A DNA stretch of 64,000 nucleotides from Pseudomonas cremoricolorata (lineage in GTDB: Bacteria; Pseudomonadota; Gammaproteobacteria; Pseudomonadales; Pseudomonadaceae). The position numbers were made by a program, and so were the translations under genes. Position 1 is the first letter of the stretch, and each line of letters opens with the position of its first letter. The notes beneath the pieces are model-generated. The model saw nothing but the letters and a program-made list of their open reading frames with translations, did not search any database and was not told where the DNA came from. Where the stretch lies: NCBI RefSeq assembly GCF_000759535.1, contig NZ_CP009455.1, positions 2,666,001 to 2,730,000 on the forward strand, read 5' to 3'. This document shows, piece after piece, positions 1-64,000 of this stretch.

Positions 1-1
1 G

Positions 2-577
2 GTGGTCGACATGTCGTCCGACATCCTCTCGAGGCCCATCGACGTTTCCCAGTACGGCCTGATCTATGCTGGCGCGCAGAAGAACATCGGCCCCAGCGGG
101 CTGGTGGTGGTGATCGTTCGCGAAGACCTGCTCGGCCGCGCGCGCAGCAGTTGCCCGACCATGCTCGATTACAAGGTCGCGGCTGACAACGCGTCGATGT
201 ACAACACCCCGGCCACTTACGCCTGGTACCTCTCGGGCCTGGTCTTCGAGTGGCTCAAGGAGCAGGGCGGCGTCGAGGCCATGGAGCAGCGCAACCGGGC
301 CAAGAAAGATCGCCTTTACGGCTTCATCGATACCAGCGACTTCTACAGCAACCCCATCAGCCACAATGCTCGCTCGTGGATGAACGTGCCGTTCCGCCTG
401 GCGGACGAGCGTCTCGACAAGGCCTTCCTGGCCGGTGCCGACGCCCGGGGCCTGCTCAACCTCAAGGGCCATCGCTCGGTCGGCGGCATGCGCGCCTCGA
501 TCTACAACGCCCTGGGGCTGGATGCAGTCGAAGCACTGGTGGCCTACATGGGCGAATTCGAGAAGGAGCACGGTTGA
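2..577 (+). CDS. serC: Phosphoserine aminotransferase, 3' part (5' end outside window)
   Basis: PLP-dependent aminotransferase converting 3-phosphohydroxypyruvate and glutamate to phosphoserine; it also serves pyridoxine synthesis. Only about the last 190 of the family's roughly 360 residues are visible. The motif [10 protein letters not shown] holds the PLP Schiff-base lysine (visible residue 27), and the C-terminal domain with the [11 protein letters not shown] substrate-binding stretch is intact to the stop. The stop TGA shares its last base with the ATG of pheA, so translation is probably coupled. The methionines near position 2 are internal; the true start lies upstream. The identification is secure. 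Confidence 0.96.
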
Positions 578-1671
578 TGTCGGAACACGAGCTCAAGGCG
601 CTGCGCGTGCGCATCGACAGCCTTGATGAAAAGATCCTCGAACTGATCAGCGACCGAGCGCGCTGCGCCCAGGAAGTGGCGCGGGTCAAGACCGCCACCC
701 TGGCCGAGGGTGAACAGCCGGTGTTCTACCGACCCGAGCGTGAAGCGGCGGTACTCAAGCGCGTCATGGAGCGTAATCGTGGGCCGCTGGGTAACGAAGA
801 GATGGCGCGCTTGTTCCGCGAAATCATGTCGTCGTGCCTGGCCCTGGAAGAGCCGCTCAAGGTCGCCTATCTCGGTCCTGAGGGCACGTTCACCCAAGCC
901 GCCGCGATGAAGCACTTCGGTCACGCGGTGATCAGCCGGCCGATGGCTGCCATCGATGAAGTGTTCCGTGAGGTGGCCGCCGGTGCCGTCAACTTCGGTG
1001 TGGTGCCGGTGGAGAACTCTACCGAGGGCGCCGTCAGTCACACCCTCGACAGCTTCCTCGAGCACGACATGGTGATCTGCGGCGAGGTCGAGCTGCGCAT
1101 TCACCATCACCTGCTGGTGGGTGAAAACACCAAGACCGACAGCATCACCCGCATCTATTCCCACGCGCAGTCACTGGCGCAGTGCCGCAAGTGGCTCGAC
1201 GCGCACTACCCGAACGTCGAGCGAATTGCCGTGTCGAGCAACGCCGAGGCGGCCAAGCGGGTCAAGGGTGAGTGGAATTCGGCGGCCATCGCCGGCGAAA
1301 TGGCGGCCAGCCTGTATGGCCTGACCCATCTTGCCGAGAAGATCGAAGACCGACCGGACAACGCCACGCGCTTCCTGATGATCGGTAACCAGGAAGTGCC
1401 GCCGACCGGCGACGACAAGACCTCGATCATCGTTTCCATGAGCAACAAACCGGGTGCGCTGCATGAGCTGCTGGTGCCGTTCCACGAAAACGGTATCGAC
1501 CTCACGCGTATCGAAACCCGGCCGTCGCGCAGCGGTAAATGGACCTACGTGTTCTTCATCGATTTCGTCGGTCATCACCGCGATCCGCTGATCAAGGCCG
1601 TACTCGAGAGCATCAGGCAGGAAGCGGTGGGGCTGAAGGTGCTGGGCTCCTATCCGAAAGCGGTGCTCTAG
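577..1671 (+). CDS. pheA: P-protein: chorismate mutase / prephenate dehydratase
   Basis: Bifunctional enzyme of phenylalanine synthesis (chorismate to prephenate to phenylpyruvate), 364 aa, the usual length. An AroQ-type chorismate mutase helical domain covers about residues 1–90. The prephenate dehydratase domain covers about 95–275, with LGPEGTFTQAA, VPVENSTEG and DNATRFLMIG. A C-terminal ACT domain (about 285–360) carries KPGALHELL and LTRIETRPS, the phenylalanine-sensing elements, so feedback inhibition is expected. The ATG at 577 overlaps the serC stop; the reading frame stays open upstream inside serC, but that part is a shadow of serC in another frame. In P. aeruginosa a hisC2 gene follows pheA; here the tyrA-aroA fusion follows directly. 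Confidence 0.96.
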   Translation: MSEHELKALRVRIDSLDEKILELISDRARCAQEVARVKTATLAEGEQPVFYRPEREAAVLKRVMERNRGPLGNEEMARLFREIMSSCLALEEPLKVAYLGPEGTFTQAAAMKHFGHAVISRPMAAIDEVFREVAAGAVNFGVVPVENSTEGAVSHTLDSFLEHDMVICGEVELRIHHHLLVGENTKTDSITRIYSHAQSLAQCRKWLDAHYPNVERIAVSSNAEAAKRVKGEWNSAAIAGEMAASLYGLTHLAEKIEDRPDNATRFLMIGNQEVPPTGDDKTSIIVSMSNKPGALHELLVPFHENGIDLTRIETRPSRSGKWTYVFFIDFVGHHRDPLIKAVLESIRQEAVGLKVLGSYPKAVL

Positions 1672-1730
1672 GCTTTGGATGACGGTGGCTCGACTGGCAA
1701 CGATTGTCGTACAGAACAGGATTTCCACGC

Positions 1731-3971
1731 GTGGTTGAAGCGGTAGCAAAAGAGCCGGGCCCGATCGTCGGGCGCCTGGTGGTCGTGGGCCTGGGGCTGA
1801 TTGGTGGCTCGTTCGCCAAGGGCGTGCGCGAAAGCGGCCTGTGCCGGGAAGTGGTCGGGGTCGATCTGGATGCCGAGTCGCGGCGTCAGGCGGTGGCCCT
1901 GGGCGTGGTCGATCGGTGTGAGTCAGACCTTGTGCTGGCCTGCGTCGGCGCCGATGTGATCCAGCTGGCCGTGCCGATCCTGGCGATGGAAAAACTGCTG
2001 GCGCGGCTTGCCGAACTCGATCTCGGTCGCGCCGTCATCACTGACGTGGGCAGCGCCAAGGGCAATGTGGTCGGCGCTGCCCGCCAGGCGTTCGCCAAGG
2101 GCCTGTCGCGCTTCGTGCCGGGCCATCCGATCGCCGGTTCCGAACAAAGCGGCGTCGAGGCGTCTAATGCGGCGTTGTTTCGCCGGCACAAGGTGATTCT
2201 CACGCCCCTGGCCGAGACCGATGCAGATGCATTGCGGCTGGTCGATCGGTTGTGGCGAGCGCTGGATGCGGATGTGGAGCACATGCCGGTCGAGCGCCAC
2301 GACGAGGTGCTGGCAGCCACCAGTCACTTGCCCCACCTGTTGGCATTTGGCCTGGTCGATTCACTGGCCAAGCGCAACGAGAACCTGGAAATCTTCCGCT
2401 ACGCGGCGGGCGGTTTTCGTGACTTCACGCGGATCGCCGGTAGCGATCCGATCATGTGGCACGACATCTTCCTCGCCAATCGCGAGGCTGTCCTGCGCAC
2501 TCTGGACACTTTTCGCAGCGACCTCGACGCCTTGCGCGACGCGGTCGATGCAGGGGACGGGCACCAACTGCTGGGGGTATTCACCCGCGCCAAGGTGGCC
2601 CGCGAGCATTTCAGTAAAATCCTGGCCCGCCGGGCCTATGTGGACGCTATGAACGCCAACGACCTGATTTTCCTGGCCCAACCGGGTGGCCGCCTGTCCG
2701 GACGTATTCGCGTACCGGGCGACAAATCCATTTCCCACCGCTCGATCATGCTCGGCTCGCTGGCCGACGGTACCACCGAGGTCGAAGGTTTCCTCGAGGG
2801 CGAAGACGCGCTGGCGACCCTGCAGGCCTTCCGCGACATGGGTGTGGTCATCGAAGGCCCGCACCACGGCCGCGTGACCATCCACGGTGCCGGCCTGCAT
2901 GGCCTCAAGCAGCCACCGGGGCCGATCTACCTGGGCAACTCCGGCACCTCGATGCGCCTGTTGTCGGGCCTGCTGGCTGCGCAGCCGTTCGATGTGACCA
3001 TGACCGGTGACGCTTCGCTGTCCAAGCGCCCGATGAACCGTGTCGCCAACCCGCTGCGGGAAATGGGCGCGGTGGTCGAAACGGGCCCGGAAGGGCGTCC
3101 CCCGCTGACCATCCGTGGTGGCCAGACCCTCAAGGCACTGAACTACACCTTGCCGATGGCCAGCGCCCAGGTGAAATCCTGCCTGCTGCTCGCCGGCCTG
3201 TATGCCCAGGGCCGGACCACCGTCACTGAGCCCGCGCCCACCCGTGACCATACCGAACGCATGCTGCGCGGCTTCGGCTATGACGTGCACAGCGATGGCC
3301 CGGTGGCCTCGCTGCAGGCCGGTGGCACGCTGCGCGCCACCCGCATCGAAGTGCCGGCGGATATTTCCTCGGCAGCGTTCTTCCTGGTGGCGGCCTCCAT
3401 CGCCGAAGGTTCTGACCTGGTACTGGAGCACGTCGGTATCAACCCGACCCGCACGGGCGTCATCGATATCCTGCGCCTGATGGGCGGTGACATCACCTTG
3501 GAGAACCAGCGTGAAGTGGGTGGCGAGCCGGTCGCTGATCTGCGTGTGCGCGGCGCTCAGCTCAAAGGTATCGACATTCCCGAGCACCTCGTGCCGCTGG
3601 CCATCGACGAGTTCCCGGTACTGTTCGTCGCCGCAGCTTGCGCCCAAGGGCGCACGGTGTTGCGTGGCGCCGAAGAGCTGCGGGTCAAGGAGTCCGACCG
3701 CATCCAGGTGATGGCTGACGGTCTGATCGCGCTGGGCGTGAGCTGCCAGCCGACACCCGATGGCATCATCATCGACGGCGGCCAGATCGGCGGCGGCGAA
3801 GTGCATGGTCACGGCGATCACCGTATCGCCATGGCCTTCAGCGTGGCTTCACTGCGCGCCAGCGCGCCGATTCGCATCCATGACTGCGCCAACGTCGCCA
3901 CCTCGTTCCCCAACTTCCTGGCCCTGTGCGCCGAAGTCGGTATTCGTGTAGCAGAAGAGGGCAACCCGTGA
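1731..3971 (+). CDS. Fused prephenate dehydrogenase / EPSP synthase
   Basis: 746-residue fusion of TyrA (prephenate to 4-hydroxyphenylpyruvate) and AroA (5-enolpyruvylshikimate-3-phosphate synthase), an arrangement known from Pseudomonas. The TyrA half has the NAD-binding GLGLIGGS at residues 20–27 and [11 protein letters not shown]. The AroA half starts near residue 307 and shows GDKSISHRS and NSGTSMRLL, which bind shikimate-3-phosphate and PEP. I chose GTG 1731 because AACAGG lies 10 bases upstream and the TyrA Rossmann fold begins soon after; TTG 1704 is the longer alternative and has no visible ribosome site. The stop overlaps the cmk start. One polypeptide thus covers the shared shikimate step and the tyrosine branch. 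Confidence 0.95.
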
Positions 3972-4654
3972 TCGTATCGGCACCTGTCATCACCATCGAT
4001 GGCCCAAGCGGCTCGGGCAAGGGCACAGTAGCCGGCCTGCTGGCTCGCGAGCTGGGTTGGAAGCTGCTGGATTCTGGCGCGCTGTACCGCTTGCTGGCCT
4101 TCGCTGCGTCCAATCATGGCGTCGACCTGACCAACGAAGAGCTGCTCACCCGGCTCGCGGCACACCTTGACGTGCAGTTCATCGCCGCGGCGCCTGGGCG
4201 TTTGCAGCAGATCATTCTCGAAGGTGAGGATGTCAGCAGCGTGATTCGTACCGAAACCGTGGCGGCTGGGGCTTCTGCGGTTGCCTCGCTGCCTGCGGTG
4301 CGCGAGGCGCTTCTGCAGCGTCAGCGCGCCTTCCGTGAAGTGCCCGGGCTGATCGCCGATGGGCGCGACATGGGCACGGTGGTATTTCCCGACGCACCCC
4401 TGAAAGTCTTCCTGACCGCCAGCGCCGAGGAGCGAGCTCGCCGCCGCTACCTGCAGTTGAAGGGCAAGAACGAAGATGTTAGTCTGTCGAGTCTGCTAGA
4501 TGAGATACGTGCACGTGATGAACGTGACACCCAGCGCGCAGTGGCCCCGCTCAAGCCGGCGGCCGATGCCATTCAGCTGGACTCCACCGAGTTGTCCATC
4601 GAGCAGGTGTTGCAACGAATCAGAAGCGAAATCGCCCTGCGCGATATCGCCTGA
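3968..4654 (+). CDS. cmk: Cytidylate kinase
   Basis: Phosphorylates CMP and dCMP using ATP; cytosolic nucleotide salvage and RNA turnover. The protein is 228 aa, normal for the long bacterial type. The P-loop GPSGSGKGT lies near the N terminus and [10 protein letters not shown] is the CMP-binding stretch. I chose GTG 3968, whose GTGA overlaps the upstream aroA stop, because the P-loop then sits about 12 residues from the start as in the family; upstream in-frame starts fall inside aroA. The cmk–rpsA order is widely conserved in Proteobacteria. Confidence 0.95.
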
Positions 4655-4777
4655 TACCAGGAAAGCCGGCAGGGGCACCAGTCAATGTCCTGCCTGCTTT
4701 TCTTTATTTAAACGAAACCCACATTGTCTGGAATGTGGCGATGGGCGTCTGTTTCGCCCGAATCTACAGGAATGAAA

Positions 4778-6454
4778 ATGAGCGAAAGCTTTGCAGAACT
4801 CTTTGAAGAAAGCCTGAAAACCCTCAATCTTCAGCCGGGCGCAATCATCACCGGTATCGTTGTCGACATCGACGGCGACTGGGTTACCGTACACGCTGGT
4901 CTGAAGTCCGAGGGCGTCATCCCGCTCGAGCAGTTCTTCAACGAAGCTGGCGAGCTGACCATCAAGGTCGGTGACGAAGTTCACGTTGCGCTGGACGCGG
5001 TCGAAGACGGCTTTGGCGAAACCAAGCTGTCCCGTGAAAAAGCCAAGCGCGCCGAGTGCTGGATTGTTCTGGAAGCTGCTTTCGCTGCCGAAGAAGTGGT
5101 CAAGGGCGTTATCAACGGTAAGGTTAAAGGCGGCTTCACTGTCGACGTTAACGGCATCCGTGCGTTCCTGCCGGGCTCCCTGGTCGATGTCCGCCCAGTG
5201 CGCGACACCACCCACCTCGAAGGCAAAGAGCTGGAATTCAAGGTCATCAAGCTGGACCAGAAGCGCAACAACGTTGTCGTTTCCCGTCGCAGTGTCCTGG
5301 AAGCCGAGAACAGTGCAGAGCGCGAAGCGCTGCTGGAATCGCTGCAGGAAGGCCAACAGGTCAAAGGTATCGTCAAGAACCTCACCGACTACGGCGCCTT
5401 CGTGGACCTGGGCGGCGTCGACGGCCTGCTGCATATCACCGACATGGCCTGGAAGCGCATCAAGCATCCTTCCGAGATCGTCAACGTTGGTGACGAGATC
5501 GATGTCAAAGTCCTGAAGTACGACCGTGAGCGCAACCGCGTTTCGCTGGGTCTGAAGCAGCTGGGCGAAGATCCATGGGTCGCTATCAAGGCTCGTTACC
5601 CAGAAGGTACTCGTGTCACCGCTCGCGTTACCAACCTGACCGACTACGGCTGCTTCGCTGAGCTGGAAGAGGGCGTTGAAGGTCTGGTACACGTTTCCGA
5701 AATGGACTGGACCAACAAGAACATCCACCCGTCGAAAGTCGTTCAGGTTGGCGACGAAGTGGAAGTCATGGTTCTGGACATCGACGAAGAGCGTCGTCGT
5801 ATCTCCCTGGGCATCAAACAGTGCAAGTCCAACCCATGGGAAGACTTCTCTGGCCACTTCAACAAGGGCGACAAGATCTCCGGCACCATCAAGTCGATCA
5901 CCGATTTCGGTATCTTCATTGGTCTGGAAGGCGGCATCGACGGTCTGGTTCACCTGTCCGACATCTCCTGGAACGAAGCTGGCGAAGAAGCCGTGCGTCG
6001 CTTCAAGAAGGGCGACGAGCTGGAAACCGTCATCCTGTCGGTTGACCCAGAGCGTGAGCGCATCTCCCTGGGCATCAAGCAGATGGAAGACGATCCGTTC
6101 TCCAACTTCGTTGCTGTCAACGACAAGGGCGCTATCGTCAAAGGTATCGTCAAGGAAGTTGACGCCAAGGGCGCTATCGTCACCCTGGGCGACGACATCG
6201 AAGCTTCCCTGAAAGCCTCCGAAATCAGCCGTGACCGCGTTGAAGACGCGCGTAACGTTCTGAAAGAAGGCGAAGAGATCGAAGCCAAGATCATCAGCGT
6301 CGACCGCAAGTCCCGCGTTATCAGCCTGTCGATCAAATCGAAAGACGACGCTGAAGAGCGCGAAGCCATCCAGAGCCTGAAACAAGCTCCAGAAGCGGCT
6401 GCAGACACCACCATGGCTGCGCTGCTGCGCGAAGCAATGGCTAAGCAGAACTAA
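4778..6454 (+). CDS. rpsA: 30S ribosomal protein S1
   Basis: 558-residue S1 protein that holds mRNA on the 30S subunit during initiation. Six S1 OB-fold repeats can be followed, each with a variant of GxVxxxxxxGxFVxLGG and a closing [12 protein letters not shown] strand; repeats 3 to 6 are the most alike. ATG 4778 is chosen because AGG at 4768–4770 is 7 bases away, whereas ATG 4772 is too close to that site. The codons are strongly biased to common synonyms, as expected for a highly expressed gene. The 123-base leader after cmk may carry its own promoter, and S1 is known to autoregulate in E. coli, but I see no proof of that here. Confidence 0.97.
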
Positions 6455-6471
6455 GTTCTGCTTCGGTGAAA

Positions 6472-6500
6472 AAAGAGCGACTTCGGTCGCTCTTTTTTTT
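6472..6500 (+). terminator. Rho-independent terminator after rpsA
   Basis: A perfect 9-base-pair stem (AAAGAGCGA / TCGCTCTTT) closes a C(TTCG)G loop and runs into eight T residues. It begins 17 bases after the rpsA stop and separates rpsA from ihfB. Confidence 0.93.
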
Positions 6501-6697
6501 GCCTGAAATTTGACCCTTTCCCCAGGTGCGGTGACTAACCCTGAGCGCTGCGCTTGCACGCGGTGGTGAACAGCAATGATCAAAGTGTTGATCTTGAATT
6601 TTTCAGGCAAGTCAAGAACTGGTCTGTTCAAATGCTGCGGAGCGTGCTACAACCTGACTAAGCAATGATCTAGCTGCTTGATAACGAAGGGAAAAAA

Positions 6698-7000
6698 ATG
6701 ACGAAGTCGGAGCTGATCGAACGCATTGTCACCCATCAGGGGCTGCTCTCGCCCAAGGATGTGGAATTGGCAATCAAGACCATGCTTGAGCAGATGTCGC
6801 AGTGCCTAGCTACCGGTGATCGCATCGAGATCCGTGGATTTGGCAGCTTTTCTCTGCACTACCGCTCAGCGCGAGTAGGGCGTAATCCCAAGACTGGACA
6901 GTCGGTGAGCCTCGATGGCAAGTACGTGCCGCACTTCAAGCCAGGCAAGGAACTGCGTGATCGGGTCAACGAAGAAGAAGACGAAGTCACCCATGGTTGA
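6698..7000 (+). CDS. ihfB: Integration host factor subunit beta
   Basis: 100-residue DNA-bending HU/IHF-family subunit that pairs with IhfA. The N terminus [10 protein letters not shown], the [12 protein letters not shown] beta-arm base and the GRNPKTG tip identify it as IHF-beta rather than HU. GAAGGGA at 6686–6692 is a good ribosome site ahead of ATG 6698. It follows the rpsA terminator, and 6501–6697 is AT-richer than its surroundings, so it probably has its own promoter. In P. aeruginosa the O-antigen locus begins right after this gene, as here. Confidence 0.96.
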
Positions 7001-7020
7001 GGCTTACAAGGAGCAGATCA

Positions 7021-7284
7021 ATGCGTAATCTCAAGCGCCTCATCGTGGCGCTGTTCGTCCTGCTATTGGCGGCCGTGGTGCTGTTTTTCGTTCTGGAAAA
7101 CCAGCAGGCGGTGTCGCTGGTGCTGTTCGGCTGGTCGGCGCCCGCGATGCCGGTTGCAGTTCCACTGCTGGGGGCGTTGCTGCTAGGCCTAGCCGTCGGT
7201 CCGCTGTTGGGGGCCTATGGCCTGCAACGTAGCAAGCGCAGAATTCGTGCCTCTGCACGACAAGCAGCGCTGAATGGTAACTGA
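7021..7284 (+). CDS. LapA-domain small membrane protein (DUF1049)
   Basis: 87-residue protein with two hydrophobic segments (about residues 6–28 and 40–62) joined by a short linker with the ENQQAVSLVLFG motif typical of lipopolysaccharide assembly protein A (LapA/YciS, DUF1049). In E. coli LapA works with LapB in controlling LPS synthesis. AAGGAG at 7008–7013 fixes ATG 7021. No lapB follows; the next gene is a metallo-beta-lactamase-fold protein. It probably shares a transcript with ihfB, 20 bases upstream. Confidence 0.82.
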   Translation: MRNLKRLIVALFVLLLAAVVLFFVLENQQAVSLVLFGWSAPAMPVAVPLLGALLLGLAVGPLLGAYGLQRSKRRIRASARQAALNGN

Positions 7285-7386
7285 AGAAAAATCCTACACC
7301 TAAAAGGGAAGCGCCTGCTTCCTTGTGCGCGGGTAGAAGTGGAGTAATACGCACTTCATTTTTTGGCCCCATGAGCGTGCGGTTGT

Positions 7387-8823
7387 ATGGAGTTCCCGAG
7401 CCTTTCTCATCATGGTGGCGTCCACGACGTCACTGGCTCATGCCATCAGCTCCATCTGAACCATGAGCACAGTCTTCTCATCGACTGCGGCCTGCTGCAG
7501 CATGTCGATGTTTCAGTGGGCGCAGAGTCCGCTCCGCTTCCTTTCGACACCTTCGCAATAGCCGCACTTGTGGTCACCCATGTGCATCTCGACCACGTCG
7601 GGCGAATTCCGGCCCTGCTGGCGGCTGGGTATCGGGGCCCGATCATCTGCAGCGAGCCGTCCGCTGCACTGTTGCCCCTGGTCCTCAAGGATGCCTACAA
7701 GCTAAGCATCAGCAGCGATCCGGCGCACGTCGACCGCTTTACCACACTTCTGAGTCAGCTCATCGTCGCGTTGCCATTCGAGCGATGGCATCGAGTGCTT
7801 GATGAGCAAGCGCTGACCTGTTCCATCCGCCTGCAGCGCGCAGGGCACCTGCTGGGGTCTGCCTATGTCGAATGTGACGTGCACTACGCCGGTGTCGAGC
7901 GAGCCTCTAGAGTGGTGTTCTCTGGAGATGTCGGCGCCCCATGCAATCCTTTGCTGCGCAGCGTTCAGCCCCCCGAGCGCGCCGACCTGCTGGTACTGGA
8001 AAGTACCTATGGCGATCGCCTGCACACAGGTCGCAGTGAGCGACAATCGCGTCTTGAGGCTGCGATCGACCGCGCGCTCGCAGACAGCGGCATCATCCTC
8101 ATTCCAGCCTTCAGCCTGGGCCGCACCCAGGAGCTGCTTTGCGAGTTGGAAGACATACTTCATCGCAAGTCGCTGCTGGGGGGAGGGGGCGGCCTGGAAG
8201 TCGATGGTTCGCTGGACTTGGCGCAATTACCGATCATTCTCGACGCCCCGCTGGCTCAGCGTTTAACCCACGTCTACAGGGAGTTGCACCCCCACTGGAA
8301 CGACCACGCGCGTGTACGCTTACGCGAAGGGCGTAATCCGCTGGATTTTCGCCAACTCGTGAGCATCGATACCCACGCTCGTCATCAGCAGGTCGTGAAC
8401 TACCTCAAAAGTACTGGTCGTCCAGCTATCGTCATAGCTGGCAATGGCATGTGCTCGGGTGGCCGAATCGTGAATTATCTCAAGGCGATGCTGGAGGATT
8501 CGCGGCATGAGGTGATGTTTGTGGGTCATCAGGTCAAAGGCACTCCCGGGGCCATGATCCAGGCCAGCGAAGGTGCCTCTGGTTTCGTACAGGTTGGCCT
8601 GGATGGTTGTATGTACGAGATACGCGCCAAGGTCATGACGTTGCCGGGGTACTCAGGACACGCAGATCAGAGTGGTTTGGTGGAGTTCGCTGGTTGTGGC
8701 GGGCAGTGGCCTGAAAAGATCGTTCTTGTGCACGGCGAAACTCCGGCCAAGCGCGCACTGAAGAACGCCTTGATCGAGCGTTGTGCTCGGGCAGGTCAGC
8801 GCACAACTGTCGTCATTCCGTAA
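7387..8823 (+). CDS. Metallo-beta-lactamase / beta-CASP protein, RNA-processing exonuclease type
   Basis: 478 residues. A metallo-beta-lactamase domain carries HVHLDH at residues 65–70 (zinc ligands), and a beta-CASP domain carries ESTYGDRLH, PAFSLGRTQEL, GMCSGGR and a C-terminal PGYSGHADQ histidine. These are the features of the CPSF73/archaeal aCPSF family of RNA endo/exonucleases, so RNA cleavage is the likely activity; the substrate is unknown. Its place between ihfB/lapA and the O-antigen genes is not explained by that activity. The start is uncertain: ATG 7387 has no clear ribosome site. No metal ligand appears to be missing. Confidence 0.82.
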   Translation: MEFPSLSHHGGVHDVTGSCHQLHLNHEHSLLIDCGLLQHVDVSVGAESAPLPFDTFAIAALVVTHVHLDHVGRIPALLAAGYRGPIICSEPSAALLPLVLKDAYKLSISSDPAHVDRFTTLLSQLIVALPFERWHRVLDEQALTCSIRLQRAGHLLGSAYVECDVHYAGVERASRVVFSGDVGAPCNPLLRSVQPPERADLLVLESTYGDRLHTGRSERQSRLEAAIDRALADSGIILIPAFSLGRTQELLCELEDILHRKSLLGGGGGLEVDGSLDLAQLPIILDAPLAQRLTHVYRELHPHWNDHARVRLREGRNPLDFRQLVSIDTHARHQQVVNYLKSTGRPAIVIAGNGMCSGGRIVNYLKAMLEDSRHEVMFVGHQVKGTPGAMIQASEGASGFVQVGLDGCMYEIRAKVMTLPGYSGHADQSGLVEFAGCGGQWPEKIVLVHGETPAKRALKNALIERCARAGQRTTVVIP

Positions 8824-8971
8824 GTGTGCTAGGTTTGCTGGCTGACCTCTTTTCGAAGCACGACGCGGTGTAGTCGCTAGTGCCAAGCCAGGGCTCAATG
8901 TCGTCATGCTTGTCGAGTCGACGGCCTGGCATGTGAATTCATCGAAGATCGACTTGCTCGGAGTCTGCTCA

Positions 8972-9937
8972 TTGGAACGAGGTTCGATACTTGTAACGGG
9001 AGGCAACGGCTTTGTGGGCAGTGCGTTGGGCCGCCAATTGAGGCTGTCGTCTTCCAAGGGCGTCAGAGTGGCAGTCCGAAAACCCCGCCAGAGCGGTGTT
9101 GGCAACGAAACTTGCGTGGGCGATATCGGCCAGTTCACCGATTGGAATGCGGCGCTCTCGGGCGTAGAGATCGTTGTCCACACTGCCGCCCGGGTGCATG
9201 TAATGAATGAAACTGCGCCCAATGCGCTCGACGCGTTCCGCCAAGTCAATGTGCTTGGGACGCTGAACCTCGCCCAGCAGGCGCAGGCGGCTGGCGTGAA
9301 AAGGTTCATCTACCTCAGTTCCATCAAGGTCAATGGTGAATCTACCGACTTGACTGGGCCGTTCGTTGCCGATGCAGTGGGTGCGCCTACCGATGCTTAT
9401 GGCCTTTCCAAGTTCGAAGCCGAACTGGCACTGTTGGACATGGCCAAGTCATCCACCATGGAACTGGTGATCATTCGTCCAACCTTGGTCTATGGTCCGG
9501 GCGTGCAGGCCAACTTCCTGACTATGATGACGTGGCTGTACAGGCGTGTGCCCCTGCCATTTGGGGCAATCGATAATCGCCGCAGCCTGGTATCGCTGGC
9601 TAACCTGATCGACCTGATCATGGTCTGCATCGACCATCCGGCCGCAGCCGGTCAAACCTTTCTGGCGAGCGACGGAGACGACGTCTCGACAACCCGACTG
9701 TTGCGCGAACTCGGTCATGCTCTGGGCCGGCCAGCACTGTTGCTGCCGGTGCCTGCGCCGCTCTTACGCACGACTGCTCGCCTCCTGGGGAAAGACGATG
9801 TAGCCCAGCGCTTGTTGGGATCCCTGCAGGTCGATATTGAAAAGAACCAGGCGCTGCTGGGCTGGATCCCACCTACCGATCTGCGTGAAGGCCTGAAATT
9901 CACTGCGCAGGCTTTCCTGGACACTCGTGACCGATGA
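8972..9937 (+). CDS. NAD(P)-dependent epimerase/reductase of nucleotide sugars, WbpV-like
   Basis: 321-residue extended short-chain dehydrogenase. ILVTGGNGFVG at the N terminus is the dinucleotide site, followed by a YGLSK catalytic pair (YxxxK). I chose TTG 8972 because GGAG at 8960–8963 sits 8 bases upstream and the Rossmann strand then starts at residue 6; the frame is open further upstream but that part is not conserved-looking. In P. aeruginosa the WbpV–WbpL–WbpM set makes and transfers the first O-antigen sugar (QuiNAc in serotype O6; related enzymes give FucNAc). The same three genes lie together here, so a 4-keto reductase or epimerase acting on UDP-4-keto-6-deoxy-GlcNAc is likely. 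It overlaps wbpL by ATGA. Confidence 0.82.
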   Translation: MERGSILVTGGNGFVGSALGRQLRLSSSKGVRVAVRKPRQSGVGNETCVGDIGQFTDWNAALSGVEIVVHTAARVHVMNETAPNALDAFRQVNVLGTLNLAQQAQAAGVKRFIYLSSIKVNGESTDLTGPFVADAVGAPTDAYGLSKFEAELALLDMAKSSTMELVIIRPTLVYGPGVQANFLTMMTWLYRRVPLPFGAIDNRRSLVSLANLIDLIMVCIDHPAAAGQTFLASDGDDVSTTRLLRELGHALGRPALLLPVPAPLLRTTARLLGKDDVAQRLLGSLQVDIEKNQALLGWIPPTDLREGLKFTAQAFLDTRDR

Positions 9938-10962
9938 GCCAGTTCTGGATGATCCCCGTCGCATTGGCCGTTAGTTTCTGCCTGACGGCTGCGCTGCGCC
10001 GATATGCATTGGCGCGCAGCCTGCTGGACATTCCCAATGCGCGAAGTTCTCACAGCATCCCAACGCCTCGCGGGGGAGGTGTCGCCGTCGTGCTGACATT
10101 CCTGCTGATGTTGCTGGCCCTGCGGAGACTCGAACTCATCTCACCGAGCCTCTTTCTGGCCCTGATGGGCGCTGGCGCAGGGGTAGCGGTAATCGGCTTT
10201 CTCGACGATCACGGGCACATCGCCGCGCGCTGGCGCCTGCTGGGTCATTTCCTGGCGGCCGGTTGGGCGCTCTACTGGTTGGGTGGCATGCCCGTGCTGC
10301 CAGTATTCGGCATATCAGTGGATCTCGGCGTGCTCGGTACGCTGGTGGGCTTGGTGTTCCTGGTATGGATGCTCAATCTCTACAATTTCATGGACGGAAT
10401 AGACGGCATCGCGGGTGTGCAAGCCGTGACTGCATGCTTTTCCGCTTGTCTGCTCTACGGCCTTAACGGGTACCCATCCGAGCTTTGGGTTCCCCTATTC
10501 CTGGCGCTGGCGGTCTGCGGCTTCCTATGCTGGAACTTTCCACCGGCGCGCATCTTCATGGGTGACGCGGGTAGCGGGTTTCTGGGCATCGTGCTTGGCG
10601 TACTGTCGCTCCATGCAGCGTCCTTTGCAGCTGAGCTGTTCTGGTGCTGGCTGGTGTTGCTGGGCGTTTTTGTCGTCGATGCGACGGCGACTCTGCTACG
10701 TCGCCTAGTGCGCGGCGACAAGGTTTACGAGGCGCATCGCACCCATGCTTACCAATATGCCTCGCGTCATTACGGCCGGCACCTGCCTGTCACTCTGGCG
10801 GTTGCGTTGATTAATGTGTTCTGGCTGCTGCCAATAGCCGTTCTGTGCGCGCAAACGGCTCTGAATGGAGTATGGGCAGTGCTTCTGGCCTATGCGCCGC
10901 TGGTAGCCCTGGCCCTCAGATTCCATGCAGGAAAGCGAGAAACGAATGCGCGTGAACGATAA
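9934..10962 (+). CDS. wbpL: Undecaprenyl-phosphate sugar-1-phosphate transferase, WbpL/WecA family
   Basis: 342-residue polytopic membrane enzyme of the MraY/WecA family that puts an N-acetylated sugar-1-phosphate on undecaprenyl phosphate and so starts O-antigen synthesis. About ten or eleven hydrophobic segments are visible. The cytosolic catalytic motifs are present: FLDD, NFMDGIDGIAG and MGDAGSGFLG, as is the early HSIPTPRGGG. ATG 9934 overlaps the upstream stop, so translation is coupled. The sugar used cannot be read from sequence alone; together with the SDR and WbpM neighbours, QuiNAc or FucNAc is the likely choice. Confidence 0.9.
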   Translation: MSQFWMIPVALAVSFCLTAALRRYALARSLLDIPNARSSHSIPTPRGGGVAVVLTFLLMLLALRRLELISPSLFLALMGAGAGVAVIGFLDDHGHIAARWRLLGHFLAAGWALYWLGGMPVLPVFGISVDLGVLGTLVGLVFLVWMLNLYNFMDGIDGIAGVQAVTACFSACLLYGLNGYPSELWVPLFLALAVCGFLCWNFPPARIFMGDAGSGFLGIVLGVLSLHAASFAAELFWCWLVLLGVFVVDATATLLRRLVRGDKVYEAHRTHAYQYASRHYGRHLPVTLAVALINVFWLLPIAVLCAQTALNGVWAVLLAYAPLVALALRFHAGKRETNARER

Positions 10963-11049
10963 GCGGCGAAATGCAGATATTGGTGCTTCAATGGACGGGA
11001 TATGGACAGCTCTGTCATTCACGTGTCACGTGCAGATGAAGAAATGTAG

Positions 11050-13062
11050 ATGAGCAGCGATAACCCGTTGGACACACTGCGGACCTTTCTGGTCGAGCGA
11101 CCCAGGCGGCAGAAGAGACTGATTCAAGTCGTCACCGATGTACTGCTCATCTGGTTGGCCTTGTGGCTTTCATTTCTTGTCCGGCTTGGTATTGAAGACC
11201 TTGCTGGCCCTTTGCGCGAGCATGCCTGGCTGTTCGTCTTCGCGCCGATAGTGGCCATTCCTCTGTTCACACGATTTGGCATGTACCGTGCGGTCATGCG
11301 CTATTTTGGCAACGATGCCCTGGTCGCGATCATCAAGGCCGTGAGTCTGTCGTCGCTGATCCTCTCGGTGGTGGTGTTCTGGTACAGCAATCACCAGGCA
11401 GTGGTGCCCCGTTCGATCATTTTCAATTACTGGTGGTTGAGTCTGGTGATCATCGGTGGCCTGCGATTGCTGATGCGTCACTACTTCATGGGAGACTGGT
11501 TTGCAGGCGCTCACGCCATGTCATTCACGGGGCGGGATGAAGGTCTCACCAAAGTTGCGATCTATGGCGCAGGCACGGCAGGCAATCAACTGGTTGCAGC
11601 GTTGCGCATGGGGCGATTGATGCGACCGGTCGCGTTCGTCGATGATGACGAGGATCTGTCCGGGCGCGTCATTTCTGGTCTACAGGTCTACCAGCCCAAG
11701 CGGCTTGAGCACTTGATCAAGGAGACGGGAGCCCAGGAGATTCTGCTGGCGCTGCCTTCTGCGTCGAGGGCGCGACGCAGGGAAATTCTGGGATTTCTCG
11801 AGACATTCACTCTGCCTGTTCGCAGCGTACCTTCATTCGCTGACCTGGCCAGTGGACGGGTCAAGGTCGGCGACATTCAGAACGTGGACATTGCCGATCT
11901 GCTTGGTCGTGACGCCATACCGGCGCAGCAGAATCTGCTTGTACGTTGCATCGAGAATCAGACTGTACTAGTGACCGGGGCCGGAGGTTCGATTGGTTCG
12001 GAGCTTTGCCGGCAGATCATCAGCCTGCGCCCGCGGACATTGCTGCTGTTCGATCATTGCGAATTCAATCTTTACACCATTGTTACCGAACTCGAACAAC
12101 GCATCGTCCGTGAGTCGCTTTCGATCCGGTTGCTGCCCATGCTCGGCACGGTGCGCAATCAAGCCCAGATGCTCGACATCTTCAGGGCATGGCATGTCGA
12201 TACGGTCTATCACGCCGCGGCTTACAAACACGTGCCGATGGTCGAGCACAACATGGCTGAGGGCGTACTGAACAATGTCATAGGCACCCTCAATGCTGCC
12301 CAAGCAGCGCTGCAGGCAGGTGTCGCTCATTTCGTACTGATTTCGACCGACAAGGCAGTCCGTCCCACCAATGTCATGGGCAGTAGCAAGCGCTTGGCAG
12401 AGATGATCCTGCAAGCCTTGAGCCGTGAGATGGCGCCCATCATGTTCGCCGACAGCGGGAAGGTGGCGCGCATGAACAAGACGCGCTTCACCATAGTGCG
12501 CTTCGGTAACGTGCTGGGCTCATCCGGCTCGGTCGTGCCACTGTTTCATAAGCAAATCAAATCGGGCGGCCCGATCACGGTCACGCACCCAAAGATCACC
12601 CGGTACTTCATGACCATTTCCGAAGCAGCCCAACTGGTGATCCAGGCCGGTTCGATGGGGGCGGGGGGAGAGGTCTTCGTGCTGGATATGGGCGAACCGG
12701 TGCGTATCGTCGAGCTGGCCGAGAAGATGGTTCATCTTTCCGGACTGAGTGTGCGTTCCGAGCGCGATCCCCAGGGTGATATCGCCATTGAGTTCACCGG
12801 TTTGCGGCCAGGTGAAAAACTCTACGAAGAGCTGCTGATTGGCGATCAAGTGGCTGGCACAGAGCATCCTATGATCATGTCCGCCCATGAAGATTATCTG
12901 CCTTGGGAGTCGCTCAAGGAAACACTCTCGGCACTGCTCGCGGCTATTACCGCAGACGACTACAGTCGGGTGAGGCTGCTATTGCGCGAAACGGTGAACG
13001 GGTATTCGCCCAATGGTGAGATCGTTGACTGGATGTATGCGCAACGCCGTCTGGACTCTTGA
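11050..13062 (+). CDS. wbpM: UDP-GlcNAc 4,6-dehydratase, WbpM/FlaA1 family membrane protein
   Basis: 670 residues, the full WbpM length. Four transmembrane helices lie in about residues 20–150. A first Rossmann-like domain with YGAGTAGNQ follows, then the catalytic dehydratase domain with TGAGGSIGSE at 309–318 and the MxxxK pair (Met443, Lys447) that replaces the usual YxxxK in this family. It converts UDP-GlcNAc to the 4-keto-6-deoxy sugar needed for QuiNAc/FucNAc. An 87-base gap after wbpL carries no gene. It is the last gene of the initiation set; rmlB follows after 234 bases without a convincing gene. Confidence 0.93.
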   Translation: MSSDNPLDTLRTFLVERPRRQKRLIQVVTDVLLIWLALWLSFLVRLGIEDLAGPLREHAWLFVFAPIVAIPLFTRFGMYRAVMRYFGNDALVAIIKAVSLSSLILSVVVFWYSNHQAVVPRSIIFNYWWLSLVIIGGLRLLMRHYFMGDWFAGAHAMSFTGRDEGLTKVAIYGAGTAGNQLVAALRMGRLMRPVAFVDDDEDLSGRVISGLQVYQPKRLEHLIKETGAQEILLALPSASRARRREILGFLETFTLPVRSVPSFADLASGRVKVGDIQNVDIADLLGRDAIPAQQNLLVRCIENQTVLVTGAGGSIGSELCRQIISLRPRTLLLFDHCEFNLYTIVTELEQRIVRESLSIRLLPMLGTVRNQAQMLDIFRAWHVDTVYHAAAYKHVPMVEHNMAEGVLNNVIGTLNAAQAALQAGVAHFVLISTDKAVRPTNVMGSSKRLAEMILQALSREMAPIMFADSGKVARMNKTRFTIVRFGNVLGSSGSVVPLFHKQIKSGGPITVTHPKITRYFMTISEAAQLVIQAGSMGAGGEVFVLDMGEPVRIVELAEKMVHLSGLSVRSERDPQGDIAIEFTGLRPGEKLYEELLIGDQVAGTEHPMIMSAHEDYLPWESLKETLSALLAAITADDYSRVRLLLRETVNGYSPNGEIVDWMYAQRRLDS

Positions 13063-13296
13063 AATCACCAGCTGGCATGCAGGTCGATCCAATGATCGAG
13101 GCCAGTAGACTCGGGGGAGATATCTGTTCGAAGCATGCGAAAGCAGTACCGCCGCTCATGTTGATGTGTGGAATGTCGCCTCCATTGATTCGTGCTATTG
13201 GCATCGGGGTCGGCGGTCGCGCTTACCGTGCCGTTGCGTCCTTCAACAGGGCAGACCTCTTTTGATTACATTCAGCCCCAAGGGTAGTAAATTCTC

Positions 13297-14373
13297 GTGA
13301 AGATATTAGTTACAGGTGGTGCAGGTTTCATCGGTTCCGCTGTTGTGCGACACATTATTGCCAATACGGACGACTCGGTAGTCAATGTCGACAAACTGAC
13401 CTACGCAGGTAACCTCGAATCGCTGCAGTCCATCGAGCAGGACTCGCGATATGTCTTCGAACACGTCGATATCTGCGACCGTGATGAACTCGACCGTGTG
13501 TTCTGTGAGCATCGACCTGATGCCGTCATGCATCTAGCCGCAGAGTCCCATGTTGATCGCTCAATCAGCGGCCCTGCGGAATTCATCCAGACCAACATCA
13601 TGGGCACGTATATCCTGCTCGAAGCCGCGCGCGCTTATTGGACAGGGCTGGATGAGCACGGCAAATCCGCGTTTCGCTTCCATCATATTTCCACGGACGA
13701 GGTTTATGGCGACCTGGAAGGCCCGGACGATCTGTTTACCGAGACGACGCCTTACCAACCGAGTTCGCCCTACTCGGCGAGTAAAGCCAGTTCAGACCAT
13801 CTGGTACGAGCGTGGGCTCGCACCTATGGCCTCCCCACGTTGATTACCAACTGTTCCAACAACTACGGGCCGTTCCACTTCCCCGAGAAGTTGATTCCAC
13901 TGGTGATTCTCAATGCTTTGGAAGGCAAGCCACTGCCTATTTACGGCAAGGGTGATCAGATTCGTGACTGGTTGTTTGTCGAAGACCATGCGCGCGCGTT
14001 ATACACCGTGGTGACGCAAGGCCAAGTCGGCGAGACCTATAATATCGGTGGTCACAACGAGAAGCAGAACATCGAAGTGGTCCGCACGGTATGCGCATTG
14101 CTGGATGAGTTGCGCAGCGATTCGGAATTCGTGCCGCATTTTGACTTGGTGACGTATGTCACCGACCGTCCTGGGCATGACCTGCGTTACGCGATCGATG
14201 CCAGCAAGATTCAGCGGGCGCTGGGCTGGGTTCCGGAAGAAACATTCGAGTCCGGCATTCGCAAGACCGTGCAATGGTATCTGGAAAACGCGGAGTGGGT
14301 CGCCCACGTCAAGAGCGGCAGTTATCAGCAGTGGATCGACAAGAACTACAACGCGCGTGCGGGCGAACAATGA
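13297..14373 (+). CDS. rmlB: dTDP-glucose 4,6-dehydratase
   Basis: 358 residues; second step of dTDP-L-rhamnose synthesis. GGAGFIGS near the N terminus binds NAD; the catalytic YxxxK is Tyr159/Lys163 in YSASK, and [11 protein letters not shown] is the family signature around the catalytic Thr-Asp-Glu. GTG 13297 is the start, with AAGGG 12 bases upstream. It overlaps rmlD by TGA/ATG. The run rmlB-rmlD-rmlA is co-directional and overlapping; rmlC is missing from it and sits on the other strand at 27802–28347. Confidence 0.95.
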
Positions 14374-15275
14374 AGATTCTTTTGCTCGGAAAAGACGGTC
14401 AGGTGGGTTGGGAGTTGCAGCGTGCGCTGATACCGGCTGGGGAGGTCATCGCGCTGAGTCGCGAGCCGATGTCTACACCCTACGGAACGCTCTGCGGCGA
14501 TCTGGCCAATCTTGAGCAGCTACGCCAGACGATCCGCAACGTCGAGCCAGATGTCATCGTCAACGCCGCCGCCTATACCGCAGTCGACAGGGCCGAAACG
14601 GAACGTGAGCTGGCACTGACCATCAACGCGCAGGCCTGTGAGGTGATGGCCCTGGAGGCCAGGCGTCTCGATGCGCTGCTCGTGCATTACTCCACCGACT
14701 ACGTGTTCGATGGCACCGGCTCCGCAGCCTGGCAGGAAAGCGACGCCGTGGCGCCTGTGAACCAGTACGGTGAAACCAAGCTCGAAGGGGAGCGCCTGAT
14801 CGTTGCCTCGGGCTGCAAGCACCTGATCTTCCGCACCAGTTGGGTGTATGCGGCCAAGGGCAACAACTTCGCCAAGACGATGCTGCGCCTGGCCAGAGAA
14901 AAGCCGACCCTCAACATCATTGCCGATCAGCACGGTGTACCGACCGGTGCCGAGTTGCTGGCCGACATCGCAGTGCATGCGCTGCAGAAAACGCTGATCG
15001 ACCCACGTCTGTGTGGCATTTACCACCTGGCGCCTGCTGGTGAAACCACTTGGTACGACTACGCGACCTACGTCATCGATTTTGCCCGCGCTACGGGTGA
15101 GCGGCTGGCAGTGGAGAACATCAACCCAATTCCCACCACGCACTTTCCGACACCTGCCCGTCGACCTCTGAACTCTCGTTTGGATACGAGGAAGCTACGC
15201 ACTGCTTTCGCTGTGCAATTGCCGGACTGGAAAACCGGTGTAACTCGAATGCTCATGGAAATCTTGCACACATGA
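14370..15275 (+). CDS. rmlD: dTDP-4-dehydrorhamnose reductase
   Basis: 301 residues; last step of dTDP-L-rhamnose synthesis. [10 protein letters not shown] is the nucleotide site, [10 protein letters not shown] and the YGETK motif give the catalytic Thr/Tyr/Lys, and RTSWVY is typical of RmlD. ATG 14370 overlaps the rmlB stop; a longer frame reaching into rmlB is a shadow. The stop overlaps the rmlA start by ATGA. Length and motifs are normal. Confidence 0.95.
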
Positions 15276-16162
15276 AAACAACAAACCGTAAAGGCATCGT
15301 ATTGGCAGGTGGCTCAGGCACACGCTTGCATCCGCTGACATTGGGCGTGTCCAAGCAAATGCTGCCGATCTACGATAAACCGATGATCTTCTACCCGTTG
15401 TCAGTGCTGATGCTGGCGGGCATGCGTGAAATCCTGATTATCTCGACGCCTGACGATCTGCCGGCATTTCGCAAGTTGCTCGGCGATGGCAGCCAGTTCG
15501 GTATCGAGCTGAGCTATGCCGAACAACCGAGTCCAGACGGCCTGGCCCAGGCGTTCATCATCGGCGAGGCGTTCATCGGCGACGACCCATGCTGCCTGAT
15601 TCTGGGCGACAACATCTTCTACGGGCAGCACTTCTCGGACAACTTGCGCGCAGCCGCCGAGCAGTCCGAAGGCGCGACCGTATTCGGGTATCACGTCAAT
15701 GATCCGGAACGCTTTGGCGTCGTCGAGTTCGACAAGACGGGCCGGGCACTGAGCATCGAAGAAAAGCCCGCCAAACCCAAGTCCAATTACGCGGTCACCG
15801 GGTTGTATTTCTACGACAACGATGTGGTCGAAATTGCCAAGAACATCAGGCCGTCCGCCCGCGGCGAGCTGGAGATCACCGACGTCAACCGCATCTACCT
15901 TGAGCGAAAAGCGTTGACCGTGCAGATGCTCGGGCGCGGTTTTGCCTGGCTGGATACCGGAACCCACGAGTCGCTGCTGGAAGCCAGTCATTTCGTTCAT
16001 ACCATCGAGCAGCGTCAGGGTTGGAAGGTGGCCTGCCTAGAGGAGATCGGGCTGGCCAACGGTTGGGTCTGTAAGGAACAGGTCGCAGCCCAGGCTGAGA
16101 AATTGAAAAAGACCGGCTATGGCCAGTACTTGCAGAAGCTGCTTGCGGCAGGTGACTTCTGA
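15272..16162 (+). CDS. rmlA: Glucose-1-phosphate thymidylyltransferase
   Basis: 296 residues; makes dTDP-glucose, the entry step for dTDP-L-rhamnose. [11 protein letters not shown] is the nucleotide-binding loop and [12 protein letters not shown] holds the catalytic lysines; GDNIFYG carries a metal-binding aspartate. ATG 15272 overlaps the rmlD stop. It is the last of the plus-strand rml genes, 35 bases before a glycosyltransferase that plausibly uses the product. Confidence 0.96.
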
Positions 16163-16197
16163 GCGAGTTTGATCATGGCAAGCCCACTGCCCTTGAC

Positions 16198-17115
16198 ATG
16201 GCAGATACCCAGCCTCAGGTCGCCGTGCTGCTGGCTGCTTACAACGGCATGCGTTGGATTGAGGAGCAGATTGCCTCGATCCTGACGCAAGGCCAGGTCG
16301 ATGTCAGGATTTATATCAGCGTCGACCCATCCAATGATGGCACCGAGGCCTGGTGTGCTCGCTGCGCTGAAATGCACGCCAACGTCGAGTTGTTGCCTGC
16401 GGCGGGCCCCTTTGGTGGCGCCGCGCGCAATTTCTTCCGTCTGATTCGTGACGTCGACTTTTCTGCCTTCGATTACGTTGCTTTTTCCGATCAGGATGAC
16501 ATCTGGTACCCCGACAAACTGCACCGTGCGGTAACCACGTTAAAGTCTGGGCGGATCGACGGCTACTCAAGCAACGTCATCGCGTTCTGGCCAGATGGGC
16601 GGCGCATGCTGGTGGACAAAGCCCAGCCACAGGTGAAGTGGGATTATCTGTTCGAAGCGGCTGGGCCCGGCTGTACCTATGTCCTGACGCTGAAAATGGC
16701 CAATAAATTCCGCGACTTCGTAGTCAAGCACTGGGAAAATATACAAGGTGTAACTTTACATGACTGGCTGTGTTACGCCTTTGCACGAAGTGCGGGATTT
16801 ACTTGGAACATCGATCCCATTCCAAGCATGGACTATCGTCAACATACCGAGAATCAGGTTGGGGTGAACTCCGGTCTGCAGTCTGCGATCAGGCGCGTAA
16901 AAAAGATGACGGACGGATGGTGGTTAGGTCAAGTACGAAGGATCAGCAATTTGACGGCCGGTCTCGGGAGTCAATCTATTTCGGACCGACCGCAAGTTAC
17001 CGGTAGGCGAGCAATCGCTGCGCTGGGCATTCAATCCAGACAATGTCGGAGGCGCTCGCGAGATCAGGTGATATTTGCTGTGTTTTGCATTGTAGCGGCA
17101 GCCTGCTTGAAGTGA
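16198..17115 (+). CDS. Family 2 glycosyltransferase, probable rhamnosyltransferase
   Basis: 305 residues with a GT-A fold: VAVLLAAYNGMRW at the start, then FSDQDDIWYPDK with the metal-binding aspartates, and LHDWL in the acceptor half. It resembles rhamnosyltransferases such as those using dTDP-rhamnose, and it directly follows rmlA. The C-terminal region reads RQCRRRSRDQVIFAVF, a tail shared with other O-antigen GT2 enzymes, so the gene seems complete. The start is uncertain because ATG 16198 lacks a clear ribosome site. Base composition drops visibly from here to about 21200. The GT2 at 28711–29637 shares the FSDQDDIW motif and is probably a paralogue. Confidence 0.8.
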   Translation: MADTQPQVAVLLAAYNGMRWIEEQIASILTQGQVDVRIYISVDPSNDGTEAWCARCAEMHANVELLPAAGPFGGAARNFFRLIRDVDFSAFDYVAFSDQDDIWYPDKLHRAVTTLKSGRIDGYSSNVIAFWPDGRRMLVDKAQPQVKWDYLFEAAGPGCTYVLTLKMANKFRDFVVKHWENIQGVTLHDWLCYAFARSAGFTWNIDPIPSMDYRQHTENQVGVNSGLQSAIRRVKKMTDGWWLGQVRRISNLTAGLGSQSISDRPQVTGRRAIAALGIQSRQCRRRSRDQVIFAVFCIVAAACLK

Positions 17116-17238
17116 CCTCAAGCAAGAGCGCCCGACGTATGTCAGGCTTATCACGTACGCAATTTCGGGGCAACGGCACCCCCTTGCGTCAGCCGATGCC
17201 GGTTCGCATCATTTGGCAGGGCAATCCAACCGTCAGGA

Positions 17239-19737
17239 TCAACGGTCAGAGATCCTGTACCACGACCATCCATCAGCGCTAATAAGCTTCCTCAGCCCAG
17301 GATTGGCCATAAGTTCGGCGTCTTCCGACGAAGGTGATGCCAATATGGTTGCACCGGTCATTCTGAAATCGAAACGGCGCGCTGTAATGTTGACTCTTAC
17401 AATATCGGACTGGGGGGTGGTGATTTCGAAAGGCTCTTCACCGAGTTCGTTGGTGGAGGTAAAGAATAGATGCTGGTAACGGTTATATACATCAGTCTTT
17501 TCATGCTTGGGGTCAAGTGCAGCCCAGAGCGATTGCTGTGGATAGTAATAAATTCCGTTGTGCAGGCGAGCACCGCTGGCTAACAGGAACATCGATGGGA
17601 GCATGTTGTTTAGAGTGATGATCTTGTCGGAGCTGGAAATGGGGATGCCGCTGGCATCGGCGATTGTATTTGAAATGCTTTTGGGTGCAATGCTGAGTGG
17701 ATTCATCGTTGCGGTGGTAGCGACAGCGAGTGCAAGGCTGAGTACGAGGAAGTCTTTCCGATTTCCAGCGATTAAGCTGTAGCCGATGGCGCCTGTCGTC
17801 ATGAGTACACCGAGCACGACGCCGCTCGACAGGCCCGAAATTATACTTTCATCGAGTTGGTGCATGCTTCTGTAAATGACGTAGGCCCATACCACACATG
17901 TCAATGTTGCTCCCAGCTTGCCCAGATTGCTCAGATGCTTAGGCGCTATGCGCGACACCAGCATGACTGCAAGAATCAGCGTACTCAGGCCTAGCCCAAG
18001 ATCAGCGCGGTTAGCAGGAACACGTCCCCACATGGAGTACTTGGCGAGAAACTCAGGAATACCGACAGTCATGAACGTCAACGTGAAGGCGATGAACACA
18101 GCGAGTGAAATTTCCACCGCGCCTAGCACTCTCCTGCGTACGGCTATCAGGAACGCTGTCAGCAGAGGAAGCAGCACGTAGTAGAAAGACGCTATTTCGC
18201 TTTGGTTACTTACCGGACTGGAGAGCTGTTGCAATGTTTGTATGTTGGTAAAACCGCGCAAGATGAACGGCAGGGATAGATTTCCACCCAGTACGGTCGT
18301 GCGCTGACCGGGATACACCGTGTTTTCCATCGCCTCGATGGCTGGTTTCGCATCCATCCACCACAGTCCTACGATAATCCCGCCTAACGTGAGCGAGACA
18401 AACAGAAAGCCTAGAGTGATCAGGTCCAGCTTTTTATAAAGCTGGTCACGGATGGCCACGCCGATCGTCACGGCTACGAAAACGTATCCTAGAGAAACTT
18501 GCCATGGTGGATAGAGTATGAACACAAAGCCAGCGAATGCTACACCCAGAACCACACTGTTGGTAGCCTTTGCCAGTAACGCCCTACTGGTGAGCAATCC
18601 AACGAATGCCAAGAATACAAGGCACGGAAAGAGTGTTGCGTAGGCGGGCCATAAGGACCAACCAACAACATAGGGCGATAGACTGAATATCAGTGACGCG
18701 ATAAAGTTACCGCGCCACCGCCCTGGGAGCAATACGCAAAACACCGCCCACAGCGCCAGCAGGCAGCCGAATAACGGCAAGTTCCAGTCCCAGGCAAGTG
18801 CGCGCTTCAGGTCGAACAGGTAGAAGCCCCATGTGGCGGGCTTGGCGAGCTGCGACACATGTGCCACCGGGACACCCGTCATACCGACGATGAGCATGTT
18901 CTGCCCATCTTCGCCGTGATGAGTGTTGATGACCGGATTTGCAGGCTGGTGGTTGTACTGAGCGATTGCAAGCGGTGTAAGCACCAGCCATTCATCGCTA
19001 CGGATAGGCTGTTCAGCACCCCAGATGCTCACCATGTCACTACTGATGAATGGAGTGTTTTTTAAGCCAAAGTTTATGGATGATCCTGTGAGTCCAAGCG
19101 AAACGAATGACGCAAAGCAGAGGACGACTGCACCCGCAAACAGCTGCGCCGCGTAAGAGTCGGTGCGGAGCATCGCGCAGGAGAGTTTTTCGGCATACAC
19201 GAATACGAACAGGCCGAATGCGAGGGCGAAGATGAGGATAGCTTTGGTAGCCCGGACCAGATTTTTTTGATTCGAGTGATCGGAAGCGGGGATTTGCGTA
19301 GCGGCTGACTCACTATTGGGAAGATCGAAGTGCGGCCCGGCATCAGGGATCGCAGTGACGAGAATCGGCTGGTTACCGGGAGCCATGTCATCACTGATCG
19401 GTATGGAAATGCGCCACCCAGACCGCAACCAATCTGATCGTTGAGTCGATTTGGCAACATCGGGGCGCTGCATTCGCTCGAAAGGGCCCTGATAGATCTG
19501 CCTGTTACCCAGAGTGATACGCATTGCTACGATTTGCTGCGCCGGCGCGGCCGCCCCAGCCCAGCCTTGAAGAGTAAGTTTGTTATCCGCTACCTTGACT
19601 GAATCCACATAGCCGGTTCCGGCATTGGATGCAGCGGATACGCAGGGGCTCAGCAGACACATGACTAGCAGGATCAGCGTGATGTAGAAGACGTTGGGCA
19701 GGTTGAGGAGCGGCCGAGCTGCAGGTGAGGTATGCAT
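17239..19737 (-). CDS. Large polytopic membrane protein, probable GT-C glycosyltransferase of a gtr-like cassette
   Basis: 832 residues. A hydrophobic N terminus (signal or anchor) leads to a roughly 110-residue soluble beta-rich domain, then 12 or more transmembrane segments from about residue 165, and a soluble C-terminal tail. I recognise no named family motif. A GT-C role is inferred from topology, length and context: it is last in a run of three minus-strand genes, behind an SMR-type flippase and a DPM1-like GT2, the architecture of gtrA-gtrB-gtr(type) serotype-conversion cassettes. In those the third protein moves sugar from undecaprenyl phosphate to the O antigen in the periplasm. It would be large for that role. 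The gene is AT-richer than its neighbours, suggesting transfer. Confidence 0.66.
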   Translation of the reverse strand: MHTSPAARPLLNLPNVFYITLILLVMCLLSPCVSAASNAGTGYVDSVKVADNKLTLQGWAGAAAPAQQIVAMRITLGNRQIYQGPFERMQRPDVAKSTQRSDWLRSGWRISIPISDDMAPGNQPILVTAIPDAGPHFDLPNSESAATQIPASDHSNQKNLVRATKAILIFALAFGLFVFVYAEKLSCAMLRTDSYAAQLFAGAVVLCFASFVSLGLTGSSINFGLKNTPFISSDMVSIWGAEQPIRSDEWLVLTPLAIAQYNHQPANPVINTHHGEDGQNMLIVGMTGVPVAHVSQLAKPATWGFYLFDLKRALAWDWNLPLFGCLLALWAVFCVLLPGRWRGNFIASLIFSLSPYVVGWSLWPAYATLFPCLVFLAFVGLLTSRALLAKATNSVVLGVAFAGFVFILYPPWQVSLGYVFVAVTIGVAIRDQLYKKLDLITLGFLFVSLTLGGIIVGLWWMDAKPAIEAMENTVYPGQRTTVLGGNLSLPFILRGFTNIQTLQQLSSPVSNQSEIASFYYVLLPLLTAFLIAVRRRVLGAVEISLAVFIAFTLTFMTVGIPEFLAKYSMWGRVPANRADLGLGLSTLILAVMLVSRIAPKHLSNLGKLGATLTCVVWAYVIYRSMHQLDESIISGLSSGVVLGVLMTTGAIGYSLIAGNRKDFLVLSLALAVATTATMNPLSIAPKSISNTIADASGIPISSSDKIITLNNMLPSMFLLASGARLHNGIYYYPQQSLWAALDPKHEKTDVYNRYQHLFFTSTNELGEEPFEITTPQSDIVRVNITARRFDFRMTGATILASPSSEDAELMANPGLRKLISADGWSWYRISDR

Positions 19738-19745
19738 GGCGTGGT

Positions 19746-20084
19746 TCAGGCCCTGACGGTAATGACGATGCCGGCGATAATCACCGCCACTCCAATGAAA
19801 TACTGAATCTGGAACTTTTCACCAAAGATGAAATGGCTGCCTATCGGCACCAGCACAAAGGCCAGCGCCATGAGTGGGTAGACTTTGCCGAGTTCGATTT
19901 TTTGCAGCACCCATACCCAGGCAATCGTGGTGATTCCATAGAGCGCAAAGGCGGCGAACAAGGTGGCGAGAAACTGGAAGTCAAAGATGCTTCCGGCACG
20001 GTGCAGTGCGGAGGCGCTGACCTTGAAGAGAATCTGTCCTGCCGCGATCCCGAGAACGCAAATAAGAGCAACAATGTAGATCAT
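19746..20084 (-). CDS. Small EamA/SMR-type membrane protein, probable lipid-linked sugar flippase
   Basis: 112 residues with four hydrophobic helices and the EamA/SMR pattern (GQILFKVSA early, then VYPLMALAFVLVPIGSHFIFGE and a final IAGIVI). This is the ArnE/ArnF type, the functional counterpart of GtrA, expected to move an undecaprenyl-phosphate-linked sugar across the inner membrane. It begins 1 base after the stop of the GT2 gene and ends 8 bases before the start of the large membrane protein, so the three are one operon. Confidence 0.78.
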   Translation of the reverse strand: MIYIVALICVLGIAAGQILFKVSASALHRAGSIFDFQFLATLFAAFALYGITTIAWVWVLQKIELGKVYPLMALAFVLVPIGSHFIFGEKFQIQYFIGVAVIIAGIVITVRA

Positions 20085-20085
20085 T

Positions 20086-21078
20086 TTAAAGGGGTCTCTG
20101 TTGTAGTCGCTTTACGGGATGAAGTGCACGTTTTGGTACGGATTGGATGTCATGCCCGAGAAACGCAAGAATCAATTGAGTTCCAAGTATGACGGGAAGT
20201 GCAGATGCCATTACTGTCCCGGCAGGCGACGCGACACCAGTTTGTAGTGAGTCGATCCAATGGGAGGCGCCGAATATCGTTCCGATCGTGATCAGGAATG
20301 TGCCAATTGGCAGTTCGATGGATGCCAGGGACATGTCCCGAAGGTAATAATTGTAGAAAATCCGCTTTCCGAGATTTCTCAAGTGTTTGATCAGGAACTC
20401 GCCGACGATCTTGGATATTTTGAGATTGCTGACTTCGTCCGCATATCTGGCATCCATCGGGATATCAACGGCCACGGCGCGAATCGTGTTGAGGCGAAAA
20501 AGTATGTCGGTTTCGAAAAAGTAACGGCGACTGATTTTGTGAAACGGTAATAGCCGGGCAACGTCCTTATGGATTGCGGTATAGCCATTGGTCGGATCGA
20601 ATAGATCCCAGTACCCGGACGAGAGTTTGGTTATGAATGACAGGATCGCGTTACCAAACAGTCGCATTTTCGGCATTTGTCGGATTTCTTCCAGGTCGAA
20701 GAACCGATTTCCCTTGGTATAATCGGCTTCTCCTTGGATGATGGGCTCAACGAAGCGAGGTAGCAGACTTGGGTCCATCTGCCCATCACCGTCGATTTTG
20801 ACAATGATGTCCATGCCATCTGCAATGGCGGCTCGGTACCCCGTCATCACTGCGCCGCCTACACCTTGGTTTTCAGCATGCCGGATTACCGCGACGCGAC
20901 TGTCGACACAGTGCTCCTCGACATAATCTCCAGAGCGTTCCGGGCAGCAGTCGTCCACAACGTAAATCCTTTCGACCTCTTCGCCGATTCCCTCAATCAC
21001 TGAGAGGATATGTGGCTTTACTTTATATGACGGGATGACGACCGATATTTTTGTAGTGCTAGCATTTATGTCTGACAT
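20086..21078 (-). CDS. DPM1/GtrB-like polyprenyl-phosphate glycosyltransferase
   Basis: 330 residues: cytosolic GT2 domain with ISVVIPSYKVK, VDDCCP, KIDGDGQMDP (metal-binding DGD) and GNRFF, then two C-terminal membrane helices at about residues 255–310. This is the dolichol-phosphate-mannose-synthase/GtrB layout, so it probably loads a sugar from a nucleotide donor onto undecaprenyl phosphate. The sugar is not predictable. It is the first gene of the three-gene cassette; the promoter should lie in 21079–21214, the AT-rich gap before the next minus-strand gene. Confidence 0.83.
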   Translation of the reverse strand: MSDINASTTKISVVIPSYKVKPHILSVIEGIGEEVERIYVVDDCCPERSGDYVEEHCVDSRVAVIRHAENQGVGGAVMTGYRAAIADGMDIIVKIDGDGQMDPSLLPRFVEPIIQGEADYTKGNRFFDLEEIRQMPKMRLFGNAILSFITKLSSGYWDLFDPTNGYTAIHKDVARLLPFHKISRRYFFETDILFRLNTIRAVAVDIPMDARYADEVSNLKISKIVGEFLIKHLRNLGKRIFYNYYLRDMSLASIELPIGTFLITIGTIFGASHWIDSLQTGVASPAGTVMASALPVILGTQLILAFLGHDIQSVPKRALHPVKRLQQRPL

Positions 21079-21214
21079 CGCTAATTCATCTAAATGTTGT
21101 TATGGGAGATGCGGCCAAATTCCGAGCTTACCGTACTTTGTTCGGCAGGATTCAGTATGAACGATTGCGAACGGCGCGGTGACGCATACTGTCTATCACC
21201 GATGTACAATGCAC

Positions 21215-24200
21215 TCACATCTTGACCCTCGGCGGCCACGCCAACCCAAAGTCCTCATGATCCAACGTCAGGTTCGGATTGTAGGTGTAATCTTCCTGAA
21301 TCTTCGGCCAGCGCGATTTGGCGTACTGCACCTCTTTGGCGAATCGCTCTTTTTTCTCGGGGGTATCTTCCAGTCCTCGGGTTGCCGATTCGTGGTGATA
21401 CAGCTCGGCGAACGGGGTCCACACATTGAAATATCCGGCTTCCTGCACACGCAGGCAAAAGTCCACGTCATTGAAGGCGATTTTCAGGTGTTCTTCATCC
21501 AGCCCTTCGACCTGTTCGAAGATCGATTTCCTGATGATCAGGCACGCTGCGGTGACGGCCGAGAACTCCTGGATCAGTGCGGCTCTGCAGAAGTAACCAT
21601 AGTCACCCTTGGGCAAGTACTTGTGCGAGTGCCCAGCCACGCCGCCCACCCCCACCACCACACCACCATGTTGCAGGCGGTCGTCGGGATACCACAGGCG
21701 AGCACCCACTGCGCCGACAGTTGGCTGCATGGCGATGGATACCATCTCGTCCAGCCATTCTGGCGTGATCACTTCGATATCATTGTTGATCAGGCCGATC
21801 AGTTCTCCGCGGGCCAGTTGCACTGCTTTGTTGTTCAGGGCCGAGTAATTGAAGGGGCCGTCGTCACGCAGGACGTGAATATTGTCCTGCTGGTCGAGCC
21901 TGGCAAAATAGTCCAGCGCTACAGGATCGTCCGACCCATTATCGATCAGGATGATTTCGTAGTGCTTGTAGGTTGTGAGCCGCTCGATGCTGTCGATGCA
22001 TTGCTTGACCAGCCCATAAGCATTGCGTGTGGGGATGATCAAGGATACCAGCGGCTGTGTCGCGGGCGGGGTGTAATGCACCCGGTACATGCCCATCGGC
22101 AGTAGTTCGGTCGTGCCGAGGTTGCCCTGGCGCTGCAAGTGTTCGTCCAGCGCCTTGACTCCAGCGAGCGCTGCATAGGGCTTTTCCCCGCCTGCCATCG
22201 CGGTGCTGCCGGCGTGAATGCGCCAGTGGTACAGCACTCGCGGGACATGCACGATCTGCTGGCGCTGCAACTGCTCGCTGCAGCGCAGGGCCAGATCGTA
22301 GTCCTGGGCACCTTCGAAACCGACGCGGAAACCGCCCAGCTTCCTGACCAGTTCCAACTTGTAGACGCCCAGGTGACAGACCATGTTCTGTGACCTGAAC
22401 AGGAATTCGTTCCAGTCGGACTTGAAATACGGTGCGCTGCGTTTGCCGAAAGTGTCGATCTTGTCTTCGTCAGAGTAGATCATGCCGGCATTGGGATTAT
22501 CGCGAATTGCCCTTACGATCCAGTACAAGGCGTGCTCGGACAGCAGATCGTCGTTATCCATGAGGGCGACAAACTCGCCGGTGGCCAGCTCGAGAGCCGA
22601 ATTGCTGGCGTTGGAGATGTGGCCATTTTCCTTGCGGTAAATAACTTTGACCCGTCGCTCCTGCTTCTCCAGCGTGGTGAGGTAGGCGCGCACTTGCGCA
22701 TCGCTGGAGGCGTCGTCGGCGATGCACAGTTCCCAGTCTGTGTAGAGCTGTGACCTGACGCTGTCGACGGCCTCTCGGAGCAGGTCGAGCGGAGGGTTGT
22801 ACACGGGCATGACAATCGAAATCAGTGGGCGATCGGCCCACTTTCTGATTTCTTCGCTGATTTTCCAGCGACCGTGATCATCCAGGGTGTCGTAATACTT
22901 CACCCAGGTGGAGTAGTCGTGCCGATCGAGCACTTCCCGGGTTTCCTGGCCAACGAACTCGAAGTTGCCAGCGCCAGCGAACCAGCGCAGGCGGCTGACG
23001 ACACCTACCGTGCCGTGCTCGCGCCAGATCGCCAGCGCCTTGTGCACGGTGGAGGTGAAGCCGCCACCGCGGCGGATGATCAAGGGCAGGAGCCTGGCCA
23101 CCGTCTTCGCTCTGCGGGCCAGCCTTGCCGCATGGCGTACTGGGGCAGTGACCTTCCAGCTGGTCGACGATTGCAGGGCGATGATGTGCAGGTTGAGGTT
23201 ATGGATATGGGTATCCTTCTCGACCTGCTGCACGCGCAACTGCTCGCGCAACCCAGCAATGCATGCCTCCTTGTCGATCAGGGTCTGATTGAGATGGTCG
23301 ATCTGCGTCTGTTGCAAGGCCTGGCGCTCAGCCGCCTGAGGGGCGGCGCAAGCGTCGTTGTGTGGGCCGGCGTGGGCTGGTGCACTGCCGTTATGATCCA
23401 GCAAGCCCTTGACCCGCTCCAGCGCGTCGACGATATCCTTGCTGGAGTCAACGATCAGATCTAGTGCGTATTGCAAATCGGTACCAGGTCTGACTAATTC
23501 CGGTTGATTCATCATGTCGATCTCTTGAGTCGATTGCTCGTCCGTGAACAAAGTGAGGTGTATCTCAAGCTCAAGCCCGCCGCTGCTCCGCGACGGTTCG
23601 AAGGTATAAGGGATGCGTACGCTTGGGTCGGCATCAAGGGCCAGATGGAGCACATCGGCTGAGCGCGGAACCCTCAATGCGCCAGCGACGACCAGGGGTT
23701 GAGCCGGATCACCTGGCCATTCCCAGTGCACGCCAGCGTCAGCGTAGACGGTTATCTGGTGAATCGAAAATGCCTGGCGCTGATTGACGGGATCGAAACG
23801 CAACAGCGTCGAAGGTGGCAGTTGCTCGGGCAAGCTGAACCTGATCCGTTGGTTGCCGTCACTCACCTCCCGATGCACTGCGTGATCCTCGGAGAATGTG
23901 CCATTTTCGTCACTGATATACAGTGTCGCGAGCGTCGTAGGTCGATCGGCCGAGCCCAGTTTGTGGATGGGCGCCTGAGGGGCCCAGTCAAGAAAGCAAT
24001 CGGCCCGCTTGCCCGTGACTTTCTCCTGGAAGGCAGCTTCGACAGCGATGTATCGCTCGCAGTCATCAGGCTCGATGTGCAGGCCGGCGCGGGCCAACAA
24101 GCCGATGGTGAACTCCTGGCGACTGAACGTGACGCGACTGGGATAGAAGGGGTTGGCAGCAGCCATCAGCAGCAGAAGCGCGCGCATCATCAGATGACCA

Positions 24201-25633
24201 AGCTCGACGCCCCCTGCCATCTCCCACTCGACATCGATAAGCCTCGGTGTGCCATCGGCTTGAATGACGATGTTCTGCGGAACGGCATCGATGAACTGCC
24301 CTGGAAGAATCGACTTTGCCGAGCGCAGATCGACAGGTGTGCCGGCATCCTCGAGCAGCGTCTGCAGGTAGCCCAGGTACCTGCTTACGAAGGGAGCGAA
24401 GCTGTCGATGGTCCAGTCATGACGGGCGGCGCTGTCGAGAAAGTCGAGGCTCAGTACCTTGCCGCTGGCGTACGCATCGATGCGTGGCAGGACGTAGTTG
24501 AATACCCCAGCCTCGTCGAGCTCACACTCGGTGCTTGGAGGGCCACCGAGCTTCTTGTACTCGACCTGGATACCGTCGGCGGTTTGGACGAACAGCGACT
24601 CTTTGCAATACAGGGTTTTTCTGCCAACGCTGTAGTGGTATGCCAGCACCGGGTCATCGGGGGTTTCACACTGGCTGCAGGCAGCCACGATCAGAAAGGA
24701 GTTCGCCAAGTCCATGCCAAGTCGGTTGTTGAATACGACTTGCCAGGCTTTTTCCAGATTGAAAACGGTCGACTCCGGCAGTTGGGGATCCTTCTTGACG
24801 TTCTGCCAGGCCAGGGCTGCGGCGTCGAAACCCTCGCACTTGAATCCCGCATCGGTAATGATCGAATTGGGTAGCTTGTAATCAGGGCAGGGCGCCATGA
24901 ATGCCGAACTGGCGAATCCAGCTGACGCGATCAGACGTTCCAGCTCCACCTTCCCGAAGGTCTTGGGTTGCCCGTGTTCATAGCGACCCTCGATGCCGTA
25001 CATGGCGATACCGACATGGTCCTCCGGTGCGCCAGCGAAGTACTTCAGGCCCAATTGGTTCTCGATGGCGATGAACAGATGGCCGTCAGGCTTGAGCAAC
25101 TGGCGAACACGCTTGAGCATGGCCAGCGCCGGGTTTTCCGCATTGCTGAACATGCTGGCGTACTCCAGCACGCCGATGAGGGTGACGGCGTCGAACTGGA
25201 CATCGAGCGAAAAGTCATCGAAGCGCTCGGCCAGCACTGTCACGTTGTCCAAGCCGCGCGTCCGGCTGGCAGCAATGGCGGCGCGACGTGGGCTGCCCTC
25301 CAGGCACAGCAGATCTGCACCACACTCGCCCAGGTAACGGCTCAATGCGCCGCAGCCGGCACCGATTTCCAGCACTCGGCCTTTGAGCAGGTGTTCGAAG
25401 GGGCGCAGCAGGTTGCTGCGGGTCGCACTCAGGTGATACAGCTTCGCCCAGTCTGTGCAGAATTCCGGTAGTTCATCTGAAAGTACGGAAACGTCGCTGG
25501 CCTCACGGATGATTCTGGCGAGGTCGGTCTCGGTCGTATCGCCATCACTGTAGGCGATTCCCTGATAGTCCGAGCGCACCCATACGCCTGTGTTTGGGTC
25601 TTTGCTGTAGCCATGTCGTTCGAGTGTGTGCAT
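21215..25633 (-). CDS. 1472-residue methyltransferase / kinase-like / coiled-coil / double GT2 fusion
   Basis: Domains in order: (1) SAM-dependent methyltransferase, VLEIGAGCG at about residues 87–95; (2) a middle domain with FIDAVPQNIV (Asp449, Asn454) and LIDVEWE (Asp467), matching the D-x4-N and D-[FVW]-[DE] catalytic and metal motifs of APH-type kinases but without the usual His before the first Asp; (3) a beta-rich region; (4) a heptad-like coiled coil at about 760–825; (5) GT2 domain one from about 935, with MDNDD; (6) GT2 domain two from about 1190, with NNDIE. Methyltransferase, kinase and coiled coil in this order recall WbdD, which caps and terminates E. coli O9a chains; here glycosyltransferases are attached. 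It lies next to wzt, as would suit a chain-terminating enzyme. No frameshift is seen. The domain calls are my reading of motifs. Confidence 0.78.
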   Translation of the reverse strand: MHTLERHGYSKDPNTGVWVRSDYQGIAYSDGDTTETDLARIIREASDVSVLSDELPEFCTDWAKLYHLSATRSNLLRPFEHLLKGRVLEIGAGCGALSRYLGECGADLLCLEGSPRRAAIAASRTRGLDNVTVLAERFDDFSLDVQFDAVTLIGVLEYASMFSNAENPALAMLKRVRQLLKPDGHLFIAIENQLGLKYFAGAPEDHVGIAMYGIEGRYEHGQPKTFGKVELERLIASAGFASSAFMAPCPDYKLPNSIITDAGFKCEGFDAAALAWQNVKKDPQLPESTVFNLEKAWQVVFNNRLGMDLANSFLIVAACSQCETPDDPVLAYHYSVGRKTLYCKESLFVQTADGIQVEYKKLGGPPSTECELDEAGVFNYVLPRIDAYASGKVLSLDFLDSAARHDWTIDSFAPFVSRYLGYLQTLLEDAGTPVDLRSAKSILPGQFIDAVPQNIVIQADGTPRLIDVEWEMAGGVELGHLMMRALLLLMAAANPFYPSRVTFSRQEFTIGLLARAGLHIEPDDCERYIAVEAAFQEKVTGKRADCFLDWAPQAPIHKLGSADRPTTLATLYISDENGTFSEDHAVHREVSDGNQRIRFSLPEQLPPSTLLRFDPVNQRQAFSIHQITVYADAGVHWEWPGDPAQPLVVAGALRVPRSADVLHLALDADPSVRIPYTFEPSRSSGGLELEIHLTLFTDEQSTQEIDMMNQPELVRPGTDLQYALDLIVDSSKDIVDALERVKGLLDHNGSAPAHAGPHNDACAAPQAAERQALQQTQIDHLNQTLIDKEACIAGLREQLRVQQVEKDTHIHNLNLHIIALQSSTSWKVTAPVRHAARLARRAKTVARLLPLIIRRGGGFTSTVHKALAIWREHGTVGVVSRLRWFAGAGNFEFVGQETREVLDRHDYSTWVKYYDTLDDHGRWKISEEIRKWADRPLISIVMPVYNPPLDLLREAVDSVRSQLYTDWELCIADDASSDAQVRAYLTTLEKQERRVKVIYRKENGHISNASNSALELATGEFVALMDNDDLLSEHALYWIVRAIRDNPNAGMIYSDEDKIDTFGKRSAPYFKSDWNEFLFRSQNMVCHLGVYKLELVRKLGGFRVGFEGAQDYDLALRCSEQLQRQQIVHVPRVLYHWRIHAGSTAMAGGEKPYAALAGVKALDEHLQRQGNLGTTELLPMGMYRVHYTPPATQPLVSLIIPTRNAYGLVKQCIDSIERLTTYKHYEIILIDNGSDDPVALDYFARLDQQDNIHVLRDDGPFNYSALNNKAVQLARGELIGLINNDIEVITPEWLDEMVSIAMQPTVGAVGARLWYPDDRLQHGGVVVGVGGVAGHSHKYLPKGDYGYFCRAALIQEFSAVTAACLIIRKSIFEQVEGLDEEHLKIAFNDVDFCLRVQEAGYFNVWTPFAELYHHESATRGLEDTPEKKERFAKEVQYAKSRWPKIQEDYTYNPNLTLDHEDFGLAWPPRVKM

Positions 25634-25638
25634 CAGGC

Positions 25639-26985
25639 TTACCGGGTTATTTCCATGGTGAGGTCAAGATCGATCAGGCCCAGTAACCGGGGCGTAGGCT
25701 CGACGACGAAATGGATGGCGTCATATCGGCGATCGTGGGGAATTACATCCTCGCCTTCACGTGAAGCCAGGCCGATGGAGATGAAGTAGTCGCCGGTAGC
25801 GAGCCGGTTCTTGAAGCGCAGGCGTGCCGTGTTCCGCGATCCGGCAGTGCCCATTTCTCGGGCTTCTTTGCAGTCGAGGAAAATGGAATTGGTGCCATAC
25901 ACCGTCACGCCTTCCTTGGTCTTGATAGTGAAGCCCAGGATTGGATTGATGACAGCACGGGTAAAGATGAAGGCCAGGGTCAGGGTGACGTCTTCACCCG
26001 GCTCTACGCTTGCAGGGTAGGACTTGCCGCCTGCGCGAAGGTGGAAATCGGTCAAGGTCGCGGCACCGTCGCCCCATCGGTATTCATGCTTGTTGTAGCC
26101 TGGGCGGGTGATGTACCCATCTTCGTCGAACAGCAGGCTGACCTGGTTTTCGACGGCCGAGAATGCGTGGTCTATCGCCGGGGACTGCTCGGCCTTGAGG
26201 GCTTGTTCTTCCTGCTTCTTTCGTCCGAACAGCAGGTCGGTATAGCGATTTATCACCGGACGCGACAGGCCGATCATCTCGACCCGACTTTGTTCCAGCA
26301 GAATGGCCCGTGAACAATGGGTCACCACCTGTTCGCTGGAGTGGGTGACCAGCAGAATGCTGGTGCCGTTTTCCTTCAATTGTCGCAAGCGTTCGAAGCA
26401 TTTGGCCTGGAAGCGAGCGTCGCCGACCGACAACGCCTCGTCGACGACGAGAATGTCCGGATCGACCTGCGCCTGTACTGCGAAGGCCAGGCGTACGGCC
26501 ATACCGCTGGAGTAAGTCTTCACTGGATGATCGAGAAACTCCCCGATGTCGGCGAAGCTGGCGATGGCGTCGAAGCGCTGATTGACTTCCTCACGGCTAA
26601 GGCCGAGCACGGCGCCGTTGAGGTAGACGTTTTCGCGCCCGGTGAACTCGGGGTTGAAGCCTGATCCGAGTTCGAGCAGTGCCGCGATGCGGCCGCGGGT
26701 TTCGATCACGCCCTCGGTGGGCGTCAAGGTGCCGCAGATGATCTGCAGCAACGTCGACTTGCCAGAGCCATTGCGCCCGACGATACCGACGGTTTCACCT
26801 TTCTGCACATCGAAGCTGATGTCGCGTAATGCCCAGTATTCCTTGCCGTACTGGGTGACGGCATCACCCATCCAGCGCTGCACGCGTGGCATGAACGCCT
26901 GTTTCAGTCGGTCGTGGGGTTTGTCGTAGCTGTAGAAACACTTCGAGATGTTCCTGACGCTGATTACTGGTTGATCAGATGACAT
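25639..26985 (-). CDS. wzt: O-antigen ABC transporter, ATP-binding subunit with C-terminal glycan-binding domain
   Basis: 448 residues. The ABC domain has Walker A GRNGSGKS at 70–77, signature YSSGMAVRL and Walker B ILVVDEALSVGD. A C-terminal domain of about 170 residues (from about 275) is the Wzt_C beta-sandwich that, in E. coli O8/O9a, recognises the capped end of the finished glycan. The start is ATG at 26985, where MSSDQPVISV begins; a frame open upstream lies within wzm. It overlaps wzm by 11 bases. The long C-terminal domain implies export that depends on a terminal modification, in line with the neighbouring methyltransferase/kinase-like fusion. Confidence 0.93.
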   Translation of the reverse strand: MSSDQPVISVRNISKCFYSYDKPHDRLKQAFMPRVQRWMGDAVTQYGKEYWALRDISFDVQKGETVGIVGRNGSGKSTLLQIICGTLTPTEGVIETRGRIAALLELGSGFNPEFTGRENVYLNGAVLGLSREEVNQRFDAIASFADIGEFLDHPVKTYSSGMAVRLAFAVQAQVDPDILVVDEALSVGDARFQAKCFERLRQLKENGTSILLVTHSSEQVVTHCSRAILLEQSRVEMIGLSRPVINRYTDLLFGRKKQEEQALKAEQSPAIDHAFSAVENQVSLLFDEDGYITRPGYNKHEYRWGDGAATLTDFHLRAGGKSYPASVEPGEDVTLTLAFIFTRAVINPILGFTIKTKEGVTVYGTNSIFLDCKEAREMGTAGSRNTARLRFKNRLATGDYFISIGLASREGEDVIPHDRRYDAIHFVVEPTPRLLGLIDLDLTMEITR

Positions 26986-27802
26986 CAGCGAATCCTTTGC
27001 GTGTCTTTTGGAAAAACCAGTACCCCGCGGCGGCGATGAGGAGGCCCACGGCGATCGCAATGGCCAGGCTACCCCAGTCAGGCAGGTGTCCGAACAGCAG
27101 TACCCTGCGGCTCTCCTCGATGATGTAAGTCAGCGGGTTGAGCTTGAGCCATGGCTGATAGACCTCTGGCAGCGCGGCGACTGGATACAGCACCGGCGAG
27201 AGGAACAGCAGGACGGTGGTCAGCACCGTGATCACGTGCCCCACATCCCGCAGGTAGACGCCCAACGAGGCAAGAAACCAGCTGATTCCAAGGGTCGCGA
27301 GGATCAACGGCAGCAGAATCAGCGGGAAGAGCAATGCACTCCAGCCAAGCGTGCCGACCACCAGAAACTGCGCCATGAGTAACACCAGCAGGCTGATGCA
27401 GCTATGGAACAAGGCCGAGCCCAGTGTGATCACCGGTAGGATTTCCAGCGGAAAGACCACCTTCTTGACGTAGTTACCGTTATGCAGCACTAGGGTTGGG
27501 GCGCGATTGGCACACTCGGCGAACAGGCCATGAACGATCATGCCGACAAACAACAGAATCGCGAAACCGCCTTTACCAGTGTCGACGCCCACCCAACGCG
27601 ATTGGAAAATTTCGGAAAACACGAATGTATAGACGGCCAGCATCAGGATCGGGTTGAAGAATGACCACGCCAGACCCATGACCGAGCCGCGATAGCGGCC
27701 GATCACTTCACGTTTGGTCATCTGCCAGATCAGCGACCTGTTCCTCCACAGGCCAAACAGCAAGCTCATGGGGTCGGCATGGGGGCTGAGGTGAGGATTC
27801 AC
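26975..27802 (-). CDS. wzm: O-antigen ABC transporter, permease subunit
   Basis: 275-residue ABC-2-type permease with six hydrophobic segments and the KREVIGRYRGSVMGLAWSF cytosolic motif of Wzm/TagG proteins. I chose GTG at 27802, which overlaps the last base of the rmlC stop and has GAGG 10 bases upstream; ATG at 27769 is the shorter alternative without a visible ribosome site. It forms the exporter with Wzt and moves undecaprenyl-diphosphate-linked O antigen across the inner membrane. Confidence 0.92.
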   Translation of the reverse strand: MNPHLSPHADPMSLLFGLWRNRSLIWQMTKREVIGRYRGSVMGLAWSFFNPILMLAVYTFVFSEIFQSRWVGVDTGKGGFAILLFVGMIVHGLFAECANRAPTLVLHNGNYVKKVVFPLEILPVITLGSALFHSCISLLVLLMAQFLVVGTLGWSALLFPLILLPLILATLGISWFLASLGVYLRDVGHVITVLTTVLLFLSPVLYPVAALPEVYQPWLKLNPLTYIIEESRRVLLFGHLPDWGSLAIAIAVGLLIAAAGYWFFQKTRKGFADVI

Positions 27803-28347
27803 TACGCAAACACCTCGGCATCTTTCAAGCTCACCGCTACTGCATCCTTGGCCGAGAGTATGGGCAAGGCGTCGTGGGGCCATTCGATAGCCACGCTCGG
27901 GTCATTCCAGGCCAGGCTGCGCTCATGCTCGGGCGCCCAGTAATCGGTGGTCTTGTAGAGGAACTCGGCGCTTTCGGAGAGTACGACGAATCCGTGGGCG
28001 AACCCCTCCGGAATCCACAGCTGATGATGATTGGCAGCACTGAGGTGAGCGCCGACCCACCTGCCGAACGTCGGCGAGCTCTTGCGCAGGTCCACCGCGA
28101 CATCGAACACCTCGCCGAGGGTCACCCTCACCAGCTTTCCCTGTGCCTGTTTGATTTGATAGTGCAGGCCGCGAAGCACCCCCTTGGCCGAGCGCGAGTG
28201 GTTGTCCTGGACGAAGGTCACGGGTCTGCCGATAGCGTCTTCAAAGACCTTCTGATTGAAGCTTTCGTAGAAAAAACCGCGGTCATCGCCGAATACCCTG
28301 GGCTCGAAAAGCACGACGTCGGCGATTGCAAGGGGGGTAGCTTTCAT
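27802..28347 (-). CDS. rmlC: dTDP-4-dehydrorhamnose 3,5-epimerase
   Basis: 181-residue cupin-fold epimerase, third step of dTDP-L-rhamnose synthesis. RGFFYESFN, QDNHSRSAKGVLRGLHYQ (with the catalytic His) and IPEGFAHGF are typical. It heads the minus-strand operon rmlC–wzm–wzt–fusion GT, about 11.6 kb from the rmlBDA genes and on the other strand. Length is normal. Confidence 0.96.
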   Translation of the reverse strand: MKATPLAIADVVLFEPRVFGDDRGFFYESFNQKVFEDAIGRPVTFVQDNHSRSAKGVLRGLHYQIKQAQGKLVRVTLGEVFDVAVDLRKSSPTFGRWVGAHLSAANHHQLWIPEGFAHGFVVLSESAEFLYKTTDYWAPEHERSLAWNDPSVAIEWPHDALPILSAKDAVAVSLKDAEVFA

Positions 28348-28710
28348 TGCTCAGATATCTCCATATGCGATCAGGGCCTGTGAGTCGGCGCTGCTGATTG
28401 GCGTTGAAAAAGGCATCCGTACGTGTGCCTGCCGATTACCCGCGGCGGCTTGGACGAAGCATTGGACAGTGGTGATAGCCCGCAGCTGTACCGCCTCGCT
28501 GGAGACCCGGGATGGCGTGCTGGAGTGCAAGCGCAGAGCTCGCAGGAACCATTCGATTGTGCCCGACGGCATGTAGAGGCTAGCAGGGCATTACGGCAAA
28601 TGACGCCTACAGCCCGCGTCGGGCCTGCTGTGAGCGGGTTCGAGACTAGCATGGGGTCTGACCCCTTACAACGAACGCCCAGGCCTGGCGTCGAGGGCCC
28701 TGTAGCGACC
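28348..28710. promoter_or_regulatory. Non-coding stretch upstream of rmlC
   Basis: I see no convincing gene in these 363 bases. It should contain the promoter of the rmlC–wzm–wzt operon near its left end. A 13-base near-palindrome, GGGGTCTGACCCC, lies at 28653–28665; its function is unknown. No clear sigma-70 box pair was assigned. Confidence 0.5.
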
Positions 28711-29637
28711 TCATAGTTTGTTCAATACTGCCGCCGCCAGCAGGCTCAGGTTGCCGGCCAGCGTCTGTCGATACACACCGGTTCTCCCCAGCAGGCGCAG
28801 GCGTTTGAGCAGTGGGCTGCGTCTGGCCACCTCGAACTGTTCGAGGATGCGCCGGTTTCTTTGGGGAAGGCTGGGCTTGTACATGGCCATTAGGGCGAGG
28901 TTCATGTCATTCCATTCGCTGAAGCGACCGCGCAGTGCGCAGGTCAGGCGGGTCAGCCGGCTACGCAGGCTGCTGTCACAGCCGATCAGGTTGGTGTGAT
29001 GCTGGCGATAGAGCAGCGTTGGCTGTGCGTCGTAGACGATCACGCCCTGGTAGCCACTGACGACAAGGTAGGTGAGCCAGTCATGGGCGACGATGTGCGC
29101 GCCGGGCCTGGTGGCGGCGAGCAGTTGCCGCGTGCATGCATTGATCAGCATGGTGTTCGCCCCCGCGAGGCTCTGCACCAATGCATTCTCGAAGCTGGGC
29201 GGCTTGTGAAAGTATGGCGAGAACCCTAGGTGCCTGCCCTGTGCATCGACCAGGTCGGTGCGCGAACAATACAGCGCCGGACCGTCCAGGCTGTGCTGGC
29301 GGAGTGCGGCGAGGCTTCTGGCCAGTTTGTCTTCAAGCCAGATGTCGTCCTGATCGCTGAACGCGAAATAGTCGCCTTTGACCGCCGGGTTTTGGATCAG
29401 TGAAAGGAAATTTCTGGCAAAGCCCTGGCGGGGTCCATCGAGAATGACGAGCTGATCGCCCAGGCGCTGCTGATACTGGCGAAGAATGTCGAGCGTCTCA
29501 TCGGTGGAACCGTCGTCAGACGCGTAGATCACCCAGCGTTCGTGGGTCTGGGCAATGAAGGAGTCGAGCTGTTCACGCAGGTAGGCTGAGCCGTTATAGG
29601 TACAAAGAAGAATCGCAATCACAGTGGGTTCGTTCAT
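28711..29637 (-). CDS. Family 2 glycosyltransferase, probable rhamnosyltransferase
   Basis: 308 residues. The GT-A domain has IAILLCTYNGSAYL, ASDDGSTDET and FSDQDDIWLEDK; HDWLTYL lies in the acceptor half. The motifs match those of the GT2 at 16198–17115 and of dTDP-rhamnose-using enzymes. It lies 363 bases from rmlC on the same strand and closes the polysaccharide locus. The upstream side (29638 onward) is a long non-coding gap, so it probably has its own promoter. Confidence 0.82.
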   Translation of the reverse strand: MNEPTVIAILLCTYNGSAYLREQLDSFIAQTHERWVIYASDDGSTDETLDILRQYQQRLGDQLVILDGPRQGFARNFLSLIQNPAVKGDYFAFSDQDDIWLEDKLARSLAALRQHSLDGPALYCSRTDLVDAQGRHLGFSPYFHKPPSFENALVQSLAGANTMLINACTRQLLAATRPGAHIVAHDWLTYLVVSGYQGVIVYDAQPTLLYRQHHTNLIGCDSSLRSRLTRLTCALRGRFSEWNDMNLALMAMYKPSLPQRNRRILEQFEVARRSPLLKRLRLLGRTGVYRQTLAGNLSLLAAAVLNKL

Positions 29638-30336
29638 TTTTCTTCTTTAGTAGAGCCGGCTTCAATGGTTTTCGAATCGATGTGGATCAGGCCAGGTTGA
29701 TTAAAGTAGCTCGCGAAGCGATCTGCCAGATTTTCAGCGCTATCGAACGGCCGTCGTCGGATTAAAGCGCCAGCATCCGTCACGAACCTGCTTGCACGAC
29801 TGAAGCACTGATGTCAGAGGGTCGCAGTTGGGGGTTGATTTTTCAATGCACGTCCAAGCCATGAGTCGTTATTAGGAATTCTCCTGATAGGAGTTCGGAT
29901 TTTTCCTACCAAAAGTATCAATCAGACATCTGCTTTTATTGCTGTTTTACTGCACTCTAATGGTTGTGTTTGGGTTGTCGGCCCTGCCTCGAGCGCAGCC
30001 TGCAATAACGCCGTGTCTTGGCATCAGCGCGCCCGGCGGGCCCGACTTAGGCCGTTTGAATAGGCGAAAATGTGAACCGTTTGGCCCATCCAGGCCGGCC
30101 AGGCAGCCTTAGGGTTTTCCGTAAACCGCCGACCGCGTATCATTCATTCACATATCTAGGAAACTTCCGACATCTTTATTGGACGAAGGTGTCTAGCTTT
30201 CCGTGGCGAGCCGACTGGCTTCAGATAATCAGGCGATCATCATTGACCTCGCGACCTGCCACACGACGGCCGGCCAAGCGTGCTGGCGGCGTGCCGCAGA
30301 TGTCGGTGCCCCCGATGAGTTTTGAAGGAATGGGTT
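29638..30336. promoter_or_regulatory. Long non-coding gap between O-antigen and PKS loci
   Basis: Nearly 700 bases without a credible gene. The section 29870–29970 is AT-rich and probably holds promoters for the two divergent units. Visible structure: a small hairpin CTCCT-GAT-AGGAG at 29881–29893, and an inverted repeat GGTTT-TCCGT-AAACC at 30113–30127. A 92-codon frame (30072–30350) reads across the end but has no family resemblance and a skewed Arg/Ser-rich content. No recognisable insertion-sequence remnant was found. Confidence 0.5.
30113..30127. repeat. Inverted repeat upstream of the PKS gene
   Basis: GGTTT and AAACC arms with a 5-base spacer, about 210 bases before the PKS start. It could be an operator half-site pair; no regulator gene lies in the locus, so the assignment is only structural. 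Confidence 0.4.
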
Positions 30337-33300
30337 TTGATCAAGCGTAGACAGGTAGCAATCGTTGGTTCTTCATTCCGCTTCCCCGGCTCGACGTCGG
30401 CCAGCTTCTGGCAAAACCTGATGGATGGACGCGATCTGGTCACCCAGGTCGATCCGTCCCGCTGGGACAAGGCGGAGTTCCTCCACCCGGACAAAGCCAA
30501 CCCCGCCACCAGTTACACGTTCGCGGCCGGCACGCTGGGCGACATCAGTGCGTTCGATGCGGGCTTCTTCAACATCTCGCCCCGCGAAGCGGCGATGATG
30601 GACCCGCAGCAGCGCATGCTGCTGGAGATGTGCTGGGAAACCTTCGAGAACGCCGGCATCAAGCCATCGAGCCTGCGTGGCAGCAATTGTGGCGTGTACC
30701 TAGGCATCGCCGGCGTGGAGCAGGCGTACCGCCTGGTCGATGACCTGGCCTCGATCGATGCCGCCACCGCCACCGGCAACACCATGAGCATCGCTGCCAA
30801 CCGGCTGTCGTTCTTCTACGACCTGCGCGGTCCGAGCATGGCTATCGACACCGCTTGTTCGTCGTCGCTGGTGGCCTTCCATCAGGCCTGTCAGGCGATT
30901 CTCAGCGGTGATGTCGATCAGGCGGTGACCGGCGGCATCAGCCTGCACATGCACCCGTTCGGCTTCATGATCTTCGCCAAGGCCACCATGCTCTCGCGTA
31001 CCGGGCGTTGCCAGTCGTTCGACGACAACGGCGACGGTTACGCGCGCTCCGAAGGCGGTGGCCTGTTCCTGCTCAAGGACTATGACCAAGCCGTGGCAGA
31101 CGGCAACACCATCCTTGCGGTGGTTGCCGGCAGCGCGGTCAATACCGATGGACGCAAGTCGAGCCTGACCCTGCCCAATGCCGAGGCCCAGGCTGCGCTG
31201 CTCGACAGCACCTACGCCAAGGCGGGCATCGAACCTTCCCAGCTGGACTACCTGGAAGCCCACGGTACCGGCACCGCGGTCGGCGATCCGATCGAGACCC
31301 GCGCCATCGGCCAGGCCCTGGCGCAGCGCCGTGCTGCCGGCAATCCGCTGCCGATCGGCTCGGTGAAGAGCAACGTCGGCCACCTGGAGGCCGCCTCCGG
31401 GGTGGCCGGGATGGTCAAGGCGCTGCACTGCCTGCACACCCGTACCGTGCCGGCCACCATTGGTGTGAAAGCGCTCAACGCTACTATCCCGTTCGCCGAC
31501 CTCAACCTGCAGGTGATCACCGAACCGCTGTCGCTGAAAGCCGAGGGCCCGCTGACCGTGGGCATCAACTCATTCGGCTTCGGCGGCGCCAACGCCCACG
31601 TGATTCTGCAGAGCCCCGCGCCTCAGGCCCAGGCAGCACGTCCGGCGCAACCCCGCCGTGTACCGCTGCTGCTCAGCGCCAAGAGCGAGCAGGGCCTGCG
31701 CGCCACTGCCGAACGCTTCGCTGCCTTCCTGGCCGAGCAGCCTCAGGCTGACTATTACGATGTGGCCTACCAGGCCATGTTCCGCCGCGACGCCCACGCC
31801 CAGCGCCTGGTGCTGATCAGTGACGATCCGGCCGAAGCGGCCCAGGCGCTGGATGACTACGCCCAGGACCCAAGCCTCAGCGAACTGAGCGCGGTGCTCG
31901 AAAGCGGTCAGGCGCTGGATGCGCCGAGCGGTCCGGTATTCGTCTATTCGGGCAACGGCTCGCAGTGGCAGGGTATGGGCCGCGCGCTGCTCGAGCATCC
32001 GCAGTTCGTCGCGGGTGTGCGTGAGGTCGATGCGCTGTTCCAGCCGCTGGCAGGCTTCTCGCTGGAGGCCGAGCTTCGCGGTGAAAACGGTGACGAGCGC
32101 TACGCGCGTACCGAGATCGCCCAGCCGGCGCTGTTCGCCCTGCAAGTGGCGGTCACCCAGGTACTGCGCAGCGAGGGCTTCACGCCGCAGGCGGTGGTCG
32201 GCCACAGCGTCGGTGAAGTGGCTGCGGCCTGGGCCAGTGGTGCGCTGAGCCTGAGCGATGCGACCCAAGTGATCTATCACCGCAGTCGTCTGCAGGGCCT
32301 GACCCGTGGCAGCGGGCGGATGACCGCGGTGGGCTTGTCGGGTGAAGCCACGGCAGCGCTGATCGCCGAGCTGGGCCTGGGCGAGCGTATCGTGGTCGCT
32401 GGCGAGAACAGCGAACGCGGCGCCACCGTGGCCGGCGACGTCGATGGGCTGAGCGTGCTGGAACAGGTGCTCACCGAGCGGCAGGTGTTCGCCCGTCGCC
32501 TCGATCTGGACTACGCCTTCCACTCGGCGGCGATGGACCCGATCGAGCCGCAGGTCATTGCCGATCTTGCCCATATCACCCCGCGTAGCGGCGACATTGC
32601 GTTCTATTCCACCGTGGTCGGCGGTGCTCTCGACGGCCAACGCCTGGACAGCCAGTACTGGTGGCAGAACATCCGCCTGCCGGTGCTGTTCCAGGGCGCT
32701 ATCGATGCGCTGGTGCGCGATGGCTCGAACCTGTTCGTCGAAATCGGCCCGCACCCGATTCTGCGCAGCTACGTCACTGACGTGCTCAACGCCTGTGAGC
32801 AACCCGGCCAGGTGGTCGCCACCCTCAAGCGCAACGAGCACAGCCCGCTGCTGCTCGAGCGCTGCGTCGCTCGTCTGTTGATCGCCGGCATCGAACCCCA
32901 GGGCCAGCCGCGCTTTCCGGTGGTTGGCCAGCCAGTGCGCCTGCCCAACTACGCCTGGCAGCGCGACAGCTTCCTGCTGCCGGTCAGCGCCGAAAGTGGC
33001 GGTACTCTGCAACGTCAGCGCAGCCATCCGCTGCTCGGCTACACCTTGCCGGATCAGCCGCTGACCTGGGAAAGCCGTCTCGATACCCAGCTGTTCCCCA
33101 CCCTGGGCGATCACAAGGTTGGCGAGTCAGTGCTGTTCCCCGGCGCCGGCTTCACCGAACTGGCCATGGCGGCGGCGCAACTGCACCAGCCGGGCGAGTT
33201 CATCGATATCGAAGAGCTGGAGATTCACAACCCGTTGCTGCTAGGCAGTGACGGCAGCAAGAAAGTGCGGGTGCAGATCGAGGAAGCCGACGGCACCTTG

Positions 33301-36300
33301 CGCATTCGCTCGCGGACCTTGGCCCACCAGGAAGACTGGGTGCAGCACGTGGTTGCGCGTCTACCCGGTGAAGCCCGTGGCGTGCTGCTCGAAGCCCGCG
33401 CGCCGGCGCTGCCTGAGCGTGCGGCCGACTTCACCGGTGAACAACACCTGGCGCTGACCCGCGCGGTAGGGCTGAACTACGGCCCGGCCTATCAGTCGGT
33501 GGCGGCTGCCTGGGTCGAGCCGGGTCGCATCCTTGCCCAGTTGAGCGTGCCTGCGGCCATCGTCCAGGAATTGCCGCAGTTGCACCTGCACCCGGCTTTG
33601 CTCGACGGCGCATTCCAACTGATTACCGAGCTGCTGGCCAGCAAGCCTGGGCGCAACCGTGGCCTGGCCTTCATTCCGGTCAAGTTCGGGCGCATCGCCT
33701 TCAGCGTTGCCGGTGGCGTGCCCGAGCGGGTCGAGGTGCGCCAAAGCAAGCGCACCGAGCATTCGCTGCTGGTGGATTTCACTCTGTTCGACGCCAGCGG
33801 CGCTGCCGTGCTGGCGATCAAGGATGCGCGTTTCCGCGGCGTGCGCCTGCAATACGACCGTGCCGTGCAGGTCAAGCGCCTGGGCCATGTCGGTATCGCA
33901 GCGCCGGGCCAAGTGGTGCCGTTGCAGCGCTCGGCCTCGGGTTCTGCGGCGCTGGTCGAAGCCATGGCCAGCCTGCAGGATGAACCTGCGCAGCAACGCT
34001 ACCTCAATGAGGTCGAGCCGTTGCTCGATATGCTGTGCGCAAGCTTCGTGCTCGACCTGGTCGAGCAGGCTGGTGGCCGCCTGAGTGCCGAGCAACTGGC
34101 GCTGTGGGCGCAGAGCCACGGCGACTGGTTGTCCAGCCTGTTGCGCCACGCCGAGCAGGACGGCAGCCTGCTGCGCAGTGACGACGGCAGCGTGAGCCTG
34201 GCGGCGCTGGACGAGCGCCCAAGCAGCGAAGCGATTTGGCAGGAGCTGTTCCAGAGCTACCCGGAGTACTTCCAGATCATCCATTCGGTGGGTCGCATTG
34301 GCCGCCACCTCAAGGGCCTGCTCGACGGCGAGGCCACGCTGGACAGCTTGCAGCCGCGCGAAACCAGCGGCGCCAGCCTGGCACGCCTGGTGCTTGGCGC
34401 TGCCGGCCAGCAACGCCTGCGTAGCGGGATTGCCGCGAGCCTGGCCGAGCGCCTGGCGCACTTGCCCGAAGGCCAGCGTCTGCGGGTGCTGGAATTCGGT
34501 GTCGGCGGGCCATCGTTCGCCGAACTGTTGTACCCGGGGCTGGATTTTGACCGCCTCGACTATTGCTACTGCGTCGCCGAGCCTGACCTGGAGCAGCGCC
34601 TGGGCGACGATTGCCCCGCCTTGCAGGTGATCGATCTGCAGCAACTGGCCGAGGCGGGCAGCTTCGACTGGGTACTGTTGCCGAGCGATCTGGGTGCCCT
34701 TGGCGTGCTCGGCAATGCCTTGGCGCAGGCGGCGGCGCGGCTCAACCCGCAGGGTCAACTGGCGCTGCTGGCGCAGTACCCGGCGCGTTGGGTCGACTTC
34801 GTGTTCGGCGCGCAGAACGACTGGTGGCTGGCCGGCCCGCAGCAGGCGCTGTCGCGTCAGCAGGCGCCGAGCTTCTGGATGCATGAATTGCAGCGCCATG
34901 GCCTGAGCGCGGTCAGCACCCTCGAGGCGCTACCAGGCACCGCCTGCGGCAGCTACGTGCTGCTCGCCGACAGTGGCGCCAAGGCCGTGCCTGTCCAGGC
35001 TGCCCCCGCACCTGCGCATTGGGCGCTGCTAGGCTCGGCCGATCAGGCTGCCTGCAAGGCATTGCTGGCTGGCCTGAGTGACGCCGGCCAGCAGGTCAGC
35101 CTGCTGCAACCGGGCGATGCCCAGGCGCTGGCAGCGCAGCTGGCCGCGCTCGACCAGGCGCCGCAGCACATCATTCACCTGGCAGGCCTGGACAGCGCGG
35201 CTGGCCTCGATGGGCAGACCGAGCGCTGCCTGCTGGCCGCGGCCCTGGTGCAGGCCTGCGAAGCGCAAGGCATCGCCCCGCAGTGCTGGCTGATCAGTCG
35301 CGGCGCCGCTGAGCACTGGCATGACGCTGCGGCCAGCAGCAGCCTGCCAGGGCTGGCCGACGCGGCGTTCTGGGGCTTTGGCCGGACCTTGGCCAACGAG
35401 TCGCCGAGCTGCCGTATTCGCCTGCTCGACCTGGCCGCGGGCACTGCCATCGAGCAGATGCTGCCGGCGCTGTTGCATGCCGACGGCGAAACCGAACTGG
35501 CACTCGACGCCCAAGGCCGGCGTTACGTGCCGCGTCTGCGTGTGCTCGAGCGCCAGGCGCAAGATCACAGCGAGCATCAGGGCTGGGTATGCCTGGGCTT
35601 CGACTTGCCCGGCCAATTGCGCAACCTGCGCTGGGAAGTGCGTGAGCCGCAGCAGCCTGCCGCCGATCAGCTCGACATCGCGGTACGCGCCACGGGCCTG
35701 AACTTCCGCGACGTGATGTTCGCCCTCGGCTTGTTGTCCGATGAAGCCATCGAAAACGGATTCTCTGGCCCGACCCTGGGCTTCGAGTTCGCCGGTGTGG
35801 TGCAGGGCAAGGGCAGCGCCGTGGAAGGTGACTTCGCCCCGGGCGATCGCGTGGTCGGCTTCGGCCCTTGTAGCTTCGCCAACCGCCTGGTGACCAACGC
35901 CAATGCCGTGGCGCGGATTCCCGAGGGCATGTCCTTCGAAGCCGCAGCGACCATTCCCAGCACCTTCTTCACCGTCTACTACGCGCTGCACCACCTGGCG
36001 CGCCTGGAGCCCGGCGAGAGCGTGCTGATCCACGGCGCCGCAGGCGGTGTGGGCATCGCCGCGATCCAGATCGCCAAATGGCTCGGTGCCGACATCCACG
36101 CCACTGCTGGCAGCGACGAGAAGCGCGACTTCCTGCGCCTGCTCGGCGTCGACAAGGTCTACGATTCGCGTTCGCTGGCCTATGCCGACCAAGTGTTGGC
36201 AGCGACCAACGGGCGGGGCGTCGACGTGGTGCTCAACTCCCTGGCCGGCGAGGCGATCAACCGCAACCTGCGCGTGCTCAAGCCGTTCGGCCGCTTCCTC

Positions 36301-37845
36301 GAACTGGGCAAGCGCGACTTCTACCAGAACACCCGCATCGGCCTGCGACCGTTCCGCAACAACATCAGCTACTTCGGCATCGATGCCGACCAGTTGATGA
36401 GCGAACGCCCGCAGCTGACCCGCCGCCTGTTCGGCGAAATGATGGGCCTGTTCGAGCAGGGCATCCTGCACCCGTTGCCGTTCCGCGAGTTCGATGCCAA
36501 TCAGGTGGTCGAAGCCTACCGCTACATGCAGCAGGCGCGGCAGATCGGCAAGATCGTCGTCACCTACGGCAACCCCATCGAGCAGACCGTCGATACCCGT
36601 GAGCAGATCAGCGGCGAACTGCGCCTGCAGGACGATGCCACCTACCTGGTCACCGGTGGGCTGGGCGGCTTCGGCCTGCGCACCGCGCAATGGCTGATCG
36701 ACAAGGGCGCGCGGCACCTGGTACTGCTCGGCCGGCGTGGCGTCGACAGCGTCGAGGCACAACCCAGCCTTGCCCAGTGGCAGGCGGCGGGCCTCGATGT
36801 GCGTGCCGTGGCTTGCGACATCACCGAGCGCGCCGCGCTGGCCCAGGTGCTCGAGCAGATCGACGCCAGTGCCTGGCCGCTGCGCGGCCTGGTGCATGCC
36901 GCGACGGTGATCGACGACGGCCTGATCCGCAACCTCGATGCGGCGCAGATGCAGCGCGTGCTGGCACCCAAGGCCCAAGGTGCGCAGTACCTGCACGAAC
37001 TGACCGCGCACCTGGCGCTGGACTTCTTCGTCATGTTCTCGTCGGCCACGACCTTGTTCGGCAACCCTGGCCAGGCCAACTACGTGGCGGCCAACCATTG
37101 GCTCGAAGCCCTGGCGCGCCATCGCCGCGCCCAGGGCCTGGCTGCCACGGCAGTGCTGTGGGGCGCCATCGACGACGTCGGCTTCCTGGCCCGCAACTCG
37201 CAGATCAAGGATGCCTTGCAGAGTCGTATGGGCGGCGCAGCCTTGCGCGCCGAAGTTGCCCTGGCCCAGTTGGAAGCCATGCTGCTGGCGGGCGAAGATG
37301 GCCACGGCGTGCTGGAACTGGACTTCAAGGCGCTGTCGCGCTTCCTGCCCACCTCCAGCAGCCCGCGCTTCATCGAGCTGGCCCGCGCCCATAGCGGTGA
37401 CCAGGACGATGACAACGATGGCGAAGACATCCAGCGCATGCTCGCAGAACTCAGTGATGAAGAGCTGCTCGAGCGCTTCGCCGAAATGCTCAAGCACGAG
37501 GTGTGTGAAATCCTTCGCCTGCCGGCGGCGCGCCTGGATACCCAGCGGCCGTTGCAGGAACTGGGTCTGGACTCGCTGATGAGTGTCGAGCTGGTGGTGG
37601 CGCTGGAAGAACGCTTCGGGATTCGCTTGCCGGTCATGGAACTCAGCGACAGTTCCAGCATCGACAAACTGAGCGTGCGCCTGCTCGAGCTGCTGCGCGG
37701 TGACGCCAGCGACGAGGCGGCCCCGGATAACCTGGCGCAGAACCTGCTTGCCCGTCATGGCAGCGAGCTGGATGCCGCGCAGATGGCTGCGCTGAACGCC
37801 GACCTGGCCGATGCCAGCTCGGCGCCTAACCGATTGATTGACTAA
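30337..37845 (+). CDS. Highly reducing single-module type I polyketide synthase (KS-AT-DH-psiMT-ER-KR-ACP)
   Basis: 2502 residues from TTG 30337, chosen for AAGGA 7 bases upstream; TTG 30322 is an alternative. Domains: KS with Cys174 (DTACSSS), His309 (EAHGTGT) and His349 (NVGHLEAASG); AT with Ser624 (GHSVGE) and YAFHS at 726–730, the Phe favouring malonyl-CoA; DH with His926 and Asp1090 in DGAFQ; a methyltransferase-like domain (about 1290–1530) whose SAM loop reads LEFGVGGPS and is probably inactive; ER with HGAAGGVG from 1899; KR with GGLGGFG at 2107–2113, Ser2236, Tyr2249 and an IDD motif (B-type-like); ACP with Ser2413 in GLDSL. A tail of about 50 residues follows. There is no thioesterase or reductase domain. 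One full reducing set suggests iterative synthesis of a saturated chain. The gene is intact. Confidence 0.93.
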   Translation: MIKRRQVAIVGSSFRFPGSTSASFWQNLMDGRDLVTQVDPSRWDKAEFLHPDKANPATSYTFAAGTLGDISAFDAGFFNISPREAAMMDPQQRMLLEMCWETFENAGIKPSSLRGSNCGVYLGIAGVEQAYRLVDDLASIDAATATGNTMSIAANRLSFFYDLRGPSMAIDTACSSSLVAFHQACQAILSGDVDQAVTGGISLHMHPFGFMIFAKATMLSRTGRCQSFDDNGDGYARSEGGGLFLLKDYDQAVADGNTILAVVAGSAVNTDGRKSSLTLPNAEAQAALLDSTYAKAGIEPSQLDYLEAHGTGTAVGDPIETRAIGQALAQRRAAGNPLPIGSVKSNVGHLEAASGVAGMVKALHCLHTRTVPATIGVKALNATIPFADLNLQVITEPLSLKAEGPLTVGINSFGFGGANAHVILQSPAPQAQAARPAQPRRVPLLLSAKSEQGLRATAERFAAFLAEQPQADYYDVAYQAMFRRDAHAQRLVLISDDPAEAAQALDDYAQDPSLSELSAVLESGQALDAPSGPVFVYSGNGSQWQGMGRALLEHPQFVAGVREVDALFQPLAGFSLEAELRGENGDERYARTEIAQPALFALQVAVTQVLRSEGFTPQAVVGHSVGEVAAAWASGALSLSDATQVIYHRSRLQGLTRGSGRMTAVGLSGEATAALIAELGLGERIVVAGENSERGATVAGDVDGLSVLEQVLTERQVFARRLDLDYAFHSAAMDPIEPQVIADLAHITPRSGDIAFYSTVVGGALDGQRLDSQYWWQNIRLPVLFQGAIDALVRDGSNLFVEIGPHPILRSYVTDVLNACEQPGQVVATLKRNEHSPLLLERCVARLLIAGIEPQGQPRFPVVGQPVRLPNYAWQRDSFLLPVSAESGGTLQRQRSHPLLGYTLPDQPLTWESRLDTQLFPTLGDHKVGESVLFPGAGFTELAMAAAQLHQPGEFIDIEELEIHNPLLLGSDGSKKVRVQIEEADGTLRIRSRTLAHQEDWVQHVVARLPGEARGVLLEARAPALPERAADFTGEQHLALTRAVGLNYGPAYQSVAAAWVEPGRILAQLSVPAAIVQELPQLHLHPALLDGAFQLITELLASKPGRNRGLAFIPVKFGRIAFSVAGGVPERVEVRQSKRTEHSLLVDFTLFDASGAAVLAIKDARFRGVRLQYDRAVQVKRLGHVGIAAPGQVVPLQRSASGSAALVEAMASLQDEPAQQRYLNEVEPLLDMLCASFVLDLVEQAGGRLSAEQLALWAQSHGDWLSSLLRHAEQDGSLLRSDDGSVSLAALDERPSSEAIWQELFQSYPEYFQIIHSVGRIGRHLKGLLDGEATLDSLQPRETSGASLARLVLGAAGQQRLRSGIAASLAERLAHLPEGQRLRVLEFGVGGPSFAELLYPGLDFDRLDYCYCVAEPDLEQRLGDDCPALQVIDLQQLAEAGSFDWVLLPSDLGALGVLGNALAQAAARLNPQGQLALLAQYPARWVDFVFGAQNDWWLAGPQQALSRQQAPSFWMHELQRHGLSAVSTLEALPGTACGSYVLLADSGAKAVPVQAAPAPAHWALLGSADQAACKALLAGLSDAGQQVSLLQPGDAQALAAQLAALDQAPQHIIHLAGLDSAAGLDGQTERCLLAAALVQACEAQGIAPQCWLISRGAAEHWHDAAASSSLPGLADAAFWGFGRTLANESPSCRIRLLDLAAGTAIEQMLPALLHADGETELALDAQGRRYVPRLRVLERQAQDHSEHQGWVCLGFDLPGQLRNLRWEVREPQQPAADQLDIAVRATGLNFRDVMFALGLLSDEAIENGFSGPTLGFEFAGVVQGKGSAVEGDFAPGDRVVGFGPCSFANRLVTNANAVARIPEGMSFEAAATIPSTFFTVYYALHHLARLEPGESVLIHGAAGGVGIAAIQIAKWLGADIHATAGSDEKRDFLRLLGVDKVYDSRSLAYADQVLAATNGRGVDVVLNSLAGEAINRNLRVLKPFGRFLELGKRDFYQNTRIGLRPFRNNISYFGIDADQLMSERPQLTRRLFGEMMGLFEQGILHPLPFREFDANQVVEAYRYMQQARQIGKIVVTYGNPIEQTVDTREQISGELRLQDDATYLVTGGLGGFGLRTAQWLIDKGARHLVLLGRRGVDSVEAQPSLAQWQAAGLDVRAVACDITERAALAQVLEQIDASAWPLRGLVHAATVIDDGLIRNLDAAQMQRVLAPKAQGAQYLHELTAHLALDFFVMFSSATTLFGNPGQANYVAANHWLEALARHRRAQGLAATAVLWGAIDDVGFLARNSQIKDALQSRMGGAALRAEVALAQLEAMLLAGEDGHGVLELDFKALSRFLPTSSSPRFIELARAHSGDQDDDNDGEDIQRMLAELSDEELLERFAEMLKHEVCEILRLPAARLDTQRPLQELGLDSLMSVELVVALEERFGIRLPVMELSDSSSIDKLSVRLLELLRGDASDEAAPDNLAQNLLARHGSELDAAQMAALNADLADASSAPNRLID

Positions 37846-37854
37846 GAGCCCTCG

Positions 37855-39207
37855 ATGACAGCAAGAACGCCTACGGGCCTCGGTGTGGATGCCAAGCAAC
37901 GTCTGATCCAGCAAGCGCTGGCGCGCCGGCGCAGTGAGCCGGAACAGGCGAGCGGCGCCACATTGGAGCAGGCACAACAGGCTGCGCAAAAAGTCCCCGA
38001 GGCCTTCTACCGCTTCGACCAGTACCCGGGTTACCAGCACCTGCGGGTGATGCAACAGACCGGTGCGCGAATGGGCCTGAGCAGCCCTTTCTTCCGCCTG
38101 CACCAAGGCACTGCCGGGGCGCAGACGGACATCGCCGAGCGCCGCTACGTCAACTTCGCCAGCTATAACTACCTGGGCTATTCCGGGCACGCCGAGGTCG
38201 CCGAGGCGGCCAAGGCGGCAATCGATCGCTACGGCACCTCGGTATCGGCCAGCCGCCCGGTCTCCGGCGACCGTCCGTTGCACCGCGAGCTGGAGCGCGA
38301 GCTGGCCGAGCTGTACCAGGTGGATGACGCGGTGGTGATGGTCAGCGGCCATGCCACCAACGTCACCACCATCGGCTATCTGTTCGGCCCGCGCGACCTG
38401 GTGCTGCATGACGAGCTGATCCACAACAGCGTGCTGCAAGGCATCCAGTTGTCTGGCGCACGGCGGCTGTCATTCGCCCACAACGACTGGCAAGCCCTTG
38501 ATCGTTTGCTGGGTGAGCAGCGCCAGCACTTCGAGCGCGTGCTGGTGGTGGTTGAGGGCATCTACAGCATGGACGGCGACTACCCGGACCTGCCGCGCTT
38601 CGTCGAGCTCAAGCGCAAGCACAAGGTCTTCCTGATGGTCGACGAGGCGCATTCGCTGGGGGTCATGGGGCGCACCGGCCAAGGCATTCGCGAGCATTTC
38701 CAGCTGGCCGGCGATGACGTCGATATCTGGATGGGCACCCTGAGCAAGACCCTCGCCAGTTGCGGCGGATACATTGCCGGGTGCAGCGCGCTGGTCGAGC
38801 ATCTGAAATTCTTCGCCCCAGGCTTTCTCTACAGTGTCGGCATGCCGCCGTCGGTAACCGCGGCTGCGTTGGCCGCGGTGCGCCTGCTCAAGGCTGATCA
38901 AGGGGAGAGGGTCGGACAGTTGCAGGCACGCGGCGAACTGTTCCTGCGATTGGCGATTGCCGCCGGGCTGGACACGGCCACCAGCACCGGGCTTGCGGTG
39001 ATTCCGGTGATTACCGGCAGCTCGTTCAAGGCCGGACGGCTGTCCAGTGCACTGTTCGAGCGGGGTATCAATGCCCAACCCATCGTCTATCCGGCGGTGC
39101 CGGAGCAGGCTGCGCGGGTGCGCTTTTTCGTCTCGTGCGAGCACAGTGAAGCGCAGATTCGCGAGACGGTCGCCATTGTCGCCGAAGAAATGGCACGGCT
39201 CGCCTGA
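37855..39207 (+). CDS. PLP-dependent alpha-oxoamine synthase (BioF/SPT family)
   Basis: 450 residues. The family joins an acyl thioester to an amino acid with loss of CO2. Visible motifs: NFASYNYLGYSG, the PLP-stacking SGHATN, DEAHSLGVMGRTG and TLSKTLASCGG with the Schiff-base Lys298. An N-terminal extension of about 95 residues precedes the core, longer than in BioF or Kbl. It starts 9 bases after the PKS stop, so co-transcription is nearly certain, and no biotin or threonine-degradation genes are nearby. It most likely off-loads the PKS chain from the ACP as an aminoketone, as known for PKS-linked oxoamine synthases of fumonisin and saxitoxin synthesis. The amino acid used is unknown. Confidence 0.9.
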   Translation: MTARTPTGLGVDAKQRLIQQALARRRSEPEQASGATLEQAQQAAQKVPEAFYRFDQYPGYQHLRVMQQTGARMGLSSPFFRLHQGTAGAQTDIAERRYVNFASYNYLGYSGHAEVAEAAKAAIDRYGTSVSASRPVSGDRPLHRELERELAELYQVDDAVVMVSGHATNVTTIGYLFGPRDLVLHDELIHNSVLQGIQLSGARRLSFAHNDWQALDRLLGEQRQHFERVLVVVEGIYSMDGDYPDLPRFVELKRKHKVFLMVDEAHSLGVMGRTGQGIREHFQLAGDDVDIWMGTLSKTLASCGGYIAGCSALVEHLKFFAPGFLYSVGMPPSVTAAALAAVRLLKADQGERVGQLQARGELFLRLAIAAGLDTATSTGLAVIPVITGSSFKAGRLSSALFERGINAQPIVYPAVPEQAARVRFFVSCEHSEAQIRETVAIVAEEMARLA

Positions 39208-39228
39208 GTCGTCGAGCCCTGGGACAAC

Positions 39229-39248
39229 CTGCCGCCTTGACGCGGCAG
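39229..39248 (+). terminator. Possible terminator after the PKS–oxoamine synthase operon
   Basis: A 7-base-pair stem CTGCCGC / GCGGCAG with a 6-base loop begins 22 bases after the stop and is followed by the weakly T-rich AATTTGTTT. The T tract is broken, so efficiency is uncertain. Confidence 0.55.
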
Positions 39249-39444
39249 ACAATTTGTTTACGCCAGAGTTTCGGTTACAATCGGAAAAACGTTTCAGCCT
39301 TGTAGGGTTTTTCTGACCCTTGGCTGAGCGTTGCTGTTTTCCGGCTGGCGACTCCAATGATCAATAACAAGCGTGCGCTGAAGGACAGAAACAATCGAGG
39401 TCAGGCACTCGCCGTCCTTACGTGCTAACGATTGGAATTGATCA

Positions 39445-41079
39445 ATGTTCAAGAAAGCTGGCAAGACCCTGCTGGGTCTGGCTGTTGCCGCGAGCTTCAT
39501 GCACGCGCACGCCGCAGAAACCAAGAAAGTAGACGTGCTGCTGGTCGGCGGCGGGATCATGAGCTCCACCCTGGCGGTGTGGCTCAATGAGCTCGAGCCG
39601 AACTGGTCGATGGAGATGGTCGAGCGCCTGGACGGCGTGGCTGAAGAGAGTTCCAACGGCTGGAACAATGCGGGCACCGGTCACTCTGCGCTGGCTGAGC
39701 TGAACTACACCCCGGAAAACCAGGATGGCAGCATCAACATCAGCAAGGCCATCGAGATCAACGAAGCGTTCCAGATCTCGCGCCAGTTCTGGTCGTGGCA
39801 GGTGCGTCAGGGTGTGCTGAACAACCCGCACTCGTTCATCAACACCACGCCGCACATGAGCTTCGTGTGGGGTGATGACAACATCAAGTTCCTCAAGAAG
39901 CGTTACGACGCGCTGCAAGCCAGCCCGCTGTTCCGCCCGATGCAGTACTCTGAAGACCACGCGCAGATCGCCAAGTGGGTTCCGCTGATGATGGAAGGCC
40001 GTGACCCGAGCCAGAAGCTCGCGGTGACCTGGACCCCGATCGGCACTGACGTCAACTTCGGCGAGATCACCCGCCAGTTCGTCAAGCACTTGCAGACCCG
40101 TGACAACTTCGACCTGAAGCTGTCCAGCGAAGTGCAGGACATCACCCGCAACGACGACGGCTCGTGGCACGTCGAGTACAAGAACCTCAAGGATGGCAGC
40201 GAGTCGGCCACCGACGCCAAGTTCCTGTTCATCGGTGCTGGCGGCGGCGCGCTGAAGCTGCTGCAGAAATCGGGCATCGAAGAAGCCAAGGAATACGCAG
40301 GCTTCCCGGTCGGCGGTTCGTTCCTGGTCACCGAGAACCCGAGCGTGGCCATGCAGCACATGGCCAAGGCCTACGGCATTGCCTCCACCGGTGCGCCGCC
40401 CATGTCGGTTCCGCACCTGGACACCCGTGTGCTGGACGGCAAGCGGGTGATCCTGTTTGGCCCATTCGCCACCTTTTCGACCAAGTTCCTGAAGAACGGC
40501 TCGTACCTCGACCTGCTCAAGAGCACCACGCTGCACAACGTGTGGCCAATGACCAAGGTCGGTGTCGATCAATACCCACTGGTTGAATACCTTGCTGGTC
40601 AGCTGATGCTGTCGGACGAAGACCGCTTCGAAGCGCTGCGCACCTACTTCCCGCACGCCAAGAAAGAAGACTGGCGTCTGTGGCAGGCCGGTCAGCGCGT
40701 GCAGATCATCAAGCGTGATGCCGAACACGGCGGCGTGCTGAAGCTGGGTACCGAAGTGGTGGCCTCCAAGGACCGCACCCTGGCCGGTCTGCTGGGTGCC
40801 TCGCCAGGTGCCTCCACCGCAGCGCCGATCATGCTCAACGTGCTCGAAACCATCTTCAAGGAGAAGGTCGCGACCCCTGAGTGGCAAGCCAAGCTGCATC
40901 AGATCGTGCCGAGCTATGGCACCAAGCTGAACGACTCGGCTGCCGCGGTGCAGAAAGAGTGGAACTACACCGCCGAAGTGCTGCAGCTGGAGAAGCCGCC
41001 GGTCATCGACCAGAGCGTCGAAGCCGCCCCGGCCGACGCGCCTGCCAAGAACGACCCGGCACGCGACATGGCGCTGTAA
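39445..41079 (+). CDS. mqo: Malate:quinone oxidoreductase
   Basis: 544 residues; FAD enzyme oxidising malate to oxaloacetate with electrons to quinone, at the inner membrane. The FAD motif [13 protein letters not shown] begins about residue 30, and [12 protein letters not shown] is the Mqo signature. The first 24 residues ([23 protein letters not shown]) look like a Sec signal peptide with an AHA-A cleavage site, unusual for a peripheral membrane protein expected on the cytoplasmic face. A Lys/Pro/Ala-rich tail ends the protein. The 237-base gap upstream separates it from the oxoamine synthase, so it is probably transcribed independently. Confidence 0.94.
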
Positions 41080-41127
41080 ACCGTCGAGCTGATGCCGCTG
41101 TCAGAGCGGTATCGTCGAGATGAAAAA

Positions 41128-41161
41128 AACCGGGCCACTGAGTAGTGGCCCGGTTTTTTTG
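41128..41161 (+). terminator. Rho-independent terminator after mqo
   Basis: A 12-base-pair perfect stem (AACCGGGCCACT / AGTGGCCCGGTT) with a GAGT loop is flanked by A residues on the left and T residues on the right, so it could act in both directions, for mqo and for the convergent lipocalin gene. Confidence 0.93.
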
Positions 41162-41236
41162 TGTCTTGGGTGTGGTGGCTGCGCCTGACCGTCCTGAAGA
41201 ACACGACGCCATTGCAGCCCCCCTCAACTCTTCACA

Positions 41237-41782
41237 TCACTTGCGCCAGATCAACTCCGACGTGTCATAGCCCTGATCCTTCGCCACTTTCAGCAGTTGC
41301 TCACGTACCGCGGGGGTGACTTCGGGGGTGCGCGACAACAGCCACAGGTAGTCGCGGTCGGGGTGGCCGACCACTGCAACCTTGTAGTCGGGATCGTGGT
41401 AGAGCACCCAGTACTGGCCCTTGGTCAGGCCTGGGGCGATGCGGCTGAACCAGTTGTTGAAGCGCACCCAGAGCTTGTCGGTACGGCCGGCCACCTGCGG
41501 CTCGGCGATGCCGTTGACCTCGCTGAGTTCGCCGTCCTTGTCGCGGCAACGGTTGGTGACGTCGATCCGACCGTCTTCGCGCAGGGCGTAGTGGGCTTCG
41601 GACTGTACGCACTTGCGCTGGAAGAACATCGGCAGCCGTGCCAGTTCGTACCAGGTGCCCTGGTAGCGTTGCAGATCGACCTGCATGGTCGCGGGGGCCG
41701 AGGCCGAGCGTTCGCTGCTGCTACTGCAGGCGGCCAGGGCGAGGGGGATACAGGCAAGCAGAAGCAGCGTGCGGGTTTTCAT
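41237..41782 (-). CDS. blc: Outer-membrane lipocalin lipoprotein
   Basis: 181 residues. MKTRTLLLLACIPLALAAC is a lipoprotein signal with the LAAC lipobox; the following Ser-rich stretch suggests outer-membrane sorting. The lipocalin fold is shown by YQGTWYELARLP near residue 42 and the late YHDPDYKVAVVG and YLWLLSRTP strands. Such Blc proteins bind lysophospholipids or fatty acids. ATG 41782 is fixed by GGAGG just upstream and by the signal peptide; an upstream in-frame extension lies in the apeB end region. Confidence 0.92.
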   Translation of the reverse strand: MKTRTLLLLACIPLALAACSSSSERSASAPATMQVDLQRYQGTWYELARLPMFFQRKCVQSEAHYALREDGRIDVTNRCRDKDGELSEVNGIAEPQVAGRTDKLWVRFNNWFSRIAPGLTKGQYWVLYHDPDYKVAVVGHPDRDYLWLLSRTPEVTPAVREQLLKVAKDQGYDTSELIWRK

Positions 41783-41894
41783 GAAACCTCCAGAGCAGCC
41801 AGGTGGGGCGCCGCCGCCATGGGCTTGGCGGCGGCAGCGTCTGAAGGTTTGATGCCGCGGCGCGGCGAAAGTTGACTGCGCGGCGGCGGGTCGA

Positions 41895-43184
41895 TCAGGG
41901 CAGGTCGTGGCTGCGATAGAACGCGGCCAGCACTTTGACCAGATGCGCCAGATCATGGCTGCCGCACAGCTCGCGGATCGAGTGCATGGCGAAGGTCGGC
42001 AGGCCGATGTCCACCGTGCGCACGCCCAGATGGCTGGCGGTGATCGGGCCGATGGTCGAGCCGCAGCCCATGTCGCTGCGCACCACGAAGCTTTGCACCG
42101 GCACTTCCTCGGCCATGCACAGGTGGCGGAAGAAGCCCGCGGTTTCGCTGTTGGTGGCGTAGCGCTGGTTGCTGTTGACCTTGATCACCGGGCCGGCATT
42201 GAGCTTGGGTCCGTGGTTGGCATCGTGCTTTTCGGCGTAGTTGGGGTGCACGCCGTGGGCGTTGTCGGCCGAGATCATCAGCGAGCGTTGGATGGTGCGC
42301 ACGTACTCATCGCCGTTGGGCAGCAGCCGTTGCAGGGTCTGTTCGAGCATCGGGCCGTCGGCGCCGCAGGCCGAGGCCGAGCCGATTTCTTCGTGATCGG
42401 TGCACACCAGCACGCAGGTCTCTTCGCTGTCGGCGCTGAGCAGCGCTTGCAGGCCGGCATAGCACGACAGCAGGTTGTCCAGGCGGGCGCCGGCGATGAA
42501 GTCGCCGTTCAAGCCGATTAGGGCAGCGTCCTGGGTGTCGTAGAAGCTCAGCTCGTAATCGAGCACCACGTCGGCGATCAGTTCGTGCTCGCGGGCCAGT
42601 TGCTCGGTGAGCAGGGCGCGGAAGTCGACACGCTCGTCCCCGGCCACCTGCGCCAGAATGGGCGGCAGTTCGCTTTGCGGGTTGATCGCCCAGCCTTCGT
42701 TGGCGGTGCGGTTGAGGTGGATCGCCAAGTTGGGAATGATCGCGATGGGCAGCTTGAAGTCGATCAGCTGGCTTTCCACCTTGCCGTCGCGGCGGAAGGT
42801 CACGCGCCCGGCCAGCGACAGGTCGCGGTCGAACCACGGTGCCAGCAACGCGCCGCCATACACCTCGACGCCCAGTTGCAGGAAGCCGTGGCGTTGCAGT
42901 TCAGGTTGCGGCTTGACCCGCAGGCAAGGGCTGTCGGTGTGCGCGCCGACCATGCGAATACCGCCGCGCAGCGGCGCCTGCCGGCCCAGGCTGATGGCGA
43001 TCAGCGACGAGTCGTTGCGGGTCACGTAGTAGCGCCCGCCGGGCACCGTCGACCAACTGTCACGCTCGTCAAGGCGCTGGTAGCCGGCTGCTTCCAGGCG
43101 CTGGGCCAGGCTCGCGGTGGCGTGGAATGGGGTAGGGGAGGCCTTGAGGAAATCGATCAGGCCGGCATTGAGGGCATCGCGCAT
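41895..43184 (-). CDS. apeB: M18 family aminopeptidase
   Basis: 429 residues, the family length. Zinc ligands are seen in [13 protein letters not shown] (His-x-Asp), in CTDHEEIGS with the catalytic Glu, and in the late [11 protein letters not shown] region; [11 protein letters not shown] is also typical. It releases N-terminal, often acidic, residues from peptides in the cytosol. The start at 43184 gives [13 protein letters not shown], the standard N terminus; the frame open upstream lies inside the LysR gene. The 53-base gap to the LysR gene and the shared strand allow co-transcription. Confidence 0.93.
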
Positions 43185-43237
43185 AGGTCGCTCCAGACAG
43201 CAGAGGCGCGAGTTTAACGCAGTTTGTCGCGCGCTGA

Positions 43238-44122
43238 TCAGGCGCCGAAGAGTTTCTGCGCCTGGGCGAAGCACTGCTCGGCGATGGCCGAACGCGGTTC
43301 GCTGCGGCGCAGCAGCAGGCCCAGCTGGCTGCGGATGCGCGCATCCTCCAGCGGCACGATGCGCAGGTGCTCGCTGGCATCCTCCAGGCCGAAGTCCAGC
43401 GGCATCACCGCGCAGCACAAGCCACCGCTGACCGCCTGCAGCAACTGGAAGGTGGAGTCGCTCTCCAGCACCACACGTGGCTCCAGGCCACGGCTGCGCA
43501 GGCTCAAGTCGAGCGACTGGCGGTAATGCATGCCTTTGCTCGGCAGGCCCAGGGCAAGGCTGCCCAACGCCTCCCATGGCAACTGCTCGGCCTCGAAGCG
43601 GTGATGACGGGTGTCGTGCAGCAGGCCCATGGTGGTCACACCCAGTTCGAGCACGTCGAAGTAGCGGGTGTCGACTTGATCCAGATAGCAGATGCCCAAA
43701 TCCAGCTGGTTACGGCTCAGGCCATCGATGATCTGCTCGGAACTGAGCGAGGACAGCTGAAACTGCAGGCCGGGGTGTTCGGCACGCAGCGGCACCAGCA
43801 GGCTCATGGGATTGAAGCTGGCCAATGGCACCGAACCCAAGCGCAAGTTGCCGACCACCTGGCCGCGACAGCTGGCGGCCTCGGCATGCAGGCCGTCGTG
43901 CGCCGCCAGCAGCGTGCGTGCCCAGGCCAGGATGCGCTCGCCGGCCTCGGTGAAGCCCTCGAAGCGCTGGCCGCGCTTGACCAAGGTCAGCTCCAGCTCG
44001 TCTTCCAGGTTGCGCAGGCGCATCGACAAGGTCGGCTGGGTGACATGGCAGAGGGCGGCAGCTTGGCCGAAGTGGCGGGTCTGGTCGAGGGCCAGAAGGA
44101 ATTTGAGCTGCTTGATGTCCAT
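43238..44122 (-). CDS. LysR-family transcriptional regulator
   Basis: 294 residues. The N-terminal winged helix-turn-helix reads [30 protein letters not shown], a classical LysR DNA-binding domain (quoted in part: TQPTLSMRL), and the rest is a periplasmic-binding-protein-like effector domain. The effector and target are unknown. LysR proteins often control a divergent neighbour, but the gene to the right (moaA) is on the same strand, so the target is not evident; apeB downstream could be co-transcribed. Confidence 0.88.
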
Positions 44123-44243
44123 GGAAAAACCTGCGCGTGCGTAGGTCTGTGACCATAACCAAGTCCGGGGGTTGCCGCCATCTCTAATAGAGCACGTTGA
44201 TCGTGTGGTGAGCGGCGTCGATGACTTGGGTGCGCAGCCGGCG

Positions 44244-45239
44244 TCAGCCGCCGGTCATGTTCATGAAGCGCAGAATCTGCACATCACCGCCGACCTCGAA
44301 GTGATGCCGGTAAGGCTTGAGCTGAACCGCATCGCGGATGGCCGCTTCGAGCCGTGCGCAGTCACCAGGGTGGGCACGCACGACCTGCTTGAGGTCCAGC
44401 GAATGTTCGTTGCCCAGGCACAGCAACAGGCGACCTTCGACGGTCAGGCGCACGCGGTTGCAGGTGGCGCAGAAGTTGTGGCTGTGCGGTGAAATGAAGC
44501 CGACTCGGGTTTGCGCGGCTTCGGCCAGGCGCCAGTAGCGGGCCGGGCCGGCCGAAGATTCGGCCGACTCGATCAGGGTGAAATGTTCGGCCAGGCGCTC
44601 GCGCACTTCATCGCTGGAACAGAAGGATTCGCCGCGTTCATGCTCGCTGATGACCCCAAGCGGCATTTCCTCGATGAAGGTGATATCCAGCTCGCGCTCG
44701 ATGGCAAAACGCACCAGATCCACCAGTTCGTCATCGTTGCGCCCCTTGAGCACCACCGCGTTGAGCTTGGTGCGCCGGAAACCGGCGGCGCGCGCGGCGT
44801 CGATACCGGCGACAACCTGGGCCAGGTCGCCGGTGCGAGTAAGCTGGTGGAAGCGCTCGGGTTTCAGGCTGTCGAGGCTGATGTTGAGCCGGGTGACACC
44901 CGCGTCGAACAACGGCTGGGCCAGGCGCGGCAGTTGCGAGCCGTTGCTGGTCAGGCACAGTTCGCGCAGGCCGGGCAGGGCAGCGATACGCTGGCACAGC
45001 TCGACGATGCCTTGGCGCACCAGTGGTTCGCCGCCGGTGAGGCGAATCTTGCGCGTGCCAAGGGCAACGAAGCGTTCGGCGATCTGGTACAGCTCTTCGA
45101 GGGAAAGAATCTGCTGGCGCGGCAGGAACTGCATGTCTTCGGCCATGCAATAGACGCAGCGGAAATCGCAACGGTCGGTCACTGACATCCGCAGGTAGTC
45201 GATCTTGCGATTGAAACCGTCGATCAAAGCGTCGTTCAC
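44244..45239 (-). CDS. moaA: GTP 3',8-cyclase, molybdenum cofactor synthesis
   Basis: 331 residues; radical-SAM enzyme for the first step of molybdopterin synthesis. The SAM cluster ligands are Cys24, Cys28 and Cys31 (CDFRCVYC), GGEP binds SAM, the second cluster ligands lie in CATCNRVRL and a later Cys, and the chain ends in the essential Gly-Gly. GTG at 45239 gives the usual N terminus [15 protein letters not shown] 45299 is a longer alternative. No other moa or moe gene is in the window. Confidence 0.94.
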
Positions 45240-45376
45240 GTCGTTGCCTGTGTTGCCAGAAGAGTTGCCAGGAGCCCTTGATGCAGCGCGTCCCGGCATG
45301 GGCCACGCTATAGCGTGAATCGGGGCGCCGTCAAATCGCTTTCACCGACCGTACCATCGATCGCCTCTATCAGCGT

Positions 45377-45838
45377 TCAACTGCGACGTACGGGATAGGC
45401 CGTGGTGTATTTCATCTTTTCCATGGCAAAGCTCGAGGTCACGTTGGACAAGCCTTCGGTGCAGTTGATCAGCTTCTTGTAGAAGCGGTCGTAGGCGGCG
45501 ATGTCGGCCACCACCACGCGCAGCAGGTAGTCCCAGTCACCGGCCATGCGGTAGCACTCCATCACCTCTTCGAAGGCCGTGATGGTGGCGCCGAAGCGTT
45601 CCAGCCAGGCGCTGTCGTGGCGCTGGGTCTTGAGCTGGACGAACACCGTCAGCCCCAGCCCCAGACGCTCCGGGTCGAGCAGGGCGACCCGGCCGCGTAT
45701 ATAGCCGTCTTCCTCCAGGCGCTTGACCCGTTTCCAGCAGGGGGTGGTCGAGAGGTTGACGGCCTCGGCCAGGTCTTTGAGCGACATCGAGGCATCGCGC
45801 TGCAGCAGGGTGAGGATGTGCTGGTCGAAACTGTCCAT
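45377..45838 (-). CDS. Lrp/AsnC-family transcriptional regulator
   Basis: 153 residues: N-terminal helix-turn-helix ([20 protein letters not shown]) and C-terminal RAM domain ([15 protein letters not shown]), which binds amino acids and drives oligomerisation. ATG 45838 gives MDSFDQHIL, the standard start. It is divergent from the trans-sulfuration enzyme at 45978 across a 139-base gap, so control of that gene by a sulfur amino acid is likely. Confidence 0.92.
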
Positions 45839-45977
45839 GGTGTTGCGGGCGATCCTGAGGGTGAAGGTCTCAAGACTACCGTCTGGGCGGGAAAAAGCAT
45901 CCCCTGGCGTGTGGCGGCGTCGCTGCCAGTGATGCCTGTGCCATAGTGATGCCACTTCCCAGCCACCGGAGCCCGCC
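45839..45977. promoter_or_regulatory. Divergent promoter region between lrp-like gene and trans-sulfuration gene
   Basis: 139 bases between two divergent starts. It must hold the promoters for both genes and probably the binding site of the Lrp-family regulator. I could not define boxes with confidence. Confidence 0.6.
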
Positions 45978-47144
45978 ATGGCCGACAAGCCGCGTAGTTT
46001 TGCCACCCGTACGATCCACGCTGGCGAGCAGTCCCGCGTCGCCGACAACGCCATTTTCCCGCCCATCGTCACGGCCAGCTCGTTCATCAAGCGCAGCCTC
46101 GACGACACGCCTGAGTATTCCTACAGCCGGGTCGGCAACCCGACCCGGCACGCCTATGAGAGCTGCGTCGCGGCGCTGGAAGAGGGCGTCGGTGCGGTCG
46201 CCTGTGCCTCAGGTGTCAACGCCACCGCCACAGTGCTCGAGCTGCTGCCCAAGGATGCCCACGTGGTGGTCATGAACGGCGTCTACGGCGGCACGTTTCG
46301 CATTCTCGAAGATTTTCGCGGGCACACCTCAGGACTGACCACGAGTTATGTCGACCTCAACGACCTGGACGCCGTCGCTGCCGCCCTGCAGCCCAATACC
46401 CAGCTGATCTGGATCGAATCGCCCACCAACCCGTTGCTGCGCTTGGTCGACATCAAGGCGCTGTGCGAGCTGGCCAAGGCCCGCGGCATTCTCACCTGCA
46501 TCGACAACACCTTCTGCTCGCCGTGGAACCAGCGGCCGATCAGCCTCGGCGTCGATCTGGTGATGCACTCGGCGAGTAAATACATCGGCGGCCACTCGGA
46601 CCTGACCGGTGGCATCGTCGTCGCCGCCAACGAGACCCTGCTTGCGCGACTGCGGCGGATCAGCATGAGCATTGGCGCAGTGCAGGGGCCGTTCGACTGC
46701 TACCTGGCGCTGCGCGGGCTGAAGACCCTGGATGTGCGCATGGAGCGCCAGTGCGCCAATGCCTTGCAGGTGGCGCGCTTTCTGGAAAACCACGCACAGA
46801 TCGAGCAGGTGTTCTACCCAGGCCTGCCCAGCCATCCCCAACACGCGCTCTGTCAGCGGCAGATGCGCAGTGGCGGTGCGGTGGTGGCGATGCGCGTGAA
46901 GGGCGATCACGCTGCGCTCAATCGTTTGGTGGAGGCGTTGCAGTTGTTCGTGCTGGCCGACTCGCTGGGCGGGGTCGAGAGCATGATCAACCACTCCTGG
47001 AGCATGTCGCATTGCTCGCTCAGCGCCGAGCAGAAGCACGGCATGGGCATCAGCGAGAACCTGCTGCGCCTGTCGGTGGGCGTGGAGGACTACCGCGACC
47101 TGATCGACGACCTGGACACGGCGCTGGCTGCGGCGGCGGGGTGA
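45978..47144 (+). CDS. PLP-dependent trans-sulfuration enzyme (cystathionine gamma-lyase/synthase family)
   Basis: 388 residues of the Cys/Met-metabolism PLP family. YSRVGNPT, the [11 protein letters not shown]chiff-base lysine and [13 protein letters not shown] are present. At the position of the methionine gamma-lyase cysteine it has Gly (NGVYGGTF), so that activity is less likely; cystathionine gamma-lyase, gamma-synthase or a sulfhydrylase cannot be separated from sequence. The divergent Lrp-type regulator supports a catabolic, amino-acid-induced role. Confidence 0.86.
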
Positions 47145-47149
47145 GCGAT

Positions 47150-47177
47150 GGCTGGCCCGGCCAAACCGGGCGCAGCC
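47150..47177. terminator. Hairpin between convergent genes
   Basis: An interrupted stem (GGCT and CCCGG pairing with CCGGG and AGCC) with a CCAAA loop fills the 46-base gap between two convergent stops. There is no T tract, so termination is only suggested by position. Confidence 0.4.
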
Positions 47178-47190
47178 AATGGGCGAGGGG

Positions 47191-47427
47191 TCAGTTCTGG
47201 GTTGGGTGAACGATGCGCTCGATCTGGTCCTTGAGCAGCAGGCGCTCCTTGCGCATGCGGTTGATGGCCTCGTCGCTGGTGCCGTTGCGCTCGGCCACCA
47301 GCACTTCCTTGTCCTTGGCGTTGTACTGTTTGTGCAGGGTGTGCAGGTTCTGATCCTGGTCGATCAGCGCCTGGAAGGTGTCGGCAGTCATGTTCAGGTC
47401 GGCGAGCAAATCGTGCGGAACTGGCAT
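47191..47427 (-). CDS. YdcH family protein (DUF465)
   Basis: 78 residues, almost entirely alpha-helical, with the NRMRKERLLLKDQIE C-terminal helix of DUF465/YdcH. Function is unknown. ATG 47427 has GAAGAG just upstream; the frame continues upstream without a better start. Confidence 0.82.
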   Translation of the reverse strand: MPVPHDLLADLNMTADTFQALIDQDQNLHTLHKQYNAKDKEVLVAERNGTSDEAINRMRKERLLLKDQIERIVHPTQN

Positions 47428-47630
47428 CTCTTCACCTCGGTTCAGGGGTACAGGGTGGTGTGGCTGAGGATAGACCCGCTGCCGGTGCCTGGCGAACTTG
47501 CCGGGCCTGGCGCAGCGCCGGGCAGTCGGGACTGTCATCGTACTGCCTTGTGACCGGCTACCACGGTGCGGGTTTCACCCGCAGGGGCCTCGACGTATAT
47601 ACTGCGCGCCACTGTTTGTAGGAGAGCCTC

Positions 47631-48764
47631 GTGCCCATCGAAATACACTGGATCCGTGACGATCAGGCCTTGGCCGAACACTGCCGACACTGGCACGAAC
47701 TGCCGTTCGTGGCCGTCGACACCGAGTTCATGCGCGTCGATACCTTCTACCCCAAGGCCGGGTTGATCCAGATCGGTGACGGGCAACGCGCCTTTCTCAT
47801 CGACCCGCTGACGATCAGCAATTGGACCCCGCTTGGCGAACTGCTGGAAGACTCCGCGGTGATCAAGGTGCTGCACGCCTGCAGCGAAGACCTCGAAGTG
47901 CTGCTGCGCCTGACTGGCAAGTTGCCGCAACCGCTGTTCGACACGCAACTGGCGGCCGGCTACCTGAACATCGGCTTCTCGATGGGTTATTCGCGCCTGG
48001 TCAACGAGGTGCTCGGCATCGAGCTGCCCAAGGGCGAGACACGCTCCGACTGGTTGCAGCGGCCGCTTTCCGACACTCAGGTCAGTTACGCCGCCGAAGA
48101 CGCCGTGCACCTGGCCGAGCTGTTCGCGGCGCTGCGTCCGCGCCTGTCGGCGGATAAATTCGCCTGGGTGCTGGAAGATGGCGCCGAGCTGGTGGCGCAG
48201 ATGCGCCGTGAAGTGCCCCCGGAGGGCCTGTACCGCGACGTCAAGCTGGCCTGGAAGCTGTCGCGCCAGCAGTTGGCCGTATTACGTGAACTGTGCGCCT
48301 GGCGCGAGCGCGAGGCGCGCAGCCGCGATGTGCCGCGCAGCCGCATCCTGCGCGAGCAGTCGCTGTGGCCGATGGCCAAGAGCCAACCGGAAAGCCTCGC
48401 CGCCCTGGCCCGTATCGACGACATCCACCCGCGCACCTTGCGCCAGGATGGCGAACACCTGCTCAAGCTGCTCAAGCAGGCCGGCAACCTGCCCCCCGAG
48501 GACTGGCCACCGGCGCAACCCGAGCCGCTGCCCATCGAAGCGTCCGGCATCCTCAAGCGCCTGCGCGCCATCGGCCAGGCCGAGGGCGAGCGGCTGGGCA
48601 TCGCTCCGGAACTGATGCTGCGCAAGAAGACCCTCGAAGCGCTGCTCAAGAGCGGCTACCCGAACGGCCCCTATCAATTGCCCGATTCGCTGCGTGGCTG
48701 GCGCCGCGAGCGAATGGGCCAGGCCCTGCTCGATGACCTGGCAGGTGCCGGAGACCCGTCATGA
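47631..48764 (+). CDS. rnd: Ribonuclease D
   Basis: 377 residues; 3'-5' exoribonuclease for tRNA 3' maturation. The DEDDy catalytic residues are in [24 protein letters not shown] and YAAEDAVHL. An HRDC domain (about residues 210–290) follows. GTG 47631 is the start, with AGGAGA a few bases upstream. The stop overlaps the ycgL start by ATGA. Confidence 0.95.
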
Positions 48765-49054
48765 AACGCATCTGTTCGATCTACAAAAGCCCGCGCAAGA
48801 ATGAAATGTACCTGTACGTGCTCAAGGCCGACGGCCTCGAGCGTGTGCCGGAAGGCCTGTTGCCGTTCTTTGGCACCCCCGTGCACGCCTTCGACCTGGT
48901 GTTGACTCCCGAACGCACCCTGGCCCGCGAGGACATCACCAAGGTGCTGGAGAACCTCGACAGCCAGGGCTATCACCTGCAGATGCCGCCTGCCGAAGAG
49001 GAATACATCGAGCACCTGCCCGAAGAACTGCTGCGCCGCAACGATCCCGTCTGA
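48761..49054 (+). CDS. YcgL domain protein
   Basis: 97 residues of the YcgL family (DUF709), recognised by the N terminus [20 protein letters not shown] and the EEYIEHLP end. The molecular function is not established. The ATGA overlap with rnd indicates coupled translation, and rnd–ycgL is a conserved pair in Pseudomonas. Confidence 0.9.
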
Positions 49055-49129
49055 GTTCGCCCTCGTCTACGCCCCGCCCTTGATGCTGGCCCGCCACCGG
49101 GCCGCATCGCCTGCCAAGGTTCACCTGCC

Positions 49130-50062
49130 ATGCCCGTGCTGATCGCCGAAAAGGCTCACGCCACCTATGCCCGTCTGCTTGCCGATCATGCACCTGAAGT
49201 GCAGGTATTGAGCAGCGGCGACCCCGCCGAACTGCAACGCATGGCGGTGGATGCCGACATCTGGCTCGGTCAGCCCGATCTGCTGGCCAACCTGCTGCGC
49301 AGCGGCGCGCTGCCCAGCTGGATGCAGTCGACCTGGGCCGGCATCACGCCACTGCTGCGCGACGGCTTGCCGCGAAGCTATCGGCTGACCCGTGCGGTGG
49401 GTGTGTTTGGTCAGGTGATGGCCGAGTACATGCTCACCTATATGCTCAGCCACGAGCGCGAAGTGCTGTCGCGTTTGCTGAGTCAGGTGGAGCGGCGCTG
49501 GGATGAGCGGCCTGGACGCAGCCTGGAGGGGCGGCGGGTGCTGATCGTGGGCTGCGGCGAGATAGGCCAGCAGGTGGCGCAGTACCTGGCGCCGTTCGGG
49601 GTGATTCTGCACGGGGTTGCCAACAGCGCTCGGGCGCAGGCACCGTTCGCCGAGGTGGCCGGTCTGGATGCGCTGCCGCGGCTGGTGGCGCAGGCCGACT
49701 ACGTGCTCAACCTGCTGCCGGACACGCCCGCCACGCAGGACATCTTCGACGCGGCGCTGCTGCGCCAGTTCAACCCTGAAGCGTTGCTGATCAATGCCGG
49801 GCGCGGTGCAGCGATCGTCGATGCCGACCTGGTCGAGGCGCTGCGCCAAGGGCATCTGGCCGGGGCGGTGATCGACGTCTGCCGCCAGGAGCCGCTGCCG
49901 CCCAAGCACCCGTTCTGGACCGCCTGGGGCCTGCTGCTTACCGGCCACAGCGCCGCACCAACATCACCGCCGGCGCTGGTGCGGCTGTTCGTCGAGAATC
50001 TGCGTGCGTATCAGAACGGTGAGCCGCTGCGCGGTGAGGTGGATTTCCAGCGCGGCTATTGA
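49130..50062 (+). CDS. D-2-hydroxyacid dehydrogenase
   Basis: 310 residues, GhrA-like. The NAD-binding GCGEIGQQVA lies mid-protein, and the catalytic Arg, Glu and His are in NAGRGAAIVD, VCRQEPLP and LTGHSAAP. It reduces 2-keto acids such as glyoxylate or hydroxypyruvate with NAD(P)H; which one is unknown. The gene lies 75 bases after ycgL and may extend that transcript. Confidence 0.88.
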   Translation: MPVLIAEKAHATYARLLADHAPEVQVLSSGDPAELQRMAVDADIWLGQPDLLANLLRSGALPSWMQSTWAGITPLLRDGLPRSYRLTRAVGVFGQVMAEYMLTYMLSHEREVLSRLLSQVERRWDERPGRSLEGRRVLIVGCGEIGQQVAQYLAPFGVILHGVANSARAQAPFAEVAGLDALPRLVAQADYVLNLLPDTPATQDIFDAALLRQFNPEALLINAGRGAAIVDADLVEALRQGHLAGAVIDVCRQEPLPPKHPFWTAWGLLLTGHSAAPTSPPALVRLFVENLRAYQNGEPLRGEVDFQRGY

Positions 50063-50104
50063 GGCAGCGGCGCTGCCTGAGGGCAGGCCGCCGCGTCAGG
50101 TGCG

Positions 50105-50698
50105 TTACAGGCTGAACTCGCCCTCTGCGGCCAGCGCGCTCAGCGGCAGGCGGCTGCTGGGCACTTCGCGGGCTTGCAGCGCTTCGGCCAGGGTGGATTT
50201 ATCACCCTGCTTGCCGATGGCGATGAAGGCATGCACGGCGTAGTCGTCAGGGATGTTCAGCTCGCTGCGCGTGCGCTCTTGGTCGAAGCCGGCCATGCCA
50301 TGGGTGTGCCAGCCGCTCAGGCTCGCTTGCAGCGCCAGGTGACCCCAGGCTGCGCCGGTGTCGAAGGTGTGCCACAGGGCCGGGCTTTCTTCGCTGGCGC
50401 CGGGGGCGGTGAAGGTGGTCTTGGAGAGGATCAGCACCAGAGCCGATGCGTGCTGCGCCCAACTGCGGTTGAACGGCACCAGCAGGTCGAGAAAGTGTTC
50501 CCAGTGGGCGCTGTCGCGGCGTGCATAGAGGAAACGCCAAGGCTGCGAGTTGTAGGCCGAAGGCGCCCAGCGCGCGGCTTCGATGAAGCTGAGCAGGGTG
50601 TCTTCGCTGATCGGTTCGGCGTTGAATGCCCGTGGTGACCAGCGATTGATGAACTGCTCGTCGATGGCATGCTCGGTGATACGAGGGTTGGCACTCAT
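50105..50698 (-). CDS. Nitroreductase family FMN oxidoreductase
   Basis: 197 residues. NRWSPRAF binds the FMN phosphate, AARWAPSAYNSQPW is the family signature and GAAWGHLALQ lies at the dimer interface. Likely an NAD(P)H-dependent quinone or nitro-compound reductase. The start at 50698 (MSANPRITEHA) has a GGAG-type site upstream; the frame open beyond it is a shadow of the neighbour. It is divergent from ycgN over 213 bases. Confidence 0.89.
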   Translation of the reverse strand: MSANPRITEHAIDEQFINRWSPRAFNAEPISEDTLLSFIEAARWAPSAYNSQPWRFLYARRDSAHWEHFLDLLVPFNRSWAQHASALVLILSKTTFTAPGASEESPALWHTFDTGAAWGHLALQASLSGWHTHGMAGFDQERTRSELNIPDDYAVHAFIAIGKQGDKSTLAEALQAREVPSSRLPLSALAAEGEFSL

Positions 50699-50911
50699 GG
50701 CGGCTCCTGTCGAGAAAGGGGGCAAAGAGGCTCTGGCAGGCGCAGGTGCAACCCGCCACAGTCTGGGGTTCCGCCCAGCGCTGGGTAGGAAAGGCTGCAC
50801 GCTAGCGCGTAGCCGCAGCGCTGACAAGCGGTCTGGCAAAGCGGTCGGGCAGGCTCTAGACTGGCGCCGCCGCGCCTGGCGGTCTGAAACCCATCGCTGG
50901 AACCCTGTTTG

Positions 50912-51361
50912 ATGAACGCAGACACCGCGCCGTTCTGGCGGCGCAAGACCCTCGAACAACTGAGCCCGGTCGAATGGGAATCGCTGTGCGACGGCTGCGG
51001 CCTGTGTTGCCTGCAAAAGCTCGAGGATGAAGACGACGGTGGCGTGTACTACACGCGCATCGCCTGCAAGCTGCTCGACCTGCAGACCTGCCAGTGCAGC
51101 GATTACCCAGGGCGCTTCGCCGCCGTGCCTGACTGCATCCAGCTCACACCGGGCAAGGCCGACCAGTTCAAGTGGTTGCCGACCACGTGTGGCTATCGTC
51201 TGGTCAGTGAAGGCCAGGACCTTCCCGCCTGGCATCCGCTGGTCTGCGGCGATCGCAGCCAGGTTCATGCCCAGCGCATCTCCCAGGCCGGGCGCATGCT
51301 CAGCGAGTCCGAGGTCAACGAAGACGACTGGGAAGACCACCTGATCTTCCGCGCCGGCTGA
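50912..51361 (+). CDS. YcgN family cysteine-cluster protein
   Basis: 149 residues of the UPF0260/YkgJ type. Conserved cysteines lie in [20 protein letters not shown] and CGYRL, a probable metal or iron–sulfur site of unproven role. ATG 50912 is used; TTG 50909 directly before it is in frame but less likely. It sits 39 bases ahead of the exported protein at 51401. Confidence 0.89.
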
Positions 51362-51400
51362 CCTAAGCCCTGCGTACCCGCCCCGACAAGGAGTCCCTGC

Positions 51401-52612
51401 ATGCATGTCCGGTTGTTGTTGCTATTGAGCCTGCTGCTCAGCAGCCCTGCCTTCGCCAAGAAAGTCGACCTCGATTATGCCGTGCGCCTGTTGCCGCAAA
51501 GCGGGCAGGCCGAGGTGCAACTGTCGCTGGCGGACGGCCGCACGGTGCGCAGCCTGGACTTCGACCTGGGCAGCGGCGAGCTCTATAGCGACTTTCACGC
51601 CGATGGCCAATGGCAGCGCCAGGGCACACGTGGGGTCTGGCAGCCGGGCCCCGGCAAGAGCCAGCTGAGCTACCGTGTGCGGCTGGATCAGCCAGCAGCC
51701 AACGGCGTGTTCACCAGCCGCATCACCCCGCACTGGGCAGTGTTTCGCGGTGAGCAACTGGTGCCTACCGCGCGCCTCGATCAGCAGGATGGCACCGAGC
51801 TGGTCGCGCGTCTGAGTTTCACGCTTCCCGAGGGTTGGAAAAGCGTCGAGACCGCCTGGCCGCGCATCGGCAAGCACAAGTTTCGCATCGACACCGTGTC
51901 ACGGCTGTTCGACCGTCCCACCGGCTGGATACTGGCCGGCAATCTGGGCAGCCGCCGTGCCCGTCTGGGTGAAACCGAGGTCACCGTCGCTGCACCCCAA
52001 GGCCAGGGCATGCGGCGCATGGACACGCTGACCTTGCTCACCGTGGTCTGGCCGCAGGCCCAGGCGATCTTTCCGCGCACCCCGGGCAAGCTGTTGGTGG
52101 TCGGCGCCCGTGACGGCATGTGGCGCGGCGCGTCGGTGGGGTATCAATCGATCTTCCTGCACAGCAACCGCGCGCTGATCGACGACAGCGGCGCCAGCCC
52201 ACTGCTGCGCGATGTGGTGCAGGTGTTTACCCAAGTCCGTGACCGCGAGCGCAGTGACTGGCTGAGCGAAAGCCTTAACCAGCACTACGCCGTCGAGCTG
52301 CTGCGCCGGGCCGGCGGAATCAGCGATGACCGCTATCAGGTGCTGCAGGTGCGTCTGCAAAAGCAGGCCAGTGCAGTGACCACCTTGCGCGGCGAGCAGG
52401 CCTCTGCGGCTCAGGTGGCACGAGGCGTACTGCTGTTGCAGGCGCTGGACAGCGAGATCCGTATCCACACCCACGCCAAGCGGTCGCTGGATGATGTAGT
52501 GCGCGCGCTGATGCGCTTGTCCAGCGTGAGTACCGAAGAATTCGTGCAGATCAGCGAGAGCGTGCTGGGACGTCGCTCGGAAGTGTTGCAGAGCAAAGTG
52601 CTGCGTCCCTAG
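51401..52612 (+). CDS. Exported protein, apparently a degenerate M61/M1-like peptidase homologue
   Basis: 403 residues. MHVRLLLLLSLLLSSPAFA is a Sec signal peptide. Residues 20–165 are beta-rich and resemble the N-terminal domain of M61 (glycyl aminopeptidase) proteins. Later SDWLSESLNQHYAVELLRRAG aligns by eye with the WFSEGFTxYYxxLLLxRAG segment that carries the third zinc ligand region in M61 enzymes. The HExxH zinc motif, expected about 30–40 residues earlier, is absent (the region reads LLRDVVQVFTQ), so it is unlikely to be an active protease. AAGGAG 7 bases upstream fixes the start. The family call is an inference. Confidence 0.6.
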   Translation: MHVRLLLLLSLLLSSPAFAKKVDLDYAVRLLPQSGQAEVQLSLADGRTVRSLDFDLGSGELYSDFHADGQWQRQGTRGVWQPGPGKSQLSYRVRLDQPAANGVFTSRITPHWAVFRGEQLVPTARLDQQDGTELVARLSFTLPEGWKSVETAWPRIGKHKFRIDTVSRLFDRPTGWILAGNLGSRRARLGETEVTVAAPQGQGMRRMDTLTLLTVVWPQAQAIFPRTPGKLLVVGARDGMWRGASVGYQSIFLHSNRALIDDSGASPLLRDVVQVFTQVRDRERSDWLSESLNQHYAVELLRRAGGISDDRYQVLQVRLQKQASAVTTLRGEQASAAQVARGVLLLQALDSEIRIHTHAKRSLDDVVRALMRLSSVSTEEFVQISESVLGRRSEVLQSKVLRP

Positions 52613-52651
52613 CCCGGCAAGCGTGGGCCGCGGAGCGGCGGCCCTGGCAGA

Positions 52652-52972
52652 TTACAGCGGATCTTTACCGGTGACGGTCACGCCGCGGGTGGCGGCGTCG
52701 GCGCTGGCCTTGAGCCTGGTCAGCTCGGCGGCGTCATGTTCGATGCCCTCACGCAGGCGCAGGTACTCCGAGCGATGCTCCTGGAACCAGGTCTTGGCAG
52801 CGCACTGCCCGCGCACGCCACGCGCTACCGCAAAGCCGCCCATGGCGATCTGCACCAGGCCGAGGAAGCCGCCCTTGCGCAGGCCCTTGGTAATCATCAG
52901 GGCGCCGCCGGCAACCGAGCCGATACGCTCGATGCCCTGGACGTTATGCTCGTTGGAAAGAATGTCGCGCAT
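52652..52972 (-). CDS. Small DUF2892-like inner membrane protein
   Basis: 106 residues. The N-terminal half has two hydrophobic stretches with Gly-rich turns (RIGSVAGGALMITKG and GFLGLVQIAMGGFAVARG), as in YgaP-type DUF2892 membrane domains; the C-terminal third is charged and helical. No catalytic motif is seen. ATG 52972 follows a CAGGAGAT ribosome site. Confidence 0.7.
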   Translation of the reverse strand: MRDILSNEHNVQGIERIGSVAGGALMITKGLRKGGFLGLVQIAMGGFAVARGVRGQCAAKTWFQEHRSEYLRLREGIEHDAAELTRLKASADAATRGVTVTGKDPL

Positions 52973-53071
52973 GGCTGATCTCCTGAAAGGGTAGGTACAG
53001 GAGCTGACCGCAGCCTGCGGCCAGGCGTTCAGCCGGGTTGCCGGCTGGCGCTCGGGCCATGGCCGGCAGTG

Positions 53072-53440
53072 TCACTTTTTCAGCAGATCGCCCAGTGCCG
53101 CGAAGGGGTTGTGGGTCGCCTTGGCGGTCGTTGGGGAACTCAGCGAGCCATCGCTGAAGTACTGCTGGTCGGTGTAGCGGGAGTGTTCGTTGTCGTGGCA
53201 GTACAGGCACAGCAGTTCCCAGTTGGAGCCGTCCTGGGGATTGTTGTCGTGGTTGTGGTCGCGGTGATGCACGGTCAGCTCCGACAGGCGCTTGCCGGCG
53301 AACTCGCGGGCGCAGCGGCCGCAGACGTGCGGGTACATCTTCAGGGCCTTGTCGCGGTAGCCCATTTCCTTGTCGCGCTTGGCGTCGGCAAGGATGCGGT
53401 CGAGGCGCGCGGTGGCGGCGGAAGTAGAGGCCGAGCTCAT
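53072..53440 (-). CDS. HNH nuclease, YajD-like
   Basis: 122 residues. VCGRC and CLYCHDNEH form a zinc site around the HNH core HHRDHNHDNNPQDG…N…H. YajD-like proteins are widespread in Proteobacteria and their role is not settled. It lies 99 bases from the DUF2892-like gene on the same strand and may be co-transcribed with it. Confidence 0.88.
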   Translation of the reverse strand: MSSASTSAATARLDRILADAKRDKEMGYRDKALKMYPHVCGRCAREFAGKRLSELTVHHRDHNHDNNPQDGSNWELLCLYCHDNEHSRYTDQQYFSDGSLSSPTTAKATHNPFAALGDLLKK

Positions 53441-53574
53441 GGTGTTACCTTTTCTGTTGTGTGCAGTCGAATGACGGTTGGATGAAGTCTAGCCTGCCTC
53501 TCGGCACTCCGGACAGGCGTGATGTGTAACCAGCAGGTAGCCTGTAGAGCGTTTTCAGGAAACGGAGCTCACCC

Positions 53575-53850
53575 ATGCGCGTCTTGTTGATCGCCGCATT
53601 ACTGACGGGCTGGGCCTCGGCTCACGCCGCCGCGCCCCAGCCGCAGGTGCTCAATCCGGCGCCGGGCGCGCCTGGCACGGCCACGCCCTCGCCTTATCCG
53701 CAAATCACCCCAAGCAGCCCACCGCGTCAAGGCGCCGGCAAGCCCGGTGGGCCGGCCCTGCCGCCCATGCCGCTGCCTGGCCCGCCCAAGGATCAGCCGC
53801 TGGCGCAGCCGGCGCAGACGCCGTCGGCCAGGCTTCCAGGCCGCGATTAG
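53575..53850 (+). CDS. Short proline-rich exported protein
   Basis: 91 residues: signal peptide MRVLLIAALLTGWASAHA, then a low-complexity Pro/Gly/Ala/Gln region without predicted fold. CGGAG lies 7 bases upstream of the ATG. Its stop overlaps the ptrB stop on the opposite strand within TTAG (53847–53850). Function is unknown; the Pro-rich region could interact with cell-wall components, but nothing shows this. Confidence 0.7.
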   Translation: MRVLLIAALLTGWASAHAAAPQPQVLNPAPGAPGTATPSPYPQITPSSPPRQGAGKPGGPALPPMPLPGPPKDQPLAQPAQTPSARLPGRD

Positions 53851-55898
53851 GCAACCTGCAGTGTTTCCAGCACGAACGCATACTCCAGCGCCACGTCCCG
53901 TAGCCCCTGGTAACGCCCGCTCATGCCGCCGTGTCCGGCGTCCATTTCGGTTTTCAGCAGCAGCAGGTTGTCGTCGGTCTTGAGCGTACGCAGACGCGCC
54001 ACCCATTTCGCCGCTTCCCAGTACTGCACCCGGCTGTCGTTGTAGCCGGCGACTACCAGCATGGCCGGGTAGGCCTGGGCCTTGACGTTTTCGTACGGCG
54101 CATAGGCCTTGATGCGCGCATGCACCTCCGGATCCTGGGGGTTGCCCCACTCATCATACTCGGTGACGGTCAGCGGCAGGTCCGGGTCGAGCATGGTGTT
54201 GAGCACGTCGACGAACGGCACCTCGGCGATGGCGCAGCCGAACAGCTCGGGGCGCTGGTTGAGCACCGCCCCGATCAACAGCCCGCCAGCGCTGCCACCG
54301 CTGATCGCCAGGCGGTCGGCGGTGGTGACCCCGGTGTCGATCAGGTGCTCGGCGCAGGCGATGAAGTCATCGAAGGTGTTCTGCTTCTGCGCCTGCTTGC
54401 CGGCGCGGTACCAGGCCTCGCCCAGCTCGCCGCCGCCGCGCACATGGGCGATGGCGAAGGCCACGCCGCGCTCGAGCAGACTCAACCGTGCGTGGGAGAA
54501 CCACGGGTCGAGGCTCTCGCCGTAGGCACCGTAGCCATACAGGTACAGGGGCACCGTGCGCTGCAGATCGCTGCGCCTTCGCACCAGGCTGATCGGCACC
54601 TGGGTGCCATCGGCGGCGGTCGCCCACAAGCGCTCGCTGACGTAGGCGTCGGCATCGAAGTCGCCCAGCACCGGGGTTTGCTTGAGCACCGTCTGCGCGC
54701 CATCGACCAGGTTCAGTTGACGCACCTGGGCAGGCCGATTGAGCGCTTCATACCGCAGGCGAATGCGCGCGCTGACGAACTCCAGGCTGTCCTGCACATA
54801 CAGGCTGTAGGCGGCATCGGGCAACTCGACGCGATACGCCTCCAGGCCCTGCGGGTGCACTTCGATGATCGGCAGGCCGCCTTCGCGCAGGCTCAGGGTG
54901 TAGGCGCCGGCATTGAGATTGAGGCCTTCGAGCATGACCTGCTCGCGATGGGCTACCAGCACCTGCCACTGTTGCTGGCTCGGCACCTGGTCGGCCGGGG
55001 CGTGGAACAGCGCGAAGTTGATGCCATGCTGGTTACTGCGGATGAACCAGCGCCACTGGCCATCGAGCTGGCCGTGGTCGGGGAAGTACTCATGGCCCTC
55101 GATGCGCGGGGCCAGGCAGGTGAACGCGGCGTTGGGCGTGCCGGCGTCGAGCACCCAGGCTTCGCTGGTGGTCTTGCTATTGAGCAGCAGCACCAATTGG
55201 CGTTCGGAACTGCTGCGGTAGCAGTGCAGGAAGAAGCGTCCGTCGGGCTCTTCGAACACCGTCTGCGCAGTGTCCTGGCCAAGGGTGTGACGGCGCAGGC
55301 GCCAGGGTCGGTGAGTGTCGTCCAGCTCGCTGAAGAACAGCGTCTGGCTGTCGTTGGCCCAAGTCATGCTGCCGTCGCAGTCGTCGAAGGGCAGGGCGGT
55401 GACGGCGCCGCTGCTCAGTTCCTTGACGAACAGCGTGTAGACCTCATCGCCACTGGTATCGAGGCTGTAGGCCAGGCGCTGATGGTCGGGGCTGACACTG
55501 AAGGCGCCGAGCGACAGAAAACCGCCAGCGGCCAGCGCGTTGGGGTCGAGCAGCAGTTCCTCGCCTTGCTCGTCGACCTGGTTGGAATCGTCGGCCGGCC
55601 TTGGGCAACGGTAATGGCGTGGGTATTCGTCTCCGGCGGTGGTGCGCGTGTAGTACAGGTACGGCCCCCACGGCGAAGGCAGCGACAGGTCGGTTTCCAG
55701 GATGCGCCCTTTGATTTCCTCGAACAGCGTCTCGCGCGCCTGGGCCTGATGTGCCAGGCAGGTTTGCTGGTAGGTATTCTCGGCTTCCAGGTAGGCCAGG
55801 ACTTCAGCGTCGTCGCGTTGTTGCAGCCAGGCGTAGGGATCGCCGGAGGACCGCGTGCGGGCGATGGGCGGCTGGGCGGTGCGATCGGTGGCGGGCAT
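53847..55898 (-). CDS. ptrB: Oligopeptidase B (prolyl oligopeptidase family, S9)
   Basis: 683 residues: N-terminal beta-propeller and C-terminal alpha/beta-hydrolase. The catalytic Ser536 lies in GGSAGG, the Asp in AGYNDSRV and the His in MDAGHGGMSG. It cuts small peptides after Lys/Arg in the cytosol. ATG 55898 (MPATDRTAQPP) has AAGAGA upstream; ATG 55949 would add 17 residues. The strand is opposite to both neighbours. Confidence 0.95.
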   Translation of the reverse strand: MPATDRTAQPPIARTRSSGDPYAWLQQRDDAEVLAYLEAENTYQQTCLAHQAQARETLFEEIKGRILETDLSLPSPWGPYLYYTRTTAGDEYPRHYRCPRPADDSNQVDEQGEELLLDPNALAAGGFLSLGAFSVSPDHQRLAYSLDTSGDEVYTLFVKELSSGAVTALPFDDCDGSMTWANDSQTLFFSELDDTHRPWRLRRHTLGQDTAQTVFEEPDGRFFLHCYRSSSERQLVLLLNSKTTSEAWVLDAGTPNAAFTCLAPRIEGHEYFPDHGQLDGQWRWFIRSNQHGINFALFHAPADQVPSQQQWQVLVAHREQVMLEGLNLNAGAYTLSLREGGLPIIEVHPQGLEAYRVELPDAAYSLYVQDSLEFVSARIRLRYEALNRPAQVRQLNLVDGAQTVLKQTPVLGDFDADAYVSERLWATAADGTQVPISLVRRRSDLQRTVPLYLYGYGAYGESLDPWFSHARLSLLERGVAFAIAHVRGGGELGEAWYRAGKQAQKQNTFDDFIACAEHLIDTGVTTADRLAISGGSAGGLLIGAVLNQRPELFGCAIAEVPFVDVLNTMLDPDLPLTVTEYDEWGNPQDPEVHARIKAYAPYENVKAQAYPAMLVVAGYNDSRVQYWEAAKWVARLRTLKTDDNLLLLKTEMDAGHGGMSGRYQGLRDVALEYAFVLETLQVA

Positions 55899-56015
55899 CG
55901 GATTCTCTTGGCTGGGGCTGTGCCGGGTCAACCCGTGCATGGCCGGCATGGGGGGCGCCTGCGCCCGGAAAAGTCGTTATCATAGGCAACTCTTTCCCTG
56001 GCGTGCACCCACACC

Positions 56016-56528
56016 ATGACCGAACACGACTACACCCTCGCGTGGGGCCTGTATGCCTTTGCCGCTCTGGGCTGCCTGCTGGTCTTTTTCAAACTCACCG
56101 GCTGGATGTGGCGGTGGCTGCGCGAACCCTTGCGCGTCGTGCTGGCGGTGCTGTTGTTCAGCCCGACCATCGTCGACCCGGCCAAGGACAGTTTCGCTCC
56201 GGCCGTGGCCATCAGTACCCTCGACCTCGCCTTCAAGGTCGGCAACAACGCCTGGCGCGCGGCGTCCGATCTGGCGATGTATGGCCTGATCGCCTTCATC
56301 CTGTACGTCCTCTTCGTGCTGATTCGCTGGCCCCTGGAACGCCGCGCCGGCGAGCGCCGTGCCCAGGCCGAGGCCGCCGCGCAACGCCGCGCTGCCGAAG
56401 ACCAGCAGCTGGAACACCCGTCGCTTGCCGCCGAGCGTGTCGATCGTTACCGCGACGACCACGTCCGCTTCGAACCGGCCGCGCCGCGTTCGGGCAGCGC
56501 TGGTAGTCGTCTCGAACCGCGCCTGTAG
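56016..56528 (+). CDS. Membrane protein of unknown function
   Basis: 170 residues with two or three hydrophobic helices (about 8–30, 38–53 and 80–104), followed by an Arg/Ala/Glu-rich cytosolic helix (RRAGERRAQAEAAAQRRAAED) and a disordered tail. No family was recognised. The gene begins an apparent three-gene operon with the class II amidotransferase 12 bases downstream. Confidence 0.72.
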   Translation: MTEHDYTLAWGLYAFAALGCLLVFFKLTGWMWRWLREPLRVVLAVLLFSPTIVDPAKDSFAPAVAISTLDLAFKVGNNAWRAASDLAMYGLIAFILYVLFVLIRWPLERRAGERRAQAEAAAQRRAAEDQQLEHPSLAAERVDRYRDDHVRFEPAAPRSGSAGSRLEPRL

Positions 56529-56540
56529 CAGGAGAGCCTC

Positions 56541-57335
56541 ATGTGTGAATTGCTCGGCATGAGCGCCAACGTGCCCACCGATATCGTCTTCAGTTTTACC
56601 GGCCTGATGCAGCGTGGCGGGCGCACCGGGCCGCACCGTGATGGCTGGGGCATCGGCTTTTACGAAGGGCGTGGCCTGCGGCTGTTCCAGGACCCGTCGG
56701 CGAGCAGCGAGTCGGAGGTGGCCAATCTGGTGCAGCGCTACCCGATCAAGAGCGAAGTGGTGATCGGTCACATTCGCCAGGCCAATGTCGGCACCGTCTG
56801 CCTGTCCAACACCCACCCGTTCGTACGCGAGCTGTGGGGCCGCAATTGGTGCTTTGCGCACAATGGTCAATTGCGTGAGTTCAGCGGCGAAAAGACCTTC
56901 TACCGTCCGGTCGGGGATACCGACAGCGAGGCAGCGTTTTGCGACCTGCTCAACCGCGTGCGCGCAGCATTTCCCGAACCGGTGGCCGTCGAGCAACTCT
57001 TGCCGGTGCTGGTCGAGGCCTGCGCCGGGTATCGCAGCCAGGGCGTGTTCAACTGCCTGCTGAGCAACGGCGACTGGCTGTTCTGTTTCTGCTCGACCAA
57101 GCTGGTGCACATCACCCGGCGCGCGCCGTTTGGTGCGGCGCGGCTCAAGGATGTCGACCTGATCGTCGACTTTCTCACCGAAACCACCCCCAACGACGTG
57201 GTCACGGTGATCGCCACCGAGCCGCTGACCGAAAACGAAACCTGGAACCGTTACGCGCCCGGTGACTGGGCGCTGTGGCGCCACGGTGAGTGTACCGCCC
57301 ACGGCCACAGCGAGGAGGCCCCGGCATGTTCATGA
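56541..57335 (+). CDS. Class II glutamine amidotransferase, YafJ-like
   Basis: 264 residues. The N-terminal nucleophile Cys2 (MCELLGM) is exposed after Met removal; GPHRDGWGIGF, GHIRQANVG and WCFAHNGQL are typical of Ntn-hydrolase class II amidotransferases of the YafJ/EgtC group. There is no synthetase domain, so the acceptor is unknown. AGGAG at 56530–56534 supports ATG 56541. The end overlaps the next gene by 10 bases. Confidence 0.9.
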   Translation: MCELLGMSANVPTDIVFSFTGLMQRGGRTGPHRDGWGIGFYEGRGLRLFQDPSASSESEVANLVQRYPIKSEVVIGHIRQANVGTVCLSNTHPFVRELWGRNWCFAHNGQLREFSGEKTFYRPVGDTDSEAAFCDLLNRVRAAFPEPVAVEQLLPVLVEACAGYRSQGVFNCLLSNGDWLFCFCSTKLVHITRRAPFGAARLKDVDLIVDFLTETTPNDVVTVIATEPLTENETWNRYAPGDWALWRHGECTAHGHSEEAPACS

Positions 57336-57847
57336 GCTACCTGCGTCTGTTGCTGTTCACCGTCGGCCTGCTGGCCGGCATCCAGGTGCCGGGTTTGATC
57401 AACAGCTACAGCCAGCGGGTCGAGGCCCATGTGCTGGAGTCCCGCGAAGCTTTGAATGGCTTCAAGGAAACCGCCGAACGCTTCTTCAACGGTGACCTGC
57501 AAGCCCTGGTGCGGCATTACCGCAGCAGCGATGACCCGGTGTTCAACAGCGATGCCAACAGCATCGAGAGCCTGCTGATTCGCAACCAGATGCTGGAAAA
57601 CGAGTGGCAGACCTTGCAGGGCAACTGGTGGGTGCGCACCTGGCACGTGCTGGTGCAGCCCGACCCTGACCTGCGCGAAGAAACCCTCAAAGGCTACAGC
57701 TACCAGATCCTGCTGGTGCCCGAAGCCATCGCCTGGGGCGTGGGCGCCGGGCTGCTGTTGTCGCTGGCGGTGGAGAGCCTGTTGCGTCTGATCGGTTGGC
57801 TGGTCCTCGGCGCACGCCGCCGGCCGGTCAAGGAGAGCTGGCGCTAA
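57326..57847 (+). CDS. DUF2937-type membrane protein
   Basis: 173 residues: an N-terminal hydrophobic helix, a soluble helical middle of about 100 residues (ESREALNGFKETAERFFNGD) and a C-terminal hydrophobic helix. This pattern fits DUF2937. GAGGAGG 7 bases upstream supports ATG 57326, which overlaps the amidotransferase end, so the two are translationally coupled. Function unknown. Confidence 0.75.
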   Translation: MFMSYLRLLLFTVGLLAGIQVPGLINSYSQRVEAHVLESREALNGFKETAERFFNGDLQALVRHYRSSDDPVFNSDANSIESLLIRNQMLENEWQTLQGNWWVRTWHVLVQPDPDLREETLKGYSYQILLVPEAIAWGVGAGLLLSLAVESLLRLIGWLVLGARRRPVKESWR

Positions 57848-57848
57848 G

Positions 57849-57863
57849 GCCGGCTCTACCGGC
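57849..57863. terminator. Small hairpin between convergent genes
   Basis: GCCGG-CTCTA-CCGGC directly after the DUF2937-type stop and before the convergent ZIP gene stop. No T tract; weak evidence. Confidence 0.35.
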
Positions 57864-57912
57864 TGTCGCGAACCCTCCGCCAAGCGCCTGACTGCCGCAA
57901 ATCCTGCGCCGC

Positions 57913-58851
57913 TCAGCCCAGCGCGGTATCGAGAAACATCATCACCGCAAAGCCGCCCATCAGGCCGAGGGTAGCAGAGGTCTGGTGGCCGTTGCGGTGG
58001 GTCTCCGGAATCACCTCGTGGGACACCACGAAGATCATCGCCCCGGCGGCCAGGCCCATGCTGATCGGGTAGGCGAGTGCAAACCCGGTGGAAATCCCCA
58101 GGCCGATCACCGCGCCCAGGGGTTCCATCAACCCCGAACCAATCGCTACCAGCGCCGCCTTCAGGCTCGACAACCCGGTCGCGCGCAGCGCCAAGGCGAC
58201 CGCCAGGCCTTCGGGAATGTCCTGAATGGCGATAGCGCTGGTCAGCGGCAGGCCGATGTTCATGTCGCCATTGGCGAAGCTCACGCCAATGGCCATGCCT
58301 TCTGGCAGGTTGTGCAAGGTGATCGCCAGCACGAACAGCCAGACCCGATTGACCCGCGCCGCTTCCGGGCCGCAGGGGCCAGTGGATTCGTGTTCGTGCG
58401 GGGTGAAACGGTCGAGCCCGAGCATCAACAGCACGCCCAGGGCCATGCCCAGCACCACCGTGCCGGCTGCAGCCGAGCCGTTGCCGGTGATTTCCCGCGC
58501 AGCGTCCAGCCCTGGAAGAATCAGCGAAAAGGAGCTGGCCGCGAGCATCATGCCGGCAGCGGAGCCGAGCATGACATCCTGATTGCGCGTGCTGACATCG
58601 CGCAGAATCACCGCCAATACCGCGCCCAGTGCGGTAGCGCCGAATCCTGCCAGGCCGCCGAGCACCGCGAAATGCAGGTTGTCGGCGTGATCGCCATTGA
58701 CCGCGTTGTAGATGCTCGCCAGCAGCAGCACGATGATCGCCAGCAGGCTCACGCCCAGCCCGGCGCTCAGCCACGGGTTGCGCTGCGCCTGTATGCGCCA
58801 GGCGCCCAGCAGCGAGGGCAGGGCGGAAGTGGAAGAATCGGCTGGGGGCAT
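57913..58851 (-). CDS. ZIP family metal transporter
   Basis: 312 residues with about eight membrane segments. The metal-binding helices carry HNLPEGMAIGVSF and QDIPEGLAVAL, and the loop DRFTPHEHES is histidine-containing. This is the ZupT/GufA group, taking up zinc or other divalent cations. The N-terminal cytosolic stretch of about 25 residues is longer than in ZupT. The start is ATG 58851. Confidence 0.91.
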   Translation of the reverse strand: MPPADSSTSALPSLLGAWRIQAQRNPWLSAGLGVSLLAIIVLLLASIYNAVNGDHADNLHFAVLGGLAGFGATALGAVLAVILRDVSTRNQDVMLGSAAGMMLAASSFSLILPGLDAAREITGNGSAAAGTVVLGMALGVLLMLGLDRFTPHEHESTGPCGPEAARVNRVWLFVLAITLHNLPEGMAIGVSFANGDMNIGLPLTSAIAIQDIPEGLAVALALRATGLSSLKAALVAIGSGLMEPLGAVIGLGISTGFALAYPISMGLAAGAMIFVVSHEVIPETHRNGHQTSATLGLMGGFAVMMFLDTALG

Positions 58852-58979
58852 CGCGAACCTCGGAATCAGAACAATGAGCGAGTCTAGCGATTGACCTGAA
58901 CCTCACGCCAAGGATTCCGTTCTATAGCCTCGATAGCCCGCTATGCTGAGCGGTGCAGCTATTCATAAGGAGCAAGGGT

Positions 58980-59171
58980 ATGGGTTCGACATTCAACGGC
59001 CTGGTGGGGCTGATCATTCTGGCCCTGGACATCTGGGCGATCATCAGTGTGGCAAGAAGCAGTTCTTCGACTGGCGCGAAAATTCTCTGGATCGTGTTGA
59101 TCCTGCTGCTGCCGGTGGTGGGGCTGATCATCTGGGCCATCGCCGGGCCGCGGGGCAATCCGCGGGTCTAG
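58980..59171 (+). CDS. Small PLD-N domain membrane protein
   Basis: 63 residues, two hydrophobic helices (LVGLIILALDIWAIISVA and ILWIVLILLLPVVGLIIWAIAG), matching the short phospholipase-D N-terminal-type (PLDc_N) proteins. AAGGAG at 58967–58972 fixes ATG 58980. Function unknown. Confidence 0.8.
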   Translation: MGSTFNGLVGLIILALDIWAIISVARSSSSTGAKILWIVLILLLPVVGLIIWAIAGPRGNPRV

Positions 59172-59333
59172 CCAGCGCAGGACGCAGCGGGCGGCGTGAC
59201 ATAATTTTCACACTCGATTCCTGAAAATCCGCGCCGCATAATGCTGCGTCCGTCCGCTGCCAGTTTGTCATTGCGGGCGCTGTCGACGACCCAGCTTTTT
59301 CCGCAAACCTGCATTCTTAGGACTTCTCCATTC

Positions 59334-61412
59334 ATGGCTCATCCGAATGCCTTGAAGCAATGGGGCGTGCGCGCTCCCTTTACCCCAACCGTTTCCCGCC
59401 ACCTGGCGTACACCGCGCTCAGCGCCCTGACAATCATGCTCATGCTGAGTCTGGTACGCCTGGCGCTGTTGCTCTACAACAGCGATATGGTCGGTGATAC
59501 CCCTACCGCCACGGTGGCGGAAGGGTTTCTCAACGGCCTGCGTTTCGACCTGCGGGTGGTGGTCTATCTGAGCGTACCGCTGCTGCTGGCCACCCTCAGT
59601 ACCTGGGCAATGGCCCGACGTGGCTTATTTCGCCTGTGGCTGACCCTGACCTCCAGCGTGGTGCTGCTGCTCGGGCTGATGGAGCTGGACTTCTACCGCG
59701 AGTTCCACCAGCGCTTGAACGGCCTGGTCTTCCAGTATGTGAAGGAAGACCCGAAGACGGTGCTGAGCATGCTCTGGTATGGCTTCCCCGTGGTGCGCTA
59801 CCTGCTGGCCTGGCTGTTCGGCACCTGGTTGCTGAGCCTGGTGTTCAAAGGCATCGACCGCATCACCCGCGGCGGCAGCAATCCAGACGCCACCCTCGAC
59901 GCAAGCCGCGCGACGCCCTGGTACAACCGTCTGGCAGTGTTCATGGTGATTCTGCTGGTTGCCGTGGTGGCCGCCCGTGGCACCCTACGCCAGGGCCCAC
60001 CGATGCGCTGGGGCGATGCGTTCACCACCGACTCCAATTTCGTCAACCAGCTGGGTCTGAACGGCACGCTGACCCTGATCGATGCCGCCAAGAGCCGCTT
60101 CGGTGAAGACCGCGCCAACATCTGGAAAGCCACCCTCGACCCGCAGGTGGCGCTCGAGAGCGTGCGCAAGCAACTGCTGACCGAGCACGACACCCTGGTC
60201 GATGCCGACCAGGCGGCGATCCGCCGTGACTTCGTCCCGCCTGCGGACAAGACGCTGCCGATCAAGAACGTCGTGGTGATTCTGATGGAAAGCTTCGCCG
60301 GCCACTCCGTCGGTGCCCTCGGCGGCCCCAACGACATCACCCCGAATTTCGACCAGTTGGCCAAAGAGGGCCTGCTGTTCGACCGCTTCTTCTCCAACGG
60401 CACCCATACCCACCAGGGCATGTTCGCCACAATGGCCTGCTTCCCCAACCTGCCGGGCTTCGAGTACCTGATGCAGACGCCCGAGGGCGGGCACAAACTC
60501 TCCGGGCTGCCGGCGCTGCTCAGCGCCCGTGACTACGACGATGTGTACGTTTACAACGGTGACTTCGCCTGGGACAACCAGTCCGGCTTCTTCGGCAACC
60601 AAGGCATGACCACCTTCATCGGCCGCAACGACTTCGTCAATCCGGTGTTCTCCGACCCGACCTGGGGCGTCTCCGACCAGGACATGTTCGATCGCGGCGC
60701 ACAGGAACTGGCCAACAACTACGGCAAGAAGCCGTTCTATGCGCTGCTGCAGACCTTGTCCAACCACACCCCCTACGCCTTGCCCAAAGACCTGCCGGTG
60801 GCGCCGGTCACCGGCCAGGGCCGATTGGATGAACACCTCACCGCCATGCGCTATTCGGACTGGGCGCTCGGTCAGTTCTTCGAGAAGGCGCGCAAGGAGC
60901 CGTATTTCAAGGAGACCTTGTTCGTCATCGTCGGCGACCACGGCTTCGGCAACCATCAGCAGGTCACCGAGCTCGACCTCGGCCGCTTCAACATCCCGCT
61001 GTTGCTGATCGCCCCGGGCATTCAGGACAAGTTCGGCGCGGTCAGCCACACCGTGGGTACTCAGGTGGACGTCGTGCCGACCATCATGGGCCGTCTGGGT
61101 GGGCCAACCCGCCACCAATGCTGGGGGCGTGACCTGCTCAGCCTGCCAGCGGGCGATCCTGGGGTGGGCATGATCAAGCCGTCGGGCAGTGAGCAGATCG
61201 TCGGTCTGGTCACCGGTGACCGCGTGCTGATCGAGTCCAAGGACATGTCGCCGCGCCTGTATCGTTACCAGCTGGGCCGCGAGTTCAAGGCCGAGCTGAT
61301 CGAAAGTCCCGATCAGCCACAGTTGCTCAAGACCCTCGAAGCGTTCATCCAGACCGCTACCAAGAGCCTGCTGGACAACACCGCCGGAGTCGTCCACGGC
61401 ACCCCGCAATAA
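59334..61412 (+). CDS. LtaS-like membrane sulfatase / phosphoglycerol transferase family protein
   Basis: 692 residues: five N-terminal membrane helices (about residues 25–220), then a periplasmic sulfatase-type domain. VVVILMESFAGHS binds metal by its Glu; NGTHTHQGMFAT (about 355–366) holds the likely Thr nucleophile, probably Thr359; VGDHGFGNHQ gives further metal ligands. In Gram-negatives such proteins are related to OpgB-like phosphoglycerol transferases, so decoration of periplasmic glucans or other glycans is possible; the substrate is unknown. The ATG at 59334 gives MAHPNALKQW; the frame open upstream has no better start. Confidence 0.86.
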   Translation: MAHPNALKQWGVRAPFTPTVSRHLAYTALSALTIMLMLSLVRLALLLYNSDMVGDTPTATVAEGFLNGLRFDLRVVVYLSVPLLLATLSTWAMARRGLFRLWLTLTSSVVLLLGLMELDFYREFHQRLNGLVFQYVKEDPKTVLSMLWYGFPVVRYLLAWLFGTWLLSLVFKGIDRITRGGSNPDATLDASRATPWYNRLAVFMVILLVAVVAARGTLRQGPPMRWGDAFTTDSNFVNQLGLNGTLTLIDAAKSRFGEDRANIWKATLDPQVALESVRKQLLTEHDTLVDADQAAIRRDFVPPADKTLPIKNVVVILMESFAGHSVGALGGPNDITPNFDQLAKEGLLFDRFFSNGTHTHQGMFATMACFPNLPGFEYLMQTPEGGHKLSGLPALLSARDYDDVYVYNGDFAWDNQSGFFGNQGMTTFIGRNDFVNPVFSDPTWGVSDQDMFDRGAQELANNYGKKPFYALLQTLSNHTPYALPKDLPVAPVTGQGRLDEHLTAMRYSDWALGQFFEKARKEPYFKETLFVIVGDHGFGNHQQVTELDLGRFNIPLLLIAPGIQDKFGAVSHTVGTQVDVVPTIMGRLGGPTRHQCWGRDLLSLPAGDPGVGMIKPSGSEQIVGLVTGDRVLIESKDMSPRLYRYQLGREFKAELIESPDQPQLLKTLEAFIQTATKSLLDNTAGVVHGTPQ

Positions 61413-61418
61413 GCACCG

Positions 61419-61474
61419 CTGCCGGGGCCCTGCGCCCCGGCAGGCGGACTGAACAAAACCCTGGCACCCAGGGT
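61419..61474 (+). terminator. Two tandem hairpins after the LtaS-like gene
   Basis: The first has a 10-base-pair stem CTGCCGGGGC / GCCCCGGCAG (61419–61443); the second ACCCTGG-CAC-CCAGGGT (61458–61474). Neither has a T tract, so intrinsic termination is uncertain. Confidence 0.5.
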
Positions 61475-61525
61475 CAGCTAGAACAGGCAGTACTCGCTGT
61501 TCCGTGACCATCAGAGGGCTCGTTA

Positions 61526-61762
61526 ATGAAAGAGTGGGACATCATCTTTGCCGATCAGAAGGGCGAACTGACCACGTTGCACCTCAGCGCTGAACAGCGC
61601 CCGAGTGAGGAAGAGGCTGCGCGTGCGATTCGTTCGGTACTGTTCCCGGTCATGGATGAGCTGGACCTCAATGATTTTCAGGATCGCAGCGTGTCGCCCA
61701 CGGCGCGCTGGCTCAAGGAAAACAGCGGCGTGACTATCAGCGAAATTGTCGAACGCCCCTGA
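61526..61762 (+). CDS. Small acidic protein of unknown function
   Basis: 78 residues, soluble, acidic, with a mixed strand–helix pattern (MKEWDIIFADQKGELTTLHL then a helix SEEEAARAIRSVLFP). No family was recognised. GAGGG lies upstream of the ATG. It follows the two tandem hairpins and is probably transcribed independently. Confidence 0.68.
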   Translation: MKEWDIIFADQKGELTTLHLSAEQRPSEEEAARAIRSVLFPVMDELDLNDFQDRSVSPTARWLKENSGVTISEIVERP

Positions 61763-61931
61763 ATTGGCCCCTGGCGCGCCGTCGCGGGTGACGCTAGGCT
61801 TGATCTTGGGGTCAGCGCTGTCGTGCGCCGGCCCCTGTCTTCTTCCCCCCACCCAAGCTGCTCCAAGGCGTCACGCCGGCCACCGTGTACTGTAAGAAAA
61901 GTCTATCCATCGCATTGCAGGAGGACGTTTC

Positions 61932-62264
61932 ATGACCAGCCACAACGACGACATCAGCAGCACCGTACTCCGCCAGATGAAGGAGGGCGGGTTCGACTTC
62001 ACGCGTATCCATCCCATCGAGTTCTATGCCGTGCTTCCCAGCGAGGAAGACGCCTGGCGCGCCGCGCAAGCGTTTCGCGGTGAGTCGACCCTGGCGCAGG
62101 TGCATGAGTCACAGGAGGGTGACTGGCATCTGGAGTTGAGCAAAGTCATGTATGCCACGCATCGGGGTATCGGTGCGTTCGAGCAGGCGCTCGAACGGGT
62201 CGTCTCGCCCCTGGGTGGTGAGGTCAACGGGTGGGGCGTCAAGCAGGAGCGTATCGTCGCCTGA
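61932..62264 (+). CDS. Ribonuclease E inhibitor RraB-like protein
   Basis: 110 residues of the RraB/DUF1260 fold: HPIEFYAVLPSEEDA and the late WHLELSKVMYATHRGIGAFEQAL are the conserved strands and helix. RraB binds RNase E in E. coli; the Pseudomonas proteins are shorter and their role is unproven. AGGAGG lies 8 bases upstream of the ATG. Confidence 0.82.
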   Translation: MTSHNDDISSTVLRQMKEGGFDFTRIHPIEFYAVLPSEEDAWRAAQAFRGESTLAQVHESQEGDWHLELSKVMYATHRGIGAFEQALERVVSPLGGEVNGWGVKQERIVA

Positions 62265-62279
62265 TCGTCTGACTGACAC

Positions 62280-63080
62280 TCACGACTTGCGGCCTGCCAT
62301 ATGCTCGAGGTAGGCCAGCAAGGCATCCAGTTCCGCTTCGTTCAGTACTGCCTCGCTAAAGGCCGGCATCTTGCTCTGCGGCCATTGGCGCAGCGACTGT
62401 GGGTCGCGAATCAGCTGACGTAGCCAGGGCGCGGCGAAGTATTCGGTAGGATTGTGCGGCAGGTTCAGGTCCGGACCGACCTGGGCGTCGCCACCGCCGT
62501 TGAGGCGGTGACAGGCCATGCAGTTCTGCTGGAACAGGGCAAAACCCAGACGCTCGGGCGCATTGGCAGGCAGCGCCGGGTCTGGGCGCATTTGCGGGAA
62601 GCGTTGCTCGACCGGTTGCAGGCGGCGCAGGCGGGCGATCTGGAACGGCCATTGCTCGGGGCGAATACCGCTGCGCTGAGGATCGGTCCAGACCAGGTAG
62701 AACGGCCCGGCGCTGGGCTTGCCGGCGGCCAGCGGCGGCCACGGCTGCTCAGGGTCTTCCACCGCCAGCCACGCCCTTGCGGGGCCTGCCTGCAACAGCG
62801 GCGCGGCGGGCATTTCTGCGGCGAAGCCGTCCAATGCCACAGCTTGCAGGTGGTCGTCGCTGCCCAGACCTTCGAGCAGAGCTGCGAGAGGCACCGCGCG
62901 GTAATGCATCGCGCGTTTATAGGAAACGTCTGCAGGTACCTCGATAACCATGGCCTGGGGATGGTCGAGCAACTCGGCGGTGCTCCACTGGCGCGACAAT
63001 GCATCGGCGTCGAGCTGCAATTGCGCAGCGTAAAGGGGCAGGGTGAACAACCCTGTCAATAGCAGCAGACAAACGCGCAT
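62280..63080 (-). CDS. Periplasmic cytochrome c with SUOX-like N-terminal domain
   Basis: 266 residues. MRVCLLLLTGLFTLPLYAA is a signal peptide. Residues about 25–165 resemble a molybdopterin-type oxidoreductase domain in part (YRAVPLAALLEGLG and AVALDGFAAEMP), but the cofactor cysteine is not visible. Residues about 175–266 are a class I cytochrome c with CMACH heme attachment and a later SKMPAF axial Met. The ATG 63080 start is set by the signal peptide. The partner proteins are unknown. Confidence 0.8.
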   Translation of the reverse strand: MRVCLLLLTGLFTLPLYAAQLQLDADALSRQWSTAELLDHPQAMVIEVPADVSYKRAMHYRAVPLAALLEGLGSDDHLQAVALDGFAAEMPAAPLLQAGPARAWLAVEDPEQPWPPLAAGKPSAGPFYLVWTDPQRSGIRPEQWPFQIARLRRLQPVEQRFPQMRPDPALPANAPERLGFALFQQNCMACHRLNGGGDAQVGPDLNLPHNPTEYFAAPWLRQLIRDPQSLRQWPQSKMPAFSEAVLNEAELDALLAYLEHMAGRKS

Positions 63081-63145
63081 GGGCTGGCTCCGAGCGAAAA
63101 GGCTCGGCAGGTTACGCGCACCGCACGCGTCGGACCAGTCTGCTT

Positions 63146-63382
63146 TCAACCAAACAGGCGGGTCATGTTGGGCAGAATGAGCAACAGCGTAGTGGCAAAC
63201 ACGATGAGTCCGGCCTGGCGGAACTTGGAATGTCTGAACATGGCTGACGGCCTTCTTGTTGTTATTCCTGTATACCCGATGGCTTCCTTGCGTGGCGTCG
63301 GATCAAGGGTAATGGGCGCTACCCGTGCGTCGCGCGCAGAGCGTGTCTTTGCATATTCAACAGTAGGGCCAAGCGTATCCAT
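63146..63382 (-). CDS. Small membrane protein of unknown function
   Basis: 78 residues if started at ATG 63382 (AAGGGG 8 bases upstream), or 31 residues from ATG 63241 (AAGG 9 bases upstream). The last 31 residues are one hydrophobic helix (QAGLIVFATTLLLILPN) with a positive N-side; the longer form adds a soluble polar stretch. Its stop is 65 bases upstream of the cytochrome c gene start, on the same strand. Both starts look usable; function unknown. Confidence 0.5.
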   Translation of the reverse strand: MDTLGPTVEYAKTRSARDARVAPITLDPTPRKEAIGYTGITTRRPSAMFRHSKFRQAGLIVFATTLLLILPNMTRLFG

Positions 63383-63600
63383 GTCAGAGACCCCTTTGTT
63401 CTAGTTGTCGGGTTTTTAATTGCGTTGAGTTATCGTTTTAATCTGACGCCTGCGCAATGGCTCTGCCTAGACACCTGCAACGCCTGGCAGCCTTTTGCGC
63501 GGCGGCATAGCCACTCGTCAGTGCGGCCTACTTGCTTGTACCGATCTTTCGCGGCAGTCTCTACGGCCATCCCTAACCTATGTCGTTCAGGACTACCGCC

Positions 63601-64000
63601 ATGTCGCTACGCATCTGCATCCTGGAAACCGATGTCCTGCGCGAGGAATTGATCGCGCAGTACCAGGGCTACGGACGGATGTTCGAACAATTGTTCTCAC
63701 GCCAGCACATTCCCGCCGAGTTTGTCGTCTACAACGTCATGAACGGCAATTATCCAGGCGATGACGAACGATTCGATGCCTATCTTGTGACGGGCAGCAA
63801 AGCCGATTCGTTCGCTGAAGATGCATGGATCGTCACGCTCAAGGCCTACCTGCTGAAACTTTACGCGCGCGGCGAGAAGTTGCTGGGCGTGTGCTTCGGG
63901 CATCAATTGCTGGCCCTGACCCTCGGTGGCAAGGCCGAACGCGCCAAGCAAGGCTGGGGCGTGGGTACTCATCGCTATCGCCTGGCCGCCCATGCGCCGT
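63601..64000 (+). CDS. Class I glutamine amidotransferase, 5' part (continues past the window)
   Basis: At least 133 residues, open to the end of the window. MSLRICILETDVLREELI starts the domain; VTGSKADSFAED and GVCFGHQLLAL, with the nucleophile Cys and adjacent Gly and His, identify a GATase of the GuaA-like/YfeJ type. The catalytic His–Glu pair lies beyond the window. AGGA is 9 bases upstream of ATG 63601. The acceptor is unknown. Confidence 0.9.
   Translation, partial: MSLRICILETDVLREELIAQYQGYGRMFEQLFSRQHIPAEFVVYNVMNGNYPGDDERFDAYLVTGSKADSFAEDAWIVTLKAYLLKLYARGEKLLGVCFGHQLLALTLGGKAERAKQGWGVGTHRYRLAAHAP

Follow-up and report, generated by a model that had tools for sequence, protein, structure and literature searches.

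Which product does a fully reducing polyketide synthase (PKS) make when the next gene encodes an alpha-oxoamine synthase (AOS), and what does the cell use it for? This question is raised by a gene pair in a 64,000-nucleotide stretch of the Pseudomonas cremoricolorata genome (NZ_CP009455.1, positions 2,666,001 to 2,730,000), which was analysed as a whole and is called the window below.

Gene content of the sgaAB locus

The window carries a sgaA homologue (30337..37845, + strand), encoding a single-module fully reducing type I PKS of 2502 aa, which was assigned from its ORF, Pfam/NCBIfam matches and alignment. It is followed directly by a sgaB homologue (37855..39207, + strand), encoding a PLP-dependent, serine-palmitoyltransferase-like AOS of 450 aa, assigned from its ORF and Pfam/NCBIfam matches. 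This is the gene arrangement of an SgaAB cluster. The gap in the ORF list is 9 bases (37846-37854), and ORFs, Pfam matches and motifs all confirm the preliminary description of a single-module fully reducing PKS with an AOS 9 bases on. The sgaA ORF spans 30322-37845 on the + strand and contains an in-frame TTG at 30337. Since a candidate ribosome-binding site, GAAGGA, can be read at 30324..30329 (+ strand), 7 bases upstream of this TTG, and the forward primer for sgaAB of Pseudomonas fluorescens MYb115 opens at the same TTG (20 of 22 bases match the window, compared by eye), position 30337 is the likely start.

The flanking genes probably lie outside the pathway. A glycosyltransferase family 2 gene (28711..29637, - strand), divergent from sgaA, forms the edge of an adjoining O-antigen-type cluster, and mqo (malate:quinone oxidoreductase; 39445..41079, + strand) is the neighbour 3' of sgaB. 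The genes for Mqo, a lipocalin and an M18 peptidase were rejected as pathway genes because, of 80 loci, L001 alone has them beside sgaB. For the O-antigen-type genes 5' of sgaA, the comparison covered only 1-3 kb ahead of the PKS in most loci.

According to Pfam, SgaA has the domain order KS-AT-DH-ER-KR-ACP, with all domains on the + strand. The KS covers residues 5-425 (30349..31611; PF00109/PF02801, with NCBIfam KS models extending to residue 425), the AT residues 534-853 (31936..32895; PF00698) and the DH residues 897-1168 (33025..33840; PF21089, PF14765). The ER, matched by zinc-dehydrogenase models, covers residues 1776-2076 (35662..36564; PF08240, PF00107, PF13602, and TIGR02824 to residue 2076), followed by the KR at residues 2101-2279 (36637..37173; PF08659) and the ACP at residues 2385-2446 (37489..37674; PF00550). 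All motifs sought were found, namely C174, H309 and H349 in the KS, GHSVGE in the AT, HKVGESVLFP and DGAFQ in the DH, GAAGGVG in the ER, GGLGGFG with S and Y in the KR, and LGLDSL in the ACP (residue 2409). We take these motifs, and that of SgaB, to be the active-site ones, and the AT motifs GHSVGE and YAFHS are presumably of the malonyl type. The region between DH and ER (33841..35661, + strand) contains LEFGVGG (residue 1385), a motif resembling that of methyltransferases, and no Pfam methyltransferase model matched within these ~600 residues; we infer that it is a pseudo-methyltransferase.

SgaB carries the PLP lysine K298 in the motif GTLSKT, as in an SPT-like AOS, and has an N-terminal extension of ~75 residues ahead of the AOS core. 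Among solved structures, serine palmitoyltransferases (SPTs) matched with E 1.7e-57 and a KBL/BioF-type chain slightly better (E 1.7e-58), so the sequence by itself does not mark the protein out as an SPT. SgaB also scored below all NCBIfam SPT cut-offs (NF047600, 280.9/640 bits; NF047599, 250.9/500; NF047603, 188.3/670).

Relation to the published SgaAB pair

Judged by sequence, the window pair is of the SgaA/SgaB kind known from P. fluorescens MYb115. Twenty Pseudomonas loci align with it near full length (62-98% identity for SgaA and 73-99% for SgaB), so the gene pair is not a product of chance. The MYb115 forward primer matched exactly in 3 of 95 loci (L002, L008 and L023), which stand in for MYb115 and share ~79% SgaA and 86-87% SgaB identity with the window. 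Neither of the MYb115 reverse primers had an exact match in the 95 loci, and MYb115 itself is consequently not among them. The Sga-type assignment was not extended to all relatives, as 9 of the 80 kept loci had no PKS just upstream by the rule used, a call that is only tentative for one of them, L068, and for other short contigs.

In Fum8/sphingofungin-type fungal systems, the PKS chain is released by an oxoamine synthase, as proposed for SgaAB. The products of these fungal systems are free metabolites, and no capsule genes are known to accompany them, unlike SgaAB. A KDSR-like reductase is common to the fungal-type pathway and that of SgaAB with SgaC, according to the treatment of KDSR homologues by Peters et al. 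(2025; PMC12134224).

The same paper reports that MYb115 mutants in sgaA and in sgaB both lose sphinganines (C24-C28), and that purified PfSgaB has serine palmitoyltransferase activity, condensing L-serine with acyl-CoAs, which serve as surrogate substrates. Free sphinganines and PG-sphinganines were detected, the latter proposed from the mass of a +154 Da species, and the short-chain reductase SgaC was proposed to yield sphinganine from 3-ketosphinganine (PMC12134224). Release of the PKS chain by the oxoamine synthase to give a sphingoid-like product, as initially suggested for this locus, has thus been shown in that paper for the homologous MYb115 pair. Given that purified PfSgaB accepts acyl-CoAs, the natural chain donor may be either the ACP, as initially suggested, or CoA. 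The pair is both conserved, in the 20 Pseudomonas loci, and named, and this chemistry answers with a yes the earlier question of whether it had already been studied. MYb115 shares with the window the gene order, the TTG start, the kind of PKS and AOS and the presence of an SgaC-type reductase in the genome. Unlike in MYb115, the reductase and its operon lie 1.95 Mb from sgaAB in the window's genome, for which the product is predicted from sequence.

A distant sgaC and capsule operon

The KDSR-like short-chain reductase SgaC is absent from the sgaAB cluster of the window: none of the 22 SDR matches in the genome falls inside the window, and no such reductase lies beside sgaAB in L001 either. 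In a motif scan of 84 loci, SgaC turned up 3' of sgaB in 12 loci of Pseudomonas and in 3 others. The window's genome does contain an SgaC orthologue (G000:C1:4660188-4660958), 88% identical to that of L003, in the operon 1.95 Mb away. The sgaAB locus alone is not the complete pathway: this operon encodes the reductase, the Kdo transferases and a candidate enzyme for head-group transfer.

In L091, the operon has the order kinase-like gene, KpsC, KpsS, SgaC, transferase, GNAT, second KpsC-like gene and PhyH. The distant locus encodes KpsS and a dual-module KpsC, with PF05159 well above cut-off. The N- and C-terminal halves of KpsC match solved KpsC chains (E 4e-65 and 2.5e-74). The best NCBIfam model for KpsS is KpsS itself at 274.9/600 bits, below the equivalog cut-off, and this protein had no match among solved structures. 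The transferase has GacH, LtaP and LtaS as its best solved-structure matches and scored 27.4/970 bits against the NCBIfam LtaS model, below the cut-off. Just upstream of the operon lie genes for KpsM, an ATPase in the KpsT position, KpsE, a Poly_export lipoprotein, KdsA and KdsC, then KpsF, so that a KpsM/T/E/D export set and Kdo-supply genes are found near sgaC. KpsM (161.7/300 bits) and the KpsE family (290.9/437.5) are best matches below their cut-offs, and the ATPase is named KpsT by position, its best models being teichoic acid export ones, below cut-off. The lipoprotein has Poly_export and SLBB domains, and KdsA, the KdsC-type subfamily and KpsF scored above cut-off. KpsS, dual-module KpsC, KpsM/T/E/D-type export and Kdo supply are common to this locus and the group 2/3 capsules of E. 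coli and Neisseria.

Linkage and co-occurrence across genomes

KpsS, KpsC, KpsE, KpsD or the transferase was found in the examined flank of 58 of 71 PKS-linked loci, using small custom profiles at E < 1e-20 and counting the transferase in. These comprised 16 of 20 Pseudomonas, 28 of 29 Burkholderia-Paraburkholderia-Caballeronia and 14 of 22 other loci. No such gene, transferase included, was present in 13 of the 71 flanks, a number that was 37 of 71 when only KpsS, KpsC and KpsE were counted. In 16 of the 20 Pseudomonas loci, genes of the operon follow sgaB at a distance of no more than 10 kb. The examined Burkholderia flanks end at the transferase; an SgaC-like gene occurs just beyond in L034, L045, L052, L054 and L062, with contig placement confirmed for L034 and L054 only.

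Across 199 Pseudomonas genomes, sgaB was present in 7, accompanied by the transferase in 7/7 (Fisher 3.6e-12) and by sgaC and KpsS in 6/7 (Fisher 6e-10); these tests, like the one below, make no correction for common descent, and in most cases the genes form a single linked block. G040, at 46% identity, was left out of the sgaB count (Fisher 2.4e-9 if included). The transferase of G156 is split across two contigs. Among 77 genomes of the genus of Paraburkholderia ginsengisoli (G215), KpsS occurred in 17, each of which also has the synthase (Fisher 3.5e-15; the AOS count omits four genomes with 43-47% matches only, plus weaker or partial second matches), and 16 of these 17 pairs lie on one contig, 10.9-15.0 kb apart. 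The synthase was present without KpsS in G227 and G264. The only clear split lineage is that of the window, comprising G000 and P. cremoricolorata G199.

Discussion

We propose, with a probability of about 0.6, that the lipid anchor of an ABC-transporter-dependent capsule is a dedicated sphingoid supplied by SgaAB. As an iterative highly reducing PKS, SgaA would assemble, on its ACP, a very long saturated acyl chain, in keeping with the MYb115 genetics, and SgaB would condense this chain with L-serine under loss of CO2 to 3-ketosphinganine, as the SPT activity of PfSgaB suggests. SgaC, encoded 1.95 Mb away, would reduce this to sphinganine, and the LtaS/GacH-like transferase beside sgaC, an enzyme assignment of our own, would add phosphoglycerol to give PG-sphinganine. 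This single-chain lipid may mimic lyso-phosphatidylglycerol, a known KpsS acceptor, so that KpsS and KpsC could add the Kdo linker to it and the adjoining KpsMTED-type genes could export the polysaccharide. Transferases of the LtaS type carry out their reaction on the outer side of the inner membrane. Since KpsS, whose acceptor is (lyso-)PG, works at the cytoplasmic face of that membrane (PMC7694667), the proposed pathway leaves one topology step unaccounted for.

The sphinganines and PG-sphinganines of MYb115 could themselves be end products. They would then serve in the membrane as free lipids or be secreted as host-active metabolites, and the capsule genes would be neighbours with no shared pathway, an explanation that we consider unlikely but serious. 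Both lipid types were detected free in MYb115, worm protection correlates with their amount, and "capsul", "kdo" and "kps" do not occur in the main text of the paper (PMC12134224). In addition, G154 encodes SgaC, KpsS and the transferase but lacks sgaB; conversely, G195 and L011 encode SgaAB but neither SgaC nor KpsS, and their transferase is truncated. However, several proteobacterial groups retain KpsS/KpsC as neighbours, in differing gene orders, and of the 8 in 199 Pseudomonas genomes with KpsC/KpsS-family genes (PF05159), 7 also have sgaB and only 1 does not. The association also persists where the loci are 1.95 Mb apart, as in the window's genome, or on different contigs, as in L001/G199 and L009/G201, where the 10 kb sgaB flank is free of capsule genes.

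An anchor that is not sphingoid, with the PKS giving an ordinary fatty acid chain to the capsule lipid and the AOS making another product, appears quite improbable. It would agree with the annotation of WcbR as a fatty acid synthase and with the guess "probably fatty acids" for the capsule-lipid carrier genes wcbPQRT of Cobetia marina (PMC11766843), but it is at odds with the activity of PfSgaB, with the sphinganine loss in both MYb115 mutants and with a PKS directly 5' of the AOS in 20/20 Pseudomonas loci. The least credible alternative, a signal or antibiotic-like aminoketone made by a relative of CqsA or 8-amino-7-oxononanoate synthase, draws on the shared enzyme superfamily. SgaB scored below the CqsA-type (NF005526, 150.9/428 bits) and BioF (TIGR00858, 327.2/426.45) cut-offs, the genome has further oxoamine-synthase-family genes with 33% and 37% identity to SgaB, which we infer to be BioF and Kbl, and the published homologue yields sphinganine (PMC12134224). 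Judged by the gene partners, the signal or membrane-active lipid role put forward in the preliminary description is less likely than that of a capsule lipid anchor.

The proposed anchor differs from the PG or lyso-PG terminus described for the classic capsules of E. coli and Neisseria in being a dedicated single-chain PG-sphingoid. In B. lata and P. ginsengisoli, the block of KpsS, SDR, LtaS-like transferase, PKS, LpxC-like gene and AOS fits the letters O, P, Q, R, S and T of wcbO-T, a mapping that rests on order and annotation, with the B. pseudomallei sequences not part of the comparison. In B. pseudomallei, a deletion spanning wcbR reduced the capsule and did not abolish it (PMC7858667). 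It is already in print that wcbPQRT make a capsule lipid; its identity as phosphoglycerol-sphinganine is our suggestion. Unlike this proposal, the available text of the wcb capsule papers on C. marina (PMC11766843) and on CPS-I of B. pseudomallei (PMC2945791, PMC7858667) names no sphingolipid, and no sphingolipid-capsule link is stated in the titles and abstract openings of the matching literature, a set largely without subscription papers. With slightly less confidence than for the anchor itself, we favour a class of Gram-negative capsules anchored by PKS-made PG-sphinganine instead of PG, in which the SgaAB sphinganine would be the wcbPQRT lipid, as anchor or precursor.

If correct, this proposal would join PKS-derived bacterial sphingolipids with the wcb-type capsule lipid genes, two lines not linked in the literature examined, and would provide a candidate for the enzyme that gives the MYb115 sphingolipids their phosphoglycerol head group. 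It would also help to explain the abundance of sgaAB homologues in Burkholderia, and the capsule anchor would come from a pathway of its own, separate from the housekeeping phospholipids.

The sgaAB gene pair

The 64-kb window (G000:C1:2666001-2730000) comes from a Pseudomonas genome of 4.78 Mb and contains a PKS gene of the sgaA type (30337-37845, 2,502 residues), which is followed after nine bases by an sgaB-type α-oxoamine synthase (AOS) gene (37855-39207, 450 residues). These ORF calls bear out the two-gene arrangement of the preliminary description. The PKS showed the Pfam domain order KS-AT-DH-ER-KR-ACP with no Pfam match to a methyltransferase domain, and the expected active-site motifs were all found in both proteins. 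Among solved structures, the AOS matched serine palmitoyltransferases about as well as KBL/BioF-type enzymes, and it reached none of the NCBIfam cut-offs. The nearest of the 80 loci compared was L001, also from Pseudomonas cremoricolorata (97.6% and 98.9% identity).

In P. fluorescens MYb115, sgaA and sgaB are required for the C24, C26, and C28 sphinganines, and condensation of L-serine with acyl-CoA was shown for the purified SgaB enzyme (Peters et al., 2025; PMC12134224). By sequence, the window pair is a member of this SgaA/SgaB family, and the sgaA genes of both strains start with TTG. The sphingoid chemistry suggested earlier is already known for the homologue, from which a sphinganine product would be expected for the window pair.

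An O-antigen-type cluster with rhamnose genes lies upstream of sgaA (8906-29637). It also encodes an ABC transporter with a Wzt_C domain in its ATPase, a DUF7657/DUF7654 protein, and a protein of 1472 aa in which a methyltransferase stretch and two glycosyltransferase stretches are combined. At 59241-61412, the window encodes a sulfatase-family protein (PF00884) of 723 aa.

The distant sgaC and probable capsule locus

The short-chain dehydrogenase RS19775 of MYb115 was proposed to be the ketosphinganine reductase SgaC, with sgaB being RS19800, and species of +154 Da were assigned as phosphoglycerol sphingolipids (PMC12134224). The published MYb115 sgaA forward primer matched exactly in L002, L008, and L023. 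The gene order in L008 was sgaB, phyH, kpsC2, gnat, transferase, and sgaC, which the MYb115 tags would fit if the tag step is five. The strings "capsul," "kdo," and "kps" do not occur in the main text of that paper.

In 12 Pseudomonas loci, a motif scan placed a 258-aa SDR downstream of sgaB, at a distance of approximately 3-8 kb and on the opposite strand; by profile search the count was 14. None of the 22 SDR matches in the genome under study fell inside the window. Its SgaC orthologue was found at 4.66 Mb, with 88% identity to the L003 SDR, while the second-best match had 40% over partial length. The surrounding stretch (L091) holds, in order, kpsF (reverse), a transketolase (named by eye), a kinase-like gene, KpsC, KpsS, and SgaC, followed by a sulfatase-fold transferase, a GNAT acyltransferase (L091:10489-11085), a second KpsC-like gene, and a PhyH dioxygenase (L091:13194-14237), the GNAT and PhyH genes being part of the sgaC operon. 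The KpsS and SgaC genes overlap by 4 bases, and the SgaC and transferase genes would also overlap with the first start codon of the latter. Solved KpsC chains matched both halves of KpsC, and the solved-structure search with KpsS gave no match. The best solved matches of the transferase were the glycerol-phosphate transferases GacH (E 2.8e-11), LtaP, and LtaS; against the LtaS equivalog model, the transferase scored far under the cut-off. Immediately upstream, L092 carries KpsM, an ATPase in the KpsT position, KpsE, a Poly_export lipoprotein, a mannose-1-phosphate guanylyltransferase-type gene, glycosyltransferases, KdsA, and KdsC. Judged by gene content, L091 and L092 look like a complete ABC-dependent capsule locus.

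Linkage and co-occurrence with capsule genes

A search of GTDB r220, with each species represented by a single genome, yielded 99 SgaB relatives, of which 80 loci were kept. The PKS was immediately upstream of the AOS in 71 of these (Pseudomonas 20/20, Burkholderia-Paraburkholderia-Caballeronia 29/29, others 22/31). KpsS, KpsC, KpsE, KpsD, or the transferase was present in the examined flank of 58 of the 71 PKS-linked loci (16/20, 28/29, and 14/22, respectively), and 37 of 71 remained when KpsS, KpsC, and KpsE alone were counted. Two of the four Pseudomonas exceptions (L004, L010) stop at a contig end soon after sgaB, and the genomes of all four carry an SgaC orthologue elsewhere (88-98%). An SgaC match at E ≤ 1e-48 was obtained in 17 of the 20 genomes searched and was not found in G203 (P. 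paraversuta), G217, and G218.

In B. lata (L094/L034) and Paraburkholderia ginsengisoli (L093/L054), KpsS, SDR, transferase, PKS, an LpxC-like gene, and AOS follow in this order, adjoined by KpsE; KpsE of L093, KpsS of L094, and LpxC of L054 were family-checked, the others being assigned by eye or used as query. The best match of the B. lata SDR in the P. cremoricolorata genome was SgaC (E 1.7e-49; next 2.3e-17). The LpxC-type deacetylase gene lies between PKS and AOS in 28 of 29 Burkholderia/Paraburkholderia/Caballeronia loci, the protein at L054:9055-9969 exceeds the NF009666 cut-off, and an LpxC-type gene adjoins the transferase in gammaproteobacterial L029. For the planctomycete SgaB relatives (L064, L065, L067), which were 54-58% identical, the DNA examined gave no PKS match.

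Among 199 Pseudomonas genomes, sgaB was found in 8 (7 at ≥74% identity, plus G040 at 46%, which was set aside), sgaC in 7, the transferase in 8, and KpsS in 7, with all four together in six. The KpsC/KpsS family PF05159 (E up to 1e-20) occurred in 8 of the 199, namely the seven with sgaB and G154. Among 77 genomes of the Paraburkholderia ginsengisoli genus, 19 had the AOS (74% or more); KpsS (E up to 1e-40) was present in 17 of these 19 and in no other genome. The two genes shared a contig, 10.9 to 15.0 kb apart, in 16 of the 17 and lay on two contigs in one. The Fisher values for co-occurrence in both genome sets are not corrected for ancestry.

Two kinds of genome depart from this pattern. 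G154 has sgaC, the transferase, and KpsS without sgaB, reflecting either a draft gap or another lipid source; the stretch G154:C16:41203-46361 holds sgaC, kpsS, kpsC-type genes, and the transferase, and no sgaB was found at the threshold used. G195 retains, of the four genes, only sgaB and a truncated transferase. Its gene content is like that of P. paraversuta (L011:11428-19785), where sgaAB is kept, sgaC and kpsS are missing, and the transferase gene is truncated. G195 and L011 are natural partial losses of the pathway.

Proposed role of the SgaAB product

In Cobetia marina, capsule lipid biosynthesis is encoded by wcbPQRT downstream of kpsSC, WcbQ is annotated as an LTA synthase, and the authors, describing the functions of these genes as little known, guessed at fatty acids (PMC11766843). 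A B. pseudomallei deletion including wcbR reduced the capsule, which was still made (reviewed in PMC7858667), and a lowering of capsule by wcbR mutations has been set out as a hypothesis (PMC7077878). The wcb letters can be tentatively mapped onto the sga/kps genes from gene order and annotation rather than from B. pseudomallei sequences. No capsule lipid was named as a sphingolipid among the matches listed in the literature searches.

KpsS places Kdo on (lyso-)phosphatidylglycerol, which is then extended by KpsC (PMC7694667, PMC12220298). With its single chain and the same phosphoglycerol head group, PG-sphinganine could take the place of lyso-PG. More speculatively, the sphingoid could be N-acylated by GNAT and hydroxylated by PhyH. 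The reactions of LtaS-type transferases take place outside the inner membrane. By contrast, KpsS acts at its cytoplasmic face (PMC7694667), which poses a question of topology for this scheme.

The sphinganine chemistry was already known for the homologue. The role proposed here is new as stated: genome association and the published homologue biochemistry indicate that the SgaAB product most likely acts as a capsule anchor.
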